Shown: positions 1-64,000 of the stretch, one piece after another | Layout: the number at the start of each line of letters is the position of its first letter | Position numbering within the stretch: position 1 is the first letter of the stretch | Virus record (IMG/VR): IMGVR_UViG_3300042904_000107 | Span: 1 to 64,000 of that record | DNA from: a virus | Reading direction: 5' to 3' (one strand) | Length of the DNA stretch: 64,000 nucleotides | Position numbers and translations under genes: made by a program | Notes under the pieces: generated by a model | The model's input: the letters and a program-made list of their open reading frames with translations, nothing else | The model's database searches: none | What the model was told of the DNA's origin: nothing

Positions 1-226
1 CCAGTTTCCCGGAAAAAACTCCCTTCGTTCCCAGGAAAAATTTCTTCGTAACTGGATGTGCTCCAAAAACAAAAGCGGGTGCACCATCCCATTTTCTTGA
101 GATAGATGCACCCACCGATTCTCCGTCAATCCACGATAATACTTTAGCCAGTCGCTCAATGGGAGCCGTAAAACTCCCGGTATCGAACAGGCTATCCTCA
201 AGATGTTCCAGATGTATGTTCTTCAT
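1..226 (-). CDS. N-terminal fragment of a phage protein with a ligase-like KxDG motif
   Basis: The gene begins with an ATG at 226 and runs off the left edge, leaving 75 residues. Near residue 50 it reads RKWDGAPA, which resembles the lysine motif (KxDG) of covalent nucleotidyltransferases; I recall a similar N-terminus in the DUF6267 family of T4-like phages. The start overlaps the end of the upstream gene by 29 nt, so the two are probably translationally coupled. The catalytic role is inference because only this one motif is visible. Confidence 0.7.
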   Translation of the reverse strand, partial: MKNIHLEHLEDSLFDTGSFTAPIERLAKVLSWIDGESVGASISRKWDGAPAFVFGAHPVTKKFFLGTKGVFSGKL

Positions 227-1484
227 GGTCAAGCTTCATCAAATAGTTTACCAATCCCTGTTTGGCCCCAAGGTCAGACAGAGTGGCTTTATCACCCATC
301 ATGGTCAATGAAACGTTGCCGCTCGGAACATACTTGTACTCGATCTCACCTTTCATCCATTTAGATGGGTTCAGGTTGACCTGGTAGAAGTCTTTGGCGG
401 CAATCAACTCTTTCAGGAACTCGATTGAGGCCGGACAGTTGTTAAGGTCTCTAGCAAGTCTTCTAGTAAAATATCCGGTGATCGAGGAGTAACCGTGCTC
501 AGGCTTAAGAAGTGAGAGGACACTGTCCGATGGATTTCCCCGTCGAATCGCGGCAACGACGGACCGAACATCCCTTCCAGCAAGCTTGCCATTGACGATG
601 CTTTTGAAGACCTCGTACGGTTCTTCGATGTCAAGTCCGAGCGCTCTGACTCCATAGTTGTACACAATCTCCTTAGCCCGTCTCTCATCGAAGTCGGCCA
701 TTTCGGCTGCTTTCAGAACTTTCCAAAGCGCCCAGGATTTCTTGATGCGCTTCTTTTGGGAAACGATCTTCGGTAGGAGGTTCGTAAAGAACGATGCCTT
801 CGCTCCTTGGCCAAACTTGTTGCTGATTGGGACTAGCTTTCTATCATACTGCATTATAGCACAGTCTATACCGGAAAAGCAACTGGAGTTCGGCACAATG
901 AACTTCACTGGGTCTTTGACAATTGGTACCATGTCATTAAATGCAAGCATTCCAATCAAGAGTTCACCTAGGTACTTTCCTAACTCATTTTTCTCAGATG
1001 GAAGAATGTCATCAGACCAATTGAAACCGGTCGGATAATACAAAAAGTCCTGAAAGTAGATGTCGAATGATCCCCAAATACTTTCGCTTACATTAGGATT
1101 GGTACATAGTTCGTCGGAGATTGACTGAGCTATTTGTGTCCAGTCGGTGAATGTATAGCATGGCACATCTTCGTAGCCAAATATGTCGAGTGTCTCCTGT
1201 GTACCGTGAGACGCTAGACCGGAAGCTTTAATGTGGAGATTTTCAGTGGCACCTTTAATTGGCTTGGCAATGATAACAAAGTTGTCAACTACCGTGGCAC
1301 CAGCCGATGAGTGGCTAGACTTTGCCAGATACGTGCCTTCTAGTGTTATGGCAAGCTGAAGCAGGAGTGCGCGCCGGTCGCCAGCCGTTTGGATACGGAT
1401 CATCGTGCGCTTGGGAGAAGTCTCAACAGTGTAGAGGTCGCAACCGAACCTGGCTAGGGTCTTGGTGCATTTATTTAAATCCAT
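198..1484 (-). CDS. Conserved phage protein of unknown function, 428 aa
   Basis: A soluble protein without signal peptide or membrane segment. I do not recognise the family. Residues around 190-240 contain a run rich in Gly, Asn and Phe (NSSCFSG, NKFGQGAKASFF), and the middle has several Trp/Tyr-rich stretches. It is followed by, and overlaps, the partial gene with a KxDG motif, so the two may act together. The ATG is preceded by a strong hairpin whose 3' arm contains GGAGG, so initiation may be controlled by structure. Confidence 0.8.
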   Translation of the reverse strand: MDLNKCTKTLARFGCDLYTVETSPKRTMIRIQTAGDRRALLLQLAITLEGTYLAKSSHSSAGATVVDNFVIIAKPIKGATENLHIKASGLASHGTQETLDIFGYEDVPCYTFTDWTQIAQSISDELCTNPNVSESIWGSFDIYFQDFLYYPTGFNWSDDILPSEKNELGKYLGELLIGMLAFNDMVPIVKDPVKFIVPNSSCFSGIDCAIMQYDRKLVPISNKFGQGAKASFFTNLLPKIVSQKKRIKKSWALWKVLKAAEMADFDERRAKEIVYNYGVRALGLDIEEPYEVFKSIVNGKLAGRDVRSVVAAIRRGNPSDSVLSLLKPEHGYSSITGYFTRRLARDLNNCPASIEFLKELIAAKDFYQVNLNPSKWMKGEIEYKYVPSGNVSLTMMGDKATLSDLGAKQGLVNYLMKLDHEEHTSGTS

Positions 1485-1497
1485 GTGAGTAGTATGT

Positions 1498-1525
1498 AGA
1501 CCTCCGGCTAGTGTGCCGGAGGTCT
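1498..1525 (-). promoter_or_regulatory. Intercistronic hairpin, 11-bp perfect stem
   Basis: AGACCTCCGGC pairs with GCCGGAGGTCT around a 6-nt loop, between the gp41 helicase gene and the next gene. There is no U-run after it, so it is not a clear terminator. The GGAGG in the 3' arm is the only good Shine-Dalgarno match upstream of the ATG at 1484. Confidence 0.6.
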
Positions 1526-1535
1526 GAGGAGGGAA

Positions 1536-3005
1536 TTACATCTGGAAATCGTTGAATTTGGACTTGCGCGGACCGAATTTCTTAGTGTAGGTGTTTTTAT
1601 ACGCCGATTCGTACGCTTGTTGTCCGTACTTCTGGGAGACTTTGCGTTTTACATCCTCATCTTCTTTTAGAGGATCATCTTCTTGTTCCTCTTGAGATTC
1701 GGCTGCTTTCTGCGCCTTTTGGTCGACTTCGTACCAACGCATCTTCTTTCGGTCGATTCCAATGTAGAATTTCTTAAATTCGGAAACGTCACGATAGCGG
1801 TTCTTCTGTTGAATGATAAGTGCTTGACCGAGTTCCTTTAACTTCTCAGTCACGACAATTGTCCACATCAAATCAACCGTAGCGGGTAGGCCGACTTTCG
1901 AACCAGCCAAATTCGTCATACCGGGATCGGAACTTGTCATACCTTCAGCGTCGAGTTGTGCGGCAGTCCATATTGGCACATTATACTCCTGTGCAAGAGC
2001 GCGGAGCTCTTCGGCTACAGCCAACAAGGTAATATGCGTCTTATCGCTAGGCTTGAATCGTGCAGAAGCCACAAGCCCGATATAGTCCACAATGATAACA
2101 GTTGGCTTAAAGTGCTGTTTTATTTGGAGTTCATGCAACAGCGCTCGGAAGTTATTTGCGTGCACCGAGCCGGCAGGATACTCTTTGATCTTGAGTTTAC
2201 CCTTTAGAGTGGACTTAACTCTATCCACCTTCTTCAAAAAGACATCTTTGGGCATGGCTTCTGCATCGTCTACGCTGTAGTTCAGCAAATTACAGTCAAT
2301 GCGAAAACCAATGTTTTCTTCTGAAATCTCTAAGGTGATGTAAAGGACGTCTTCACCTTGCTTCAAGTAGTTTGCTGCTAAGTGACACAAACCAAGCGTC
2401 TTACCAACGTACACACCACCAGCAAGGACATTAAGAGTCTTCTTTTCAACGCCGCCTTTTGTGGCTTTATTACAACAATCTAAATCGAACGGGATCTTAT
2501 GCGTTTTGGCGTGCAATGTATCGTATCGCTGTTCCGCATTATCGAGGTAATCATGACCGATACTTGGATCGAAGGAGATGGCAAGAGCATTTTCAAACAA
2601 CTCAGGGATTGCACCTTTATCGCGTTTCTTATCTTTTCCGTCTAAGATTGCAACTGCGGCAAACGCCGCATTAGCTAGTGCTTTCTCCTTACACCAGTTC
2701 TCAGCACGTTCAGTTAACCAGTCATTATCTACCGGTTTGTCTTTACTAGCTTCAATTTCATCCAGTGTTTCAATAACTTCCTTGTAAGTCTCTTCAACAA
2801 GATTGGCACTATCAGCCGCATCCTCTAAAGCTTCTTTTGTCGGAGGTTTCTTATACTGGTTTACGTACTCAACAATCCCACGGAAAATCTCTTTATCATG
2901 AGATTGCCGAAAGTAATCTTCCTTGATATAAGGAAGAACACTTCGGCTAAAAGTTTCATTGTAAATGAGATTCCGCAGGATGATGGTTTCAATTGATTGG
3001 GCCAT
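1536..3005 (-). CDS. 41: Replicative DNA helicase, T4 gp41/DnaB family
   Basis: A 489-residue DnaB-type hexameric helicase that unwinds the fork for the phage polymerase. The N-terminal domain (about 1-140) is helical. The RecA-like domain has a Walker A variant GGVYVGKT near residue 198 and a hydrophobic Walker B ending in VDYIG near 310. The C-terminus (after 440) is a charged, low-complexity tail. The gene sits downstream of uvsX, as in T4. The family call is firm from motifs, length and neighbours; the primase partner gp61 is not in the window. Confidence 0.95.
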   Translation of the reverse strand: MAQSIETIILRNLIYNETFSRSVLPYIKEDYFRQSHDKEIFRGIVEYVNQYKKPPTKEALEDAADSANLVEETYKEVIETLDEIEASKDKPVDNDWLTERAENWCKEKALANAAFAAVAILDGKDKKRDKGAIPELFENALAISFDPSIGHDYLDNAEQRYDTLHAKTHKIPFDLDCCNKATKGGVEKKTLNVLAGGVYVGKTLGLCHLAANYLKQGEDVLYITLEISEENIGFRIDCNLLNYSVDDAEAMPKDVFLKKVDRVKSTLKGKLKIKEYPAGSVHANNFRALLHELQIKQHFKPTVIIVDYIGLVASARFKPSDKTHITLLAVAEELRALAQEYNVPIWTAAQLDAEGMTSSDPGMTNLAGSKVGLPATVDLMWTIVVTEKLKELGQALIIQQKNRYRDVSEFKKFYIGIDRKKMRWYEVDQKAQKAAESQEEQEDDPLKEDEDVKRKVSQKYGQQAYESAYKNTYTKKFGPRKSKFNDFQM

Positions 3006-3297
3006 TTACGCTTTCAAATGCGCCGCCTTGGGACAATTCGTCCATAATAATAGCGGCTATGATTCGTGAGAGTTTGGGGTCAGAACGAAGGAGGGACGCA
3101 TCAAATGATGCGCTGTCATCAATAGTATAATCATAGCACAGGTTTGGTTGACCTGTCAATGCGTTTTCGCGAAATTTAATTCTACCAATGACAAAAGAAA
3201 CACCACAGTACGGCCCTTGATTGAGCCGTACTGTGTCGTCTTGAATGTCGTAATAACCGTTTGGTAGGATATTACTCGTCGGATTCTTCTGATTCAT
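2989..3297 (-). CDS. Small protein between uvsX and helicase gene, 102 aa
   Basis: The reading frame extends further upstream, but only from the ATG at 3297 does it stop being a shadow of uvsX. This start gives a 26-nt overlap with uvsX and a 17-nt overlap with gp41. The product is soluble and shows no motif I recognise. T4 gene 40 occupies the same position between uvsX and 41, but I see no sequence similarity and make no claim of homology. Confidence 0.65.
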   Translation of the reverse strand: MNQKNPTSNILPNGYYDIQDDTVRLNQGPYCGVSFVIGRIKFRENALTGQPNLCYDYTIDDSASFDASLLRSDPKLSRIIAAIIMDELSQGGAFESVNGPIN

Positions 3298-4441
3298 CGA
3301 CTTCGACTTCCTGATCGGAATCTTCGTCTTCGGAAGTAATGTCTGCACCGTACTGGAACTTCTTAGCAGCAGCCTCTTCAAGCTGAGCCAGAATATCATC
3401 AGAAAAGTAAGAAGTAGGATCCTTATAGATCGCATTCTCAAAGGCTTTCGTGCCATCTGGGAACTCATATTTCTTATCTATCTTCTTTACGATACCATAT
3501 TCAGCGGCAAGATCCAATAAACCGAAGTACCGATTCAAACCCGTAGCAAAATTAAGCTTGACTTTTACCATGGTGTTTTCCTTGGTAATACGGCCTTTCT
3601 TCTGTGTACAGGTAATCTTTGCACCAGTCACCACTTCACCTTCTTTATCTTTCGCTTTTGAAAGGAAAATGGTAATTGAGTTTGCGTACTTTGTACCAGA
3701 TCCACCACTCATGACTTTTGAGGCAAACATCTTTCCTTGTTCATCATAGGTGTGGTTGGTAACCAACAGCGGGACTTTGAGCACCGCCATCTTGAGCGTT
3801 AGGACTCGGAATGCCGCCTTGATGATGCCGGCACGAGTCATATCCTTTGTCTCTGAACCCTTCTCGGTGTCTTCCATTTCTTTCGTGGTGGATAACATAC
3901 CAAGGGAGTCTAGAACAAACATCATTGGACGCCGATCGTCTGGATCAGTTTCCTTGTAGAGTTTGAGGATTTGAAGTGATTGTGTGCGCCACTCTTGAAC
4001 TGTGGAAACCGGCACGACGTACAACCGTGTTGTATCAATTCCACGCTTCTCAAGCATCGCTTTATCAATGGCACCTTCTGTCTCGAAATAGAATACGCCA
4101 GCCTCTGGATTCGTATCGAGGAAGTGTTTGACGATGGAGAGAACAAAGAATGTCTTACCAGTTGCTTCAGGTCCGGCAAATACAACGATCTTATTATCAG
4201 GACAACCACCATTCAGTGATCCGGATAATTGAGCATTTAGCATGTAAACGCCTGTATCAATCCAACCGTTGATGTCACCAGCTAGAACGCCATTTGATGC
4301 TGCCTGGCATAGTTCATTCTTTGTAGTGGCCGCCAGTTTATCGAAGAAGTTGGCGTTACCTGTTTGCTTCTTTGTCGCCTTCCGCTCGGCGCGTTTAGTG
4401 GCACGGGCGACATCTTTGCGGGGAGATTTAGCTCTAGCCAT
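3272..4441 (-). CDS. uvsX: RecA-like recombinase UvsX
   Basis: A 389-residue strand-exchange protein for recombination-dependent replication and repair. Walker A is GPEATGKT near residue 89; Walker B is in MFVLDSLG near 170. The N-terminus is basic and alanine-rich, and the last 30 residues are strongly acidic (EDEDSDQEVEVDESEESDE), as in UvsX proteins. It overlaps a small upstream gene by 8 nt and the next gene by 26 nt. The assignment is firm; its mediator UvsY was not recognised in this window. Confidence 0.95.
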   Translation of the reverse strand: MARAKSPRKDVARATKRAERKATKKQTGNANFFDKLAATTKNELCQAASNGVLAGDINGWIDTGVYMLNAQLSGSLNGGCPDNKIVVFAGPEATGKTFFVLSIVKHFLDTNPEAGVFYFETEGAIDKAMLEKRGIDTTRLYVVPVSTVQEWRTQSLQILKLYKETDPDDRRPMMFVLDSLGMLSTTKEMEDTEKGSETKDMTRAGIIKAAFRVLTLKMAVLKVPLLVTNHTYDEQGKMFASKVMSGGSGTKYANSITIFLSKAKDKEGEVVTGAKITCTQKKGRITKENTMVKVKLNFATGLNRYFGLLDLAAEYGIVKKIDKKYEFPDGTKAFENAIYKDPTSYFSDDILAQLEEAAAKKFQYGADITSEDEDSDQEVEVDESEESDE

Positions 4442-4643
4442 TAGTAACCTCTTCTAGATTACCGTTTTCGTAATTTACAACCATTGACTCAAAGGATTTT
4501 ACAACCGCCTGTGTTCCTTGGTCATAGTCGGATGCCATGATAGCTTCGCGAGGAATATCTTTCAATTCAAATGTCATGTAGACATCTGGATTTCCACTAG
4601 CAGCTACGGTAATTGTGATATCGTATTTTTCGGGTATTTGCAT
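4434..4643 (-). CDS. Small hypothetical protein, 69 aa
   Basis: An acidic soluble protein directly upstream of uvsX, with an 8-nt overlap that implies coupled translation. The sequence alternates strands and turns (ITITVAAS, VYMTFEL). No motif was recognised. Confidence 0.7.
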   Translation of the reverse strand: MQIPEKYDITITVAASGNPDVYMTFELKDIPREAIMASDYDQGTQAVVKSFESMVVNYENGNLEEVTNG

Positions 4644-4650
4644 GTATGTT

Positions 4651-5331
4651 TTATGGGGTTTCAGGTGTAAAATTCACACCGCCCGAGAGTTCCAGAAAAC
4701 GCTTCATGAAACGCGCTTTGGCTTCAAATGGTTGCCATGTGTTGAACGGATACGCCCAACTCTCACCAGTTTTATTAGCCAAATCTTCAAGCTTCTGGAT
4801 CAACACGAACGGATGCTTTTCTATGTAGTCGGTAACCCACCCAGGTGTTGGCTTAAATAGGTTCATCGCTTCCCAAACCACGATTTCCATATCAGCAGCT
4901 TTGACGTTTGGCGGCATTGGCCAACCTGATAGGTTAAACTTCAGAACAATGTCTTGTTCCAGCTTAGCCTCTAGTGCTCGGTACGTTTCAAATGCTTCCG
5001 TTTCTTTTATGGGTCGGACAACATCGGATAGATAAGCTTCAGAACCATCATGTAGCAATCCATATAATGCGTCTTCAGGATTGGACATGTAACTGACCAA
5101 AACGCAATGTTGTGCCAGTGAATAAAATTGTTTCACATGACCATTAAAACGGCAAATATTGCTAGAGGCATGAGCAATATCCTGAATATTGACATTCTGC
5201 CAAGCATCTACATCAAAGGGGTTAAACTTTACTCCAGAATACGTGGTGAAATAGCCGCCCTTCTTATAGCTACCGCCATTCCAAACAGCCTTAGAGGTCA
5301 CCACATCGTACTGAGATTCTTTTTCTACCAT
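4651..5331 (-). CDS. HD-domain phosphohydrolase, YfbR-like
   Basis: A 226-residue HD-superfamily protein. The metal site is visible as SLAQHCVLVS followed by LLHDGSEAYL, matching the H...HD pattern of deoxynucleoside 5'-monophosphatases and related phage hydrolases. The likely role is dephosphorylation of nucleotides during host DNA breakdown or pool adjustment. The ATG at 5331 is chosen because AGAAAGG lies 5 nt upstream; a TTG 15 nt earlier has no such site. Its start overlaps the end of an HNH endonuclease gene. Confidence 0.8.
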   Translation of the reverse strand: MVEKESQYDVVTSKAVWNGGSYKKGGYFTTYSGVKFNPFDVDAWQNVNIQDIAHASSNICRFNGHVKQFYSLAQHCVLVSYMSNPEDALYGLLHDGSEAYLSDVVRPIKETEAFETYRALEAKLEQDIVLKFNLSGWPMPPNVKAADMEIVVWEAMNLFKPTPGWVTDYIEKHPFVLIQKLEDLANKTGESWAYPFNTWQPFEAKARFMKRFLELSGGVNFTPETP

Positions 5332-5764
5332 AATAACCTTTCTCAATTTTCGGAATATTAAACAATGATTCTATGGTCCATTTCTTTTGTAAACGCGACT
5401 TTAGCGTTTTATATGGTATTCCTACCACGGTTGACCATTCTTTCAATGTTCTGGTTTCATTATTATAGGTAAACAAACGAGTCCTTCGACTATTTCTAGT
5501 TTGCTCAGCCTTCGTCGCCCACCTGAGATTTCCGGGTTCGTAATTTCGGTCATTGTCAATTCTATCCAATGAATGCTTTTTGGAAGGACGATCACCGACG
5601 TATGATGCAAAGGAATTAAAATCATGCTCCCATAAAGGATAGATTTTGATTCCTCTAGCACCATAATTTGAATATGCTTGACTATTGGAATTCAAACATC
5701 GTTGTTTGATGTTTGTCCAGCACCGATACAGATAATCTTTACGCCGTGGAGGACGAGGCTCCAT
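5291..5764 (-). CDS. Free-standing HNH homing endonuclease
   Basis: A 157-residue HNH protein. The central stretch HSLDRIDNDRNYEPGNLRW is the typical phage HNH metal-finger signature, and the C-terminal third (LKEWSTVVGIPYKTLKSRL) looks like a helix-turn-helix NUMOD DNA-binding segment. It overlaps both neighbours (26 nt upstream, 41 nt downstream), and it has a lower GC content than the flanking genes, consistent with recent mobile insertion. The ATG at 5764 is used; the frame also has an upstream TTG. Confidence 0.85.
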   Translation of the reverse strand: MEPRPPRRKDYLYRCWTNIKQRCLNSNSQAYSNYGARGIKIYPLWEHDFNSFASYVGDRPSKKHSLDRIDNDRNYEPGNLRWATKAEQTRNSRRTRLFTYNNETRTLKEWSTVVGIPYKTLKSRLQKKWTIESLFNIPKIEKGYYGRKRISVRCGDL

Positions 5765-5948
5765 TATGAACTTCTTTCCACTGATTACCAATTTGAACTA
5801 GGGCCTCATAATCTCCTAACGAGATATGACAATCGCGACCAAAAATAATGAAGCCTTTATTTTCCTTCTGCAAACCTGTGATATGGAGGATTTTATCGGT
5901 GTTCAGGAACATAACACCATCGGAGGTGTCAACTTTGAGTACTGGCAT
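5739..5948 (-). CDS. Small hypothetical protein, 69 aa
   Basis: Mostly beta-strand-like residues (VMFLNTDKILHITGL, GFIIFGRDCHISL). No known domain recognised. It lies between a DUF5664 protein and the HNH gene, overlapping both by about 20-26 nt. The last residues (ASSSTA) may have been reshaped by the HNH insertion. Confidence 0.65.
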   Translation of the reverse strand: MPVLKVDTSDGVMFLNTDKILHITGLQKENKGFIIFGRDCHISLGDYEALVQIGNQWKEVHNGASSSTA

Positions 5949-6495
5949 TCTTTTCTGTAATCTTTTTATTGAGCCGAGTTAGTAAGTCAGGTAACTTTCC
6001 ACCCTCGGGCCGGTCGTCAATTAGGTTACCCGTCTCTTGTGCATCTAGTAAGATACCAAGGCAGGCAATCGCATGTCCTAGGTGATGTACGCCGCTATCT
6101 GAAGCGGTTTCTTCACCGTCAAACCACGCGGTTAGATGGCGCATACATGCGTCAATATAGATACTAGCAATTACAGCATTACCGCGCCAATTAAATGGGC
6201 CGTACTTGCGGGCTCCATCCATCATAGCGTGTGCTCCGTGTGCTAGTGCGGTCGCTGGGAATTTAGTGATTGAGACCTTCTTCACTCCAAGAAGGTCTTT
6301 CGGATTCGGTTTGTTTGTCTTTGCTACAGGCGGCCGCCGATTATCAGCTTCAGCCTCTCCACTCGTCAGAGGCCATGTGATGGGATTACGAGCAAACGCC
6401 TCTTCCTCAGCACGAGGATTATAATTTTGGTTCCTATCGCACGGTGAGGTAATCTCATTGCGAAAGGAATAGTGTTCGTTTTGGCAGGATGACAT
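5929..6495 (-). CDS. DUF5664 / dATP-dGTP diphosphohydrolase-like protein
   Basis: A 188-residue protein whose C-terminal two thirds match the DUF5664 pattern: NPKDLLGVKK, then GARKYGPFNWR, then ACMRHLTAWFDGE and HHLGHAIACLGILLDA. The conserved His, Glu and Asp residues suggest an all-alpha NTP pyrophosphohydrolase fold. Family members are proposed to convert (d)NTPs to monophosphates, including in phages with modified purines. No PurZ is seen here, so a role in Z-genome synthesis is not supported. The N-terminal 50 residues are variable and low in order. Confidence 0.75.
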   Translation of the reverse strand: MSSCQNEHYSFRNEITSPCDRNQNYNPRAEEEAFARNPITWPLTSGEAEADNRRPPVAKTNKPNPKDLLGVKKVSITKFPATALAHGAHAMMDGARKYGPFNWRGNAVIASIYIDACMRHLTAWFDGEETASDSGVHHLGHAIACLGILLDAQETGNLIDDRPEGGKLPDLLTRLNKKITEKNASTQS

Positions 6496-6498
6496 AGT

Positions 6499-9159
6499 TT
6501 ACTTGAAAAATTTGTCCATATCGAATTGCTTCTCAGTGGACCAGCCGATTGGATCCAAGATCTTTTTGATTGGTGAAATAAACGTCAGTTCCCACATTGC
6601 GTGGTAATCAATAAACTTTTCCAGTTTGAATTCAGGGGGAAGCTTGGCGGGGAACGCTATTGCTTTCTCGTGAATTGGATTGGGAAGCTTGAGGTAGACG
6701 TACTTGATCTTGTCGGAGTTTGTAATAAAAGGATACTTCGTTTGAAGACCCTTTTGTTCTACACACCAATTATACATCAAAACAGCCTTGGTATGCAAGG
6801 GTGTTTTTGTGGTGTAAATGTCTTCATCGTCGGAGTACTTGTCCAACCCCTTAACTCCAGTTGGTTTAGCAATTACATCGGCAGGAGATTTAAAGAACGC
6901 GGTTCGCGTTTTATCAATAAAGTCTACCAATTCGTCTTGCGTGCCATCGAGAATAATTTCGGTGGCTTTCTTCATAGCGTCTCTACAGATCTTAGGCATT
7001 GAAGACTTCACCATTTCCATGCCCATGATCTTCAGTTTATGGGAACGCTTGACGTTCGTACTCTTACACTTATTGCACGGTACCATCTCAGATGGACCAG
7101 AGAACTTATTGTGGCAGTCTAGACACTCAAAGAAGTTGTCTCCTTCTGAATTCAATACTTTCAGGATGTAATGCTTCTTTGCGGACCATATGCCAGGATT
7201 GGCAATAACTTCACGCTTCATGCTCAGAATCGGCTTGTCTGGAATCCACATACCGTTCAGATAGTTGCGTGTAATATCCTCAAACAGATCGGCAATCTTC
7301 TTTTCCAGTTTCTCTTTACAGACTTTGTCCAAGAATCTGGTGATTTTGATTGGGTCACCATTGGTCGGGAAGACATGATTGACAAGCGGAGCAAGATTCA
7401 CATACACCGAATCGGTGTCGCCTGCGATGATGTAATCCACTTTGTCTGTCTTGAATAGTTGGTTTAGATGACGGTTGAGTCCACGCTCAATGAATTGGAT
7501 GATGAATTTACCCGACAACGTAACGGCTTCGGCATTGTCGATATCATAGAAGCGGAAGAATTCATTACCGAACGCACCGTACAAGGAGTTCATCATGATC
7601 TTCGTGGCTTTTTGTTTGATGTCAAATTTAGCCACTTTGTTTTTTAACTCCGTCTGCTTGACTGGATCAGTACATGTTTCCAGTTCTTTCTTCGCCGCTT
7701 TCACTTCTCCCTGGAACTTCTTACGATTATTGAACAGCGTTTCGACCATTCGGGAGAAAAAGCTTTGCTTGCTCTTGATGTAGGATACACCATTAATGGC
7801 AAGCGTCACTTCATCCTTCTGCGTACTGGTAGCCGCGTTACGGAACCAATCATGATTGGTAAGCGCGTGTTCCACGGTGAATGACTTTTTGTGGATACAT
7901 TGTACCAGCTTGGTTTCAGGACCAATGTTTAGCGCACGAATGATTGAAGGATACAGTGAGGCTACGTCAAATGATACCACCCAGTTATATTTACCTGGAA
8001 TTGGTTCTTTAACGAACGCACCTTCGAATTTCTCCTTCTTTTCTTTGTGCTCTTTCGGCGGAACGACAATGTTCTCTTGGTGGAGCCAATTGTAGATCAA
8101 TGTGTCCCAGGTTCGTACTTGCGCCGTAACGTCGGTGTAATTACATTTGGCTAGGTAGGCGACCGAAAGTGTCTGCTCAATTAACTTCAACTTTCCTTCA
8201 AGCTTATCCGGTAGATTAACGTCTTGGATATTATACTCTACGAACAATTGGAAGTCCTTTGTGTAGAACTCCTTCATCCGCTCGTACTTCGCTTGCCAAT
8301 CAACCTTTGTAACACCTAGCTCAACTTCGGCAATGTATCCGAGTTTATAGTTCTCGCGTGGATCGGATATGTTCTTAACGTACAATTGCATGTAGTCAAG
8401 AATGGAGACACCATATATGTTGTACGCATTGTGGTCTGTCCCCTTAATCGTCACGGTCTCTTTCTGGACAATACCCCAAACGGATAGCTTCTTTGCCGCG
8501 TCTTCACCGAGCAACACCACAATCCGATTGTAAATGTATGGTACGTCGAATGTGCGAACATTCCAACCAGTAACTACGTCTGGGTCAAGTTTACGCCAAA
8601 CCTTGATGAACCCCAACAACATCTCCTCTTCAGAGTCGTAGGAGTAATGCTTTACATTCTTTGCTGGTTTGTAATAATTGTTGTCGCCGTATTTCTCGCC
8701 ATCTTTGAACGTGAATACGTGGTACAGATCTTGTCTGAAGTCTTTGATAGTGATAACGTTGATCCTCTCTTGAGGATCATTCACGTCCGGGAAACCCTTC
8801 TCGGACTCACACTCAATATCCAATGTAAAAATGGCAATATGGTTTACATCATACACCAGATCGTGGTCTGGATATGTTTCTGCGATAAAAGGATATTGAA
8901 AGGTTGTGTTACCGTAAATCTTGAAGTCGGCTACACCGTCGTTTGTGCGGATAAATTCACGCGCCTCTTTCATATCACTGAATTGGAGGGGTTCGACGGA
9001 CTCACCTGTAAGGGTCTTCCACTTACTCTGTTTTTTGGTTCCAACGAATAACGTCGGCTGATACTCAACACGGTATCGCTTTCGTTGTCCGCCATCTACC
9101 TCTTTTAACAGAATATGGTTCCCCGCACTAAGAACATTTGTGTAAAAACGACAATTCAT
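6499..9159 (-). CDS. 43: Family B DNA polymerase, T4 gp43 type
   Basis: An 886-residue replicative polymerase with proofreading exonuclease. Exo I is the DIE at residues 114-116, Exo II lies in DVVTGWNVRTFDVPYIYNRI, and Exo III in EYNIQDVNL. Polymerase motif A is DVASLYPSI, motif B is KIMMNSLYGAFGNEF, and motif C is AGDTDSVYV. The C-terminal peptide FDMDKFFK fits a sliding-clamp binding tail. Between the YIL and KIMGME segments, where T4 gp43 is continuous, two CxxC pairs (about residues 678-697) form an inserted zinc ribbon. A GIY-YIG gene on the opposite strand starts 11 nt upstream of the ATG. Confidence 0.97.
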   Translation of the reverse strand: MNCRFYTNVLSAGNHILLKEVDGGQRKRYRVEYQPTLFVGTKKQSKWKTLTGESVEPLQFSDMKEAREFIRTNDGVADFKIYGNTTFQYPFIAETYPDHDLVYDVNHIAIFTLDIECESEKGFPDVNDPQERINVITIKDFRQDLYHVFTFKDGEKYGDNNYYKPAKNVKHYSYDSEEEMLLGFIKVWRKLDPDVVTGWNVRTFDVPYIYNRIVVLLGEDAAKKLSVWGIVQKETVTIKGTDHNAYNIYGVSILDYMQLYVKNISDPRENYKLGYIAEVELGVTKVDWQAKYERMKEFYTKDFQLFVEYNIQDVNLPDKLEGKLKLIEQTLSVAYLAKCNYTDVTAQVRTWDTLIYNWLHQENIVVPPKEHKEKKEKFEGAFVKEPIPGKYNWVVSFDVASLYPSIIRALNIGPETKLVQCIHKKSFTVEHALTNHDWFRNAATSTQKDEVTLAINGVSYIKSKQSFFSRMVETLFNNRKKFQGEVKAAKKELETCTDPVKQTELKNKVAKFDIKQKATKIMMNSLYGAFGNEFFRFYDIDNAEAVTLSGKFIIQFIERGLNRHLNQLFKTDKVDYIIAGDTDSVYVNLAPLVNHVFPTNGDPIKITRFLDKVCKEKLEKKIADLFEDITRNYLNGMWIPDKPILSMKREVIANPGIWSAKKHYILKVLNSEGDNFFECLDCHNKFSGPSEMVPCNKCKSTNVKRSHKLKIMGMEMVKSSMPKICRDAMKKATEIILDGTQDELVDFIDKTRTAFFKSPADVIAKPTGVKGLDKYSDDEDIYTTKTPLHTKAVLMYNWCVEQKGLQTKYPFITNSDKIKYVYLKLPNPIHEKAIAFPAKLPPEFKLEKFIDYHAMWELTFISPIKKILDPIGWSTEKQFDMDKFFK

Positions 9160-9169
9160 ATATACCGTT

Positions 9170-9781
9170 ATGTTTCTTACCTACTTAATAACCAATACCA
9201 CAAATGGTAAACAATATGTTGGAATAACACAATCAACTTTACAACGTAGATTCAACCAACATGTTCACCAAAGTAAATCTAAAATAAAGTGGATTCTACA
9301 TGAATCTATTGCAAAACATGGGAAACAATGTTTTACCATTGTAGAATTGGAACAAAACGAAACTAAAGATTCAGCCTTTGAAAGTGAAAAACGTTGGATT
9401 TCTGAATTACAAACTCTTATGCCTAAAGGATACAATATGACACCTGGAGGGGAAATAGTAGTCCATTCGGAAGAAACACGGAGGAAAATGAGTCAATCTC
9501 ACAAAGGAAAGAAATTCACCAAAGAACATATCCAACATATGAAAGAAAACCATTGGTCAAAAACTGGAACACATGTCCATTTACATGGTAAAAATCATCC
9601 ACTTGCAAAGAGACGCAAAGTTATTGATGATAAAGGAAATGAATATTTTCTCGATGGTAATCTAGTGGCGTTCTGTGATGCAATTGGTTATTCTAGAAAT
9701 AAGCTCCGTAGATCTGCCGCCACATTGAAACCTACTTCAGATGGTTGGCAAATGTTCGATCTTTGTAAGGAAAAGGGTTAG
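9170..9781 (+). CDS. GIY-YIG homing endonuclease with NUMOD motifs
   Basis: The only plus-strand gene in the first 63 kb, 203 residues. The N-terminus has TYLITNTTNGKQYVGIT, the GIY-YIG catalytic core, followed by an Arg (RRF) and a Glu-containing helix (SAFESEKRWI). After residue 95 comes a NUMOD3-like repeat (SEETRRKMSQSHKGKKF) and a C-terminal DNA-binding region. AT content is visibly higher than in the flanking genes. It sits between the gp43 start codon and a promoter at 9786-9814, so it looks like an insertion into the gp43 upstream region. Confidence 0.9.
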   Translation: MFLTYLITNTTNGKQYVGITQSTLQRRFNQHVHQSKSKIKWILHESIAKHGKQCFTIVELEQNETKDSAFESEKRWISELQTLMPKGYNMTPGGEIVVHSEETRRKMSQSHKGKKFTKEHIQHMKENHWSKTGTHVHLHGKNHPLAKRRKVIDDKGNEYFLDGNLVAFCDAIGYSRNKLRRSAATLKPTSDGWQMFDLCKEKG

Positions 9782-9809
9782 AACCATGGTAGCACAGTTC
9801 TAACCCCTT
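9773..9809. terminator. Inverted repeat, candidate bidirectional terminator or operator
   Basis: AAGGGTTAGAAC and GTTCTAACCCCTT pair over 12 bp around a 12-nt loop. The repeat contains the GIY-YIG stop codon, and on the minus strand it is followed by TTTTCC. It also overlaps the minus-strand promoter at 9786-9814, so it could equally be an operator. Confidence 0.5.
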
Positions 9810-9814
9810 GTCAA
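9786..9814 (-). promoter_or_regulatory. Promoter reading toward gp43
   Basis: TTGACA (9814-9809), 17-nt spacer and TACCAT (9791-9786). A transcript from here would cross the GIY-YIG gene antisense before reaching gp43. The -35 lies just before the lysozyme stop codon. Confidence 0.55.
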
Positions 9815-9815
9815 C

Positions 9816-10259
9816 TTAGGCCTTTTGGAAAAGATTTGATTCTGCTTGTCTTCGTTTAGTCAGGCCGGCCACTGGCTTACCACCAGCTTTGTTCCATACT
9901 AAAAACTGCTGTGCTGCACCAGGATAATCCTGGGCGTTCAGTTTCTTTAGGAGTGTTGATTTTGCGAATGCTCCTCCGCCAACATTGTAGCAAAAGCAGG
10001 CGAGGGCATCGAATTGGTTTTGGTTGAGTTGAACCTTAACCAGTTTGTTGATCTGGTCCTCAAACTTTCCAAGTTCATGAGCTAGGTAGTGTTCGGCTTG
10101 TTCTAGTGAACAATGATCTCCCTTTTTGACGGGCGTACCATCTGGGTATCTAATTGTGCCGTAACCTATCGTCCAAATACCAACTACATCTTGGTACGCA
10201 TCTTGACGAAATCCCTCAAAAAACTTGATTAAGTCCAGGCCTTCTTGTCCTGTTTTCAT
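9816..10259 (-). CDS. e: Endolysin, T4-lysozyme type (GH24)
   Basis: A 147-residue muramidase that hydrolyses peptidoglycan at lysis. The catalytic triad is placed as Glu15 (IKFFEGF), Asp24 (YQDVVG) and Thr30 (IWTIGYGT), with T4-like spacing. NQFDALACFCYNVGGGAF and the C-terminal RRQAE(S)NLF helix are further GH24 landmarks. There is no signal peptide, so a holin is needed. The ATG at 10259 directly follows a 16-nt perfect hairpin; an upstream TTG at 10340 would overlap the dUTPase by 65 nt and is less likely. Confidence 0.93.
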   Translation of the reverse strand: MKTGQEGLDLIKFFEGFRQDAYQDVVGIWTIGYGTIRYPDGTPVKKGDHCSLEQAEHYLAHELGKFEDQINKLVKVQLNQNQFDALACFCYNVGGGAFAKSTLLKKLNAQDYPGAAQQFLVWNKAGGKPVAGLTKRRQAESNLFQKA

Positions 10260-10275
10260 GCCTCTATTTAGAGGC
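10260..10275 (-). promoter_or_regulatory. Hairpin sequestering the lysozyme ribosome-binding site
   Basis: GCCTCT pairs with AGAGGC around AAAT, filling the whole gap between the dUTPase stop codon and the lysozyme ATG. The only Shine-Dalgarno-like bases (AGAGG) lie inside the 3' arm. In T4, early transcripts of gene e are silenced by a comparable hairpin. Confidence 0.6.
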
Positions 10276-10797
10276 TTACTGACGTCCTGTGGAGTTGTAT
10301 CCGCCTGCGCGGGTTGTCTTTTGACCGGGAGGTGTATCAATCCGAACTAGATCGGTCTCAACATTCCTCTCCAACATACCTTGACATAGGCGCTCACCAT
10401 GCTCGATTTCGAGAGGTTCACCGCTCAAGTTTTGAAGAAGGAGTGCCGTCTCATTCACATAATCATCGTCAATGATTCCAGTTCCATTCGCAAGGCGAAT
10501 ACCGCGCTTCAGGCCGGTACCTCCACGCATGAACACCTTGATGTGATATCCCGTAGGGATGTCAAAGATCAAACCCGTTGGAATCATCCAACGAAAATAA
10601 GGATCTTCCGGGAGGAAAACACGTTTCTCTGAGCCGGTGAATAGGACTTGTTGTTCTGTTTTGCGATCTTGTCCTAGAAATCCCTTAATCGTTCCTTTGG
10701 TGAGGTCTGCTCTCAAATCAAAACAAGCGGATCCGTCCGTCGCAAACGTAGGATCCGCTACAGCATCACCATTAATTTTAAAAAAGCCTAACTTCAT
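10276..10797 (-). CDS. dut: dUTP diphosphatase
   Basis: A 173-residue trimeric-type dUTPase converting dUTP to dUMP and PPi. The five motifs appear in order: DGSACFDLRA (motif 1), MRGGTG (2), NGTGIIDDDYVNE (3), HGERLCQGM (4) and the C-terminal arm RAGGYNSTG (5). An insertion of about 25 residues after motif 1 (GFLGQDRKTEQQ) makes it longer than the usual 150 residues. It overlaps the upstream gene by 4 nt (ATGA). Confidence 0.95.
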   Translation of the reverse strand: MKLGFFKINGDAVADPTFATDGSACFDLRADLTKGTIKGFLGQDRKTEQQVLFTGSEKRVFLPEDPYFRWMIPTGLIFDIPTGYHIKVFMRGGTGLKRGIRLANGTGIIDDDYVNETALLLQNLSGEPLEIEHGERLCQGMLERNVETDLVRIDTPPGQKTTRAGGYNSTGRQ

Positions 10798-11162
10798 CTT
10801 TTGGTTGTTGCCTTCTTCTTGGTTGTTTTCTTGCGTGCGGTTTTCTTTTTGGGAGCCGCAGTCTTCTCTTGAGTCTTTTCCCAGTCTCGGATGGCTTGTT
10901 GGACGGCTAATTTGGCGCTATAGAGGCTGATATATGATCCGATTTCATCGCCTTCAATTTCGACTTCCCAGACCAAATTCTCATCACCATCGTCCTCACT
11001 ATAACTCGTGTAGACTATCGCCAAAACTCTATTGTCGGAATCCACTAGGGAATAACATTGTCTGTTTACGCGGACCCACTGTGTCGTTTCTAGCATAGGT
11101 CGTCCTTGTTCGGGTATATCTTGGACAAAACCATAGTTTGTAAATCTCATCAAATCAGCCAT
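10794..11162 (-). CDS. Hypothetical protein with a lysine-rich tail, 122 aa
   Basis: The first 90 residues form a mixed alpha/beta domain of unknown type. The last 28 are a basic repeat-like tail (PKKKTARKKTTKKKATTKR) resembling histone H1 or nucleoid-protein tails, which suggests nucleic-acid contact. It is coupled to dut by an ATGA overlap. Function not known. Confidence 0.75.
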   Translation of the reverse strand: MADLMRFTNYGFVQDIPEQGRPMLETTQWVRVNRQCYSLVDSDNRVLAIVYTSYSEDDGDENLVWEVEIEGDEIGSYISLYSAKLAVQQAIRDWEKTQEKTAAPKKKTARKKTTKKKATTKR

Positions 11163-11176
11163 CCTAAAGGGATTAT

Positions 11177-11995
11177 TTATTTAATCAACGAAATAGTTCC
11201 AGTAACCGCTTGTGATGCTGGGCGAAGGATTCCATATCCTGTCACACCCTTGACACCGTAATCGAGAACTCTATAGTACCAACGCGGATGCGTCCAATAC
11301 TCGATGTTCTTGGTAATACCCGCAAAGTTATTAGTGATCTTTTCCGAGTGATCCAGAAAGATGGGGAACTTCTGACTGAACAACTTGGATGCTTCGCTGA
11401 AATCGCGCATTCCATATCTCGTGTCGATCATCATATCGGTCACAAGATTCTGGACACACAGACGATTATTCAAACAATCTGTTTGCTCACCAAACCGCTC
11501 GTTGAGTTTAGCTCCGACTTTCGCTGGAAGGTTCGAGTACTCCGTCAATAGCTTTCCCACATTACCATTCAAAGTGGTAATCTGAGTGTTTGCGTCTATC
11601 TCCAGTTTGTCGATGCGCTTGAAGGAATCAGTACGAAGGTTGTTCGCCAATTCGAATGTCTTGGTTTCAACTGAATCGATCCGCTTATCGGCTTTATCAG
11701 CCAACCTTACGACTGTTTTCTGGAGAGACTCAAAGCGAACATTGACTAGAGCCACGATATCCTGACGGCTATCATGTATCTCTTTAACTGCGGCCTCTCT
11801 TGTTACTTGTACTTCTATTTTAGCATCATTGCGTAGGCCAGTCAACTGGTTTTCTACTAGTTTAGTTGATATTAAAGGGGTATAGACGAAGGCGAACGCG
11901 ATTGCTAGAACGAGAACACACTTACAGACGATGTAAGTGATATCCAACCAAGAACGTTGCGGTTTCTCATCGCTGTAGGGTAGTTGAAAGGCCAT
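11177..11995 (-). CDS. Membrane-anchored coiled-coil protein, 272 aa
   Basis: One N-terminal membrane segment (about residues 19-42, VCKCVLVLAIAFAFVYTPL) followed by a long helical region with heptad character (40-170) and a C-terminal globular part. The topology predicts a short cytoplasmic N-terminus and a periplasmic body. Its nearness to the lysozyme gene invites a spanin-like or lysis-control idea, but no spanin signature is present and I would not assign one. Confidence 0.75.
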   Translation of the reverse strand: MAFQLPYSDEKPQRSWLDITYIVCKCVLVLAIAFAFVYTPLISTKLVENQLTGLRNDAKIEVQVTREAAVKEIHDSRQDIVALVNVRFESLQKTVVRLADKADKRIDSVETKTFELANNLRTDSFKRIDKLEIDANTQITTLNGNVGKLLTEYSNLPAKVGAKLNERFGEQTDCLNNRLCVQNLVTDMMIDTRYGMRDFSEASKLFSQKFPIFLDHSEKITNNFAGITKNIEYWTHPRWYYRVLDYGVKGVTGYGILRPASQAVTGTISLIK

Positions 11996-12270
11996 TACTT
12001 TACTCCTGTCAATTTGTCGAAACTGTTAACAGTTTCATGAACACGACCATCAACAAACTTTAGGAATAGTGGGAGCCGGCGGATAGAGAACTTGTGGACT
12101 AATTCACGTTCAGCGTTGAAGTCGACCGTTCCAAATTTGACGTTCTGTGCGATTTGTCCTTCAACCTGAACAGGTAGTGGATCAGATGCATCGGTGAACA
12201 ACACAACTACGATTCCTTTGTAGTCGGTTACTTCAGCCTGGAAATTGTCTTTAGATAAGGTGACGATCAT
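11995..12270 (-). CDS. Thioredoxin-fold protein lacking the CxxC site
   Basis: 91 residues with the thioredoxin pattern: a strand VVVLFTD, a region VKFGTVDFNAERELVHKFSIRRLPLFLKF and the cis-proline loop RRLP. Where thioredoxins have WCxxC this protein reads TDASDPLP, so the redox cysteines are absent. It may therefore be a structural or polymerase-associated adaptor rather than an oxidoreductase. Its stop codon overlaps the next start by one base (TAATG). Confidence 0.65.
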   Translation of the reverse strand: MIVTLSKDNFQAEVTDYKGIVVVLFTDASDPLPVQVEGQIAQNVKFGTVDFNAERELVHKFSIRRLPLFLKFVDGRVHETVNSFDKLTGVK

Positions 12271-12281
12271 ATCACCAATAT

Positions 12282-13166
12282 CTATGTTCCGCGGACTTCT
12301 GAATCGAACGTGATTGAAAAGGTTGGTGGGGTTAGGTCGTCAGTATTGAAGCCGTTGATATCGTAGGACAACGTAATATGTGGTTTGTATGTATCAAAAT
12401 CCGGTTGAGATCCCATTTCGCGAGCTTTTGTCCACTGCTCATTAGCATCCGCGTGTTCGAATCTCAGAACGAATGCGCTTCCAAAAATATCGAAATGGTA
12501 TGGAGGTTCAACAGTTGTTCCGTATGGAAGTAATTCGTAGTCTGGTAATTCGGATGCCTTACTGTAGACCACGGTGCAATGAAGCTTTTCACGAAGAACA
12601 GGATTTGGAATCTTATTCTCTTCCATCCATTTGACAAGCTTCTCAGAGGAATGCTTACTGACCGGAAGGTACATGTAAGCTTTTTCTTTCTCACCTTGGG
12701 CAGCTTCAAGCAATTTGATGGCCAATACTTCGATTAATTCCTCGAATGTATCCAGCATCTTCACACCGTGGATCTCACACGTCACACGAACATTGGTGCG
12801 GCGCCAATACCCATCAGGGCAACAAACCAACGCACGCTCAGGAGCGCGTTCAAGATGTTGACCTAGTTCCAGCAATGTGATTGGAGACTTAGTGTTTGGA
12901 TCGAAATAGAAGATGGCGAGATCTGAATGTCGGAGTGAATTTAACTCCCATTTGATCTGCTCGATTAATTCTGGATGGTCGTCACCCCAAGTTGGATCCC
13001 AATCCTGGCGACGTGGGTTGAGGAATGTAATATGTGGAACTTCTTTGAAGATATTTGTAATCTTATCTTGCCACTTGTCTGCTTTGCCTTGCTCGATTGA
13101 GCCGGCGAGAAAAATGGTCAAGTCTTCAGTTTCAACTGGAAGTGGAGCGTAGATTACGTTAGACAT
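12282..13166 (-). CDS. Fusion: nucleoside 2-deoxyribosyltransferase-like domain + Acb1-like 2H phosphoesterase
   Basis: 294 residues in two parts. Residues 15-115 read IFLAGSIEQG, FLNPRRQDWD and LLELGQHLE, matching the nucleoside 2-deoxyribosyltransferase-like (Nuc_deoxyri_tr2) fold. Residues 165-290 carry two HxT motifs, LHCTVVYSK and YKPHITLSYD, the signature of 2H phosphoesterases; the second resembles the one I recall for T4 Acb1 (57B), which cleaves cyclic oligonucleotide signals of CBASS. The likely role is counter-defence or nucleotide-signal breakdown. The fold calls are solid, the substrate is inferred. Confidence 0.8.
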   Translation of the reverse strand: MSNVIYAPLPVETEDLTIFLAGSIEQGKADKWQDKITNIFKEVPHITFLNPRRQDWDPTWGDDHPELIEQIKWELNSLRHSDLAIFYFDPNTKSPITLLELGQHLERAPERALVCCPDGYWRRTNVRVTCEIHGVKMLDTFEELIEVLAIKLLEAAQGEKEKAYMYLPVSKHSSEKLVKWMEENKIPNPVLREKLHCTVVYSKASELPDYELLPYGTTVEPPYHFDIFGSAFVLRFEHADANEQWTKAREMGSQPDFDTYKPHITLSYDINGFNTDDLTPPTFSITFDSEVRGT

Positions 13167-13174
13167 AATGTTTA

Positions 13175-13251
13175 TGGCGGGAGAGGGGAGACTCGAACTC
13201 CCTCCGCATGGCTTTGGAGGCCAGCAGGCTTCCCATTATCAACACTCTCCC
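13175..13251 (-). tRNA. tRNA-Trp (CCA)
   Basis: Acceptor GGGAGAG pairs with CTCTCCC, T-arm GGGAG-TTCGAGT-CTCCC, anticodon loop CTCCAAA, encoded 3' CCA. Confidence 0.88.
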
Positions 13252-13262
13252 GATTTAAAATT

Positions 13263-13339
13263 TGGTGCCGGCCCAAGGAATCGAACCTTGTCCTTTGGGG
13301 TTTCAAGCCAACATGCGCACCAGCTAACACCAGACCGGC
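13263..13339 (-). tRNA. tRNA with irregular anticodon arm (Phe-GAA or Ser-TGA)
   Basis: Acceptor GCCGGTC/GGCCGGC, D-arm and T-arm (CAAGG-TTCGATT-CCTTG) are normal and CCA is encoded. The anticodon arm reads TTGG-CTTGAAACC-CCAA, so a 7-nt loop requires a C-C mismatch; GAA (Phe) fits best with discriminator A. No long variable arm is present, which argues against Ser. Confidence 0.6.
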
Positions 13340-13444
13340 GTAGCTAGTTGCTAAATCGAGAGACACACCAAGGACGAATACCATCCATGGTATCATTTTG
13401 CAATGCTCTGTTCATGTCTTCGTCCTTTCTACTGGTATATATTA

Positions 13445-13651
13445 CTATTCTAAAGCCAACTTCTCGAAAAATGCCGTCATTGATCGACCATCTTCTAGAA
13501 GGAGCTTTTTTCTAGGATGATCCGGAATCTGAAGTGTTGTGCTTCCTTTTGTTGGAAAAACTACATCTTGCTCTGGAGATTTAACCAGATTGCGATCCTT
13601 TTCATCAGCGATTAATCGCCGCAGTTCATCTACGGTTAAGGTAATTGTCAT
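13445..13651 (-). CDS. Small hypothetical protein, 68 aa
   Basis: Begins MTITLTVDELRRLI, nearly the same start as the 48-residue protein at 20399-20545 (MTITITIEELLSKL), so the two may be diverged paralogues. The rest is charged with a central Pro-rich turn. No motif recognised. Confidence 0.65.
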   Translation of the reverse strand: MTITLTVDELRRLIADEKDRNLVKSPEQDVVFPTKGSTTLQIPDHPRKKLLLEDGRSMTAFFEKLALE

Positions 13652-13679
13652 AATAAACTTTGGTGGAGCCGGTGGGATC

Positions 13680-13961
13680 CTATTCTGAGCTACAGCCCCC
13701 TAATAAATCTTTCAACTTCTCCGGCACTCGGCTTTCAGGGATAACAACCATCATATCAGGTTGAATCTCCGCAGTGTACCGCCTGCCGGTAGAATTGATA
13801 TTCTCGATGGTAATACCGAGATTAAACCACCGGTCACGTGGACGCGGTGATCTATGAAATTCCTTCACTCTAGCAATTTTGAGGTCGTGCCGTCCCCAAC
13901 TGCGAGTGGCATAGGCGACCCAATCACCCACACGAATGTCGTGACCGGTAATATCAGTCAT
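13680..13961 (-). CDS. Small beta-rich protein, 93 aa, paralogue of the gene at 34.5 kb
   Basis: Shares a pattern with the protein at 34522-34788: GHDIRVGDWVAYATR, KIARVKEF and VVIPESRVPEKLKDLL against EITLGAFVAYAST, KIGRVTKV and VVPESTLTPEARAFF. This suggests a small SH3/KOW-like barrel. Function unknown. Its start codon overlaps the stop of a 36-residue membrane peptide. Confidence 0.7.
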   Translation of the reverse strand: MTDITGHDIRVGDWVAYATRSWGRHDLKIARVKEFHRSPRPRDRWFNLGITIENINSTGRRYTAEIQPDMMVVIPESRVPEKLKDLLGGCSSE

Positions 13962-14064
13962 AATAAATTCTCCACATCTTATAGATTGGTCCGATGACCA
14001 AGTAAATCACTGGAAGGAGCAACAACAAAAGCATGACATAAAGTGCCGTCCCTAGACGGCGCAC
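13954..14064 (-). CDS. 36-aa single-pass membrane peptide
   Basis: GTG start with GAGGTAAAG 4 nt upstream. The peptide has one strongly hydrophobic segment (LYVMLLLLLLPVIYLVIG) and a basic-aromatic tail (YKMWRIYYD). The stop TGA overlaps the next gene's start region. Holin-like size and shape, but no further evidence for that role. Confidence 0.5.
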   Translation of the reverse strand: MRRLGTALYVMLLLLLLPVIYLVIGPIYKMWRIYYD

Positions 14065-14095
14065 TGTCTTTACCTCTCATGCTTTACCTCTTTAA

Positions 14096-14180
14096 TGGTA
14101 GCCAAGGAGAGACTTGAACTCTCAAGCCCGAAGGCACTCGCTCTTAAGGCGAGCGCGTCTGCCAATTTCGCCACTCGGCC
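14096..14180 (-). tRNA. tRNA-Leu (TAA)
   Basis: Class II tRNA with long variable arm, anticodon stem CTCGC/GCGAG with loop CTTAAGA, T-arm GAGAG-TTCAAGT-CTCTC, encoded CCA. Confidence 0.93.
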
Positions 14181-14616
14181 AGATCTACTACTCCAGGGCG
14201 CCAAGGATCGGCGCCTCCACCACTCTGTTTTATCCGGAAACAGAGAAAGGAAATTCCACCAGGATTTCACGAGGTAACTGCTTGCCAGCAGTATGCACTA
14301 GCCCAATAGCCTCCACAGTACATCGCGTTTGGGCGGCCGTCCTACTTTGCGAAGGGATTCGTTTACCTAACGTTCCTAAGTCTATCTGGTGGTTTTCTCG
14401 TTTAATTGGCTCCCCTGGTGGTGCGCGACTGTCACATCCTTCCGACTAAGGTCGGGACGAAGCGTCTTTATCGTTCTACAGGGAATCTTTTAGCGTTCCA
14501 AGGATACTATTCGTCTGAATTACGGCAGACTTCACCGAGTCACTGTACCTTTAGACCTCAGCCACTTGTTAGTTGGGCTGCCGATATGTCACCATATTGG
14601 TTCAGAACGCACATCG
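14181..14616 (-). ncRNA. Structured spacer RNA between two tRNA-Leu genes
   Basis: 436 nt without a plausible gene. Several strong hairpins are visible on the transcribed strand: CTCTGTTT/AAACAGAG (14222-14244), GGCGCC/GGCGCC (14198-14216), ACTGCT-GGCA-AGCAGT near 14280 and GTCTG/CAGAC (14513-14530). The last is flanked by GGTGAA and AATAGTATCC, resembling the internal-loop strands of the Y-like RNAs at 27 kb. Size and position beside tRNAs recall large phage RNAs such as GOLLD and ROOL, but I cannot confirm a family. Confidence 0.45.
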
Positions 14617-14704
14617 TGGTAGCAGAGGAGAGACTTGAACTCTCACGGGGTTTCCCCCACTGGTTCCTAAGACCAGCGCGTGCTGCCAATTTCGCCACTC
14701 TGCC
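14617..14704 (-). tRNA. tRNA-Leu (TAG)
   Basis: Class II, anticodon stem CTGGT/ACCAG with loop CTTAGGA, variable arm with GGGG/CCCC, T-arm GAGAG-TTCAAGT-CTCTC, encoded CCA. Confidence 0.93.
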
Positions 14705-14712
14705 ACAAATAT

Positions 14713-14883
14713 TTATATCTGGATTCGGAACTGACTATTAAATGACTCCAAAATCGCCTCGACTTCCGCCTCTTGTCCAGAAACATACGATGCCTGTACT
14801 TCAGTCATTCCAAATTGTTGTGACTTCAAGTACTTCAGCCTGTCTTCCAACTCTTTGCGGAAGGCGCGAATAATGGGATTCAT
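14713..14883 (-). CDS. Small hypothetical protein, 56 aa
   Basis: Helical and charged (FRKELEDRLKYLKSQQFG, EAEVEAILESFNSQF). It starts 3 nt after the stop of the SLOG-type gene and ends 9 nt before tRNA-Leu(TAG), so it is likely in the same transcript. No known domain. Confidence 0.65.
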   Translation of the reverse strand: MNPIIRAFRKELEDRLKYLKSQQFGMTEVQASYVSGQEAEVEAILESFNSQFRIQI

Positions 14884-14885
14884 AT

Positions 14886-15323
14886 CTAGTAACTCTCAAG
14901 AACGTGGAGCTTCTTCGGGCCCATGCCCTTTGCCATCTGCTTCTTCGTGTAGCGAATCGTCGCCCACGTACCGCTTCCACGGAACTCCTCCTTATTGTGG
15001 TCTTTCGGTCCACCGTACATAATGTCTACGGTGTCCACAATATCATGATCTCGGTCGTGATACCGCTTTTCAGGATATACCGTGTCACCTGGCTGAGCAC
15101 AGTATGCCCGGAACTTCGGACTCTCTGGCGGATGAATGTGAATCTTTGCGCCGAGTCTTCGCATGATCTCGTCTCCCTCAGCATCTCCACCAATACAATC
15201 ACCGTGGTGAAACTCGATCTCATGTCCCTTCAATATCAAGCTACGCGCATCGGAGAGCAGCTTCCGGAGTTGCTTCATCGTCATTCCATTGCGCGTAGCG
15301 GTGATACCGACTTTAACGGTCAT
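14886..15323 (-). CDS. SLOG/YpsA-like nucleotide-binding protein
   Basis: 145 residues with KVGITATRNGMT at the N-terminus, FHHGDCIGGDAEGDEIMRRLGAKIHIHPP in the middle and VDIMYGGPKD later. GGD followed by a helix and an IHIHP strand is the SLOG Rossmann pattern that binds nucleotides or nucleotide-derived ligands. The ligand is unknown. It is the first gene after the consensus promoter at 15404-15432. Confidence 0.6.
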   Translation of the reverse strand: MTVKVGITATRNGMTMKQLRKLLSDARSLILKGHEIEFHHGDCIGGDAEGDEIMRRLGAKIHIHPPESPKFRAYCAQPGDTVYPEKRYHDRDHDIVDTVDIMYGGPKDHNKEEFRGSGTWATIRYTKKQMAKGMGPKKLHVLESY

Positions 15324-15403
15324 GTTAGTATCCTCTCAATCGTTTGAGGGCACGATCAATAAAACCATGAAAATATAACATGAATAGCGCTATCATGTAA
15401 ACC

Positions 15404-15432
15404 ATTATAGCATAGGCCATAATGGTTGTCAA
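15404..15432 (-). promoter_or_regulatory. Consensus promoter, TTGACA-N17-TATAAT
   Basis: Perfect -35 and -10 with a 17-nt spacer; GGCC lies in the spacer as in several other promoters here. It reads into the SLOG gene and tRNA-Leu region. Confidence 0.8.
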
Positions 15433-15442
15433 GTACAGGAAA

Positions 15443-15518
15443 TGGCTCCCCACCTAGGATTCGAACCTAGATCTTCATGGTTAACAGCCAAGCGCCTTAC
15501 CAGTTAGGCTAGCGGGGA
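15443..15518 (-). tRNA. tRNA-Asn (GTT)
   Basis: Acceptor TCCCCGC/GTGGGGA, T-arm CTAGG-TTCGAAT-CCTAG, loop CTGTTAA, discriminator G, CCA encoded. One T-T mismatch in the anticodon stem. Confidence 0.88.
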
Positions 15519-15526
15519 GTGAGGTT

Positions 15527-15603
15527 TGGAGTCCCCGCCAGGATTTGAACCTGGGACACGCGGGTTAACAGCCCGCCGCTCTACCAGACTGAGCTACGGA
15601 GAC
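15527..15603 (-). tRNA. tRNA-Asn (GTT), second copy
   Basis: Anticodon stem CGGG/CCCG with loop CTGTTAA, T-arm CCAGG-TTCAAAT-CCTGG, acceptor GTCTCCG/CGGGGAC, discriminator T, CCA encoded. Same anticodon as its neighbour but a different body. Confidence 0.88.
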
Positions 15604-15610
15604 TCAAAAC

Positions 15611-16450
15611 TTAAAATATCTGCAAGGACGTGCCGCAAACAGGGCAGAAACGTGAAGTAGAATCACTTCTCTTTCCGCAGGTAGTACACGTTTGCCGCGT
15701 TTTCACGGTGATCGGTTTAGGCACCGGTTTATTTGCGAACGTACCGCGCAACTTCAGGATCAGGACTTCACTCTGCGCCTGAACTGGGAACGAACTGACG
15801 GTGGTAAACTGTTGATTGCTCAAACTACCAGGTACGGTGATACCTTCATCAGACTGCGCCGAAAAACTTGCCGTCGGTGTAGAATTCACCGAATTCAAAA
15901 ACACACTTGAAGTGGAGATTCCTCTGCTAGAGATACCTCTCGACCGTTCCCCACCGGAATCAATCGAATCGAATGAACGGTAGCGCGGGGAATCGACCGA
16001 ACCCTTGAGTGCGGTATTCCAAATTTGTACATCGTGGTTATAACGGATGTTGTCCGGACCGTAATTAATATACGGTCTAGGAATCACCAGCGGTGGATCC
16101 GATTCAGTCCAATACTCAATGCGAATCAAGCCGTCGTCAGCCTTGATACCGCGAAACTCTTCGATTTCCTCAGTTCGCTGGATAAACTTGAATCTGTTTC
16201 CTTGGCTCAGATTCCCGTTCTTGATGAACCGCTGCAATTCGATTTCCGAATTGGCGTGAATCACCAGCAGAGTGCCGTCTGTGGCATCAGTCCCATCGAC
16301 GGTCACTTTGACCATCACTCTCCGTGACTTCAGGTTCTTGATGAGAATGGAATACTCTGAACCAAAAGGAAGCAGAACTGCGTCCTTGTCTTCTCTGAGG
16401 ACTTTACCGTTAACCTTAATAACGGCTACAAGTCCGGTCTGATACATCAT
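15611..16450 (-). CDS. Conserved phage protein with C-terminal zinc ribbon, 279 aa
   Basis: The N-terminal half (GLVAVIKVNGKVLRE, LPFGSEYSILIKNL) is a beta-rich domain I recall from other large phages. A Ser/Thr-rich linker (about 165-235) follows, then a zinc ribbon CTTCGKRSD...CPVCG ending at the C-terminus. AAGGAG lies upstream of the ATG. Related proteins are of unknown function; a structural or host-interaction role is a guess. Confidence 0.75.
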   Translation of the reverse strand: MMYQTGLVAVIKVNGKVLREDKDAVLLPFGSEYSILIKNLKSRRVMVKVTVDGTDATDGTLLVIHANSEIELQRFIKNGNLSQGNRFKFIQRTEEIEEFRGIKADDGLIRIEYWTESDPPLVIPRPYINYGPDNIRYNHDVQIWNTALKGSVDSPRYRSFDSIDSGGERSRGISSRGISTSSVFLNSVNSTPTASFSAQSDEGITVPGSLSNQQFTTVSSFPVQAQSEVLILKLRGTFANKPVPKPITVKTRQTCTTCGKRSDSTSRFCPVCGTSLQIF

Positions 16451-16515
16451 CGTGTCTCCTTATTACAGCCCATCGGCTAAGGGCTCGTCTGTTTAAAGCC
16501 GAATTGATTTAACAA

Positions 16516-16767
16516 CTAATCCGATGCTTCATTCACCGGTATCATGTCATTACTGGAGGCTAAAACCCCTTCGTTTGCAGGTGCTTCCCACCAATCCACA
16601 ATGCATGTGTCATTGCAGAAAAAAGCCAACCGTTCATGTTTTGGTTGGGCAGGGTCACCGACCCAGAGTGTCGTGGGTGTTCCGGTAATCGCTTTTCCGC
16701 AATGTTCGCAGTTTTCCGCAAGCAATCTATATAGCGCGGAATTATCAACAGTCTCTTTTTCGTCCAT
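16516..16767 (-). CDS. Small zinc-finger protein, 83 aa
   Basis: CEHCGKAITG and FFCNDTCIVDWW give four cysteines of a treble-clef finger. The ATG at 16767 is only 7 nt after the CCA end of tRNA-Gly(GCC) and has no Shine-Dalgarno outside the tRNA, so its mRNA may begin at the tRNA processing site. Longer starts would read through the tRNA. Confidence 0.7.
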   Translation of the reverse strand: MDEKETVDNSALYRLLAENCEHCGKAITGTPTTLWVGDPAQPKHERLAFFCNDTCIVDWWEAPANEGVLASSNDMIPVNEASD

Positions 16768-16774
16768 AATATTT

Positions 16775-16850
16775 TGGAGCGGACGGCGGGACTCGAACCC
16801 GCAACCTCTGCCTTGGCAAGGCAGCGCTCTACCAATTGAGCTAAGCCCGC
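16775..16850 (-). tRNA. tRNA-Gly (GCC)
   Basis: Anticodon stem CTGCC/GGCAG with loop TTGCCAA, T-arm GCGGG-TTCGAGT-CCCGC, discriminator T and CCA. The upstream gene's TAG stop lies inside positions 7-9. Confidence 0.93.
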
Positions 16851-17152
16851 AACATCTCCAATGCAAAATCGCTCATATTACAAAACTCCACCCACACGTC
16901 ACCATGACATGGTAGTGGATGACACCAACATCCTAAAGTCTTACCGCGAAGATACTTGACCTTCTCAATAAAACCAGGCTGCTTTGGAGCCCATTCGCGG
17001 AAAGAAGCAATTGCCTCACCTCGCGTCTGAACCTTAAATTCAGCCCTTGTGCATTCCTTGTGTGAGAATGGATTTTGGTAGGGTCCCACACGACCTATGT
17101 ATACATCGTATGGTTCTTTTTGGAAATGGACCAGCTTAGTAGTAAGACTCAT
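16841..17152 (-). CDS. DUF4326-family protein, 103 aa
   Basis: The conserved core reads YIGRVGPYQNPFSH, then FREWAPKQPGF, then LRGKTLGCWCHPLPCHGDV, typical of DUF4326. The Cys/His cluster CWCHPLPCH may bind metal. Activity unknown. The ATG at 17152 is preferred because earlier codons overlap the preceding gene fully. Its stop codon sits in the 5' part of tRNA-Gly(GCC). Confidence 0.8.
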   Translation of the reverse strand: MSLTTKLVHFQKEPYDVYIGRVGPYQNPFSHKECTRAEFKVQTRGEAIASFREWAPKQPGFIEKVKYLRGKTLGCWCHPLPCHGDVWVEFCNMSDFALEMLRA

Positions 17153-17390
17153 TGACCAATTGCATTTCGTATTCCTGAATAACGAAGTTTGCTTCACATA
17201 ACCATTCACACTTTTTCTTCCATGAGGTATACGTCATCATGGTCGTCAAAGCGTTGGATGCGTCATTCTTGCGCTTGTACTTCTTCGCCTTTTCAATCTT
17301 TAGATTCCAACGGTCGTTGACATCCGAATGATAATTGCCTTGATAGTACTCACCGGTATCTAGACGTTTCAATACGAACACTTTTCCCAT
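17136..17390 (-). CDS. Small hypothetical protein, 84 aa
   Basis: Starts MGKVFVLKRLDTGEYY with AGGAG 6 nt upstream. Lys-rich middle and a Trp/Cys-containing helix (WKKKCEWLCEANFVI). No known domain. Overlaps the DUF4326 gene by 17 nt. Confidence 0.7.
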   Translation of the reverse strand: MGKVFVLKRLDTGEYYQGNYHSDVNDRWNLKIEKAKKYKRKNDASNALTTMMTYTSWKKKCEWLCEANFVIQEYEMQLVNESYY

Positions 17391-17400
17391 AAACAACTCC

Positions 17401-17477
17401 TGGAGCGGATACGGGGACTCGAACCCCGCCCCTTTGGGTGGAAGCCAAATATACTAGCCAGTCTATACGTTACCCGC
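17401..17477 (-). tRNA. tRNA-Gly (TCC)
   Basis: Acceptor GCGGGTA/TATCCGC, anticodon stem TTTGG/CCAAA with loop CTTCCAC, discriminator T, CCA encoded. Confidence 0.92.
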
Positions 17478-17487
17478 TTATTTCCTA

Positions 17488-17661
17488 CTACATGCAGGAA
17501 ATAATAGTTGCTGTCATGACAGCAACCGCCATCATTAAATCCTCATCCTGACGGCGCCGATTTTCTTCCTGCTTTTTATTCCACTTATCATTGCAGGCTT
17601 GGCACCCACATCGCGGTGGATAGATCGCCTGGTAATCTTTAAAGTATTTACATTTTTCCAT
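17488..17661 (-). CDS. Small Cys-rich protein with C-terminal hydrophobic segment, 57 aa
   Basis: MEKCKYF...PRCGCQACNDKW at the N-terminus could bind zinc; a charged linker is followed by MMAVAVMTATIISCM, long enough to span or insert into a membrane. The ATG is 7 nt after the CCA of tRNA-Gln(CTG) with no clear ribosome site. Confidence 0.55.
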   Translation of the reverse strand: MEKCKYFKDYQAIYPPRCGCQACNDKWNKKQEENRRRQDEDLMMAVAVMTATIISCM

Positions 17662-17667
17662 AAATTT

Positions 17668-17743
17668 TGGCTGGGAGAGGTGGATTTGAACCACCGTCTT
17701 TGGGGTCAGAACCCAAGATCCTAGGCCGCTGAACGATCTCCCA
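17668..17743 (-). tRNA. tRNA-Gln (CTG)
   Basis: Acceptor TGGGAGA/TCTCCCA, anticodon stem TTGGG/CCCAA with loop TTCTGAC, discriminator G, CCA encoded. Confidence 0.92.
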
Positions 17744-17748
17744 ATGTG

Positions 17749-17994
17749 CTACTCTCCAGTGGAGAGAAACTGTTTGAGAGCATTCAATCCAGCAGTTGTC
17801 GTGTAGCCGACTTTGACAACTACACCGTCTTCCATGTAGTGCCACTCATTCCCAGGAATATCAATAAGGATGACATTCTGCCCACCGTCTATCCAGGACA
17901 CATGACCATGTACTACGGGTGTCGTTTGACGCTTAAATCCGTATGCACTTAAATCGACATTTTTTGACTCGGAAATGATCTCTCTCAGTGTCAT
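17749..17994 (-). CDS. Small hypothetical protein, 81 aa
   Basis: Predicted beta-rich (VSWIDGGQNVILIDIPG, HYMEDGVVVKVGYTT) with a C-terminal helix. No family recognised. Confidence 0.65.
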   Translation of the reverse strand: MTLREIISESKNVDLSAYGFKRQTTPVVHGHVSWIDGGQNVILIDIPGNEWHYMEDGVVVKVGYTTTAGLNALKQFLSTGE

Positions 17995-18008
17995 ACTCGT
18001 ATTTAGTC

Positions 18009-18049
18009 AACAAATGTGGCCAGCAGTCTGGGATCGTCGGGGATCGCGC
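18009..18049 (-). repeat. Dispersed repeat, copy 1
   Basis: About 41 bp that recur at 36895-36935; both contain the identical 13-mer GTCTGGGATCGTC and a TGTGGCC block. Each copy lies downstream of a minus-strand gene or operon end. Confidence 0.5.
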
Positions 18050-18051
18050 TC

Positions 18052-18288
18052 TTAATTGTCGTTCATACTATCAGCAATCGCGTTAATGTCAATAACTCCC
18101 ATTAAAACGAGGACAGCATTCGAGACAAATTGAATTCCGAGCCAGACGAAAAACGGATACACCAATTCCGTAAGTCCGGCAGTTAATGCGAGGGCCAAAA
18201 CGGCGACTCCAATATTCACGAAAAAGAACGCGAATGTGGTTCTTCTATTCTTCGTGGCAATACTTGTGCGTTCTTGTTCAGGACTCAT
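18052..18288 (-). CDS. Two-pass membrane protein, 78 aa
   Basis: Hydrophobic spans at about residues 19-41 and 46-68, with a basic N-terminus. Coupled by ATGA overlap to the preceding membrane-protein gene, so the two may act together. Function unknown. Confidence 0.7.
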   Translation of the reverse strand: MSPEQERTSIATKNRRTTFAFFFVNIGVAVLALALTAGLTELVYPFFVWLGIQFVSNAVLVLMGVIDINAIADSMNDN

Positions 18289-18491
18289 ACACTCTTGATC
18301 CCGAACAAGGCAATAAACATGCCGATCAGAGCCATGATTCCGACGAGAATCGCAAAGAGCGCCAAGCTACCGGCCGCTCCCGCAAGTCCGCCACAGAAGA
18401 AGAGGGTGAAGACTGCGAAAAGGATCCAGAAAACAATAAGCTGGTTTTCTGAGACTTCCTTACCCATTAGGGTGTATTCGTTGTATGCCAT
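18285..18491 (-). CDS. Two-pass membrane protein, 68 aa
   Basis: Two long hydrophobic, Gly/Ala-rich spans (LIVFWILFAVFTLFFCGGL, LALFAILVGIMALIGMFIAL). GGAGG lies 6 nt upstream of the ATG at 18491, and a 7-bp hairpin (AAGGCAC/GTGCCTT) precedes it. Holin-like shape, but lysis involvement is speculative. Confidence 0.7.
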   Translation of the reverse strand: MAYNEYTLMGKEVSENQLIVFWILFAVFTLFFCGGLAGAAGSLALFAILVGIMALIGMFIALFGIKSV

Positions 18492-18552
18492 AATAACCTC
18501 CGAAGGCACTACTTCCGTGCCTTATCTTTTCGTTCAGCGGCAAGTAACGCCA

Positions 18553-19695
18553 CTACTTCTTTTTCTTCTTTGCGTCCATATCGCGAGGATCTCTTATCCC
18601 AATACCACGAGGGAAACGAGGCTTGTTTTCTTTTGTGCGGTTTTGATATCGAACTTTACACCATTGTCCAACGTACTGTTTGGCGTACCGGTAATACTCT
18701 TCACGCTTTTCTTGGGTGGTCTTTGGAACTACTTCAAATGGGCGCCCCTCTTCCTGAACACATTCCCAGATAACAGACTTTTCAAACTTACCAACACCAT
18801 GCGTGAAACCGACAATCTTGAATTCATCGTCCATGGAAGACTTGACTTTCAACAGGTCATGGGATCGGTGACCGAAAAGATACAATCCGTTCGCGTTCCG
18901 GCCCATCGCGCCTTCGTAGCCCTGCTCGACCAGTTTGTCTTCCCAGTCCAGGACCTCTTGCGCGTTCTTTGCTTTGCCAACGACCTTGACGAACTTAACC
19001 ATGTTCGTCTTGTTGAGGTTCTTGGCAAAGAACATCGCCAGATTGTGATACCGAGTCTCCCACGGGTGATTCTTGCCGTTTTCGTCAAGCGGCATATCGT
19101 AGACGTGGTATTCAAGCCGCGCGGTTTCGGGATAAATCTTCTTCGTCCACGAGGCGATGTCTTCGAACAACACACCGTGGATGTAGAGTTCACCGTCGAG
19201 AACCATATCCTTCGGCAGGTACTCTTCCAACTCACGGATGATGTGAACGGGTGCTTCCCATTCTTTACCGCCGCGTGTGCCGAGGACTACTCGGTCACCG
19301 TCCCAGAATGCCATTGCGCGGGCACCGTCGAGTTTCGGCTGGATGTCCAGCGGGTACTTCGCCTTCTTACTGAAGACTCCTGGCTTCTTGGGATCTTTGA
19401 ACGGGTGCGCCAGCATCGGAAGAAAGACTTCCTCTTGCGCGTCTTCGACCGTCTCGGAGTATTTGCGCTCGACCTTGTTCGTCCACATGGACTTGGCCTC
19501 GCGGTCAGCTTGCTCCTTCGGCGACGTTTCATTGGCGCGGCCGACGTTCTTTGCCTCACACTTGATTCCAGGTGTACGTTGAAGCGCTCCGCCGATCTGA
19601 CCGTGTTCGGTGAAAATCGTATCACCTTCTGTCCAGATCTTCCATTGCCAGGTTGCTCCGCTTTTACCTTTGTGGTACAGCGTCGGAAATTTCAC
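18553..19695 (-). CDS. ATP-dependent DNA ligase with N-terminal WGR-like domain
   Basis: 380 residues. Residues 1-80 resemble a WGR domain (GATWQWKIWTEGDTIFTEHGQIGG). The ligase core begins with QPKLDGARAM (motif I, catalytic Lys), then DGELYIHG (III), EGAMGR (IV) and DLLKVK (V). The C-terminal OB part ends FPRGIGIRDPRDM. It seals nicks during replication or repair. The start is GTG, overlapping the upstream stop by 4 nt (GTGA). It is not T4 gp30, which lacks the WGR-like part. Confidence 0.88.
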   Translation of the reverse strand: MKFPTLYHKGKSGATWQWKIWTEGDTIFTEHGQIGGALQRTPGIKCEAKNVGRANETSPKEQADREAKSMWTNKVERKYSETVEDAQEEVFLPMLAHPFKDPKKPGVFSKKAKYPLDIQPKLDGARAMAFWDGDRVVLGTRGGKEWEAPVHIIRELEEYLPKDMVLDGELYIHGVLFEDIASWTKKIYPETARLEYHVYDMPLDENGKNHPWETRYHNLAMFFAKNLNKTNMVKFVKVVGKAKNAQEVLDWEDKLVEQGYEGAMGRNANGLYLFGHRSHDLLKVKSSMDDEFKIVGFTHGVGKFEKSVIWECVQEEGRPFEVVPKTTQEKREEYYRYAKQYVGQWCKVRYQNRTKENKPRFPRGIGIRDPRDMDAKKKKK

Positions 19696-19850
19696 TGACC
19701 AAGCTCCTCATTGAGACGAACGACCTTCACGTCTACACACCATGGACCAAGGATTTTCTGGACCCGATCCTTGAAAAATGCCTCCGCTTGATCTGTTTGC
19801 GGGAACTGTGTATCTAGTTCAATCTGGAGTGTGTGACGGTAGTTCATCAT
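19692..19850 (-). CDS. Small hypothetical protein, 52 aa
   Basis: MMNYRHTLQIELDTQFPQ... with a DQAEAFFKDRVQKILG helix. It is coupled to the ligase by a 4-nt overlap and is the first gene after the promoter at 19870-19899. No motif recognised. Confidence 0.65.
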   Translation of the reverse strand: MMNYRHTLQIELDTQFPQTDQAEAFFKDRVQKILGPWCVDVKVVRLNEELGQ

Positions 19851-19869
19851 AAGATTATCTCACATGTTC

Positions 19870-19899
19870 ATAATAACACGAACGTAGGCCGGTAGTCAA
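19870..19899 (-). promoter_or_regulatory. Promoter upstream of the ligase operon
   Basis: TTGACT and TATTAT with an 18-nt spacer containing GGCC; AGGCC also lies just before the -35. Confidence 0.55.
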
Positions 19900-19908
19900 G
19901 GCCTAAAA

Positions 19909-20109
19909 TTACTTACCGAGTGGACACCATTTAGGAGTCTCACACTCTTTTCGTTTGTTGTACGGCCGGCAGGCGACCGTAACGTTTCGCTTTGCTAGAC
20001 GGCACATCACCTTCTGGTCATCGTCACAGAACCAATCATGTGGATCCGGATCCGGAAGTACCTCGTGGTGTGGGCAGTCCATGCAATTGTCAATTTGAAT
20101 CAGTGGCAT
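19909..20109 (-). CDS. Cys-rich small protein, 66 aa
   Basis: Seven cysteines (CMDCPHH, WFCDD, VMCRL, VACRP, ECETPKWCPLG) suggest a metal-binding or disulfide-bonded fold. No family recognised. Confidence 0.65.
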   Translation of the reverse strand: MPLIQIDNCMDCPHHEVLPDPDPHDWFCDDDQKVMCRLAKRNVTVACRPYNKRKECETPKWCPLGK

Positions 20110-20188
20110 TGTTTGTCCTCACAATGAGCATGCCGCAAATAACTCCAGCGACAAATGTGATGGTAGCAATTACAAGTGTGGTAAGCAT
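20090..20188 (-). CDS. 32-aa single-pass membrane peptide
   Basis: MLTTLVIATITFVAGVICGML is a clear transmembrane span; the tail is polar. It overlaps the following gene by 20 nt and its ribosome site is weak, so it may be expressed poorly or be fortuitous. Confidence 0.35.
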   Translation of the reverse strand: MLTTLVIATITFVAGVICGMLIVRTNNATDSN

Positions 20189-20203
20189 CCTAATCAGCCT
20201 GGT

Positions 20204-20231
20204 GGCTAGTCCGGCTCACGCGGGACTAGCC
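20204..20231. promoter_or_regulatory. 9-bp perfect hairpin GGCTAGTCC/GGACTAGCC
   Basis: A 10-nt loop separates the arms. It lies in a 200-nt stretch with no convincing gene upstream of the small membrane peptide, and there is no U-run on either side. Confidence 0.45.
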
Positions 20232-20305
20232 TAAAGGAGGTGGCGCACTTGCTCAAGGTACGCGCTTTTGGTGGCCAGGCGTCCCCACCAGAATTGTTTC
20301 AGGGC

Positions 20306-20370
20306 TGTTCAGTAACATAACCAGAGTTTCGAACCTCTCCTATGCTTTTCATGGCACCCGATGCTGAACA
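20306..20370 (-). ncRNA. tRNA-like three-way-junction RNA
   Basis: Closing stem TGTTCAG/CTGAACA with two inner hairpins, GTGC-CATGAAAA-GCAT and AGAG-GTTCGAAA-CTCT. The second resembles a T-arm with an extra base. No D-arm and no CCA, so this is a degenerate or mimic tRNA rather than a decoding one. Confidence 0.45.
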
Positions 20371-20398
20371 AGCTACCAACGAGCGTTCCGCGGACAAC

Positions 20399-20545
20399 TT
20401 AATTCGTTTTCTTCGGATTGTAGATGACCAGTTCACTGAGCGGAGACAAACTAACTCCATTATCCGTTGATCCCACAACTGAATACATCTTGGGATCAAA
20501 TCCTAATTTCGAGAGTAATTCTTCAATGGTTATGGTTATTGTCAT
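20399..20545 (-). CDS. Small hypothetical protein, 48 aa
   Basis: Starts MTITITIEELLSKLGFDPK, similar to the N-terminus of the protein at 13445-13651. It ends YNPKKTN. Placed between a tRNA-like RNA and tRNA-Thr. Confidence 0.55.
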   Translation of the reverse strand: MTITITIEELLSKLGFDPKMYSVVGSTDNGVSLSPLSELVIYNPKKTN

Positions 20546-20553
20546 AGCGATTC

Positions 20554-20630
20554 TGGAGCCGGTGGAGGCATTCGAAACCTCGCCCTGGGCTTTACAAGAG
20601 CCCCGCTCTGGCCACCTGAGCTACACCGGC
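20554..20630 (-). tRNA. tRNA-Thr (TGT)
   Basis: Acceptor GCCGGTG/CACCGGC, anticodon loop CTTGTAA, CCA encoded. Its first base directly abuts the stop codon of the HNH gene. Confidence 0.92.
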
Positions 20631-21050
20631 TTAAAAACTTTTACCTGCAAGGAAACGTTGTCGTCTCTTATATCGACCATTTCCTTTATTTAGAGCACGA
20701 AACGTAGCCGTCAAACTATGACAGTTCGGACAAATAAGAGTCAAGTTCTCTTCCTGATTGTTATCCGAATTACCATCAATATGTTCCACTTCAAGTGGTA
20801 TCAATCCCGAATGAGGATTAACTTCACACCATCCACACCGACTACATTTACTACCAAACTTTTCAAACAAATACGCTCGAATCTGCCTCGAATACTTCGT
20901 AATCTTACCAGACTTCCAACGACTAATAAACGATGCACGTTGATAAGCACCCTGGCATTTATTACTGCAATACTTCGTTGCTTTTCGGTGTATTTGATCT
21001 CCACAATTCAAACAATATTTGGGAGATCGTTCTTTCTTCTGTCGCGGCAC
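20631..21050 (-). CDS. HNH homing endonuclease with zinc ribbon
   Basis: 139 residues. The N-terminus has a zinc finger (YCLNCGDQIH...YCSNKC); the HNH core is CSRCGWCE, EVEHIDGNSDNNQEENLTLICPNCHS, which includes the catalytic His and the second metal cysteine pair. GTG start at 21050. It ends exactly at the 5' end of tRNA-Thr and lies after a promoter-driven noncoding region, consistent with an insertion beside a tRNA. Confidence 0.88.
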   Translation of the reverse strand: MPRQKKERSPKYCLNCGDQIHRKATKYCSNKCQGAYQRASFISRWKSGKITKYSRQIRAYLFEKFGSKCSRCGWCEVNPHSGLIPLEVEHIDGNSDNNQEENLTLICPNCHSLTATFRALNKGNGRYKRRQRFLAGKSF

Positions 21051-21176
21051 AGAATTATCTATGCCGTCAAACCTCCGGTGCGGCCTTGGTATTAGACTGA
21101 TTTATAATGACCGCACGTTATAAAAACTTAGTTCCCTTGTAGGCGTGGACAGACGCCTCGTTAATCATTTAGTGCT

Positions 21177-21223
21177 GAGGCTGGGAGGAATCGAACCTAC
21201 CATTTCATTCAGCAGGCAGCCTC
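21177..21223 (-). ncRNA. Acceptor/T-arm minihelix without D and anticodon arms
   Basis: GAGGCTG pairs with CAGCCTC (7 bp) and a T-arm GTAGG-TTCGATT-CCTCC follows; only 14 nt replace the D and anticodon arms. It could be a tRNA mimic or part of the larger RNA. Confidence 0.45.
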
Positions 21224-21850
21224 TAGAAAGCTACAGGGGAGTCACCCCCATGTCCACCGAATGGGTGCTGGATACCAGACCACCACTCACTTTAAAGTGA
21301 GCCGTTTTAACCAATAAACGTACAACCCCACAAAACTGTGGACCCCTAAATCTCTAGGAACTTACAACCAAGGATACAACTTTTGCATGATTTACTCCGC
21401 GTGTGGTGTGCTATTACGCCAAAGAATCCACGGCCGAGTTTCCCAACCCAACTATCATCCGCAAAGTTCTCGGCAAAGACTCGATGATAGCCCCGACAAA
21501 GTTGCCGGCTCGGGCGGTAACGCAATTCACTCTTTAAATGATGGCTGCCTCTAAGCCAACATTCCACATATAAACAACTCCGAAGGGCGCTTTCGCACCC
21601 TGAGAACTTCTTTGCAACCGCTCATTCGCGAAATTAAGCAATTGCCTCGCAGCCAAGGGATCAACTTGACGCGGAATTAAATTTGTGAACAACCATTTTC
21701 GGTGGCGCCTTACCGTCTGCTTCGCTCGTTATGTCACGTTTCCTGTGGACTTAATTGTCTCACTATCTCGTGCCGTGACTACCGACTGTCTACGACTTTG
21801 GACGTCTCGGTCGGCGGCTATCCAGAACAACTACCATAATTCTATTATCT

Positions 21851-21919
21851 TGACACATCGGATTTGCACCGATGACTCCCGGTTTAAATTCAGGCACTTT
21901 CCTACTAAGCTAGTGTCAT
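21851..21919 (-). tRNA. tRNA-like RNA with apparent UUA anticodon
   Basis: Acceptor TGACAC/GTGTCA, D-arm GCTT/AAGT, T-arm ATCGG-TGCAAAT-CCGAT. The anticodon arm is CCTG-AATTTAAAC-CGGG; with the usual 7-nt loop the anticodon is TTA, which would read UAA. An A-C pair closes the loop and CCA is absent, so it may not be a working tRNA. Confidence 0.4.
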
Positions 21920-22035
21920 ACAAATTACGGTATTATACTTCTATCATATTCTCAAGGTACTTTTAATTAATTTTATTTTAATGTATCATTTGGATTTACC
22001 AAATAATCTTAACTGCTCTTGTCTCAACTATTATT

Positions 22036-22064
22036 AGTCTAACATGGTTATAATGGCCTGTCAA
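22036..22064 (-). promoter_or_regulatory. Promoter for the 21.1-22.0 kb noncoding region
   Basis: TTGACA, 17-nt spacer, TAGACT. GGCC elements flank the -35 on both sides, as in several other promoters in the window. Confidence 0.6.
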
Positions 22065-22090
22065 TATAGGCCATTATATTGTACTACAGG

Positions 22091-22165
22091 TGGCGGGACA
22101 TGGGGGAATTGAACCCCCGTCGCCTGGTAGACAGCCAAGCATCTTAGCCTCTAGAAGAATGTCCC
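22091..22165 (-). tRNA. tRNA-Asp (GTC)
   Basis: Acceptor GGGACAT/ATGTCCC, anticodon loop CTGTCTA, discriminator G, CCA encoded. Confidence 0.92.
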
Positions 22166-22171
22166 CAAACT

Positions 22172-22405
22172 TTATTCCGTTACTTCAAACGCCGCAGTCG
22201 GAAAGATTTGCTCAATCTCGATAACGGTTTCAGGTCCGGTCAACCCAGTAATGAACTTCGCATACAAGTTAAATCCGGGAACATGACCTTTGAGCCAGTA
22301 ACGTACTCTCCTAAAGCATCCGTTCTGATAAACAACTTGGTGACCCACAACAGGGAAACCATATATTTCTTTTCGGTCAGCGCTTGGCGCGATAATCGTT
22401 GACAT
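22172..22405 (-). CDS. Small hypothetical protein, 77 aa
   Basis: Soluble, mixed composition, with IYGFPVVGHQVVYQNG and ITGLTGPETVIEIEQ segments. It overlaps the zinc-ribbon gene upstream by 29 nt. No family recognised. Confidence 0.65.
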   Translation of the reverse strand: MSTIIAPSADRKEIYGFPVVGHQVVYQNGCFRRVRYWLKGHVPGFNLYAKFITGLTGPETVIEIEQIFPTAAFEVTE

Positions 22406-22583
22406 AGAACCCCGAACCGACGAATTTTAACGAAGGCACGGAGATTAAACGTTCAACATGACCATTACAAACATCAGGATCTCCGAGATAATCAGCATGA
22501 GTATCTAGGGGTGGATCCGACATGCGCTGTTTGACGGTGAAGTTTGCCCCACAGCGTCCGCATTCATATTCATAAAACGGCAT
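22377..22583 (-). CDS. FmdB-like zinc-ribbon protein, 68 aa
   Basis: MPFYEYECGRCGANFTVKQRMSDPPL and VERLISVPSLKFVGSGFYVNDYR match the FmdB regulator pattern. The first CxxC is intact; the second metal pair is reduced to a CNGH. Probably a DNA- or RNA-associated zinc ribbon. Confidence 0.8.
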   Translation of the reverse strand: MPFYEYECGRCGANFTVKQRMSDPPLDTHADYLGDPDVCNGHVERLISVPSLKFVGSGFYVNDYRAKR

Positions 22584-22666
22584 TATTCATACCTTGGAGG
22601 AATTCTATCTAACCTACGTGCATGATAACTCCGGCTAGCTATTGCAGGTCGGGGGAATATAGGTTG

Positions 22667-22752
22667 TGGTAGCCTAGGAGAGACTTGAACTCTCACGGGT
22701 TTCCCCACACGGGTTTGAGCCGTGCGCGTGCTGCCGATTTCGCCACTAGGCT
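22667..22752 (-). tRNA. tRNA-Leu (CAA)
   Basis: Class II with long variable arm, anticodon stem CACGG/CCGTG with loop CTCAAAC, acceptor AGCCTAG/CTAGGCT, CCA encoded. Confidence 0.93.
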
Positions 22753-22955
22753 GTGAAACCATACCGAATTTTTCGAGTCAGGAGCCATGCTGAGAGCACC
22801 ACGAGGACCGGTGACGCATATGAGCCCATGATACAAAGAGCAATTCCGGACATCAGTCCGAGAAAACCTACCAAAAGCGCAAAGATATCCCAAGCAGTAT
22901 CAATAGCGGGACTGACCGTCAACTTACGATTAAGAACTGTCCAAAGTTTTCTCAT
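22746..22955 (-). CDS. Two-pass membrane protein, 69 aa
   Basis: A basic N-terminus and two hydrophobic spans (DIFALLVGFLGLMSGIALCIM, SPVLVVLSAWLL). The stop codon TAG is provided by the acceptor strand of tRNA-Leu(CAA), so the gene and tRNA overlap by 7 nt. GAGGTG is 3 nt before the ATG. Confidence 0.65.
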   Translation of the reverse strand: MRKLWTVLNRKLTVSPAIDTAWDIFALLVGFLGLMSGIALCIMGSYASPVLVVLSAWLLTRKIRYGFTA

Positions 22956-23055
22956 AATCACCTCGTTGCAAGATAGAGTAAAATCACCACATCATGCATG
23001 AACTGAGCAAGATATGGCGCATGAATGTAGAGACTTACTACTAATGTACGCATCC

Positions 23056-23129
23056 TGGAGTGACGTGTGAGATTTGAACTCACCCTGACGGTTCCACAGA
23101 CCGTCGTGCTACCACTACACCATCGCCAC
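23056..23129 (-). tRNA. tRNA-His (GTG)
   Basis: Anticodon stem ACGGT/ACCGT with loop CTGTGGA, T-arm GTGAG-TTCAAAT-CTCAC, a G at position -1, and CCA. Confidence 0.9.
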
Positions 23130-23138
23130 CAAAATAAT

Positions 23139-29449: not shown

Positions 29450-29782
29450 TTAATGCGACAACCCACATTGGCGCGCATCCTCTTCTGTCTTCCATGTTGA
29501 ACCGCATGATGTACAGATCGGCTTTTTCTCGCGCAAACCGAGAAGTATATCCAATTCAATGTCAAGAACCGATGTTTGATTTGTCCGCGGATGATGCGTC
29601 GGACTCAGCACCTCTAGCTCCTCTAATTTCTGCCGTTGTTCCAGAGAAAAAGGAGCATAGTGCGGTTCCACAGTTTCAACATAAACACGCCAATTCATGC
29701 TTCCTGTCGCCTGTCGAATGCTCAATTTCGGCCCAGGAAGACCTCTCATATGGCGCTTCAGGAGTTTTACACGCTCAGTCAT
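29450..29782 (-). CDS. Hypothetical protein with C-terminal zinc knuckle, 110 aa
   Basis: The C-terminus CTSCGSTWKTEEDARQCGLSH looks like a C2H2/C3H finger. The N-terminal part is unassigned. Overlaps the nucleotidyltransferase gene by 8 nt. Confidence 0.65.
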   Translation of the reverse strand: MTERVKLLKRHMRGLPGPKLSIRQATGSMNWRVYVETVEPHYAPFSLEQRQKLEELEVLSPTHHPRTNQTSVLDIELDILLGLREKKPICTSCGSTWKTEEDARQCGLSH

Positions 29783-30542
29783 TTTCGTAGTATCCGTAGG
29801 TGTTTAGGATATACATACAAAGATCGTTCACAAAGTCCAGATCCGGTTTCTCGGGTAGGTCGGTCAGCTTTTCACAAGATTGGGCATACTCGATCTCACT
29901 TTTCGTCAGCCTGATCCAATGTTCTAAGGAGAACCCACCATTTCTAATAGACAGAAGTAAATCGCGGTCACGTTCCCGATAGACATTCAATTCTCCCGTG
30001 AGAAAGAACTCCTGTGCCATATGTAGGATGCGGATCGTATGCGCCGCAAACTTCACATCATATCCGTATTTTGCAACCAACTCTTTACGTTTCGTTCCGA
30101 GTTTACCAGTATTGCAATTGATAACCGAATTCATCTGACTGTTTGCGTATCCAATGAGTGTTTTTCCGGCGCGCTTGGATTCGAATGACTTTCTATGTCG
30201 AATCAACAGGTCACCGGCCTTCTCTCTCAACGCATAATCAGAACCTCGCAAATAAAGCAGCGGAATCACGTTTGGGTTATACGAGAGCATTAGACGTAAG
30301 AACTTCTTTAACTCATATGCGGTTAACTCTGCATTGAGTGTTTCCTTACGCTCTATTTTCAGCGTACCGTCGTTCTCCCAATTTCGGAGACCGATGTAGT
30401 GCGACATCGGGGCAAGCGCAACTCCCATCCAGTCATCGTCACTGTCAGGAGTATCTGTGCCATATGATTTTGAGCCTACTTGGCCCACAAGTATGTACTT
30501 GCCAACTCTTTGGTCAAGTGCGAACGGTGTAAGATCTGCCAT
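29775..30542 (-). CDS. Pol-beta-superfamily nucleotidyltransferase (RlaP/YcgL-like)
   Basis: 255 residues. The active-site signature GSKSYGTDTPDSDDDWMGV gives GS plus two Asp, as in COG3541-type nucleotidyltransferases. Members include RlaP, named for its association with RNA ligases. With an RNA ligase gene 5 kb away and many tRNAs nearby, a role in RNA end processing is plausible. AGGAGTATT precedes the ATG. Confidence 0.8.
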   Translation of the reverse strand: MADLTPFALDQRVGKYILVGQVGSKSYGTDTPDSDDDWMGVALAPMSHYIGLRNWENDGTLKIERKETLNAELTAYELKKFLRLMLSYNPNVIPLLYLRGSDYALREKAGDLLIRHRKSFESKRAGKTLIGYANSQMNSVINCNTGKLGTKRKELVAKYGYDVKFAAHTIRILHMAQEFFLTGELNVYRERDRDLLLSIRNGGFSLEHWIRLTKSEIEYAQSCEKLTDLPEKPDLDFVNDLCMYILNTYGYYEND

Positions 30543-30553
30543 AATACTCCTCC

Positions 30554-30600
30554 ATCTGTCCGGTCAGTGAGTTGAATCTGGACAGACCCCGTTTGATATG
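30554..30600 (-). promoter_or_regulatory. Hairpin directly upstream of a ribosome-binding site
   Basis: TCTGTCC pairs with GGACAGA around an 18-nt loop, followed at once by TGGAGGAG and the ATG at 30542. Confidence 0.5.
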
Positions 30601-30650
30601 CCTTGGGTTACTCACAACCGATGGTGCGGCAGGGAGTCGCGCGGGACTTC

Positions 30651-31268
30651 TTATTTCTTGTAATACTCCGCCGCAGCAACCAAGACTTCTCCCAAGTCAT
30701 CAAGGTAAAAGTCGAAAACAGGATATCCCTTTTTCTCTTTCTTTGCCACGACTTCAGGATCGGTCTCGCTTATGAATGTTCGCCATTCATGGTACGTATA
30801 ATGCGAAAAGCTAGGCTGTTCATCATACGTTCCATCATCGTTGTAGTGGCTCTCGGACCACCTCTTTACCATCCATCCAGTTTCGGGTAGTTGCTTGAAT
30901 TGCTTTTGGTAATTCCAATTCTCTTGTTTACCTACGAAACTAGATCCGTAAACTTGGTAGACGGTCGCCGATTGGACATATCGCCGTTGAATTAGGTTGT
31001 GCTCAGGTATTCGGATACTGAGTAGGTATTCGAAGCCTCCCTGGCGACCTTTCCACAGATCTTCAGGAATATTAGGAACAACTTCGGAGGCGCATTCACC
31101 TAAATCAAGAGCTATCGCCTTCTTCAATCCTAAGATTGCTTCTTTGCGTTTTTGTTCCCAATAATTTTTGAGGCGCTCCTTTTCATTTTCATCGGAGCGC
31201 CTCTTTGCTTCTTCGGCGTCGTCCTGGCGTTTCTTTGTATTTCGTTCAAGCTCCGCTAGGAAAGACAT
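30651..31268 (-). CDS. Hypothetical protein with N-terminal coiled coil, 205 aa
   Basis: Residues 1-55 are a charged helix (ELERNTKKRQDDAEEAKRRSDENEK); the remainder is a mixed domain rich in aromatic residues. No family recognised. Confidence 0.7.
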   Translation of the reverse strand: MSFLAELERNTKKRQDDAEEAKRRSDENEKERLKNYWEQKRKEAILGLKKAIALDLGECASEVVPNIPEDLWKGRQGGFEYLLSIRIPEHNLIQRRYVQSATVYQVYGSSFVGKQENWNYQKQFKQLPETGWMVKRWSESHYNDDGTYDEQPSFSHYTYHEWRTFISETDPEVVAKKEKKGYPVFDFYLDDLGEVLVAAAEYYKK

Positions 31269-31274
31269 ATTATT

Positions 31275-31601
31275 TTACCGTGAGTAGTATCCAGCCATCA
31301 CTTCGCGGCTTTGCTGATCGGTCAACTCCGCTCCCTCAATGGCGCGTTGGAGCGCAAGCACGCGACCGGTTTCTTTCTTGTACTGATCGGCTGGGTGGGT
31401 ATACGCCTCACCGAAGTAATTTTCAGGGAGTGTCTCACCGGTGGGAAGAATTTCCATCAAACACTCGGTATTACCCCGCGTAAATTTCAGACCGTTCACC
31501 ATCGCAACGAGGTCATTATTGCGCTGGAACTTAATATTTGGCTTGTTGTGACGGAACCGAAGGGTTACGGTTCCAAGGGATTTTGCTTCAAAACGAATCA
31601 T
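31275..31601 (-). CDS. Hypothetical protein, 108 aa
   Basis: Beta strands in the first half (MIRFEAKSLGTVTLRFRHNKPN) and a helical C-terminal half (VLALQRAIEGAELTDQQSREVM). It lies 6 nt upstream of the preceding entry's start, so they are co-transcribed. Confidence 0.7.
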   Translation of the reverse strand: MIRFEAKSLGTVTLRFRHNKPNIKFQRNNDLVAMVNGLKFTRGNTECLMEILPTGETLPENYFGEAYTHPADQYKKETGRVLALQRAIEGAELTDQQSREVMAGYYSR

Positions 31602-31635
31602 GGTATTATCCTTTTGTCGGTTTAATACAGCTTAA

Positions 31636-31712
31636 TGGTAGGCCGCCTGGGATTCGAACCCAGAACCTCTCGGGTAAGAGCCGAGTACTCTAGCCAGTTG
31701 AGTTAGCGGCCT
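31636..31712 (-). tRNA. tRNA-Lys (CTT)
   Basis: Acceptor AGGCCGC/GCGGCCT, anticodon stem CTCGG/CCGAG with loop CTCTTAC, CCA encoded. Confidence 0.93.
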
Positions 31713-31726
31713 GAGTGTACAACTCC

Positions 31727-31803
31727 TGGTGGCGCATCTGGGACTCGAACCCAGATCTCTCGGATTAAAAGTCCGCTGATCTAGCCAATTGATCTAACGC
31801 GCC
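31727..31803 (-). tRNA. tRNA-Lys (TTT)
   Basis: Acceptor GGCGCGT/ATGCGCC, anticodon stem CGGA/TCCG with loop CTTTTAA, CCA encoded. Confidence 0.93.
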
Positions 31804-31812
31804 ACATTCATA

Positions 31813-32076
31813 CTATTGAAACCGGTATTTTCGGTATTCCTCATCAACAGCGGCTTCAAATTTCCTATACGCAGCCTTGGACTCTTCCCACTCTTTCAAC
31901 TCACGTGCAATTGCCTTAAGATCCGGTTTTAAGGCAAAGGTCATAGATCTCGCGTTAACTATCATTGCCCACTCTTCATGAGCCTTGGCAAACTTGTTTT
32001 GAAGTTGGCCTACTTCTTCCTTAGCCGTAGAAACGGAACATAAGACGAAGAGAATGAAAAGTCGCAAATATGTCAT
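31813..32076 (-). CDS. Small exported protein, 87 aa
   Basis: A signal-peptide-like start MTYLRLFILFVLCSVSTAKEE, with cleavage plausible after STA, then a long charged helix (EEVGQLQNKFAKAHEEW to the C-terminus). Spanin-like in size and helical content, but the lipobox is poor (VLC lacks a small residue at -1), so this is not assigned. Confidence 0.65.
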   Translation of the reverse strand: MTYLRLFILFVLCSVSTAKEEVGQLQNKFAKAHEEWAMIVNARSMTFALKPDLKAIARELKEWEESKAAYRKFEAAVDEEYRKYRFQ

Positions 32077-32086
32077 TTGAGATCCT

Positions 32087-32161
32087 TGGTTGGCGGGGAG
32101 GGAGTCGAACCCCCAACCTGACGGTAATCGACCGCCGGCTCTACCATTGAGCTACCCGCCA
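32087..32161 (-). tRNA. tRNA-Ile (GAT) with C33
   Basis: Acceptor TGGCGGG/CCCGCCA, T-arm GGGGG-TTCGACT-CCCTC, CCA encoded. Anticodon stem GGCGG/CCGTC leaves the loop TCGATTA: anticodon GAT with C at position 33 instead of U. Confidence 0.8.
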
Positions 32162-32174
32162 ATGATGTAACTAC

Positions 32175-32453
32175 TTATTGTCCGATTTTGATTGTGATAT
32201 CGACTTCTCGGAAGTCTTCAACTTCCAGTCCCCGGCAATGGTCTCTCATGTAACTTGTTTCCCAGCCAGTTCCACCAGTAGCAAGACCGCTGGTGGATTC
32301 TGGAGCCAGGCGAGTCACTCCGATGTGTGACAAGAACCATAACCCCTCACTGTTCATGATTCGCCCGGTAAAGGCCATTGGTCCTGGGCCTAGATCAGAA
32401 ACACGTTTGGTAACTCCAACGTGTAATCCTTGTTCAAGTGTGATTCGTGACAT
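32175..32453 (-). CDS. Hypothetical protein, 92 aa
   Basis: Starts MSRITLEQGLHVGVTKRVSDLGPGPM; the arrangement of Gly and Val suggests a small beta barrel. The ATG at 32453 overlaps the stop of the upstream zinc-finger gene region by 2 nt. No family recognised. Confidence 0.65.
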   Translation of the reverse strand: MSRITLEQGLHVGVTKRVSDLGPGPMAFTGRIMNSEGLWFLSHIGVTRLAPESTSGLATGGTGWETSYMRDHCRGLEVEDFREVDITIKIGQ

Positions 32454-32455
32454 GT

Positions 32456-32578
32456 TCAACTCCAACGGTGAAAGTTGCAGAGCAAGCACGGAGTGATCGA
32501 GAGCCGCGAATGCTTTGCATCGCAATGCTTACAACGACCACGCAACCATGCACCTAATGTGTTCAAAAAGTCCTTCAT
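32456..32578 (-). CDS. 40-aa zinc-finger peptide
   Basis: CKHCDAKH and CLLCNFH give two CxxC pairs with flanking basic residues. The ATG lies 7 nt after the CCA of tRNA-Gln(TTG), without a clear Shine-Dalgarno. Confidence 0.5.
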   Translation of the reverse strand: MKDFLNTLGAWLRGRCKHCDAKHSRLSITPCLLCNFHRWS

Positions 32579-32584
32579 AAAGTT

Positions 32585-32660
32585 TGGCAGCCCCAGGAGG
32601 GTTTGAACCTCCAACCTTTCGGGTCAAAGCCGAACGCTCTGCCAGTTGAGCTATAGGGCT
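32585..32660 (-). tRNA. tRNA-Gln (TTG)
   Basis: Acceptor AGCCCTA/TGGGGCT, anticodon stem TTCGG/CCGAA with loop CTTTGAC, discriminator G, CCA encoded. Confidence 0.93.
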
Positions 32661-32934
32661 AATCCTTTTTATCTTCTTTGTGCAATTTCTTCGAAATGTA
32701 CATTCCGACGACAGAGCCAACCATTCCTCCGAGCGTGTACCCCATCCACGGAATAATCGCATCACCGGCAGCTTCTGATATCCTCTTAATTAGGAAGAAC
32801 ATCAGAGTAGCGCACATACCGTCGGTAATCACCATCGTCTTCATGTGGCCCTGGGCAACAGCACGAAAGTTAATGGTCAAAATGCCGTAATTTAAGACCT
32901 GTGCAAAGAACAAGGCGATTGTAAGTGTTAACAT
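32659..32934 (-). CDS. Multi-pass membrane protein, 91 aa
   Basis: Three hydrophobic segments (LTLTIALFFAQVLNYGILTI, MCATLMFFLI, GYTLGGMVGSVVGMYI) and a basic C-terminus. Its TAG stop shares two bases with the 5' end of tRNA-Gln(TTG). Function unknown. Confidence 0.7.
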   Translation of the reverse strand: MLTLTIALFFAQVLNYGILTINFRAVAQGHMKTMVITDGMCATLMFFLIKRISEAAGDAIIPWMGYTLGGMVGSVVGMYISKKLHKEDKKD

Positions 32935-32939
32935 GTGAA

Positions 32940-33015
32940 TGGTACTCCCGCAGGGATTCGAACCCCGATTCCAGGCTTCGTAGGCCAGTGCCCTAGTCCA
33001 TTGGACGACGGGAGC
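32940..33015 (-). tRNA. tRNA-Arg (ACG)
   Basis: Acceptor GCTCCCG/CGGGAGT, anticodon loop CTACGAA, T-arm CGGGG-TTCGAAT-CCCTG, CCA encoded. One mismatch in the anticodon stem. Confidence 0.9.
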
Positions 33016-33024
33016 ATGAACTTG

Positions 33025-33225
33025 TTATTTTTCCCACAATGAAGCGGAGTAATCGGAACTAACTTTGTCGTACTCTTTCAACATGCCGCGGAGCCACTCT
33101 TCAGCATTCTTGGCAATCATGTCTTCGATCGGAGTTACACCGCCACCAGGGAGATCTCTTGATCCCTTCAGCTTATCTTTCAAGGACAGCCAGTAGCGAA
33201 CGGTCTCAACAACAGTCTTTTCCAT
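33025..33225 (-). CDS. Small hypothetical protein, 66 aa
   Basis: Helical, charged (MEKTVVETVRYWLSLKDKLKG, AEEWLRGMLKEYDKV) with a central Gly-rich loop. GGAAGAG precedes the ATG. Confidence 0.65.
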   Translation of the reverse strand: MEKTVVETVRYWLSLKDKLKGSRDLPGGGVTPIEDMIAKNAEEWLRGMLKEYDKVSSDYSASLWEK

Positions 33226-33416
33226 TTATAAACTCTTCCATGGGGGGTACCGAGTCCCGATTGTCCACGGTACCCTCACCTCTCCCGGAACTGACGGACT
33301 TTACTTCCGGTTATATCCCGCCAGCGTTCAAAAAGGTGCGTGCTAATTTATTGATCGTCTTCCTACACCACGCCAAGATTTACTACTCCGAGTCGGTAGG
33401 GCACTTACCGACTGAA
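33226..33416 (-). ncRNA. Structured leader, possible degenerate Y-like RNA
   Basis: 191 nt without a gene. GGGTACCG/CGGTACCC is an 8-bp hairpin near 33245-33275, and GTCGGTA/TACCGAC closes another near 33393-33413. Between them GGCGTGGTGTAG and GTCAGTTCC resemble the two loop strands of the Y-like RNAs, but the helices flanking them are weak. Confidence 0.4.
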
Positions 33417-33491
33417 TGGTACTCCCGCAAGGAGTTGAACCCTGATCCACGGCTTAGAAGGCCGGTGCCCTGTCCATTGGACGACGGGAGC
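33417..33491 (-). tRNA. tRNA-Arg (TCT)
   Basis: Acceptor GCTCCCG/CGGGAGT, anticodon stem CGGC/GCCG with loop CTTCTAA, CCA encoded. Confidence 0.92.
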
Positions 33492-33499
33492 GTGACTGG

Positions 33500-33712
33500 T
33501 TAGAGGTTGTCGCCTAGGTCGCGGGCGTCTTCGGCTTCCGAGATCAGTTGGCGAGCCGTGTCGAAATCACCATCGTCGATGGCGTCCTTTGCGGCCTCTC
33601 CGAGAGCCTCGACCAGATTGTTGATGGCGCTCTGGACCTCTTGTTTGGCGTCCTCGACCGGATTCGAATACGAAGCCGCTGAAGGGAACTGGGTATTTCT
33701 GTCGTAACACAT
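33500..33712 (-). CDS. Acidic helical protein, 70 aa
   Basis: Starts MCYDRNTQFPSAASYSNP, then a long helix (VEDAKQEVQSAINNLVEALGEAAKDAIDDGDFDTARQ). The last part resembles one TPR-like hairpin. No family recognised. Confidence 0.65.
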   Translation of the reverse strand: MCYDRNTQFPSAASYSNPVEDAKQEVQSAINNLVEALGEAAKDAIDDGDFDTARQLISEAEDARDLGDNL

Positions 33713-33724
33713 GATGTAATTAGC

Positions 33725-33812
33725 CTCCAGCACCGCCAATAGCGGTGCGCTTGTGGACCCGCAACCTGTGACCCGTGCGGTGGTCTTCTACGCTTCTACA
33801 GCGCATCCACAA
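33725..33812 (-). ncRNA. Structured leader after tRNA-Ser
   Basis: CTTGTGGA pairs with TCCACAAG to close a domain of about 65 nt, and GCACCGC/GCGGTGC forms a second hairpin next to the GGAGG ribosome site. Confidence 0.45.
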
Positions 33813-33815
33813 GAA

Positions 33816-33909
33816 TGGCGGAGAGGCGGGGTCTTGAACCCCGACGCCCGTTTAGGGCTCACTGTTTTCAAGACAGTAGCCGCTAGGCCGAAACTCGGCT
33901 TACCTCCCC
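33816..33909 (-). tRNA. tRNA-Ser (TGA)
   Basis: Class II: acceptor GGGGAGG/CCTCTCC, anticodon stem ACTGT/ACAGT with loop CTTGAAA, long variable arm, discriminator G, CCA encoded. Confidence 0.93.
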
Positions 33910-33914
33910 GAACT

Positions 33915-34127
33915 TTATTCCTGAATGTCAAAGATGTGGTCCGCTAGGTGCCTACCAGAACTGAGGTCGATTCGTGCTTTTCGACCGCTATTGTAGGTTC
34001 CCGAAACCACGGGTGCTGCAAATCCGGACAAAGAGCTTGGCTCGATAGCTTCAATCGTTAAAACCAGCCCTTCACGAACAACGATTTTGTCACCAACGGC
34101 TAACTCAATCGCTTTTTTCTGTATCAT
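33915..34127 (-). CDS. Small hypothetical protein, 70 aa
   Basis: ELAVGDKIVVREGLVLTIEAIE suggests a small beta barrel. First gene after the promoter at 34140-34168. No family recognised. Confidence 0.65.
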   Translation of the reverse strand: MIQKKAIELAVGDKIVVREGLVLTIEAIEPSSLSGFAAPVVSGTYNSGRKARIDLSSGRHLADHIFDIQE

Positions 34128-34139
34128 TTCAGTAAACCC

Positions 34140-34168
34140 ATTCTAACACAACAGTTTTGGCCTGTCAA
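34140..34168 (-). promoter_or_regulatory. Promoter, TTGACA-N17-TAGAAT
   Basis: GGTCTAG precedes the -35 and GGCC follows it, the arrangement repeated at several promoters in this window. Confidence 0.7.
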
Positions 34169-34169
34169 G

Positions 34170-34415
34170 CTAGACCACTTTCTCTTCTTCCATTACCGCT
34201 AAAACCGACGAATTTCTTTCTTTGGCCATTTGAACTATAAATTCTGCCATCGGTTTTGCGAGGCGCTCCTCTGCACGGAGCGCCTCCACCTGTTCTTCTT
34301 CTGGCAGAAATTGCAAAGCGTTAAGACGTCCGTAACGGCATGTATTGGTATCTTGATTATGCTTGTTCTTACTGTTTCCAGTGGCGCAAGCTTTGCAGAT
34401 CTCTTGTTCTGTCAT
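34170..34415 (-). CDS. Small hypothetical protein, 81 aa
   Basis: An N-terminal cluster CKACATGNSKNKHNQDTNTC could bind metal; the rest is an acidic helix (LPEEEQVEALRAEERL). No family recognised. Confidence 0.65.
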   Translation of the reverse strand: MTEQEICKACATGNSKNKHNQDTNTCRYGRLNALQFLPEEEQVEALRAEERLAKPMAEFIVQMAKERNSSVLAVMEEEKVV

Positions 34416-34424
34416 TTGTATTTA

Positions 34425-34513
34425 TGGCGGAAGATGGAGGGATTGAACCTCCGCGTCCCGTTAGGATGGCCTCAGTTTAGCAAACTGGCACATTACCACT
34501 CTGTCAATCTTCC
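34425..34513 (-). tRNA. tRNA-Ser (GCT)
   Basis: Class II: acceptor GGAAGAT/ATCTTCC, anticodon stem CAGT/ACTG with loop TTGCTAA, discriminator G, CCA encoded. Confidence 0.93.
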
Positions 34514-34521
34514 GATCCTAT

Positions 34522-34788
34522 TTAGATGCGAAAAAATGCGCGCGCTTCCGGAGTGAGTGTAGATTCCGGAACAACGAGAGAACGATCCGGTCTCTGAAGG
34601 GTAACACGATGCGTCCAATGCGAACTGGGACGGTAAATCGACAAGGTTAATGAATGTTGTGGTTGATTAGTCCAACCAACAAGCCTGCTGGTGACCTTCG
34701 TTACACGCCCGATCTTCATACCTCGCGTGGATGCATATGCAACGAACGCACCCAACGTAATCTCTCTTCCTTGTGAATCCTTAAACAT
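34522..34788 (-). CDS. Small beta-rich protein, 88 aa, paralogue of the gene at 13.7 kb
   Basis: EITLGAFVAYASTRGMKIGRVTKV, HSLTLSIYRPSSHW and SLVVPESTLTPEARAFFRI align with the 93-residue protein at 13680-13961. A small SH3/KOW-like fold is likely. Start placed at the ATG; a TTG two codons earlier is closer to AAGGA. Confidence 0.65.
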   Translation of the reverse strand: MFKDSQGREITLGAFVAYASTRGMKIGRVTKVTSRLVGWTNQPQHSLTLSIYRPSSHWTHRVTLQRPDRSLVVPESTLTPEARAFFRI

Positions 34789-34805
34789 AACCAAATTTCC
34801 TTAAG

Positions 34806-35147
34806 TTAGATTCGAACTTCCTTGAGTTCTACGGGAACGACTTTCTTTTTCTTCCACTCGTCCTTCTCGTCTTCCTCCATCACAACAAGACCACGATCCC
34901 AAATGTACCGAGCTAAACCTTTCATATCATGCTTGTCGGACATGTACTTGTTCGTGTTCAGTAGTCGCGAAAGTGTGTTATAGTCGATATCTTCTTGAAT
35001 TACCAGAATGACACGACCAGTATTGTCTTTAATCTTCCCGATGTATTTTCCGGGTTTATCAGAGACTTCATACGTCCATTTTCTGATATTTCCAACAGTC
35101 TGCTCTTTCTTTTTATCCAGAAGAGCCTTAATCTTCTTACGAGCCAT
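34806..35147 (-). CDS. Lysine-rich hypothetical protein, 113 aa
   Basis: MARKKIKALLDKKKEQTVGN, then IGKIKDNTGRVILVIQEDIDYNTL, ending in a basic stretch KDEWKKKKVVPVEL. No family recognised. The ATG at 35147 lies 4 nt after the upstream stop codon. Confidence 0.65.
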   Translation of the reverse strand: MARKKIKALLDKKKEQTVGNIRKWTYEVSDKPGKYIGKIKDNTGRVILVIQEDIDYNTLSRLLNTNKYMSDKHDMKGLARYIWDRGLVVMEEDEKDEWKKKKVVPVELKEVRI

Positions 35148-35151
35148 GTTA

Positions 35152-35331
35152 TTATCTATTGCAATACCATCGAACACCGTCAATGGCTTTCTGGTCCCAA
35201 TTCAACATCGCCTTTTCCCATTGTTCGCGGGTTAGGTCTTCTTGGCCGGCGCGGTTGCGTATGTGATTTATACGAATGACGATATCGTCAGTAAGCCATG
35301 AAAGGTCCGGCTTCAGCCGTTTCTTTGACAT
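35152..35331 (-). CDS. Small hypothetical protein, 59 aa
   Basis: MSKKRLKPDLSWLTDDIVIRINHIRNRAG... helical and basic. No family recognised. A GGAG lies 16 nt upstream, just after a UUCG-capped hairpin. Confidence 0.55.
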   Translation of the reverse strand: MSKKRLKPDLSWLTDDIVIRINHIRNRAGQEDLTREQWEKAMLNWDQKAIDGVRWYCNR

Positions 35332-35348
35332 GATATTTTATTAGTTAC

Positions 35349-35366
35349 TCCAAAGGGCCGAAGCCC
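35349..35366 (-). promoter_or_regulatory. UUCG-capped hairpin before a GGAG site
   Basis: AAGGGC-TTCG-GCCCTT directly after the RNA-ligase gene and 1 nt before GGAG. It could terminate or process the ligase transcript. Confidence 0.5.
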
Positions 35367-35374
35367 TTAGATGG

Positions 35375-36352
35375 TCACTTCTTTTTCTTACCTTCAAGGT
35401 AATCGATGGACACGGCCTTGAGAATCAACCGACCGTGCAGGCGGTCACTGAAGCGCTCGATTACCGGCTTGATGACGACACCTTCTCGGATATGCGCTGC
35501 GCCAGGTAACGTGCTTTCCCCGTTCATCAATTTCTCAACCACTTCGTGACTGTACGGGCCACGATATAGGACAGGCACCAGAAAATCAGACTTGGCACCA
35601 CCAAGGGCGTCGTCGTAGTTAAGGAAACGACCGTCAGCATAAACATCAAAGGCCCTAAAGCCATAAGGAACCTTCTGGTTGAGTCCGTAGTTATATCCTT
35701 TTTGAACAGCACCGAAAATCTCCCCATATAGAATCACATTCGGATTGAGTTGGCAGAACACTTTGATCCACGGCACCAGATCGAGAATGCGCCAGAAAAC
35801 GTTGTCGCCTTCTTTGACCCAGTGATTACGGCTACCGGCGTACATCTTTCCGTCTTGATAGGTGAAGCGGCTGTTCATTCCGTGAATCTTCTCGGTAATG
35901 ACGACCTCTTCTCCTTCTTGAAATACGTTGCGGTATTTCTGCCAGGACTCGATATCGTAAATCACGCCGCGCATTGGAGGCGGTGACTCGTGATTACCCA
36001 TTGCGGCATTCACCACACTGGACAGTTCAGGCTCGTAGTGTACGATACCGAGTTTCTCGGCTACATCATCACCGATCTCAGCGCCTTCTGGTGCCGGAAC
36101 CAGCATACCGTAACTCTCAATACCGCGGAGCCTCTTCGCCTTGATTTTGACCTTACCTTCTAAGAAGGCGAACTGTTCGGTGTCGGGAACGACCGAGTCA
36201 GGCGGAATGTATGCTCCTCGATCTTTGCCTTCCCAATCAGCGGTACGGACGCAAACGGTGTAACCATCAAACACCTTAACAACCGAAAGGCTGTCAGCAT
36301 TGGGATGCTTCTCCAGGCTCACTGGGACCACTTCTACTCTGAATGTTGCCAT
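35375..36352 (-). CDS. RNA ligase, Rnl5/DraRnl-like with N-terminal OB domain
   Basis: 325 residues. The N-terminal OB-type domain (about 1-110) has HPNADSLSVVKVFDGYTV. The nucleotidyltransferase core has motif I TEKIHGMNSR (catalytic Lys), YGEIFG (motif III/IIIa), EGVVIKP (motif IV) and LILKAVS (motif V). It seals RNA nicks, plausibly in tRNA repair during anticodon-nuclease attack. The ATG at 36352 has GGAGG 7 nt upstream and a hairpin before it; longer starts overlap a zinc-finger gene. Confidence 0.88.
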   Translation of the reverse strand: MATFRVEVVPVSLEKHPNADSLSVVKVFDGYTVCVRTADWEGKDRGAYIPPDSVVPDTEQFAFLEGKVKIKAKRLRGIESYGMLVPAPEGAEIGDDVAEKLGIVHYEPELSSVVNAAMGNHESPPPMRGVIYDIESWQKYRNVFQEGEEVVITEKIHGMNSRFTYQDGKMYAGSRNHWVKEGDNVFWRILDLVPWIKVFCQLNPNVILYGEIFGAVQKGYNYGLNQKVPYGFRAFDVYADGRFLNYDDALGGAKSDFLVPVLYRGPYSHEVVEKLMNGESTLPGAAHIREGVVIKPVIERFSDRLHGRLILKAVSIDYLEGKKKK

Positions 36353-36473
36353 TGGTATTCCTCCAGTCCAGATAAGCGCATTCGCACTTATTGGAACAAA
36401 ATACAGGTTCTGAAGGAAGACCGCACCAAGCACAGAGTCCGGTGAACCGGGTCACTTCAAGTATTAAACTCAT
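36294..36473 (-). CDS. Small zinc-finger protein overlapping the RNA ligase start, 59 aa
   Basis: LCAWCGLPSEPVFCSNKCECAYLDW is a convincing treble-clef pattern. The tail overlaps the ligase coding sequence by 59 nt in another frame. The ribosome site (AAGG directly before ATG) is poor. Confidence 0.45.
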   Translation of the reverse strand: MSLILEVTRFTGLCAWCGLPSEPVFCSNKCECAYLDWRNTNGNIQSRSGPSEPGEASQC

Positions 36474-36489
36474 CCTTAGGCTCGGAGCC

Positions 36490-36654
36490 TTATTGGATTC
36501 CGAGAACCCATTCGAGGACGCTAATTTTGGTTTTCAGTTCCAATATATGGTCTCGGTCGGCCAAATAGTTACTGTGTGCATACAGCCTCTTTGCTAGTTC
36601 CAAGTCAAATCGACAGGTTTCGAGGCGGCGTTGAATTCTCTCTTCTGTTTTCAT
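36490..36654 (-). CDS. Small helical protein, 54 aa
   Basis: MKTEERIQRRLETCRFDLELAKRLYAHS... consists of one or two amphipathic helices with heptad-like Leu spacing. AAGGA is 7 nt upstream of the ATG. First gene after the promoter at 36738-36766. Confidence 0.6.
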   Translation of the reverse strand: MKTEERIQRRLETCRFDLELAKRLYAHSNYLADRDHILELKTKISVLEWVLGIQ

Positions 36655-36737
36655 TCCTCTGTCCTTACGACAAGCTCAAAATCGGTGACGTCCTCGGCTT
36701 GGTTGCTTTAAATTCACTTGCAATGGGCTACACAGTT

Positions 36738-36766
36738 ATGATAGCAAATGTCAAGTGGTTTGTCAA
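36738..36766 (-). promoter_or_regulatory. Promoter of the RNA-ligase operon
   Basis: TTGACA, 17-nt spacer, TATCAT. GGCCTAG precedes the -35; a second TTGACA lies inside the spacer. Confidence 0.7.
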
Positions 36767-36894
36767 TCTAGGCCACAATTTTCTTGTGCCAAATTTTGAG
36801 GATATCAAATCATATACAGCCAAAAGATTATTTGCTCACTTTTTGATGTGGATATTAGAGTTTAAGCACTCACACCCCTACTATTAACTAGAGA

Positions 36895-36935
36895 ATGTGG
36901 CCTAGTGTCTGGGATCGTCAGGGTTGAGCACTCTA
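36895..36935 (-). repeat. Dispersed repeat, copy 2
   Basis: Second copy of the sequence at 18009-18049, sharing GTCTGGGATCGTC. It follows the terminator hairpins of the NAD operon. The rest of 36767-37020 holds no gene. Confidence 0.5.
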
Positions 36936-36944
36936 CAAATGACA

Positions 36945-36995
36945 ACGCCCCACCTTTTGACGGGTGGGGCGTAAATCCGCAGATGCGATCTGCGG
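36945..36995 (-). terminator. Tandem GC-rich hairpins ending the NAD operon
   Basis: CCGCAGA/TCTGCGG (36977-36995) is followed on the minus strand by the 10-bp stem ACGCCCCACC/GGTGGGGCGT (36945-36972) and then TTGTCATTTG. The U-run is modest, but position and stability fit a transcription end. Confidence 0.65.
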
Positions 36996-37020
36996 AGATG
37001 AAATTATATTGTGGCCTAAA

Positions 37021-37251
37021 TTACTCGTTTGGATCGCCGGTTGTGGCGTTCCAATCTAACATGTTTTGGGCTGTGAAGTTAGCATTAGGGAAAGTACCCC
37101 CGTCTGTCCAAACTCCTTGGTCCGCCAGGAAGATCTTATCGTTTGCTTGATTAACGACAACGAACCCATCGGGTGCGCCGGTCTCGGCACCAAGTGTTCG
37201 ATCTTTGTTGACGACCCGGTAGCCCGTTCCGTGAATGATATCAAGTGGCAT
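37021..37251 (-). CDS. Small hypothetical protein, 76 aa
   Basis: MPLDIIHGTGYRVVNKDRTLGAETGAPDG..., rich in Gly and Asn, with DKIFLADQGVWTDGG. No family recognised. The ATG at 37251 is used; a GTG three codons earlier is possible. Last gene of the NAD operon. Confidence 0.65.
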   Translation of the reverse strand: MPLDIIHGTGYRVVNKDRTLGAETGAPDGFVVVNQANDKIFLADQGVWTDGGTFPNANFTAQNMLDWNATTGDPNE

Positions 37252-37266
37252 AACAGCCACTATTTA

Positions 37267-37521
37267 TCACTTTACGGAGATCGTAACGTCCACGACACGA
37301 TAACCGTATATCTGGTCGATGTCGCCCCAATAGTTGTCCAATTTTGTGAAGGAGGGTAGTTCGATGATCTCGTCGTCGCCCTTGATATACAGCTTCGACT
37401 TACCTTTCTGGGTGGGAGATCCGACGAAGAAGACACCGCAAGGAATATCATGGGTTCGAAACGATTCGACCGGAACCTGAGTCAAGTCAACGGTCACTTT
37501 GGAGGAATTCTTTGTTGCCAT
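37267..37521 (-). CDS. Small hypothetical protein, 84 aa
   Basis: MATKNSSKVTVDLTQVPVESF..., beta-rich with GVFFVGSPTQKGKSKLYIKGDDEII. GAGAAAGAGA upstream. No family recognised. Confidence 0.65.
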   Translation of the reverse strand: MATKNSSKVTVDLTQVPVESFRTHDIPCGVFFVGSPTQKGKSKLYIKGDDEIIELPSFTKLDNYWGDIDQIYGYRVVDVTISVK

Positions 37522-37556
37522 AATGTATCTCTTTCTCACGTTTGAATTGTACTACT

Positions 37557-37574
37557 CCGAGCGCCCGAAGGCGC
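37557..37574 (-). promoter_or_regulatory. UUCG-capped hairpin before a GGAGTAG site
   Basis: AGCGCC-TTCG-GGCGCT followed immediately by CGGAGTAG, between the 51-aa and 84-aa genes. Confidence 0.5.
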
Positions 37575-37580
37575 TGTATT

Positions 37581-37736
37581 CTACTTTTTATCCGGTAAGA
37601 ATGTTGACCGAAACCGCAAACCTTCAACTGCGACGTCGGCGTTGGACTTTGCGTTCCAGTCATCGGAGCCGGCTCGTATAGTGGTAACGAAGACCAGCTT
37701 CCAAAACTCTTTCTCTTCCTCGTTGTTGAATTTCAT
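37581..37736 (-). CDS. Small hypothetical protein, 51 aa
   Basis: MKFNNEEEKEFWKLVFVTTIRAGSDDW... Coupled to nadV by an ATGA overlap. The NxxxDW and FWKL elements are typical of small phage helical proteins with unknown role. Confidence 0.6.
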   Translation of the reverse strand: MKFNNEEEKEFWKLVFVTTIRAGSDDWNAKSNADVAVEGLRFRSTFLPDKK

Positions 37737-39247
37737 ACGTCTCTAGACCATGAGGCGCCGACCACTCGCTTTCCGTAATCGGTTGTCCCAACTCTTTCTC
37801 GGATGTAAGTCAGACTGTACTCGTTGGTCAACACCCCGTCCAGGAAAACAGTGACGAGGTGGTCGCCAAAATGATTGATGAACGGATCGATGAGCGACGA
37901 CACAGTGTGGAACTTCTTGTCATTGCCGTTCTGAAAAACGACTTTGTGGACACCGCGCTTACTGCCCTTACCCTTATCACCGACTGGGTCTTTGTACACA
38001 TCGTACCAGACGCCGTTGATTCGGATCGCGGAGCACTTGAAGGCGAACTTCAACGTGTCGCGGTCGACGCCTTGCAGCAACTTACCACCCATCCCGAAAC
38101 AAGCCATGTTGTCGATTGACCAACCAGCATCAGTGATTGCCCGACACAGAGCGCGGATGGTGTGAATGTTCATACCATCACCCTGAAGGAGCCGAACGAA
38201 CTGCGGTAGCACTTTGTAGCCCTTGCGGTTCGTCTCATAGCCGAAGCGATCACCGAGGATTTCAAGCAACTTCAAGATGGTTGGGATGATTTCACCGGAG
38301 TCGGGGCGAACGACAACCGTACCATTTCGCGATGCGACTTCCGCTTTCAATTCGCGTCCGAAGATTTCGCTACAGGCATTGAAAATGTCGTAGCTGTCCG
38401 AGACAATCGAAACGATGCCCGTCGGATAGCTTTGGAGCATGTTCGCGTAGGCTTGTGCCTCTCTGTCGCGACCCCATGAGGTGATTGTCGAGTGCTCGGC
38501 TGCCGGCACACTGAAACCAGGCATCGAATCGGGACGGTAATACTTCAGAGCGAGAGACAATCCGACCATTGTGTCGGTACCTCTGAAATTTACCATATGT
38601 GCTGCGGCACCGATTGCGGCAGATTCACGAGACGTTGAGCCGCGTGAACCGAAGTCTTGAAGCATGAAGACCAGTTTGCCTTCGAGAGTTTCGGGATCTC
38701 CGCTAAGTTCGAGGTACTCGCGAATGATATCCTTGATCTCAGCGCTCAATGACGCCACGGTGATTGGATACCACAAGCGCATAAGCATAGTCTCAACATA
38801 GTTGACTAGCCAGTAGCACTTCGGATCCGTATTCACTACCGTGACCAATGCATTGTGTGTTCCGATTCGCGTGCCTTCCGGAATCGCCTTGATGAGCAAC
38901 GGAAGGTGCCCACCGTGATGGTCGACAATGTAGCGCCAGCCTTCTTCGTTGAAGTTTCGCGGATCTCCGCCCATGTGCTCCACGATCATGAGTTTTGCCA
39001 CGTCGATCATTTCGTGGGTCACGACCGGTCCGGTCAGATACTTCTTGATGATGTACTGGAGTCCAAACATCACCGTCTTATCGAACTGACCGCCGCGCGA
39101 TTCGAGGTAGCTGTAGACGTATTCGGTGTCCGGAGGATATTGCATCCAGTGGCTCGTTTTGTACGAGTCGCTGTCCAGGATCACGTTGAATAGGAGATCG
39201 TCTGGAAGATTCTCTAATTGTTGAAGACTTGTTAATGGGAGCGTCAT
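37733..39247 (-). CDS. nadV: Nicotinamide phosphoribosyltransferase
   Basis: 504 residues of the NAMPT family, converting nicotinamide and PRPP to NMN. Landmarks are DSYKTSHWMQYPP and YSYLESRGG at the N-terminus, DFGSRGSTSRESAAIGAAAHMVNFRGTDT, FSVPAAEHSTITSWG, VSDSYDIFNACSEI and RPDSGEI, with GMGGKLLQ for phosphate binding. It overlaps nadM by 4 nt. Together they rebuild NAD+ from nicotinamide (NAD+ reconstitution pathway 2), which lets phages overcome NAD-depleting defences. Confidence 0.97.
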   Translation of the reverse strand: MTLPLTSLQQLENLPDDLLFNVILDSDSYKTSHWMQYPPDTEYVYSYLESRGGQFDKTVMFGLQYIIKKYLTGPVVTHEMIDVAKLMIVEHMGGDPRNFNEEGWRYIVDHHGGHLPLLIKAIPEGTRIGTHNALVTVVNTDPKCYWLVNYVETMLMRLWYPITVASLSAEIKDIIREYLELSGDPETLEGKLVFMLQDFGSRGSTSRESAAIGAAAHMVNFRGTDTMVGLSLALKYYRPDSMPGFSVPAAEHSTITSWGRDREAQAYANMLQSYPTGIVSIVSDSYDIFNACSEIFGRELKAEVASRNGTVVVRPDSGEIIPTILKLLEILGDRFGYETNRKGYKVLPQFVRLLQGDGMNIHTIRALCRAITDAGWSIDNMACFGMGGKLLQGVDRDTLKFAFKCSAIRINGVWYDVYKDPVGDKGKGSKRGVHKVVFQNGNDKKFHTVSSLIDPFINHFGDHLVTVFLDGVLTNEYSLTYIRERVGTTDYGKRVVGASWSRDV

Positions 39248-40332
39248 AATTTATCCGACCAGGTCCCTTTATCCAGTCCTTCTAGGGACATTTTTGTGTC
39301 TGACCAGTTTACGTTTTCAGCCGGAACAGGTCCCGCATAGACCTTCTTTCCGTCTACATGGTTGAAAGAGAACTTACGGACATCGGTGTACTCGGAAGTC
39401 ACTTCACCGTGATTCTCATCGCCGCGAAGGCTGTACTTACGGAGTAATGCGTCAAGCAGCACGTGATGCTCCTTCACGATCATTGCTTCCTCAAGCAGCA
39501 CCATATCGAACCACTTGACTTCATCCACGTCGTCGCCGGCTCTGACGGGTCCGCTCAGATAGTGACCAACATAGAAGATGGTGTAAGCCCCGTCTTTTGT
39601 GCCGTTATATCGCCAGTCATCGATGGGAGTGTCATCAACATACTCCATTTCACCGATGGTGCAACCGGCTTCTTCGGTCACTTCACGCACACCGGCGTGC
39701 TTCGCTTTCTCTCCAGGGTTCACGTGTCCCCCGAAAAAGCGCCACTGACCTTCGGGATCTTCTTTCTTTCGGCCGAGTAGAACTCGCGCGGCTTTTCTGA
39801 AATCGACGACCGCGACGTCCACGCAGAGAGCATGTGATGGATATTTGTTTGCCGTGGCATAGATGACACCTCGACGGAAATCTTCCGATGGCCGTACGGT
39901 GTGATATGCCTGTTTGCGCGCCAAAGTGGCGTTGATTCCGTGAATCTCGTCCAATTCGGCGGTCTGAAACCGACCTGTGTAGTGTGTGATGAAGGAATCG
40001 CGGCTGCCGTAGAGCACCACTTTTTCGTGTGGATGTAACAAACGAATCATTCGGTCGAGATTGTGGGACCAAAGATCGTCGCTCCGAACGTCATTGATTG
40101 CCAACACTTCAACACCAGGGTAGGTGTCTTGTAACATCCGATAGCGCGTGGCGAAATCAAGCGGATTCTTGACAGTCGGAACAACATTCGCAACACCGAG
40201 CACGATGGCGAACTTGTTATGTCTTGCCGCGACCGAATCAATCAATTCGCGGTGTCCTTCTGTCAGATAGGGTGTCTGGAATCTGGCAACAATAACACCT
40301 AAGTCGCCCTCCGGGCCTCTCAAATTGAGCAT
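39244..40332 (-). CDS. nadM: Bifunctional NMN adenylyltransferase / Nudix hydrolase
   Basis: 362 residues. The nucleotidyltransferase part (about 8-175) starts GVIVARFQTPYLTEGHREL and includes LYGSRDSFI. The Nudix part has the box GGHVNPGEKAKHAGVREVTEEAG near residue 205. It converts NMN and ATP to NAD+; the Nudix domain likely cleans up ADP-ribose-type compounds. An additional C-terminal segment of about 70 residues is unassigned. Confidence 0.96.
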   Translation of the reverse strand: MLNLRGPEGDLGVIVARFQTPYLTEGHRELIDSVAARHNKFAIVLGVANVVPTVKNPLDFATRYRMLQDTYPGVEVLAINDVRSDDLWSHNLDRMIRLLHPHEKVVLYGSRDSFITHYTGRFQTAELDEIHGINATLARKQAYHTVRPSEDFRRGVIYATANKYPSHALCVDVAVVDFRKAARVLLGRKKEDPEGQWRFFGGHVNPGEKAKHAGVREVTEEAGCTIGEMEYVDDTPIDDWRYNGTKDGAYTIFYVGHYLSGPVRAGDDVDEVKWFDMVLLEEAMIVKEHHVLLDALLRKYSLRGDENHGEVTSEYTDVRKFSFNHVDGKKVYAGPVPAENVNWSDTKMSLEGLDKGTWSDKL

Positions 40333-40340
40333 AATAATCC

Positions 40341-40466
40341 TTAGAAAGATTCAACTGTTGGCGCACCGTTAAAGGTGACTACCAAACCTGTATGAAGCAG
40401 GTAGGTATTGTACGCAGCCAATAAAAGCGTTGTAATCACCAAGACGAACAAAACCTTTTGAGTCAT
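40341..40466 (-). CDS. 41-aa membrane peptide
   Basis: MTQKVLFVLVITTLLLAAYNTYLLH is a membrane span; the rest is short and polar. GAGGATCGA precedes the ATG. It lies 8 nt upstream of nadM. Confidence 0.55.
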   Translation of the reverse strand: MTQKVLFVLVITTLLLAAYNTYLLHTGLVVTFNGAPTVESF

Positions 40467-40473
40467 TCGATCC

Positions 40474-40677
40474 TCAGAATAAGGCATTTTCGACAGTGAG
40501 CACCACCGTCTCTAACTCCTCGTCAACCTCTTCAATCGCTGGTGTACCCAACGACAATGCGCCGTCCAAGTACTCAATGCGGATCCTGTGTAATTCCGAC
40601 TTTACAACTCGGAGCGTCTCGCGGAGATTCTCGTTCTCCTGCTCTAGCTCCAGAACATCTGTCAACTGCCTTGCCAT
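40474..40677 (-). CDS. Coiled-coil protein, 67 aa
   Basis: LTDVLELEQENENLRETLRVVKSELHRIRIEYL is a strong heptad repeat; the C-terminus is acidic. First gene after the promoter at 40698-40726, so it heads the NAD operon. Function unknown. Confidence 0.65.
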   Translation of the reverse strand: MARQLTDVLELEQENENLRETLRVVKSELHRIRIEYLDGALSLGTPAIEEVDEELETVVLTVENALF

Positions 40678-40697
40678 GTAATATCTAGTGAAATTCT

Positions 40698-40726
40698 AAT
40701 GTAACATATGCGGCCTAGAAAGTCAA
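40698..40726 (-). promoter_or_regulatory. Promoter of the NAD operon
   Basis: TTGACT, 17-nt spacer containing AGGCC, TACATT. GGCCTAA lies just before the -35. Confidence 0.6.
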
Positions 40727-40727
40727 G

Positions 40728-40910
40728 TTAGGCCACAACTTTTTCTTGGTGCGCTCTGGCAACAAACACAATCACTCCAGAGGTCGTTTCGATAACATGA
40801 CATGGGTGATTCCATTTTGCCAAAGACCTCGCCTCGTGTAGTGCCTTCGGAAGGTCAGTGGGATCGCCCTTCTTTTCACCGGTAAGAGTAAAAAAGACTT
40901 GATATGTCAT
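40728..40910 (-). CDS. Small hypothetical protein, 60 aa
   Basis: MTYQVFFTLTGEKKGDPTDLPKALHEARSLAKWNH... a strand-helix-strand protein; the core LHEARSLAKW helix precedes VIETTSGVIVFVAR. ATGA overlap with the upstream gene. Confidence 0.65.
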   Translation of the reverse strand: MTYQVFFTLTGEKKGDPTDLPKALHEARSLAKWNHPCHVIETTSGVIVFVARAHQEKVVA

Positions 40911-41557
40911 GCTGTTTTCCATTTATGTGCAGGAATGTAGGTACCACTCAGACGTGAAAGCATGTTTTTATTGGTACCGTAAAGATGAAATTCCGGACTA
41001 CGGGTTAGACGAACAATTTCTTTGTGGCTAAGTTCACGCCGGCGCTCTTTCGTCTCGGTGTGGTATCGTACCTCACCGACGGGCTCAAACTTACCAGTCT
41101 CTTTGTTCCGTTCATGTTGTCGATCACCGACTTGCTTCGTTTCAATCCAGTGTTCGTACCAGTCACCGTGTTCGTCTTTGACAAACCAATGTCCGTCTTC
41201 AGTGGACACGTAGTTGATCTCGCGCTCCCACGGGCGAGGTTGGTACCAACCGCCGTAGCGGGTCGAGTCCTTCTGATATTGGAGAATTCCGTTGGTCGGG
41301 TGTACGTAGAGTCCACGCACAGGGTAATCCGCAGCACGACGATAGGAACGTACTTGGTAGACCTTTCCGTCCTCACCGATATAGCATTCCTTCTCTACGG
41401 TCCAATCAATGCGTCTCCGCAATTCGTATCCGTCTTTAGACCGCAAATCGGCCATGGAACAGAGTTCACTATAAACCTTGTCCCATGGCCGACCGACTTG
41501 AGATTCGAGATACCGGCTAAGAGTTGCGCCCCTCAGAAGATCTCGGATGTTTTTCAT
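40907..41557 (-). CDS. Hypothetical protein, 216 aa
   Basis: Soluble, with many Trp/Tyr and His residues (YGGWYQPRPWEREINYV, GHWFVKDEHGDWYEHWIE). I recall similar hypothetical proteins in environmental bacteria, but no function. Ends HKWKTA; coupled by 4-nt overlaps on both sides. Confidence 0.7.
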   Translation of the reverse strand: MKNIRDLLRGATLSRYLESQVGRPWDKVYSELCSMADLRSKDGYELRRRIDWTVEKECYIGEDGKVYQVRSYRRAADYPVRGLYVHPTNGILQYQKDSTRYGGWYQPRPWEREINYVSTEDGHWFVKDEHGDWYEHWIETKQVGDRQHERNKETGKFEPVGEVRYHTETKERRRELSHKEIVRLTRSPEFHLYGTNKNMLSRLSGTYIPAHKWKTA

Positions 41558-41730
41558 TGTGCTCCGTGGAAATACCGAAGTGTGTTTCGGAGTGATTTTA
41601 AATCGTCTTTGGTTTCCGCTTTTCTTGACCGAGCGGCTGTTCTCAAAACGTTACGCGCGGCAATATGTAATGCGTTGCCGAATTCTAGGCGCGTAGTTTG
41701 AAAAATCTTTATTGCTGCTTGAAGGTTCAT
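41554..41730 (-). CDS. Small basic helical protein, 58 aa
   Basis: MNLQAAIKIFQTTRLEFGNALHIAARNVLRTAARS... Helical and basic. Its ATG lies within the TAGAATG of a -10 element, so it would be translated only from upstream transcripts or from a leaderless message. Confidence 0.5.
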   Translation of the reverse strand: MNLQAAIKIFQTTRLEFGNALHIAARNVLRTAARSRKAETKDDLKSLRNTLRYFHGAQ

Positions 41731-41757
41731 TCTATCTCGGATTTATTAAATTGTCAA
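41729..41757 (-). promoter_or_regulatory. Promoter downstream of regA operon
   Basis: TTGACA, 17-nt spacer, TAGAAT; AGGCC directly before the -35. Confidence 0.65.
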
Positions 41758-41760
41758 GGC

Positions 41761-41952
41761 CTAGATTTTACGCCAACCGGCCTTCGTCACTTCATAAATG
41801 GTATCGGACATTTCAATTCGAGCACCGATTCTAGTATCTCGCGTTTGCAGGAACTCTTGTTCGCGGCGTATCTTAGGATTTTTGAACTTTTCCCAAGGCT
41901 TTACATCATTGAGTTCTACTGTTCCTTCAATGGTACTATTTTCTTCATGCAT
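41761..41952 (-). CDS. Small hypothetical protein, 63 aa
   Basis: MHEENSTIEGTVELNDVKPWEKFKNPKIRREQEF... The ATG at 41952 lies 4 nt after the regA stop, so it is likely coupled to regA. A TTG start 11 codons upstream is possible. Confidence 0.6.
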   Translation of the reverse strand: MHEENSTIEGTVELNDVKPWEKFKNPKIRREQEFLQTRDTRIGARIEMSDTIYEVTKAGWRKI

Positions 41953-41956
41953 AATG

Positions 41957-42373
41957 TTAAACGGTATCCCTGTGGGGTTTTCCAATATTGTATTTGGGGA
42001 TCAACTCCCATTCACCCTTCTCTTTGAATGGTAGGATTTTAATTTGGTTTATAGGTGCGGTTGGGTATGTGGCCGCTGAGTGCGGGACATTCGCGAGTGT
42101 TACTAAACCCCATTCCGCTAGAAGATTTGCAATCGTATTTCGGCGGGCTCTATCGTCATCTGAAAAGTTAGCCGGCTTACCATCTAAAAGGAACAATTCC
42201 TTAAAGTGTACGATATAATATTTCGCCTGCTTATGCAGGATGTGGCACGACTGGTAAAGCTTCTTTTCTTTTCTTGAGGCAATTCCAATTCTTGTCAGTG
42301 TTTCGCGGACTTTCAAAAAGTCATCGTCCGCAGCCAGACGCACCTCAATCAAATCATTAATGGACAAACTCAT
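41957..42373 (-). CDS. regA: Translational repressor RegA
   Basis: 138 residues. DDFLKVRETLTRIGIASRKEKKLYQSCHILHKQAKYYIVHFKELF closely follows the T4 RegA N-terminal half, and RRNTIANLLAEWGLV and WELIPKYNIG match its C-terminal half. RegA binds ribosome sites of early mRNAs. Position after gp62 is as in T4. A central insertion (ANVPHSAATYPTAPINQ) distinguishes it from T4. Confidence 0.93.
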   Translation of the reverse strand: MSLSINDLIEVRLAADDDFLKVRETLTRIGIASRKEKKLYQSCHILHKQAKYYIVHFKELFLLDGKPANFSDDDRARRNTIANLLAEWGLVTLANVPHSAATYPTAPINQIKILPFKEKGEWELIPKYNIGKPHRDTV

Positions 42374-42375
42374 TA

Positions 42376-42798
42376 TCAGGTCTCCTTGTTTTTCTTCTTG
42401 GCAAGACCACCTTTACGAAGGCGAGCCTTGATGTATTCTACGTCTTCAGGAGAAAGTATTTCGAGGGCCGTACGGGCTTTCTTATTCGAATAACCGTAAT
42501 ATTCCTTCACAATCTCCAGGTGCTCAGGATTCTCAGTTTTGATTCCCTTTCCAAAACGCGACTTCTTCGGTACACCGTGCAAGTAGAATTCATATTGCGG
42601 TCTGCCATCAAGCGACGACCGCATATTCATCTCCTGTGCGTAAAAAACGGTGTCAGGAAAATAACTAAGCACTCTGTTGATTATGTATGTTAGTTTCTTG
42701 TAGTCTTTTTCGGACTGCTCCGGATCTATGTCCGGAGACTTCATCAGGTTGTTTTTGTTTCGGTTGATGGAATTGAGAAATTCACCAAGTTCCGGCAT
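42376..42798 (-). CDS. 62: Clamp-loader small subunit gp62
   Basis: 140 residues. SEKDYKKLTYIINRVLSYFPDTVFYAQEMN and YLHGVPKKSRFGKGIK parallel the T4 gp62 segments DYSKFMVENALSQFPE and VPRGKRYGKW. It joins gp44 to open and load the gp45 clamp. The position between gp44 and regA supports the call. Shorter than T4 gp62 (187 residues). The start overlaps an upstream small gene. Confidence 0.85.
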   Translation of the reverse strand: MPELGEFLNSINRNKNNLMKSPDIDPEQSEKDYKKLTYIINRVLSYFPDTVFYAQEMNMRSSLDGRPQYEFYLHGVPKKSRFGKGIKTENPEHLEIVKEYYGYSNKKARTALEILSPEDVEYIKARLRKGGLAKKKNKET

Positions 42799-42959
42799 AA
42801 TGTATGCGCCTCTCGCGCTTCGTTTCTCACTCGTACTAGTCCGCAGGTGCAACAGTCGGTATAGTACTGGTCGCAATCTTGCAGATGGGTACGGTACATG
42901 TCCAAGGAGTTTGCTGCATTTAAGAGGCGGACCACCGCCTCTCTTTCTTCAGAGGTCAT
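42744..42959 (-). CDS. Small Cys-containing protein, 71 aa
   Basis: MTSEEREAVVRLLNAANSLDMYRTHLQDC..., then CCTCGLVRVRNEAREAHTLC, a possible metal knuckle. It overlaps gp62 by 55 nt and the upstream gene by 11 nt. Not known in the T4 gene order. Confidence 0.5.
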   Translation of the reverse strand: MTSEEREAVVRLLNAANSLDMYRTHLQDCDQYYTDCCTCGLVRVRNEAREAHTLCRNLVNFSIPSTETKTT

Positions 42960-43251
42960 AAATTTCCCGTATAACTTCACGGTTGATTTCCCGTTGAAGT
43001 TCCTCAAAGAATATCTCACCGATCTCCTGAGCACTTCGCATCTTTTCTGGATCGAAAACTTCTATGGAACTTGCCCAAACTGTTTTACCATCTATAGTAA
43101 CATATCTGTGACCAGCTTGCGGTGGTTTAGTCAGGAAACCTTCAATGGAGTAAATTGTGGATCCAATTCCAAGTGTCTCAACAACCGTGACTGATACCTT
43201 AATATGTTTTTCAAACCACTCTTGAACTTCTTGGAAGTTGTCAAAGGTCAT
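42949..43251 (-). CDS. Hypothetical protein between gp44 and gp62, 100 aa
   Basis: Mixed alpha/beta (FQEVQEWFEKHIKVSVTVVETLG, RYVTIDGKTVWASSIEVFD) with a helical acidic C-terminus. Overlaps gp44 by 4 nt. Its insertion into the clamp-loader operon is not seen in T4. Confidence 0.7.
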   Translation of the reverse strand: MTFDNFQEVQEWFEKHIKVSVTVVETLGIGSTIYSIEGFLTKPPQAGHRYVTIDGKTVWASSIEVFDPEKMRSAQEIGEIFFEELQREINREVIREIYDL

Positions 43252-44195
43252 TTTACCTTAAAATCCTCTTCCGACATTACCTGTGTGAGAAATGCCAGTA
43301 ATGTGATTTCCTGGTCGAGAGAACGAGAAGCGCGATCCAAGTAGTCACCGAGAATCAACACGAATTGTGGAATGAACCCGGAGTCGAAATGATCGTACAT
43401 AACATCAAACAACTGCCGATAGATGCGCGTCGGTTCGTTATCCGAGTTATTCGCGACCCATTTTCGAACCTCACCGAAGTTTTTGGTCTTCATCGCTTCA
43501 AGGAGCGCTTTGATTGGGATTTCATCTAAACTGGATAGAATACCAGCATCAATCTGACCAACTTGTGCGTACTTCTGAAGATGGTTAAGAATCGCTCGAA
43601 AATCAGGAAAGTACTTCGCTACCAACTTCGCAATTACCTTCTCATCAAACGGAATTTTCTCCGCCTTTAGGATCGAAACGATACGCTTATGGAAGGTCAT
43701 TGCCATCGGCTTCTTGTCTTCCTTCGTCGGTTTAAATTCGACAGTAGGACAACGAGATTCGCGAATAGCCTCGATGATTTGATTAGGATAGTTGCAAGTC
43801 AGGATAAACGAACAATTCCCCGCAAATTCTTCAATAAATGGACGGAGAGCTTGCTGAGTGAGTTTCGTAAGTCCGTCAGCTTCGTCCAAAATAACAACTT
43901 TGCGTCCGCCAGTAATGGAGATAGTAGATGCAAAGCCACGAATATCTGTACGGAGAGTATCAATATTACCATTTTCAGAGGCATTGATTACCAAGAAGTC
44001 TGCGTCCAACTCTTCGCAGAGTGCCTTTGCAATTGTGGTCTTACCGATACCTGGCCCACCGGCCAGCGTCATGTTGGGGATAAAACCTTTGTCTCTGTAG
44101 GATTCGAAAATCGACTTGAGTTCTGTTGGAAGGATGCAATCTTCGATCTTGTGCGGGCGGTACTTTTCCACCCAAAGGATGTGTTCACGAACCAT
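43248..44195 (-). CDS. 44: Clamp-loader large subunit gp44 (AAA+)
   Basis: 315 residues. KYRPHKIEDCILP at the N-terminus, Walker A GGPGIGKTT, Walker B VILDEADGL, sensor-1 FILTCNYPNQI and the SRC motif ESRC are all present. The C-terminal collar is helical. ATP-driven loading of the gp45 clamp at primer ends. Confidence 0.97.
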   Translation of the reverse strand: MVREHILWVEKYRPHKIEDCILPTELKSIFESYRDKGFIPNMTLAGGPGIGKTTIAKALCEELDADFLVINASENGNIDTLRTDIRGFASTISITGGRKVVILDEADGLTKLTQQALRPFIEEFAGNCSFILTCNYPNQIIEAIRESRCPTVEFKPTKEDKKPMAMTFHKRIVSILKAEKIPFDEKVIAKLVAKYFPDFRAILNHLQKYAQVGQIDAGILSSLDEIPIKALLEAMKTKNFGEVRKWVANNSDNEPTRIYRQLFDVMYDHFDSGFIPQFVLILGDYLDRASRSLDQEITLLAFLTQVMSEEDFKVK

Positions 44196-44228
44196 TAATC
44201 ACCTATTATATCACGAAAGAGGATGGTA

Positions 44229-44510
44229 CTATTGAGAAACTACGTCTAGGCGGGTGCCGTGGTTTTGACCTTGATAGTATGTCTTACCGAAGCAGACGCT
44301 ACAAACGCCGCAATAAAAGCGTGGCATTCGAATCATCTGTTTTCCGCCAATAAGATCTAAGAAGCGCTTGACATTGAAGGGTAGCACAACTGGCTTACCA
44401 TCTTCAGCTTGCGTTTCGGTGTCGATTGCCAGGAACTGAACCATTGTACGCGGTTTCGCGCAATGCTGGCAATGCAACTTGGTATTCTTACGTTTATTGG
44501 ATGTGGGCAT
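44229..44510 (-). CDS. Zinc-ribbon hypothetical protein, 93 aa
   Basis: HCQHCAKPR and FYCGVCSVCFGKTYY form the metal site around a polar middle. No family recognised. Placed between the clamp-loader genes and two tRNA-Glu genes. Confidence 0.65.
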   Translation of the reverse strand: MPTSNKRKNTKLHCQHCAKPRTMVQFLAIDTETQAEDGKPVVLPFNVKRFLDLIGGKQMIRMPRFYCGVCSVCFGKTYYQGQNHGTRLDVVSQ

Positions 44511-44518
44511 GGAGGAGT

Positions 44519-44594
44519 TGGTAGCCCGTAACGGAGTCGAACCGATATCTCGTGGCTGAGAACCACGCCGCCTAAACCATTAGCAGAACGGGCC
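44519..44594 (-). tRNA. tRNA-Glu (CTC)
   Basis: Acceptor GGCCCGT/ACGGGCT, anticodon stem CGTGG/CCACG with loop TTCTCAG, CCA encoded. One mismatch in the T-stem. Confidence 0.9.
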
Positions 44595-44603
44595 TAAAAT
44601 ATG

Positions 44604-44681
44604 TGGTAGGGATGGCGGGGATCGAACCCGCATTTCGGGATTGAAAGTCCCGCTGCCTGACCAATTAGCGATGACATCCCC
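44604..44681 (-). tRNA. tRNA-Glu (TTC)
   Basis: Acceptor GGGGATG/CATCCCT, anticodon stem CGGGA/TCCCG with loop CTTTCAA, CCA encoded. Confidence 0.93.
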
Positions 44682-44687
44682 ACGAGG

Positions 44688-44909
44688 TTAGTCTAACTGT
44701 AGCTGGTATGCCTTTTCGAGCGCTTCCTTGTTATCGGCATACTGATTCTTCAACACCGACAACTCAGCCGTGCCGTCTGCAAGTTCTTCCTGAAGCCGCT
44801 TATTTTCACTGTGGCGCTTAATCGCCACACCACGAAGCCGAAGCATTTCGAACATACGCTTGGCAATCTCATCAGCACCAAAGAAAAGGGTGAAAAGCCA
44901 CTGTCTCAT
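44688..44909 (-). CDS. Coiled-coil protein, 73 aa
   Basis: A hydrophobic N-terminus (MRQWLFTLFFGADEIAKRMFEMLRL) that may touch a membrane, then a long heptad helix (RLQEELADGTAELSVLKNQY). Function unknown. Confidence 0.65.
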   Translation of the reverse strand: MRQWLFTLFFGADEIAKRMFEMLRLRGVAIKRHSENKRLQEELADGTAELSVLKNQYADNKEALEKAYQLQLD

Positions 44910-44941
44910 TATATAGTATCCTTTATTTGAGTTAAATACTC

Positions 44942-44957
44942 CGGAGGGATTACTCCC
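44942..44957 (-). promoter_or_regulatory. GNRA-capped hairpin before a GGAGTA site
   Basis: GAGGGA-GTAA-TCCCTC directly after the gp45 stop region and 2 nt before GGAGTA. Confidence 0.5.
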
Positions 44958-44962
44958 TCATT

Positions 44963-45655
44963 TTAGCCGTCGTAGCGCGAACTGTTCGCCTCAAGCAGGA
45001 CGTGATATGTCAATGGCATATCCTTGTGCTTAAATCGGCTCAATCCTTCTTTGCTCACCGCAACGTCATATGTGCCGGCGATAAGCTTCAGGTATTCAAT
45101 TTTCCAAACGAACGAGAATGTCGCCTCAGGTGCCTCACCGATTGCGAGACTGGTCGTATTTGTGCTGGAGTTCTTTGTGTCCAGTGTGACAAGGCTCAAA
45201 GTCTCACCGTCACTCTCAAGCGCCAACTCAGGTGTTCCAAGAGTGCGCGCCATGTTAGTGATTGCCTTGAAATTCGCCTCAGTCAGAACAAATTCCACTT
45301 CTGTGCTCGGAAGCTCAATCTTACGCTTCGGATCCGGTGTGTACGCCAATGAATCATCGCCGTAATGATACTTCACTGCCAATCCACCGGATTCATCGGA
45401 TAGCTTCACATAAGCATCATCCTCTTCGAAGTTCAGGGTTGGTTTATCGAATTGCGTCACCACAGCTAGAAACTGGTTCAAGTCGTAGATGGTGAAATTT
45501 CGCGGGAACTTCTCCGATACTTCCACATCTGCGTATGTATGCTTCTTTACGCTTCTGGTAACGAGTGTCTTTCCTCTAGGGAACAATAATGTTTGATTGA
45601 TGCTGGCGAGATTCTTGAGAACCTCCAGCGTTGCTGGCGTCAGTAGTAGACTCAT
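44963..45655 (-). CDS. 45: Sliding clamp gp45
   Basis: 230 residues, trimeric processivity clamp. MSLLLTPATLEVLKNLASINQTLLFPRGK resembles T4 gp45, and its position ahead of gp44 is conserved. The acidic, beta-alternating sequence fits the clamp fold. The clamp also serves as coactivator of late transcription with gp55. The ATG at 45655 has AAGGA at good spacing; a TTG five codons upstream does not. Confidence 0.93.
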   Translation of the reverse strand: MSLLLTPATLEVLKNLASINQTLLFPRGKTLVTRSVKKHTYADVEVSEKFPRNFTIYDLNQFLAVVTQFDKPTLNFEEDDAYVKLSDESGGLAVKYHYGDDSLAYTPDPKRKIELPSTEVEFVLTEANFKAITNMARTLGTPELALESDGETLSLVTLDTKNSSTNTTSLAIGEAPEATFSFVWKIEYLKLIAGTYDVAVSKEGLSRFKHKDMPLTYHVLLEANSSRYDG

Positions 45656-46013
45656 TCTTTTCCTTTTCAAGTTTCACGAAATAACGAAGCTGGAGCGAAG
45701 TGTTCAGGGCAGCGTTATAGACTTCGATCAATGCACGTAAAATTGACTCGATTTCATGCGTCAGAACGCGCTGGCCGCTTCTCTCTTCGATCAATTGACG
45801 CACATTGACTAGAACATCTAACGAACCCTTATAAGCTGATTCTAGCGCATTTGGCTCAAGTTCTCCATTATTACGCAGATGGATATCTGCAATTAAAAAC
45901 GTTTTAACCTGGGACCTAACCGAATCAGGAAACTGGATCTTTTCTAGATCTTCTAGAACCAGTTGCCATCCATTCTTTGTTTTCGGTTGGTCACCAATGT
46001 CGAACATACCCAT
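45576..46013 (-). CDS. Hypothetical protein upstream of gp45, 145 aa
   Basis: Mostly helical (ELEPNALESAYKGSLDVLVNVRQLIEER, IESILRALIEVYNAALNTSLQLRYF) with a polar tail. It overlaps gp45 by 80 nt, unusually long for this genome. First gene after the promoter at 46070-46098. Function unknown. Confidence 0.65.
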   Translation of the reverse strand: MGMFDIGDQPKTKNGWQLVLEDLEKIQFPDSVRSQVKTFLIADIHLRNNGELEPNALESAYKGSLDVLVNVRQLIEERSGQRVLTHEIESILRALIEVYNAALNTSLQLRYFVKLEKEKNESTTDASNAGGSQESRQHQSNIIVP

Positions 46014-46069
46014 TGGTGCTGCCTCAATTTTTGTGGGGATTGGTACTACAGAATTTGTACTATGCTTCT

Positions 46070-46098
46070 AGTATATCACGGCCACCGCGGTATGTCAA
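46070..46098 (-). promoter_or_regulatory. Promoter of the clamp operon
   Basis: TTGACA, 17-nt spacer with GGCC, TATACT. GGTCTAG directly before the -35. Confidence 0.75.
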
Positions 46099-46328
46099 GC
46101 TAGACCAAAATAGATTTTGGCTTTCACACGACTGGTATGGCCAACGTGCCAGAACCCGCAGAACGGACAAGGATACACATCAAAAGCCTCACCAGGTTTA
46201 TCCTGCTCTAGTGAGTATGCGGATCTTGTTGCCAGTTTTGGGACTGGGTATTGGATCTTACCCACACAAGACTTTTCAAATCCTGAGCGAGTGGCCCAAT
46301 CCCAGTCCTCATCCCAGTTAATTACCAC
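46095..46328 (-). CDS. Small zinc-binding protein, 77 aa
   Basis: A Trp/Asp-rich start (INWDEDWDW) and a CPFCGFWHVGH motif. GTG start overlapping the AAA+ gene by 7 nt; the next in-frame ATG is too late. No family recognised. Confidence 0.55.
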   Translation of the reverse strand: MVINWDEDWDWATRSGFEKSCVGKIQYPVPKLATRSAYSLEQDKPGEAFDVYPCPFCGFWHVGHTSRVKAKIYFGLA

Positions 46329-47605
46329 GGACGAAGTGTTTTTCCGGAAGCAGTAGCGTGGTGAGGTAGAGTAGGTTTATCCTCATTATCCGGTCCATCT
46401 TTTGCGGTCGCGTCAATCTTGGTGTACATTTCCAAGAAGGCGGACTGTGTGTTTTCATCGAATCGGGCAATTGCCAGCTTGAGGGCTTTCAAGCGATTAC
46501 GTCCGAAGATGCTGTAGCCCTTGATAATGTGGATCAAACGGCCGGTGGTGATAGTCTCATCGACACCGCCGTCCTTATGAGTCAGGCGAATGTTTTCTGC
46601 CCACTGGCAGAGCGGCTCGGCGAATTCCGAATCGGCGATCCCAAACTGCTTGAGGTTATTGTTGAGGATTCTCACCTCGATGCGCTTTTCAGGATAACTA
46701 TGTTCGAATGTTGCACCGGTCAGACGCTCTAAAAGAGCGTCATTCATGACGTTTGTTCCGATGTACTTCCCGTCTTCACTGCCGCGACCCTTGGTGTTCG
46801 CTGTGGCAGCAATGTTGAAGCCAGGTCTCGGGTATACCCACCGATTCAGCTTCTTAATGAAGATTCCGTTTCCTTCATAGACGGGCTGAAGGCACATGAT
46901 CTTGTTCGATCCTAGGTCGATTTCATCCAACATAAGAAGGCCGCCTTCGGGATCTTCCATCGCTTTGATAACCGGACCGTCTTCCCAGACAGTCTCACCG
47001 TTGATGAGACGGAAACCACCGATGAGGTCGGATTCGTCAGTCTCGATGGTGATGTTGACGCGATAGAGATTCCGCTTCAGTTCAGCGCACGCCTGGAGAA
47101 TACTCTCCGTCTTACCCGACCGGGTCGGTCCCGTTGAAAGAAACGGAAAGAACAGGCGGGACTTGATGATATCGTAAATGTCCTCGTAAGAGCCGAACGG
47201 AACGAAAGTCGGATTCGGCTTCGGGACCAGCCCGCTATCAGCCGGAACAATCGTGGGAGTAGTGTTCAGTTGTGGTTTTGCCGGCATCTGAATGACCTTA
47301 ACGTCGGTATCTTCGTCATCTTCCTCGGTGAAATCGTCTGGGTCTTCCTCGGGAGCGCCAGGAATCGGCGTTGACAGATCAACGCTCATTTCGGGATAAG
47401 GTAGCTTGTACTTACCGCGACCAAAATGGAATTCAGGGTCTTTAACCCAGGATTGACGTCCGAGTTTGTACTTCGCTCGGATCGCAAGCATCTCCTGGCG
47501 AGTGAAAAATGTTCGGTCGACTCCGTACTCCCTCTTTACCAGTTCAGTGAAGTGTTTCTGCTTGGCTTCGAGTTTGGAATTAACCTTAAGGGATGCAGTG
47601 GCCAT
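46322..47605 (-). CDS. MoxR/CobS-like AAA+ ATPase
   Basis: 427 residues. A basic N-terminal region and acidic linker (EEDPDDFTEEDDEDTD, about 85-105) precede the AAA_5-type core: Walker A TGPTRSGKTES, Walker B LLMLDEIDL, NIAATANTKGRG (sensor 1) and an arginine-finger region NDALLERL. MoxR-type ATPases work with vWA proteins to remodel targets. The vWA partner is encoded 520 nt upstream. Cyanophage homologues are often named CobS, but cobalt chelation is not implied. ATG at 47605 follows GAGGAG. Confidence 0.85.
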   Translation of the reverse strand: MATASLKVNSKLEAKQKHFTELVKREYGVDRTFFTRQEMLAIRAKYKLGRQSWVKDPEFHFGRGKYKLPYPEMSVDLSTPIPGAPEEDPDDFTEEDDEDTDVKVIQMPAKPQLNTTPTIVPADSGLVPKPNPTFVPFGSYEDIYDIIKSRLFFPFLSTGPTRSGKTESILQACAELKRNLYRVNITIETDESDLIGGFRLINGETVWEDGPVIKAMEDPEGGLLMLDEIDLGSNKIMCLQPVYEGNGIFIKKLNRWVYPRPGFNIAATANTKGRGSEDGKYIGTNVMNDALLERLTGATFEHSYPEKRIEVRILNNNLKQFGIADSEFAEPLCQWAENIRLTHKDGGVDETITTGRLIHIIKGYSIFGRNRLKALKLAIARFDENTQSAFLEMYTKIDATAKDGPDNEDKPTLPHHATASGKTLRPW

Positions 47606-47606
47606 A

Positions 47607-47631
47607 AAACTCCTCCAGGAGCCTATGGCCC
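47607..47631 (-). promoter_or_regulatory. Hairpin before the AAA+ gene's ribosome site
   Basis: CAGGGGCC-ATA-GGCTCCTG (8 bp) directly followed by GAGGAG, another case of the hairpin plus ribosome-site arrangement. Confidence 0.5.
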
Positions 47632-47643
47632 CTGAGAGTGGCG

Positions 47644-48045
47644 TTAGTCGCCACTCTCCACACTCCCAACCGTCTCGGCGGTCGGCTCCGGATCTTTCTT
47701 CGGCTTGGGAGACTTTTTCTTCGGCGTCTTCGGGACAGTCTTCGTCTTCGGTGCCTCTTCGGGTTCCTGTTCCGTCGGCCGCACCGGTGCGGCATCTTCC
47801 TGGACGAGCGGGAGCTTCGCGAGGACACTCAAATCGTACATACCGCGCGTCGTCCTGACGGACATATTGCGAGTGATCCACCGAGGCGCCGCCAATGTGC
47901 CCAGGAGTTCTCGTGCGGCCTTCTTCAGTTCCGCGCGTTTGACATTGTTGTGCGAATCCCCGAACCGCTCGATCAACTGGGTCAGGAAACGCTTCATTTT
48001 CGGAGTGAGCGCAGTCGGCTGGTGGGCCGGGTTGCCTTTTTTCAT
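47644..48045 (-). CDS. Hypothetical protein with Pro/Lys-rich tail, 133 aa
   Basis: Residues 1-75 are helical and basic (LTPKMKRFLTQLIERFGDSHNNVKRAELKKAARELLG). After residue 95 comes KTKTVPKTPKKKSPKPKKDPEP, a basic disordered tail. Located between the AAA+ and vWA genes, so it may be part of the same machine. Confidence 0.65.
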   Translation of the reverse strand: MKKGNPAHQPTALTPKMKRFLTQLIERFGDSHNNVKRAELKKAARELLGTLAAPRWITRNMSVRTTRGMYDLSVLAKLPLVQEDAAPVRPTEQEPEEAPKTKTVPKTPKKKSPKPKKDPEPTAETVGSVESGD

Positions 48046-48080
48046 TTTAAAACCCCTTTCAATTACTGCTTACAGATACA

Positions 48081-48109
48081 AGGGTACTAAATTGTGGCCC
48101 GAAAGTCAA
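48081..48109 (-). promoter_or_regulatory. Weak promoter between vWA and AAA+ genes
   Basis: TTGACT, 17-nt spacer with GGCC, TACCCT. GGCCTAA lies upstream of the -35. Confidence 0.45.
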
Positions 48110-48128
48110 GCGATTTTAGGCCTTTTTA

Positions 48129-50498
48129 TTAGGAAATTAGCTTGATGAACCTGGTCAATAACACCCGCTGTTTACGCTGCCTAAGTCCATGGTTGCTCAT
48201 TGCGGTGACCAGTTGCGCGTTTGTTACAAGTCCGTTAAGGACTGAGCCTGAGCCTGCCTGAGTGATACGGAGCTTATTTCCACTAGGAAGGATATAAAAT
48301 TCATCATACCCCGTTGTGGTAGAAACAACGAAATACTTGGTATCTAGTTCACTCTTCAACTTATCCTTCTGTGTTTGCAGCACAATATCCTTTGCAGGAA
48401 AGAAATTGCTGAAGGATTCCTCTGGATTTTTACCACTAATGAAGAATCCAACAACTTTCGCTTTCGTCTGTGCTCTCAGGATACGGAGAAACTGGTTAGT
48501 AGTTTCGATGTTATTCGAGGTCAACTCATAATCCTCTCGGTTTACATCATCCCGGAGGTAGATTTTCTCCGAATCGTAACGCATCATACTTGTACCACCG
48601 AATGCGGTCGAACAGTAATGATTGTTAGTAGTCGCCTCTCCGTCGGTAAGGAACGTAACATTCACGTTCTGAATGCGTTTTCGCATTTCATTTACCAAAG
48701 GGATCGCGCATACAATTGCCTCATTCAACGGTGTGCCTCCAAGCAGGTCTGTGCTGGGCAATTGATATCTCCCTGAGGCCCCCGATGCCATTAAAAGGAG
48801 GTTCACACATGCATCGTTGAATTCCTTGACGGTCATCGCACTAGACAGAATCTCACGCAAAGTAAATCCTGCGTAGAATGCATAGCTATCCTTCTCATGC
48901 TCAAAAGCCGTCATATTACCACTAAAACCCCGATATCTATCATCAGGTAATTGCGCTCCGAATGTAAATACTCGGAATGCAATCTGAGCCTTTCGTTGAA
49001 ACATAGCTAGATTGATTAGCTGGTGGATTGTTCCAACGAGGTGCTCGCTCATCGATCCACTCCAATCGATGAACGTGATATTTCCGTGATTCTTACCACC
49101 AGGAACAATAGCGTTCCGGCGCATGATGTCGTCCGTGTAACGGAACTCATGCAAACGCTTCAAATCCAGATCTCCGCTACGGGCATAGGTGGTGCGGGCG
49201 TACTGGTCGGCGGCCTTGTGCATTTCGAATTCTTTTAGCAGCCAATCCACAACTGGTTTGTTTTCGTGTTTGAATGTGTCAAACTCCACTGTATGTTGAG
49301 CCACAAGTGTCGTTTTGTTTTCCTTGTCGTACTTCTCGTAAAAGTCGCGGATCTCTTGATTAACTTGCTTATAACCGACGATGATTTCTGCCAATTTCGG
49401 CTTCGGTATCCCAAGATAGCGAATCGGTAGCGCGTCTTTGTCGCGGAGTTCTTCTTGTTGCTGAGTCCAGGTCTGATCGGTAGTAGACTCTATGGGGCTG
49501 TCGTCCGGTTCATCTTGAGTTCCATCACCATCTTCTGAATTTGTTCCAGTATCAGGCGCTTCATCTTCCCCATCCGGTTCATCTTCGCTTTCTTCGTCAC
49601 CGGCAGAGCCAGGCTCACCTTCAGAATCTTCAGCGTCCTCGGCTTCGTCACCGTCACCGGCGGCATCTTTCTCATCACCGGAGTCTTCAGCGTCTTCACC
49701 GTCTACTTCAGGAGTACTGTCTCCGTCATCGTCATCTGGCATACCTTCAGGCTCAACGTCGGGATCAACTTCCTCATTCTCTTCGTCAGTATCCTCGACT
49801 TTCGACGCCACCTTACGGGCACCCTTCTTGTCGTTCTCTCCCTGCTTCTCGTCCGGATCTTTGTCACCCTCTAGGTCGTCCTGCGCTTGCTGCTCCTGTT
49901 TTTTCTTCTCGGCGCGCTCTTTCTTGGCATAGGCGTAAAGGTCAACGCAAATATTGACCACCTCATTGAAGGTCATCACCTCATCGATTGCCTTGACGAA
50001 TTTCATTTCCTCATCAGAGAATTGAACTCCGGCGTCGTGACCGACTTTAAAATGGATATTCAATCTATCCACAATACCGAAGTCATTGATATTCTTGCCA
50101 TGGGTACCGAAGAAGTTTCGTGCCACGAGTTCTTTGTATCCGCGGACGAACGAAGCCCTGGAACCCGGATAACGTTTCTTTTGCAACTTCTCAATCCTGG
50201 CGTCCTCGACAACGTTAATAAACGTCTTCGCAGCGCCAGGATGTTTAGCGTCAATTTTATTGCAGGCGTCGATGAGCGGCTTGGAGCCTTTGGGAGTGTT
50301 TAAAGCGTGCCCTGTTTCGTGGATTACGAGGAGATCGTAAATGTCGCCCGACATATCTTTCCAGATCGGCAGCGTGAGAATGCGCCGATTCGGATCGAAG
50401 GTGGCGGTACGAGTACCGGCGTGAACGACCGTAATGTTCTCTGTTGCCAGCAACTTGGCTAACTGTTTCTTCGCTTGTACGTTTACGGTTTCGGGCAT
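48129..50498 (-). CDS. Large protein with HExxH metal motif, acidic linker and vWA domain
   Basis: 789 residues. The N-terminal domain has H60-ETGH-64 (LVIHETGHALN) and a later VVEDARIE, the metallopeptidase-like pattern seen in CobT/vWA-coupled proteins. Residues about 215-350 are extremely acidic (Asp/Glu/Gly/Ser). The vWA domain begins with the MIDAS FIDWSGSMSE and has GGTPLNEAI and TFLTDGEATTN. It is the likely partner of the MoxR-type ATPase downstream. Target and peptidase activity are unknown. Confidence 0.85.
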   Translation of the reverse strand: MPETVNVQAKKQLAKLLATENITVVHAGTRTATFDPNRRILTLPIWKDMSGDIYDLLVIHETGHALNTPKGSKPLIDACNKIDAKHPGAAKTFINVVEDARIEKLQKKRYPGSRASFVRGYKELVARNFFGTHGKNINDFGIVDRLNIHFKVGHDAGVQFSDEEMKFVKAIDEVMTFNEVVNICVDLYAYAKKERAEKKKQEQQAQDDLEGDKDPDEKQGENDKKGARKVASKVEDTDEENEEVDPDVEPEGMPDDDDGDSTPEVDGEDAEDSGDEKDAAGDGDEAEDAEDSEGEPGSAGDEESEDEPDGEDEAPDTGTNSEDGDGTQDEPDDSPIESTTDQTWTQQQEELRDKDALPIRYLGIPKPKLAEIIVGYKQVNQEIRDFYEKYDKENKTTLVAQHTVEFDTFKHENKPVVDWLLKEFEMHKAADQYARTTYARSGDLDLKRLHEFRYTDDIMRRNAIVPGGKNHGNITFIDWSGSMSEHLVGTIHQLINLAMFQRKAQIAFRVFTFGAQLPDDRYRGFSGNMTAFEHEKDSYAFYAGFTLREILSSAMTVKEFNDACVNLLLMASGASGRYQLPSTDLLGGTPLNEAIVCAIPLVNEMRKRIQNVNVTFLTDGEATTNNHYCSTAFGGTSMMRYDSEKIYLRDDVNREDYELTSNNIETTNQFLRILRAQTKAKVVGFFISGKNPEESFSNFFPAKDIVLQTQKDKLKSELDTKYFVVSTTTGYDEFYILPSGNKLRITQAGSGSVLNGLVTNAQLVTAMSNHGLRQRKQRVLLTRFIKLIS

Positions 50499-50506
50499 GA
50501 AACTAC

Positions 50507-50535
50507 ATCATATCATGTTTAGGCCGAATTGTCAA
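50507..50535 (-). promoter_or_regulatory. Promoter of the vWA/AAA+ operon
   Basis: TTGACA, 17-nt spacer with GGCCTAA, TATGAT; the ATG of the vWA gene is 9 nt past the -10. Confidence 0.65.
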
Positions 50536-50561
50536 ATTTTTGGCCCTTTATATTGTGTGTA

Positions 50562-51578
50562 TCAGATCGCTCCGTGTGGGAGACTCTCTTGATATCCGTT
50601 GGTTGTTATCTGGACAAATTCAGAATTCTCTCGCAGTTCTCGGAGATTCATAGCTCCACAATAGGAGAATCCAGATTTGACACCTTCTACCAACTGTCGG
50701 ATGATTGGTTCGGCATGTCCCTTATATCGGACAAGGGTTTCTTCTCCCTCAACATAGCGGGCATGTCCAACTGCGTCGTATTTCTGACCGTATGAGGCAG
50801 ATCCTCTGTAGATCTTGTATAGGTTGCCATTGGACTTGATTACGTTACCTGGAGCTTCAGCCGTTCCTGCAAGAATACTTCCGAGCATTACAGCATCGGC
50901 ACCTGCGGCCAGAGCCTTCACTATATCACCAGAATTCTTGATACCACCATCGGCAATTAAAGTAACATCAGGAATAACTTTACGGATTTGGAAAATACTT
51001 TCAAGGGTAGGTAGGCCGCAACCTGTAACAATTCTCGTGGTGCATTGACTGCCGCTACCAACACCCACTTTGAATGCTAGATTGTCGTCTCCACCACCTA
51101 AAATGTGTAGTAGTCTCCAAATACCTTCAGCCGTAGCATAGTTCCCAATAATTAGAGGAACAAGACCGAATGTTTTACGAATCTCAACCACAGTATCAAT
51201 GACCGTTGGTGAATCGGCATGCGCCACATCAATACAGTAACCAGCTATACAGAACTTAATCTCCTGCAATTCTCGAATACGGTCAATGCCTAATTTTGAG
51301 CCTTCAATCGATACCCAGACGGACTCAAATGGGTGTTTGGAGATAATCTCTTTCTGCTCCTCAACATCCATCATACGGTGAAGGATACCAAACCCTCCCA
51401 CCGCACGCATGGACTCCAACATCCTGCTTTCTGTCACTGTTGACATATTGGCAGAAATGAATGGAAGCTTATATTCTTTACCTGAAATTGTGGTAGAGAG
51501 ATCCACTTCGTCTCTGCTACCACCATAGGTCTGCTGCGGAATCAAAAGAACATCATCGAATGATAATGCCAAATTCAT
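50562..51578 (-). CDS. guaC: GMP reductase / IMP dehydrogenase family enzyme
   Basis: 338 residues of TIM-barrel type. Landmarks are LSFDDVLLIPQ, the catalytic loop GSGSQCTTR (nucleophilic Cys), ADGGIKNSGDIVKALAAGADAVMLGS and the flap YRGSASYG. No CBS domains, which with the length favours GMP reductase (GMP to IMP with NADPH) over IMP dehydrogenase; the distinction is not certain. Its start shares one base with the upstream stop (TAATG). Confidence 0.85.
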   Translation of the reverse strand: MNLALSFDDVLLIPQQTYGGSRDEVDLSTTISGKEYKLPFISANMSTVTESRMLESMRAVGGFGILHRMMDVEEQKEIISKHPFESVWVSIEGSKLGIDRIRELQEIKFCIAGYCIDVAHADSPTVIDTVVEIRKTFGLVPLIIGNYATAEGIWRLLHILGGGDDNLAFKVGVGSGSQCTTRIVTGCGLPTLESIFQIRKVIPDVTLIADGGIKNSGDIVKALAAGADAVMLGSILAGTAEAPGNVIKSNGNLYKIYRGSASYGQKYDAVGHARYVEGEETLVRYKGHAEPIIRQLVEGVKSGFSYCGAMNLRELRENSEFVQITTNGYQESLPHGAI

Positions 51579-51748
51579 TAATAAATTGCCTTTTCTAGAT
51601 CTTGGAGTGCCTGTTCTACGGCTTCAGTATGTTCCTTTGGCAACTCGTCGTCTTCATCGAGCCCCATGGTTTCTTCACCGGTGTATTGTAATGTGTTCAG
51701 GCAATCACCAATACTGTAGATCAAATCGTAAAGTTGGTTGCGTGTCAT
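51578..51748 (-). CDS. Small acidic protein, 56 aa
   Basis: MTRNQLYDLIYSIGDCLNTLQYTGEETMG..., two helices with an acidic middle. Overlaps both neighbours by one base. Function unknown. Confidence 0.6.
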   Translation of the reverse strand: MTRNQLYDLIYSIGDCLNTLQYTGEETMGLDEDDELPKEHTEAVEQALQDLEKAIY

Positions 51749-52134
51749 TAGTTTATGGAAACATCTCCTTCAATTTCCAAGTAACCATTGGTCTCAGTAT
51801 TTACAATCTCAACCACAGGTACAACAGAACTATCGTAGCCATACCCTGTTGTTAGTGTGGTGAATTCAATTTCCAAGTTTAGCTCTTTTGCAATCTCTCT
51901 GGATCTGCGGAGCCATTCATCATACCGCTCTTGAGTACTCATCAAAATTACCTCAAATTGTCTACTTTGTTGGAAGCAACTATAATGCATGACAAATCCC
52001 ACCCACTCATCCCATGAGTTTTTGTGGTATTTCATGACCAACTCTTCGTCTTCCTCTGTAATGTCACGCTCACACCAGGAGCAATAATCATCACAGAGGT
52101 GCTTGACGATGAGTTGTGTTACGTGGACGCTCAT
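51748..52134 (-). CDS. Hypothetical protein with CxxC, 128 aa
   Basis: DDYCSWCERDITEEDEELVMKYH at the N-terminus, with a further Cys/His (MHYSC), suggests a zinc site; then a helix and a beta-rich C-terminus. Overlaps the methyltransferase gene by 4 nt. Confidence 0.65.
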   Translation of the reverse strand: MSVHVTQLIVKHLCDDYCSWCERDITEEDEELVMKYHKNSWDEWVGFVMHYSCFQQSRQFEVILMSTQERYDEWLRRSREIAKELNLEIEFTTLTTGYGYDSSVVPVVEIVNTETNGYLEIEGDVSIN

Positions 52135-53840
52135 TTCTTTTTGGTCTTCTTTGTTGCTGGCTTCTTAAAGACGAAGATAAGTTCAGTCTTGTGCCACTTC
52201 CCGTTCACTTTGCAGAAGTTCTTACAAGTTGGTTTACCATCTTCACCAACGCGATTAGCACCAGGCATATTTGCTAGAACCATCTTTTCAACACCAACAT
52301 ACTCAGCACCTAGAGACTCTAGAATAGCCCTGCTATCCTGTTCTAGTGGGTAGTACTGGTCACCGACCTTAATGTCTGCAATGTTCCACAGTAGATAGCG
52401 GTCAGGTTTCAGATTATTATACGCATTTTCCAGAGTTGGTCTAAGGAATCCATCACGCCACTGGTCATAGAAAGGAAACTTCTTAAGGGACTGGGTATCA
52501 TCTTCGGAATATCCCTCACGATTAAAATACGGAGGACTAGTGAATACGAGGTCCAGTTTGTTTTTGTATTGCTGGAAATCAGGGTGCTCACCAATGACCT
52601 CGGAACCTTGAGTGAAAACGTGATAGGTATGAGGATCATAGCCAAACCGCTTAAGTGACTTATTAACAAAGTCAGCCAGATACTCATAGCGAGTACGGCC
52701 CAATTCCTCAATAAAATTATCTGTATTTGGATCCGTCCCGATGTAATGGACATGCCTGTCATCCATGACTGTCATTGCACCGGCAATTCGTCCACCCCAT
52801 CCGGATGACGGGTCATAAATGTTGATTACGTCTTGGCTCTTGCAATGATCCGTGTATTTTTCGTACAGGTACTTAGCAATCATTGGTGGGAAGTTCACCG
52901 CTACTTGAATGTAACCGATCTTGAACGCGGTGAAGCCAATCGGGAAAATACGAGTGTCTTTCTTGAAAAGACGAATATGGTACTGTTCACTGTCGTTTAG
53001 GTCTTTGTTCAGAGCACCTTGCCACTCAACGTCAGTTCTTTCAGGATCAACACCAACCAGATTGGCAGTGTTTTCGGGAGTGATGATTCCTTGCTTTGCG
53101 AGATCGAGTATCTCCGCTTTGCTGAGCCACATGAACTTCGATGCGTCAACCGAAGTATATCCCGTTCCTACTTCACCATCTTCAGGTGGTTCAACGCGAC
53201 TGAGCCAGAAACCGTAATCCTTAAAGATCGTGGTGCGGTACGTATTGAATGCGTCTACCCACTGTCTACCAGTCTCGGCGCTTTCAACCACCGCTAGTTT
53301 ACTGCGTTCGGGTAATGACCAAGAGTAACGATAGAACGAATCGCGTTTAAAGTGGCGTCTACAACCTTTGACCATTCGGTTGCGGAACCGTTCGTTAGCA
53401 AATAGATCATAAACAGCATATCCATTAAATGTCCCCTCGTCGTCTACTTTCGTCTGGTAATTTATCTTCGCCTTCATCATGGTCGGGAAGAATTGATTAA
53501 CACATGCTCCCAGATAACCATTATTGATGATAACGTTCGCCTTGCCATCCATCTCATCGACGTACGGTTTGGTACCGCCAGATTTTGCTTTGTAGAGTGA
53601 GATTGTCTTTCCTGGAGTACCACTCATTTCACGGAACTCCTCATTCATCTCGCGTTCATCCATACCAGCGAGGGGAGGAATCCCGTGTATGTCCCAAACT
53701 TCTAATACACGGGATCGCATATGGTCGACCCACTTCTCAAACTCCGCATCGGTCATTACCAATAATTCGGAAAATTTTGCGTTTACGGAAGGGTCATCAA
53801 TGATTTGGTCGTTGCGCGACCAGTAGAATTTTTCTGACAT
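52131..53840 (-). CDS. SPPY-motif SAM-dependent methyltransferase, 569 aa
   Basis: The C-terminal half carries IYDPSSGWGGRIAGA (SAM-binding motif I), HYIGTDPN and the catalytic-type TSPPYFNREGYS motif of N4/N6 amino methyltransferases. The N-terminal 300 residues are a separate domain with many Tyr/Trp, including a segment (AKSGGTKPYVDEMDG) of unknown role. DNA is a possible substrate, but a nucleotide or small molecule in the surrounding biosynthetic block is equally open. C-terminus KPATKKTKKK is basic. Confidence 0.8.
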   Translation of the reverse strand: MSEKFYWSRNDQIIDDPSVNAKFSELLVMTDAEFEKWVDHMRSRVLEVWDIHGIPPLAGMDEREMNEEFREMSGTPGKTISLYKAKSGGTKPYVDEMDGKANVIINNGYLGACVNQFFPTMMKAKINYQTKVDDEGTFNGYAVYDLFANERFRNRMVKGCRRHFKRDSFYRYSWSLPERSKLAVVESAETGRQWVDAFNTYRTTIFKDYGFWLSRVEPPEDGEVGTGYTSVDASKFMWLSKAEILDLAKQGIITPENTANLVGVDPERTDVEWQGALNKDLNDSEQYHIRLFKKDTRIFPIGFTAFKIGYIQVAVNFPPMIAKYLYEKYTDHCKSQDVINIYDPSSGWGGRIAGAMTVMDDRHVHYIGTDPNTDNFIEELGRTRYEYLADFVNKSLKRFGYDPHTYHVFTQGSEVIGEHPDFQQYKNKLDLVFTSPPYFNREGYSEDDTQSLKKFPFYDQWRDGFLRPTLENAYNNLKPDRYLLWNIADIKVGDQYYPLEQDSRAILESLGAEYVGVEKMVLANMPGANRVGEDGKPTCKNFCKVNGKWHKTELIFVFKKPATKKTKKK

Positions 53841-53844
53841 GCTG

Positions 53845-54384
53845 CTAATATGTAGGAAATTTTAATTGCTTGTCTTCGAAGAGAATTTCTTCTAGGATCT
53901 TTCTAGTATCTCTGAAGTTGGTAAACAAGATCGAATAGCCACCAGCTTCATTCCACTGAAGGCAATTCTGAGCATTATCATCAATGAGAATGTTACTTTG
54001 TCCATTGGTGACCGCCCAATGCTTCTTGTGCGACTTGCGCGTAACCACGGTAACTTCGTCTTTATCGATATAAAGATTCCGTTCACACCATTCGTACTTC
54101 TGTGGTAAACTCTCAACGACCTTGTCGCTCATCGCCGTGAGGACTTCCACCTTCTGACCCTTCATCATATGGTCATAGCGAAGATAGTTCCATAACCACT
54201 GACCATCCTGAAGCCAAGGTAACGTCGCATAGAACCTAGGCGTCCTTTTGGTCAAATCCATTTTCTGCTTTTGTGTGAGTTCCTTATACCCACCTTGGAA
54301 ATCCCAATGTTTTTTGGCTAGGCGATATACTTCACCTTCCCAGTCAACTAGGACACCATCCATATCAACGTAAATTATACTCAT
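53845..54384 (-). CDS. HAD-superfamily phosphatase
   Basis: 179 residues. Motif I is VDMDGVLVDW at the N-terminus; VEVLTAMS supplies motif II, KSHK a basic motif III and NILIDDNAQNCLQW motif IV. The pattern fits 5'-nucleotidase or polynucleotide phosphatase type enzymes. It lies in the biosynthetic block upstream of the methyltransferase. Substrate unknown. Confidence 0.8.
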   Translation of the reverse strand: MSIIYVDMDGVLVDWEGEVYRLAKKHWDFQGGYKELTQKQKMDLTKRTPRFYATLPWLQDGQWLWNYLRYDHMMKGQKVEVLTAMSDKVVESLPQKYEWCERNLYIDKDEVTVVTRKSHKKHWAVTNGQSNILIDDNAQNCLQWNEAGGYSILFTNFRDTRKILEEILFEDKQLKFPTY

Positions 54385-54393
54385 CCAGTGGGC

Positions 54394-54579
54394 TTAAGAG
54401 CCCACGTTCCAGAAAAGGAATTTCTTTTTGGGAGTTTCCGGCCGAATTAATCTAGGAAGCGTCAATGCATCTACTTCCCATCCTTCCCATTTGACAACGA
54501 CAAACGGAAGATCAATCGAAATAATTGATCCTCTTGCATAGTCTGTCATCACACGTTGGCCAATTTTAAGCTCCAACAT
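54394..54579 (-). CDS. KOW-like small protein with LFWNVG tail, 61 aa
   Basis: LELKIGQRVMTDYARGSIISIDLPFVVVKWEG is a small SH3/KOW-type barrel. The C-terminus PKKKFLFWNVGS nearly repeats the tail of the preceding enzyme (PKKKVLFWNVGA). Start codon lies inside the end of that enzyme's gene. The stop codon sits in a GTGGGCT/AGCCCAC hairpin. Confidence 0.65.
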   Translation of the reverse strand: MLELKIGQRVMTDYARGSIISIDLPFVVVKWEGWEVDALTLPRLIRPETPKKKFLFWNVGS

Positions 54580-55369
54580 TCCAAAATAGGACTTTCTTTT
54601 TGGGTTTTGCTCCGATTAGGACGTGTTCCCAGGCTTTTGCGTCGTAATTGGGAGACGAAGGGAAAGGCGGGCGCTTATCTTTCTTGCATTCTTCCGCAAA
54701 CTTCTGCGAATGGCGAATAATTGTGGCTCTACCTTGCTCTGCGGGTGAGAGAACGTGCCCTATACTTACAGCATAACACTTTGCGTCAGGAAAAGCAAGT
54801 TGCAAACCACGGTTAAGGACACCCGATCCCGCAACTGACCAAATTTCGTCAGGTTCGAAATCTAGAGTCCGCGCAACCTTTACAACAGATCCAATAACTG
54901 CCGGATCTCCGCTGAACTCCACGAGTCTTCTGTGTTGAGGGTCTTCGGCGACATATTTTCTGGCTCTTCCTTGCGTTACAGTCAACATTCCCATATTGAC
55001 TTCGTGTATGTCAACACCTAATTGTTTAGCCTTCTCAGAGCTAGGATGCAGTTCCTTACCCTTGGCAATGAAGACTGTGGCCTTCTTACCATACTTCTTA
55101 CAGACGGCACCAAGGCCTATCTGACCGTAGCCCCATCGAGAACCACCGCCATAAACCCACTCCTGTACGGGTTCTTTCTGCACCATGTAATCGTAGATGC
55201 GCTCTTTGGTTCCTCCAGTTAGGAGGTCATCGCGCACAACATAGATGCCTTCGTGCTTCTCCACAACAGGTGGTGGGTTTGGGTCGGTCCAGTCTTTTAC
55301 CTTACTCAGATACCACTCAGGAGATCCTGGCTCGCCTTCGTCTACTTCAAAGAAATCTTTCCAACTCAT
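54566..55369 (-). CDS. PLP-dependent fold-type II-like enzyme
   Basis: 267 residues. IYVVRDDLLTGGTKER would place the Schiff-base Lys in TGGTK. GSRWGYGQIGLGAVCKKYGKKATVFIAKG, VEFSGDPAV and SVAGSGVLNRGLQLAFPDA match the tryptophan-synthase-beta / ACC-deaminase superfamily. The C-terminal part AEQGRATIIRHSQKF is unusual for that family. The tail PKKKVLFWNVGA is shared with its neighbour. Substrate unknown; a role in making an amino-containing modification is conceivable. Confidence 0.6.
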   Translation of the reverse strand: MSWKDFFEVDEGEPGSPEWYLSKVKDWTDPNPPPVVEKHEGIYVVRDDLLTGGTKERIYDYMVQKEPVQEWVYGGGSRWGYGQIGLGAVCKKYGKKATVFIAKGKELHPSSEKAKQLGVDIHEVNMGMLTVTQGRARKYVAEDPQHRRLVEFSGDPAVIGSVVKVARTLDFEPDEIWSVAGSGVLNRGLQLAFPDAKCYAVSIGHVLSPAEQGRATIIRHSQKFAEECKKDKRPPFPSSPNYDAKAWEHVLIGAKPKKKVLFWNVGA

Positions 55370-55599
55370 CGGATATCCCTTACAATCTGAGCAATCGTTT
55401 CTTCAGGAGCTTCCAAATCACCTTCTTCTAGGAAGAAAGTGTAGAAGCGTCCTTCATGATTGATCTGGAGCGCTAATTGCTCAGACCATCCTTCATCGTC
55501 ACTACCATATCGGCAGAACGTAATCGCATGATGGCATTTGGGCGCTGGAGGCATTTCCTCTTCTAACCGCTTCAGGAAATTGAGGAGTTGTTCTCTCAT
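55366..55599 (-). CDS. Small hypothetical protein, 77 aa
   Basis: MREQLLNFLKRLEEEMPPAPKCHH..., a helix, a CxxH...C segment and an acidic beta-rich end (YTFFLEEGDLEAPEE). ATGA overlaps on both sides. Confidence 0.65.
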   Translation of the reverse strand: MREQLLNFLKRLEEEMPPAPKCHHAITFCRYGSDDEGWSEQLALQINHEGRFYTFFLEEGDLEAPEETIAQIVRDIR

Positions 55600-56072
55600 T
55601 TCATGAACCTCTCTACCGTGTCGGCACAATCATAGACGAAGATCGTCCCTGGGATTGTTCCGTTTGACCAAACAATCTTACCTGCATCCTGAAACCCAAC
55701 TGCTTTATGCCACTTGATGGACTGCTCGTTGCTGTCATGTACGCAACCGAACACGCGACCAGGTTTCACATATTCCTCAACAAACTGTCGGAAGAACAGG
55801 AACGGTCCAAGCGTATTCTTCTTATTGGTGCTTAGAATCTGGTGAATATTCCACTCACCGCGCGAGTACTGATACTCACCGACACGACCACCGCGCTTCA
55901 TCTGTTGAATTACCGCAATGGTATCGTTGCCCATGAATACTTGTCCCGCTTCGATACTGCGTACCAAGTAATCTTTACGGACATACAAGAACTTTCCTTC
56001 TTTCTTGTACAACTTAAAGCCGTCCTGAATCGCTTTCAGGTCGTCCTGCGTTGCTACGTGTAACTTAGACAA
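55596..56072 (-). CDS. GNAT-family acetyltransferase-like protein
   Basis: 158 residues. The C-terminal half FGCVHDSNEQSIKWHKAVGFQDAGKI is a typical GNAT motif B, and the fold order fits. The acetyl-CoA motif A (RxxGxG/A) is weak. In this block it could acylate a carrier-bound or nucleotide substrate. It overlaps the FkbH gene by 8 nt. Confidence 0.75.
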   Translation of the reverse strand: MSKLHVATQDDLKAIQDGFKLYKKEGKFLYVRKDYLVRSIEAGQVFMGNDTIAVIQQMKRGGRVGEYQYSRGEWNIHQILSTNKKNTLGPFLFFRQFVEEYVKPGRVFGCVHDSNEQSIKWHKAVGFQDAGKIVWSNGTIPGTIFVYDCADTVERFMK

Positions 56073-57087
56073 ATTTCACCTCGTGATATAGTTTAGGACA
56101 TAGCTTCTCAAATTCTACATCATCAAGGAAACTATCGGGCGTCAATCCTGTCAAGAACGTAACAAACGATCCGTTCTTTTCCGTTTTCTGGTAATTGAAA
56201 TGGAGTGTCCGTGTAAACTTGAAAAGTTCCTGTAAAATTGCGTATTCAACCCGGCGGCTAAAGGCTCTGCAACTCAAGCAGAAATGGTGCAAAGACATGT
56301 AGTTGTGGAGAGTGGTATTGAACATGTGTTCTCCAGTAATTACCGCAATGACACCCAAAGGACCGAAGCGATCCTCGTAACTAACCACATAACCAAAGTT
56401 ATGACCGATCGAAAGCAGATATTCCAGTCGGTTCTTCTCTGTAATCCATCCATTCAGATTGAACTGGTTGGTTTTCTTGATTAGTTCCACTGCTCTATCA
56501 ATGTTGTTTTCATTGATAGCTGAGAAGGTAAGCTTGGCATTCAAGCTCTGGTAGAATTCCTCAGGATCTTTTGTGCTCAACTCGGAATTGAACCGCACAT
56601 TCGAGCGAATGCTTTGCATCCGAAGCTTGTCTTCCTGGGTCGCTTCGCGCTTCGGGAAGAAATAGCGGACGGACTTCACAAAATTCGGGAAATCTTCCTC
56701 ATTTTTAGGGAATTTGAGAACTTTGATACCTGGATGCGAATCGAAGACTTCTGCCAATTCAAAATCGGAGTCATCGATAAACAGCACGTCATCCGCAGAA
56801 ATATTCCATGTTTTCAGAATGCGTGCCACAGATTCCGACTTTGGACCCCAATTTGCCTCGACTGGAAAGAAATGATCTAGTCCTATCTTAGGTTTTAGGA
56901 TTTCAAACGGAACCTTAACGTCTTCATTCTTACTGGCAATAGCAAGAAGAATTCCTTCAGTTTCCAATTTTAGTAGGAGTGTCTGATACTGTGCGTACAT
57001 TCCTTGAACTGTTAAGTCCTCTTCCTCGGATTCTAACCAGATTCCACCCCAAAGTGTTTTGTCTAAATCGGTAATAATACCTTTCAT
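56065..57087 (-). CDS. FkbH-like protein (HAD + acyltransferase domains)
   Basis: 340 residues. The HAD part starts ITDLDKTLWGG (Asp7, Asp9), with LAIASKNE and DVLFIDDSDFELAEV. The C-terminal part (about 190-340) has NLNGWITEKNR and FCLSCRAFSRRVEYAILQEL, typical of FkbH. FkbH enzymes transfer a glyceryl group from 1,3-bisphosphoglycerate to an acyl carrier protein. The next gene upstream encodes that carrier, overlapping by 4 nt. Confidence 0.88.
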   Translation of the reverse strand: MKGIITDLDKTLWGGIWLESEEEDLTVQGMYAQYQTLLLKLETEGILLAIASKNEDVKVPFEILKPKIGLDHFFPVEANWGPKSESVARILKTWNISADDVLFIDDSDFELAEVFDSHPGIKVLKFPKNEEDFPNFVKSVRYFFPKREATQEDKLRMQSIRSNVRFNSELSTKDPEEFYQSLNAKLTFSAINENNIDRAVELIKKTNQFNLNGWITEKNRLEYLLSIGHNFGYVVSYEDRFGPLGVIAVITGEHMFNTTLHNYMSLHHFCLSCRAFSRRVEYAILQELFKFTRTLHFNYQKTEKNGSFVTFLTGLTPDSFLDDVEFEKLCPKLYHEVKFV

Positions 57088-57317
57088 GCTGCCTCCACTG
57101 CTTCAAGGAAGGCATCGAAGGATGTTAGCTCGGCGATCTTCTCTAGATTGAGTACATTACCGAATTCATTCTCAATGGCTACTACCAATTCAACAACGCG
57201 CACAGAATCCCAGTCTCCAAGCGTGTCTTCACTCGCAGAAAGTACCGTTTTGTCTGTCAGATTGGGGAATACCTGTTTGAAGCAGGTAATAAGACGTGAT
57301 TTTGTCGATTTCTTCAT
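57084..57317 (-). CDS. Acyl carrier protein
   Basis: 77 residues with the four-helix ACP pattern and the phosphopantetheine site DWDSVRVVELVVAIENEFG (Ser38). It would be loaded by a host phosphopantetheinyl transferase, as none is seen here. Context with FkbH suggests a glyceryl or related C3 unit. First gene of the biosynthetic operon, downstream of a long inverted repeat. Confidence 0.9.
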   Translation of the reverse strand: MKKSTKSRLITCFKQVFPNLTDKTVLSASEDTLGDWDSVRVVELVVAIENEFGNVLNLEKIAELTSFDAFLEAVEAA

Positions 57318-57329
57318 ATTCCAAACATA

Positions 57330-57373
57330 TTCCCGCGCTTAAGTTATTATTTTAGCACAACTTAGCGCGGGAA
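57330..57373. promoter_or_regulatory. Long inverted repeat before the acyl-carrier-protein operon
   Basis: TTCCCGCGCTAAGTT and AACTTAAGCGCGGGAA form a 15-bp stem with one bulged A. The loop holds TGCTAAAAT, an extended -10 sequence, and a TTGACA lies at 57385-57380 (25 nt away, too far for a standard pair). Likely an operator, or a hairpin that ends the upstream transcript. Confidence 0.55.
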
Positions 57374-57391
57374 AGCAACTGTCAATACTAC

Positions 57392-57550
57392 TTAGGCCTC
57401 GTTATATTCCCAGGTTCCGTCGGCGCGAAGAGTCAAAAGACCATTGAAAAGTTCCAAGTCAAGCCGCAATTGTTCATCCGATTGGGTCAATCTGAAATCC
57501 CAACCCTCGGAGACCATAACATTCACAATATTATTAAGTTCTTCCGGCAT
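57392..57550 (-). CDS. Small hypothetical protein, 52 aa
   Basis: MPEELNNIVNVMVSEGWDFRLTQSDEQLRLDLELFNG... a helix followed by strands ending in WEYNEA. One base downstream of the Acb2-like gene, so co-transcribed with it. Confidence 0.65.
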   Translation of the reverse strand: MPEELNNIVNVMVSEGWDFRLTQSDEQLRLDLELFNGLLTLRADGTWEYNEA

Positions 57551-57551
57551 T

Positions 57552-57794
57552 TTAGAAAATTCCTCGTCCTTTCAACGCGATTGAAGCATTTGCAATGTGC
57601 AAAGCGCTCCGAACTCTAAGAATAGCCTCGTTCCTGTCAGCACTTGGTGGGCAGGTAACCAAAATTACTTGCGCGAAGTACTTGGCAGCTTCACGAAGCG
57701 ACTGGTAATTCGCAATTTCTTCAGGTGTTGGAGCATGGTATCTAAAAACATGATCTAGATCCATCTCTTGTTGTACGGTCAGGTCGTTAATCAT
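57552..57794 (-). CDS. Acb2/Tad1 hairpin-domain protein (anti-CBASS sponge)
   Basis: 80 residues. FRYHAPTPEEIANYQSLREAAKYFAQVIL and CPPSADRNEAILRVRSALHIANASIAL match the Acb2 pattern of a YHAP(P) turn, a long helix, CP..R and a helix ending NASIA. Acb2 forms hexamers that bind cyclic di- and trinucleotides and block CBASS. The ATG at 57794 overlaps the upstream stop. Confidence 0.85.
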   Translation of the reverse strand: MINDLTVQQEMDLDHVFRYHAPTPEEIANYQSLREAAKYFAQVILVTCPPSADRNEAILRVRSALHIANASIALKGRGIF

Positions 57795-58155
57795 AACTAA
57801 CGGATTCAATATCCTCTTCGGTGAATTTCTTTCGATCTCGGGTAAAATTTTGAAAAGTTTCTAAAAGGATCTTCTTACCGTCTTTTCTACGCAAATAAAA
57901 CGGTTGAAAATTCTCGGTAAATCCTCGCTCAACAAATCCTAAATCGGAAAGAGCGCATTTTGGATCAGTCTTTCGATATTCACTCAGTACTTGGTAAGCA
58001 GAATCCATTGCTCTCCAAACGGCTCGCAAATCATTGAGATCAATTTCAACAGTCCCGGATAATTTCCGAGTCTCTAACTTTGGCTCAACAAGTTTGGCAA
58101 CATACTCCAAACTTTCAATTGACTGAATTGTTCTATTCCACGTATATGGCATCAT
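57787..58155 (-). CDS. Hypothetical protein, 122 aa
   Basis: Mixed alpha/beta with VEIDLNDLRAVWRAMDSAYQVLSEY and FYLRRKDGKKILLETFQNF. No family recognised. Coupled to gp46 (4-nt overlap) and to the Acb2-like gene (8 nt). Confidence 0.7.
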   Translation of the reverse strand: MMPYTWNRTIQSIESLEYVAKLVEPKLETRKLSGTVEIDLNDLRAVWRAMDSAYQVLSEYRKTDPKCALSDLGFVERGFTENFQPFYLRRKDGKKILLETFQNFTRDRKKFTEEDIESVSYD

Positions 58156-59867
58156 TGCTCCATAATTGAGAAGCCGCGCTCCTCAACAAATTTGATCGTG
58201 TTTTGGAACTTGTCGGTGAATACATCACCCTTCGGTGAAATTACAAACATGTTCACGTCTTTGGCAAGCGCATTAATCAGCTTCAGGAAGTCATCGATAC
58301 CATTATCGTCAAGAGCCGACTCAAAGATTTCATCCATGAGTAGCAGATTGGTGTTGGCACTATTTCTCAACTTCGCAATTTCTCGCCATGTAAACATCAC
58401 CGCAAGGTCAATACGAAGCTTCTGTCCTTCTGAAAGTTGGTAGTAGATGCGCTCTTTGCTACCGCGAATGTGGATTGTCTCTTTGAAGTTCTCGTCCAAC
58501 GTGAAATTCGCAAAGAAGTCCATTGCGGCAAGGTACTTGTTGACGTACTTATTGATAATTGGAAGGTATTGCTTGATAATCTTCGTCTTAATGCCTGTGT
58601 CCTTCAGCATTACCGCGACAATATCCAAATAGTGTTTGCGGGACGTTAGATCGTCGCGCGTCTTAACCATCTCTCGGAGAGAATCTTCAAGTTTTACCAA
58701 CTTGCTTTCATGCTCCGCTGAGTCTCCACCGCTGTCTCGGAGATCATCAATCTCCCTTTGGACAGTCTTGATATACTTTTCAATTGCGTGGATTGAAGAC
58801 TTAATCTTGTGGATCTTCTGATTCCGTTCGTCTACAGCTTTAAGAACGGTATTAATCTCTTCAAGTCTCGATTCCGACGATTTTAGGTCTTCTTGAAGTT
58901 TACTGAGAGCAGTTTCGATCTCCACAACCAATTCCTGTTTGCGCGTAAGCATATCATTCTTAAAGTCTTCTGCAATGCTCTGCTTACACGTAGGACACTC
59001 GCTTGTCTCCTCAAAAAAGTGGAGTTCTTTGTTTGCCTTCGATTTGTTACTCTCTAGCTTATCAGATGCTTGTTCCAGACCTTTTATGCGCTTTTTCACC
59101 TTGGCCAGGTCTTTAATGCGATCCTCTAGATCTTGAATTTCATTTTGGAGATCTAGAATCTCAGCGTCGTATGTGGATCTCTGACCTTCATTGTCTGCGA
59201 TTGTATCCTTCTTCAACTTGATTGCTGCCGCATTATCCGCTTTCAGCTTTTTCAGGTAAGCGGTGACAAGCGCAACCTTCTCTTGTTGGAGTTCGATTTG
59301 ATTCGAAAGTTGGAGATACTCTTCTTTCATCTCCTGAACGCGAGTCTTGAGAACTTGGTTCATCGAAGAGAAGATTTGGATATCGAGTAAATCCTCAATA
59401 ATGGTCCGTCGGTCGGCCGGTGGTAGTTGCATGAAGGGCACGAACGATGCACTGCCAAGTACAACAATCTGGACAATCGTCTTCTTATTACACTTGAGGA
59501 TATTTTGTTCCAGATACTTTTGGTAATCGCGGGCGTTCGCATCCTGGTTGATGATGGAATTATTCTTGAAGATCTCGAAAGTACGCGGGCGCATACCACG
59601 GCGAATTTTGTAATTTGTGCGCCCGATTTGAAATTCCACTTCGACCATCATCCCTTTATCGTTCGTATCATTAATTAACTGAGGAACAGTTATATTACGG
59701 AATGGTTCACCAAAAAGAACATATACCAGCGCATCAAGTAGTGTTGATTTGCCGGAACCATTTTTCCCCATTATCAAAGTTGTTGGGGATTGATCTAGTT
59801 GAATTTCTGTCCACATATCACCGGTCATTAAAAAATTCTGCCAGCGTATGCGTTTAAAAACAATCAT
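58152..59867 (-). CDS. 46: Recombination ATPase gp46 (Rad50/SbcC-like)
   Basis: 571 residues. Walker A MGKNGSGKST at the N-terminus; long coiled coils on either side of a zinc hook CPTCKQ near residue 293; signature LSEGQKLRIDLAV and Walker B LLLMDEIFESALD at the C-terminus. With gp47 it resects DNA ends for recombination-dependent replication. The gp47 gene is separated from it by an HNH gene and four others. Confidence 0.95.
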   Translation of the reverse strand: MIVFKRIRWQNFLMTGDMWTEIQLDQSPTTLIMGKNGSGKSTLLDALVYVLFGEPFRNITVPQLINDTNDKGMMVEVEFQIGRTNYKIRRGMRPRTFEIFKNNSIINQDANARDYQKYLEQNILKCNKKTIVQIVVLGSASFVPFMQLPPADRRTIIEDLLDIQIFSSMNQVLKTRVQEMKEEYLQLSNQIELQQEKVALVTAYLKKLKADNAAAIKLKKDTIADNEGQRSTYDAEILDLQNEIQDLEDRIKDLAKVKKRIKGLEQASDKLESNKSKANKELHFFEETSECPTCKQSIAEDFKNDMLTRKQELVVEIETALSKLQEDLKSSESRLEEINTVLKAVDERNQKIHKIKSSIHAIEKYIKTVQREIDDLRDSGGDSAEHESKLVKLEDSLREMVKTRDDLTSRKHYLDIVAVMLKDTGIKTKIIKQYLPIINKYVNKYLAAMDFFANFTLDENFKETIHIRGSKERIYYQLSEGQKLRIDLAVMFTWREIAKLRNSANTNLLLMDEIFESALDDNGIDDFLKLINALAKDVNMFVISPKGDVFTDKFQNTIKFVEERGFSIMEQ

Positions 59868-59874
59868 TTTTACC

Positions 59875-60333
59875 TCAATCCACCCACGTTCGATTATGAA
59901 CTATAGACCAGATAGTATGTTGCGAAACTTTGTATATTCTAGATAATCCTCGTTGCGTGTTTCCCTTAGCGTACATATTTCGAATATCCATAATATCTCG
60001 CTCCGTTAATTTCGAATTACCTGCTCGCTCCCGCCGCAAGTGGGCTTGTCTTCCTTTACTATTTCGGTCAGCAATGTTATCAGCATCCGAACCTAAAAAG
60101 AAATGAAAAGGATTAACACAGGAAGGAGTATCACATTTATGGCACACCCTTAAATTATTTGGAATTTTACCAAAATGGATTTCCCAAGAAACTCTATGAG
60201 CCCGCTGAGATCTTCCTTCAAACCAGAACATCCCGTAACCTTCTTTACTATCTTTAGCACCGGTCCAAATCCAACATGAATCTGTCTTATCTACTTTGGA
60301 AAAGAACCGTTCGAGTAACGGTTCTTTTTTCAT
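59875..60333 (-). CDS. HNH homing endonuclease, HNH_3 type
   Basis: 152 residues. CWIWTGAKDSKEGYGMFWFEG, RAHRVSWEIHFGKIP, LRVCHKCDTPSCVNPFHFFLG is the HNH_3 signature. The C-terminal LTERDIMDIRNMYAKGNTQRGLSRIYKVSQHTIWSIV is a helix-turn-helix of NUMOD type. It sits between gp46 and gp47 genes, coupled by a 4-nt overlap with the upstream gene. AT-rich relative to neighbours. Confidence 0.9.
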   Translation of the reverse strand: MKKEPLLERFFSKVDKTDSCWIWTGAKDSKEGYGMFWFEGRSQRAHRVSWEIHFGKIPNNLRVCHKCDTPSCVNPFHFFLGSDADNIADRNSKGRQAHLRRERAGNSKLTERDIMDIRNMYAKGNTQRGLSRIYKVSQHTIWSIVHNRTWVD

Positions 60334-60701
60334 TGGCTCTTTTTCGCGGTGTATCTTTCGATTTCTTCGTTGTTGGAAAGCATAATGGTTTCATCAGGAA
60401 ACACAATGCTTAGGCGCATCTGCTTACACTTCTTCAATAGCTCCGATGCTAATTCCAATGCTCCCATTTCAATGTTAACAGGATGCGACGGGAATCTAGG
60501 ATAATTGATAAACCCGACTATAATTCCAGGTTCTCTACCGCCTCGATAGATGTACTCTGTCCTTGTGACAGATACACACTGGCTAACTCTATCGACCCAG
60601 TCTTGGATAAACGATTCAACTTCCTCAAAAGGCATTACCTCGTCAGTATAGCCCCGTTTCAATCCGCAGTAGATTGTGGCAGTATAAGTTTCTGCTTTCA
60701 T
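60330..60701 (-). CDS. Hypothetical protein, 123 aa
   Basis: YTATIYCGLKRGYTDEVMPFEEVESFIQDWVDRVSQCVSVTRTEYIYRGG... ferredoxin-like alternation of strands and helices. I recall similar small proteins in phages, with no function. Overlaps both neighbours by 4 nt. Confidence 0.7.
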   Translation of the reverse strand: MKAETYTATIYCGLKRGYTDEVMPFEEVESFIQDWVDRVSQCVSVTRTEYIYRGGREPGIIVGFINYPRFPSHPVNIEMGALELASELLKKCKQMRLSIVFPDETIMLSNNEEIERYTAKKSQ

Positions 60702-61300
60702 TTGCCGTTACCAAATTGCATCGACAGCATATCCGCCATATGTAGGATATTTGCTTCAACTGTTTGTGGTTCTACAGGACTACCCCACTCTAAACGTCCG
60801 TGGTGAGAAAGTAGGCAGTGTTCAATGTTTAGTACTTTGTTTTCAAATTCACCGTTATCTACAGGAAGAGTTTCGGTGAATTTAGCTAGGTTCTTGATGA
60901 ATTCTGCATGGCTACCAGCAACGTGCCGCACTAAATTGCGATAAGGTGTTTTACCAAACTTTACAGGGACACCGTTACTATAAACACCAATTCCCTGAAC
61001 CTCAGGAAGATACTCCTTGATCTTCATGTAATCGTGGTAGATTGCGGCAACTGTCAAGACTTCTCGATCGGCTGCCCTATAGATGTTAGACAGATGAAAC
61101 GATGTTTCCAACACTTCTGCTGTGTGGACTATCAGTCCACCTTCATAAGCATGGTGCTGCCCCGCAGATCCGTAGGTGGTCAAAAATCGCGGATCGTCAA
61201 GCACTTTCAGACATAATTGGTAAAACGGTGAACTAAGTTCTTTTGCCGTTTCTCTCATCCAAGTTAGATGAGCCTTGATTGTAAATGGTGGTAGGATCAT
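60698..61300 (-). CDS. HD-domain protein, YhaM-like exonuclease
   Basis: 200 residues. GQHHAYEGGLIVHTAEVLE (His pair), AAIYHDYMKI (HD motif) and CLLSHHGRLEWGSPVEPQTVEA (later His pair) follow the YhaM 3'-5' exoribonuclease pattern, including the EPxTxEA ending. YhaM usually has an N-terminal OB domain, which is absent here. RNA or nucleotide hydrolysis is inferred. Confidence 0.78.
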   Translation of the reverse strand: MILPPFTIKAHLTWMRETAKELSSPFYQLCLKVLDDPRFLTTYGSAGQHHAYEGGLIVHTAEVLETSFHLSNIYRAADREVLTVAAIYHDYMKIKEYLPEVQGIGVYSNGVPVKFGKTPYRNLVRHVAGSHAEFIKNLAKFTETLPVDNGEFENKVLNIEHCLLSHHGRLEWGSPVEPQTVEANILHMADMLSMQFGNGK

Positions 61301-61551
61301 TCTTCACAAATATCATGGATGAATCTAAGAGCCATAGCAGCAATCTGGACGCACTCCTCGCGCATCTCCGCTTTATTACGCTTGGAACTCTTGAGTCTCA
61401 CATGCTCCCACAGTTCGTCTACTTCCTCGTAAAGTACTGCCCAACCCTCGTGTGCCGAGTTGAATTTACCGTGCTTCTTTGTGGCGCTTATAAATTCATG
61501 CTCCACATCGGTGAACGCGGTTTCCATCACTTCTTTGTTGATATCTGCCAT
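61297..61551 (-). CDS. MazG-like pyrophosphohydrolase
   Basis: 84 residues. HEGWAVLYEEVDELWEHV supplies the EExxE motif and MREECVQIAAMALRFIHDI the second helix (ExxD-like). The short all-alpha layout fits MazG-type NTP pyrophosphatases, possibly acting on alarmone or non-canonical dNTPs. Confidence 0.7.
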   Translation of the reverse strand: MADINKEVMETAFTDVEHEFISATKKHGKFNSAHEGWAVLYEEVDELWEHVRLKSSKRNKAEMREECVQIAAMALRFIHDICEE

Positions 61552-61766
61552 TATTTTTCTTTTTCCCAAGACTTTAAGCCATCTTCGAAAGTTTTAAATG
61601 GACCTAACTTCTTGAAGCCTTCAGTTCCTTTAGTCGTACCGTACTCTGAACCCAACACAGCCATTCGAACAAAATACCAACCGGTACTATACGCAGATGC
61701 ATACCAGCTACCATTTCTACGAACACCCGTTTTCAACATTTCCCATGTTGCTTTCTTCTTTGGCAT
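61551..61766 (-). CDS. Small hypothetical protein, 71 aa
   Basis: Basic and Gly/Tyr-rich (RRNGSWYASAYSTGWYFVRMAVLGSEYG), ending in an acidic helix. It sits between gp47 and the MazG-like gene, sharing single bases with both. Function unknown. Confidence 0.65.
   Translation of the reverse strand: MPKKKATWEMLKTGVRRNGSWYASAYSTGWYFVRMAVLGSEYGTTKGTEGFKKLGPFKTFEDGLKSWEKEK

Positions 61767-64000: not shown

Follow-up and report, generated by a model that had tools for sequence, protein, structure and literature searches.

A single gene of a large T4-like phage encodes a protein in which an N-glycosidase domain resembling NDT, DNPH1 and MilB, hereafter the deoxyribosyltransferase-like (DRT) domain, is fused to a 2H phosphodiesterase domain of the Acb1 family, and we give even chances to the reading that this fusion is a bifunctional nucleotide-processing cargo protein acting in counter-defence or nucleotide recycling. 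The gene lies in the window, meaning the whole stretch of 64,000 nt that was analysed, which is part of a virus record of 97,144 bases. The phage carries RegA and T4-type clamp-loader genes, a DNA polymerase whose best match among deposited phages is to T4-like cyanophages (~43% identity), genes for a dUTPase and a dATP/dGTP hydrolase, and, within the window, 30 tRNA genes (ARAGORN). The features on which the analysis turns are as follows.

12282..13166, minus strand: DRT-2H fusion gene, a single open reading frame with two Pfam domains above cut-off
12702..13166, minus strand: N-terminal NDT/DNPH1/MilB-like N-glycosidase domain, residues 1-155 (PF15891, 5.5e-27; AF2; VIA)
12282..12701, minus strand: C-terminal Acb1-family 2H phosphodiesterase domain, spanning residues 156-294 (PF23474, 1.3e-25; AF2; VIA)
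13175..13249, minus strand: tRNA-Trp (ARAGORN), just upstream of the fusion, the conserved left border of a variable slot
11995..12270, minus strand: thioredoxin-like gene (PF00085, 1.3e-6), syntenic in the relatives L215 and L216, the conserved right border of the slot
37733..39247, minus strand: nicotinamide phosphoribosyltransferase (NAMPT; PF04095, 2.6e-48; PF18127, 1.4e-35)
39244..40332, minus strand: NUDIX-domain protein (PF00293, 9.2e-14), overlapping the NAMPT gene and probably its partner in NAD+ salvage

The first-pass annotation had placed a fusion of two domains at 12282-13166, and an open reading frame of 294 aa with an ATG start occupies exactly that interval on the minus strand, with both domains above their curated Pfam cut-offs and matches to PHROG 30579 and 755 in agreement with the two domain calls. 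A chimeric assembly was considered as the source of the fusion and judged unlikely, because the codon usage of both halves matches the phage's own and the flanking gene order is kept in relatives; the frame is also open throughout, with no internal stop. The ATG lies 8 nt past the 3' end of the tRNA-Trp gene, no Shine-Dalgarno sequence is visible there (13166-13175), and processing of the tRNA would yield a nearly leaderless fusion mRNA. Also in the window are genes for a TROVE (Ro60-like) protein, RlaP and an RNA ligase (25023-26498, 29775-30542 and 35375-36433), which lie inside or right beside the tRNA-rich region and make up a phage RNA-repair set. A 145-aa protein encoded at 14886-15323 is 41% identical to its counterpart in L215, has PHROG 289 as its sole match and, judged by eye, has a SLOG-type nucleotide-binding look.

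Each domain was modelled separately with AlphaFold (AF2) and the models were compared with solved structures using VIA. Structure prediction, which had been proposed as a check on both domains, was confident for each (pLDDT 95.3 for the DRT domain and 94.7 for the 2H domain). The C-terminal half matches PF23474 (Acb1) over residues 163-291 (E 1.3e-25, 90.2 bits against a curated cut-off of 27), and a phmmer search of the PDB retrieved FBB1 Acb1 (7t26) at 9e-10. The same structure is the best match to the 2H model (Z 17.7, rmsd 1.7 over 129 residues, 28% identity), followed by a Burkholderia phage Acb1-type phosphodiesterase (Z 14.8) and LigT (about 11.9). The HxT...HxT pair of 2H phosphoesterases that had been read from this part of the protein is present as H196-C-T198 and H263-I-T265, equivalent to H44, T46, H113 and T115 of Acb1, and is invariant in 39 aligned relatives. 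According to Hobbs et al. (PMC9117128), bases stack on Y12, W74, F107 and W147 of Acb1, E141 reads adenine, and residues 145-152 form a lid. Like the T4 and FBB1 enzymes (7t26/7t27), the fusion has the 2H fold, the HxT/HxT tetrad and aromatics at the Y12 and F107 positions (Y164 and F257); unlike them, it has Phe for Trp at W74 (F228), its 2H domain follows a glycosidase domain, and its chain ends at residue 294, where G293 pairs with E141 in the alignment, W147 has no counterpart and the C-terminal lid is absent.

In a tree of the family, the 2H domain falls in a virion/polyvalent branch apart from the T4-type Acb1 branch (support 95/86), together with domains of Mu-type portals, of XkdF-protease and MuF proteins, and of a protein of 1572 aa that also carries NUDIX, HipA_C and ART domains. 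The label of an Acb1-like domain therefore held for family and fold and failed for the T4-type branch, and anti-CBASS activity is a possibility that is not to be assumed from close homology, since the domain lies in a different branch and the equivalents of the lid, E141 and W147 are gone. With the polyvalent and virion 2H domains (those of Mu-type portals, including Pam3 8hds, and of XkdF-protease and MuF proteins) the fusion shares the branch, a short W74 loop and the habit of fusion. Their partners are structural or injected proteins, whereas the partner here is a DRT domain encoded outside the structural genes, and most of them retain residues past the conserved Glu at E290, unlike the fusion. 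A polyvalent protein is recognised by a site among structural genes or by fusion to a virion domain; the present gene lies next to the tRNA array and upstream of the DNA polymerase, and its product has no virion domain. Half of the 80 nearest relatives of the 2H domain in a further scan sit in open reading frames of more than 260 aa, and none lies near a DRT gene. The 2H domains of polyvalent phage proteins have been predicted to degrade defence nucleotides (PMC5512222). Acb1-family domains occur at the C-terminus of Mu-type portals and also within MuF and XkdF-protease proteins (L115:3552-5672, PDB 8hds, L112, L168 and L102 for the whole set); one is present in the Pam3 portal structure (8hds), where its second HxT is H-I-S, and the 1572-aa phage protein at L098:4830-9545 combines Acb1, NUDIX, HipA_C and ADP-ribosyltransferase domains.

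LigT and CPDase also belong to the 2H fold, and one alternative is that the domain opens the 2',3'-cyclic phosphate termini left on tRNAs when host nucleases cleave them and works with the phage RNA ligase, RlaP and TROVE proteins. The position of the fusion gene beside the tRNA array, and the presence of those three genes and of 30 tRNA genes in the same genome, speak for such a role in RNA repair. We consider it improbable, as in sequence and fold the domain resembles Acb1 more than LigT (Z 17.7 vs 11.9), 22 kb separate the RNA ligase gene from the fusion, end healing gives little reason for a glycosidase partner, and no association with RNA ligases was ever seen for polyvalent 2H domains or their stand-alone versions (PMC5512222).

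The N-terminal half matches PF15891, named "Nuc_deoxyri_tr2", over residues 17-120 (E 5.5e-27, 94.6 bits against a curated cut-off of 30), and phmmer against the PDB returned 4mcj at 1.3e-18. The same entry is the closest solved structure to the model (Z 20.0, rmsd 1.8 over 140 residues), after which come YtoQ, DNPH1, MilB and NDTs at Z 13-10 (DNPH1 11.7, MilB 11.4), with TIR domains at Z about 10. The domain has an NPRR motif, and residues F19, W32, Q33, N50, R52, R53, D57, W73, E74, Y87, P95, E100, G102, C116 and N125 are invariant in 37 aligned rows. The glycosidase Glu, E100, is intact in the fusion; its ELG motif marks it as the putative nucleophile, and by its spacing E74 may be the equivalent of DNPH1 D80. 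The fusion resembles DNPH1, MilB and DmtZ in fold (Z 11-12 for DNPH1 and MilB) and in the Glu nucleophile motif, and differs in having Glu for the acid/base Asp and, like MilB, Phe in place of Tyr24; fusions of DmtZ to the dUTPase-like DutZ occur, the partner here being instead a 2H domain.

In all 37 aligned sequences F19 occupies the Tyr7/Tyr24 position of deoxy specificity, a placement taken from the starts of the VIA alignments (model 19 = MilB 17, DNPH1 24, NDT 7) that assumes a gap-free first strand. In MilB, F17 makes room for ribose and the F17Y change takes the enzyme back to deoxyribose (PMC10603095), and the equivalent position is usually Phe or Ala in NADase TIRs and Tyr in NDT and DNPH1 (PMC11204291). 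The domain thus probably lacks the active-site Tyr that gives a true NDT its 2-deoxy specificity, and the name "deoxyribosyl" is probably wrong, because the specificity Tyr is replaced by an invariant Phe as in ribose-type enzymes; of the earlier description as deoxyribosyltransferase-like, the fold survives and the deoxy specificity probably does not. Among phage PF15891 proteins (4mcj-like; Caulobacter and Brevundimonas jumbo phages), the closest viral ones are ~41-53% identical to the fusion, which keeps all of their invariant residues; the best 80 relatives in viral contigs are all, unlike the fusion, stand-alone genes of ~160 aa. Our literature search found no paper on PF15891 by name and no reported substrate, and an earlier survey gives the DrHyd-superfamily proteins of viruses as ARC-type only and, where it does so, has nothing on the PF15891 set described here (PMC9503650). 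In Tunturiibacter phage Tunturi_5, ORF225 (L004:2910-6698) has an N-terminal DRT domain on a 1262-aa protein with ART-PolyVal domains and adjoins the portal gene, and in Xanthomonas phage X1 (L005:4004-4935) a tandem pair of DRT paralogues lies just upstream of a tRNA array.

The slot between the tRNA-Trp and thioredoxin-like genes is a cargo site observed in three states: empty in L216, with a DRT gene alone in L215, and with the DRT-2H fusion in the window. L215 (175,698 bases) has a polymerase 59% identical to that of the window and the order tRNA-Trp, a stand-alone 156-aa DRT gene, the thioredoxin-like gene, counterparts of two window proteins (272 aa and 122 aa), and the polymerase. In L216, tRNA-Trp is followed directly by the thioredoxin-like gene, and no DRT or Acb1 match was found in that record. 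The orthology of the window and L215 DRT domains rests on gene order, since the two are grouped weakly in the DRT tree (87/26). No second fusion appears among the matches listed from the profile and genome scans, which may omit records very near the window. A direct protein scan of viral contigs with the full protein found no relative, no phage in a collection of 50,697 records covers 80% of it, and PADLOC and NCBIfam have no match to it. Matches by tblastn in T4-like phages over query residues 74-276 were rejected as spurious extension into a neighbour, the annotation giving two genes there.

This single instance among the scan matches listed, together with the short linker and the 2H C-terminus without a lid, would suit a chance read-through that joined two unrelated accessory genes within the cargo slot, each half acting alone or one of them decaying. 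We give little credence to such an accident: both catalytic sites are intact and the frame is open, and in contig L097 an unfused Acb1-like gene, with its lid, overlaps a DRT gene on the same strand and in the other order, which shows that members of both families can share an operon.

A new lead is that phage DRT genes track with NAD+ salvage. The figures for DRT genes refer to the matches listed, which comprise 56 non-redundant loci with 133 neighbours and 50 DRT-bearing records. NAPRTase/NAMPT is the commonest family among the listed neighbours (13 of 133, beside 3 NUDIX and 1 NADAR), and at 11 of the 56 listed loci NAMPT is the immediate same-strand neighbour, in either order. NAMPT_N was found in 40 of the 50 listed DRT-bearing records and in 5 of 40 Acb1-bearing ones (Fisher p 1e-10, ignoring relatedness and with a comparison set rich in T4-like coliphages), and three of those five also carry DRT. 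Among records of at least 100 kb, NAMPT occurs in 18 of the 22 listed DRT-bearing ones and in 1 of 12 Acb1-bearing ones without DRT (p 5e-5, relatedness again ignored). Genes for IF-3 are the second commonest DRT neighbours (8/133; loci L009-L088, among the matches listed). Both the window phage and L215 carry NAMPT, in the window phage 24 kb from the fusion gene and not adjacent to it. We found no paper that pairs a nucleoside 2-deoxyribosyltransferase with NAMPT in phages. The gene for RyDEP, a glycosidase that destroys 2'/3'cADPR and feeds NAD+ synthesis, lies inside a phage NARP1 operon (PMC13232231). What the two proteins have in common is the notion that a glycosidase is linked to NAD+ synthesis by the phage; RyDEP is an unrelated RyR-type domain of proven activity, whereas that of the fusion is predicted. 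A NARP1 operon has adjacent Adps and Namat genes, and the window phage has the NUDIX gene and a NAMPT-family gene (Nampt or Namat) 24 kb from the fusion.

The same linkage would fit a purely metabolic role, in which the DRT N-glycosidase supplies ribose 5-phosphate or nicotinamide to phage NAD+ salvage and the 2H domain opens cyclic nucleotides for the same pool. Both MilB and DNPH1 split NMPs into base and sugar phosphate (PMC10603095; PMC12884076), and the phage has NAMPT, NUDIX, dUTPase and dATP/dGTP hydrolase genes. We regard this role as rather unlikely, the 2H partner being of the Acb1 family, not LigT or CPDase, and the variable cargo slot suiting an accessory role better than core metabolism.

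For a bifunctional cargo protein, we infer catalysis, substrates and any anti-immune role from the observations above. The 2H domain would be a metal-independent phosphodiesterase for small cyclic or 2',3'-cyclic-phosphate nucleotides, with H196, T198, H263 and T265 doing the catalysis as in Acb1; cleavage of cGAMP may not occur, since the E141 and W147 equivalents and the lid are missing. The DRT domain would cleave an N-ribosyl bond through a double displacement in which E100 is the nucleophile and E74 the acid/base, and would act on a ribonucleotide or a nucleotide of the NAD+/ADP-ribose type more likely than on a deoxynucleotide. Two independent activities held together by fusion would be a simpler reading than a direct relay between the domains. 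The known product of Acb1 is GpAp (5'-OH, 3'-phosphate), and to our knowledge GpAp is not a known substrate of the DRT glycosidase family; the proposal that one signal is degraded in two steps found no support on this ground and was dropped. The companion proposal, that two kinds of immune signal are degraded, is independently supported, at the level of genomic context, by the linkage of DRT to NAMPT, the degradation itself being a prediction.

Our analysis suggests that a counter-defence role is probable, and its plausibility derives from two precedents, RyDEP and the predicted polyvalent 2H domains. Against it stand the plain base metabolism known for phage NDT-family enzymes such as DmtZ (PMC12884076), the distance of 24 kb to NAMPT and the occurrence of the fusion only once among the matches listed. 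In its most specific form, which we hold to be possible and rather doubtful, the protein would be a two-headed eraser of immune signals, its 2H domain cutting CBASS-type cyclic oligonucleotides and its glycosidase a Thoeris-type NAD+-derived signal, with PF15891 comprising widespread ribose-type glycosidases tied to phage NAD+ salvage. If so, a single gene would act against two branches of signalling in bacterial immunity, and the large and probably misnamed PF15891 family of phages would be a set of candidate NAD+-linked counter-defence or recycling enzymes, for which the NAMPT linkage alone already gives a concrete and cheap list of assays.
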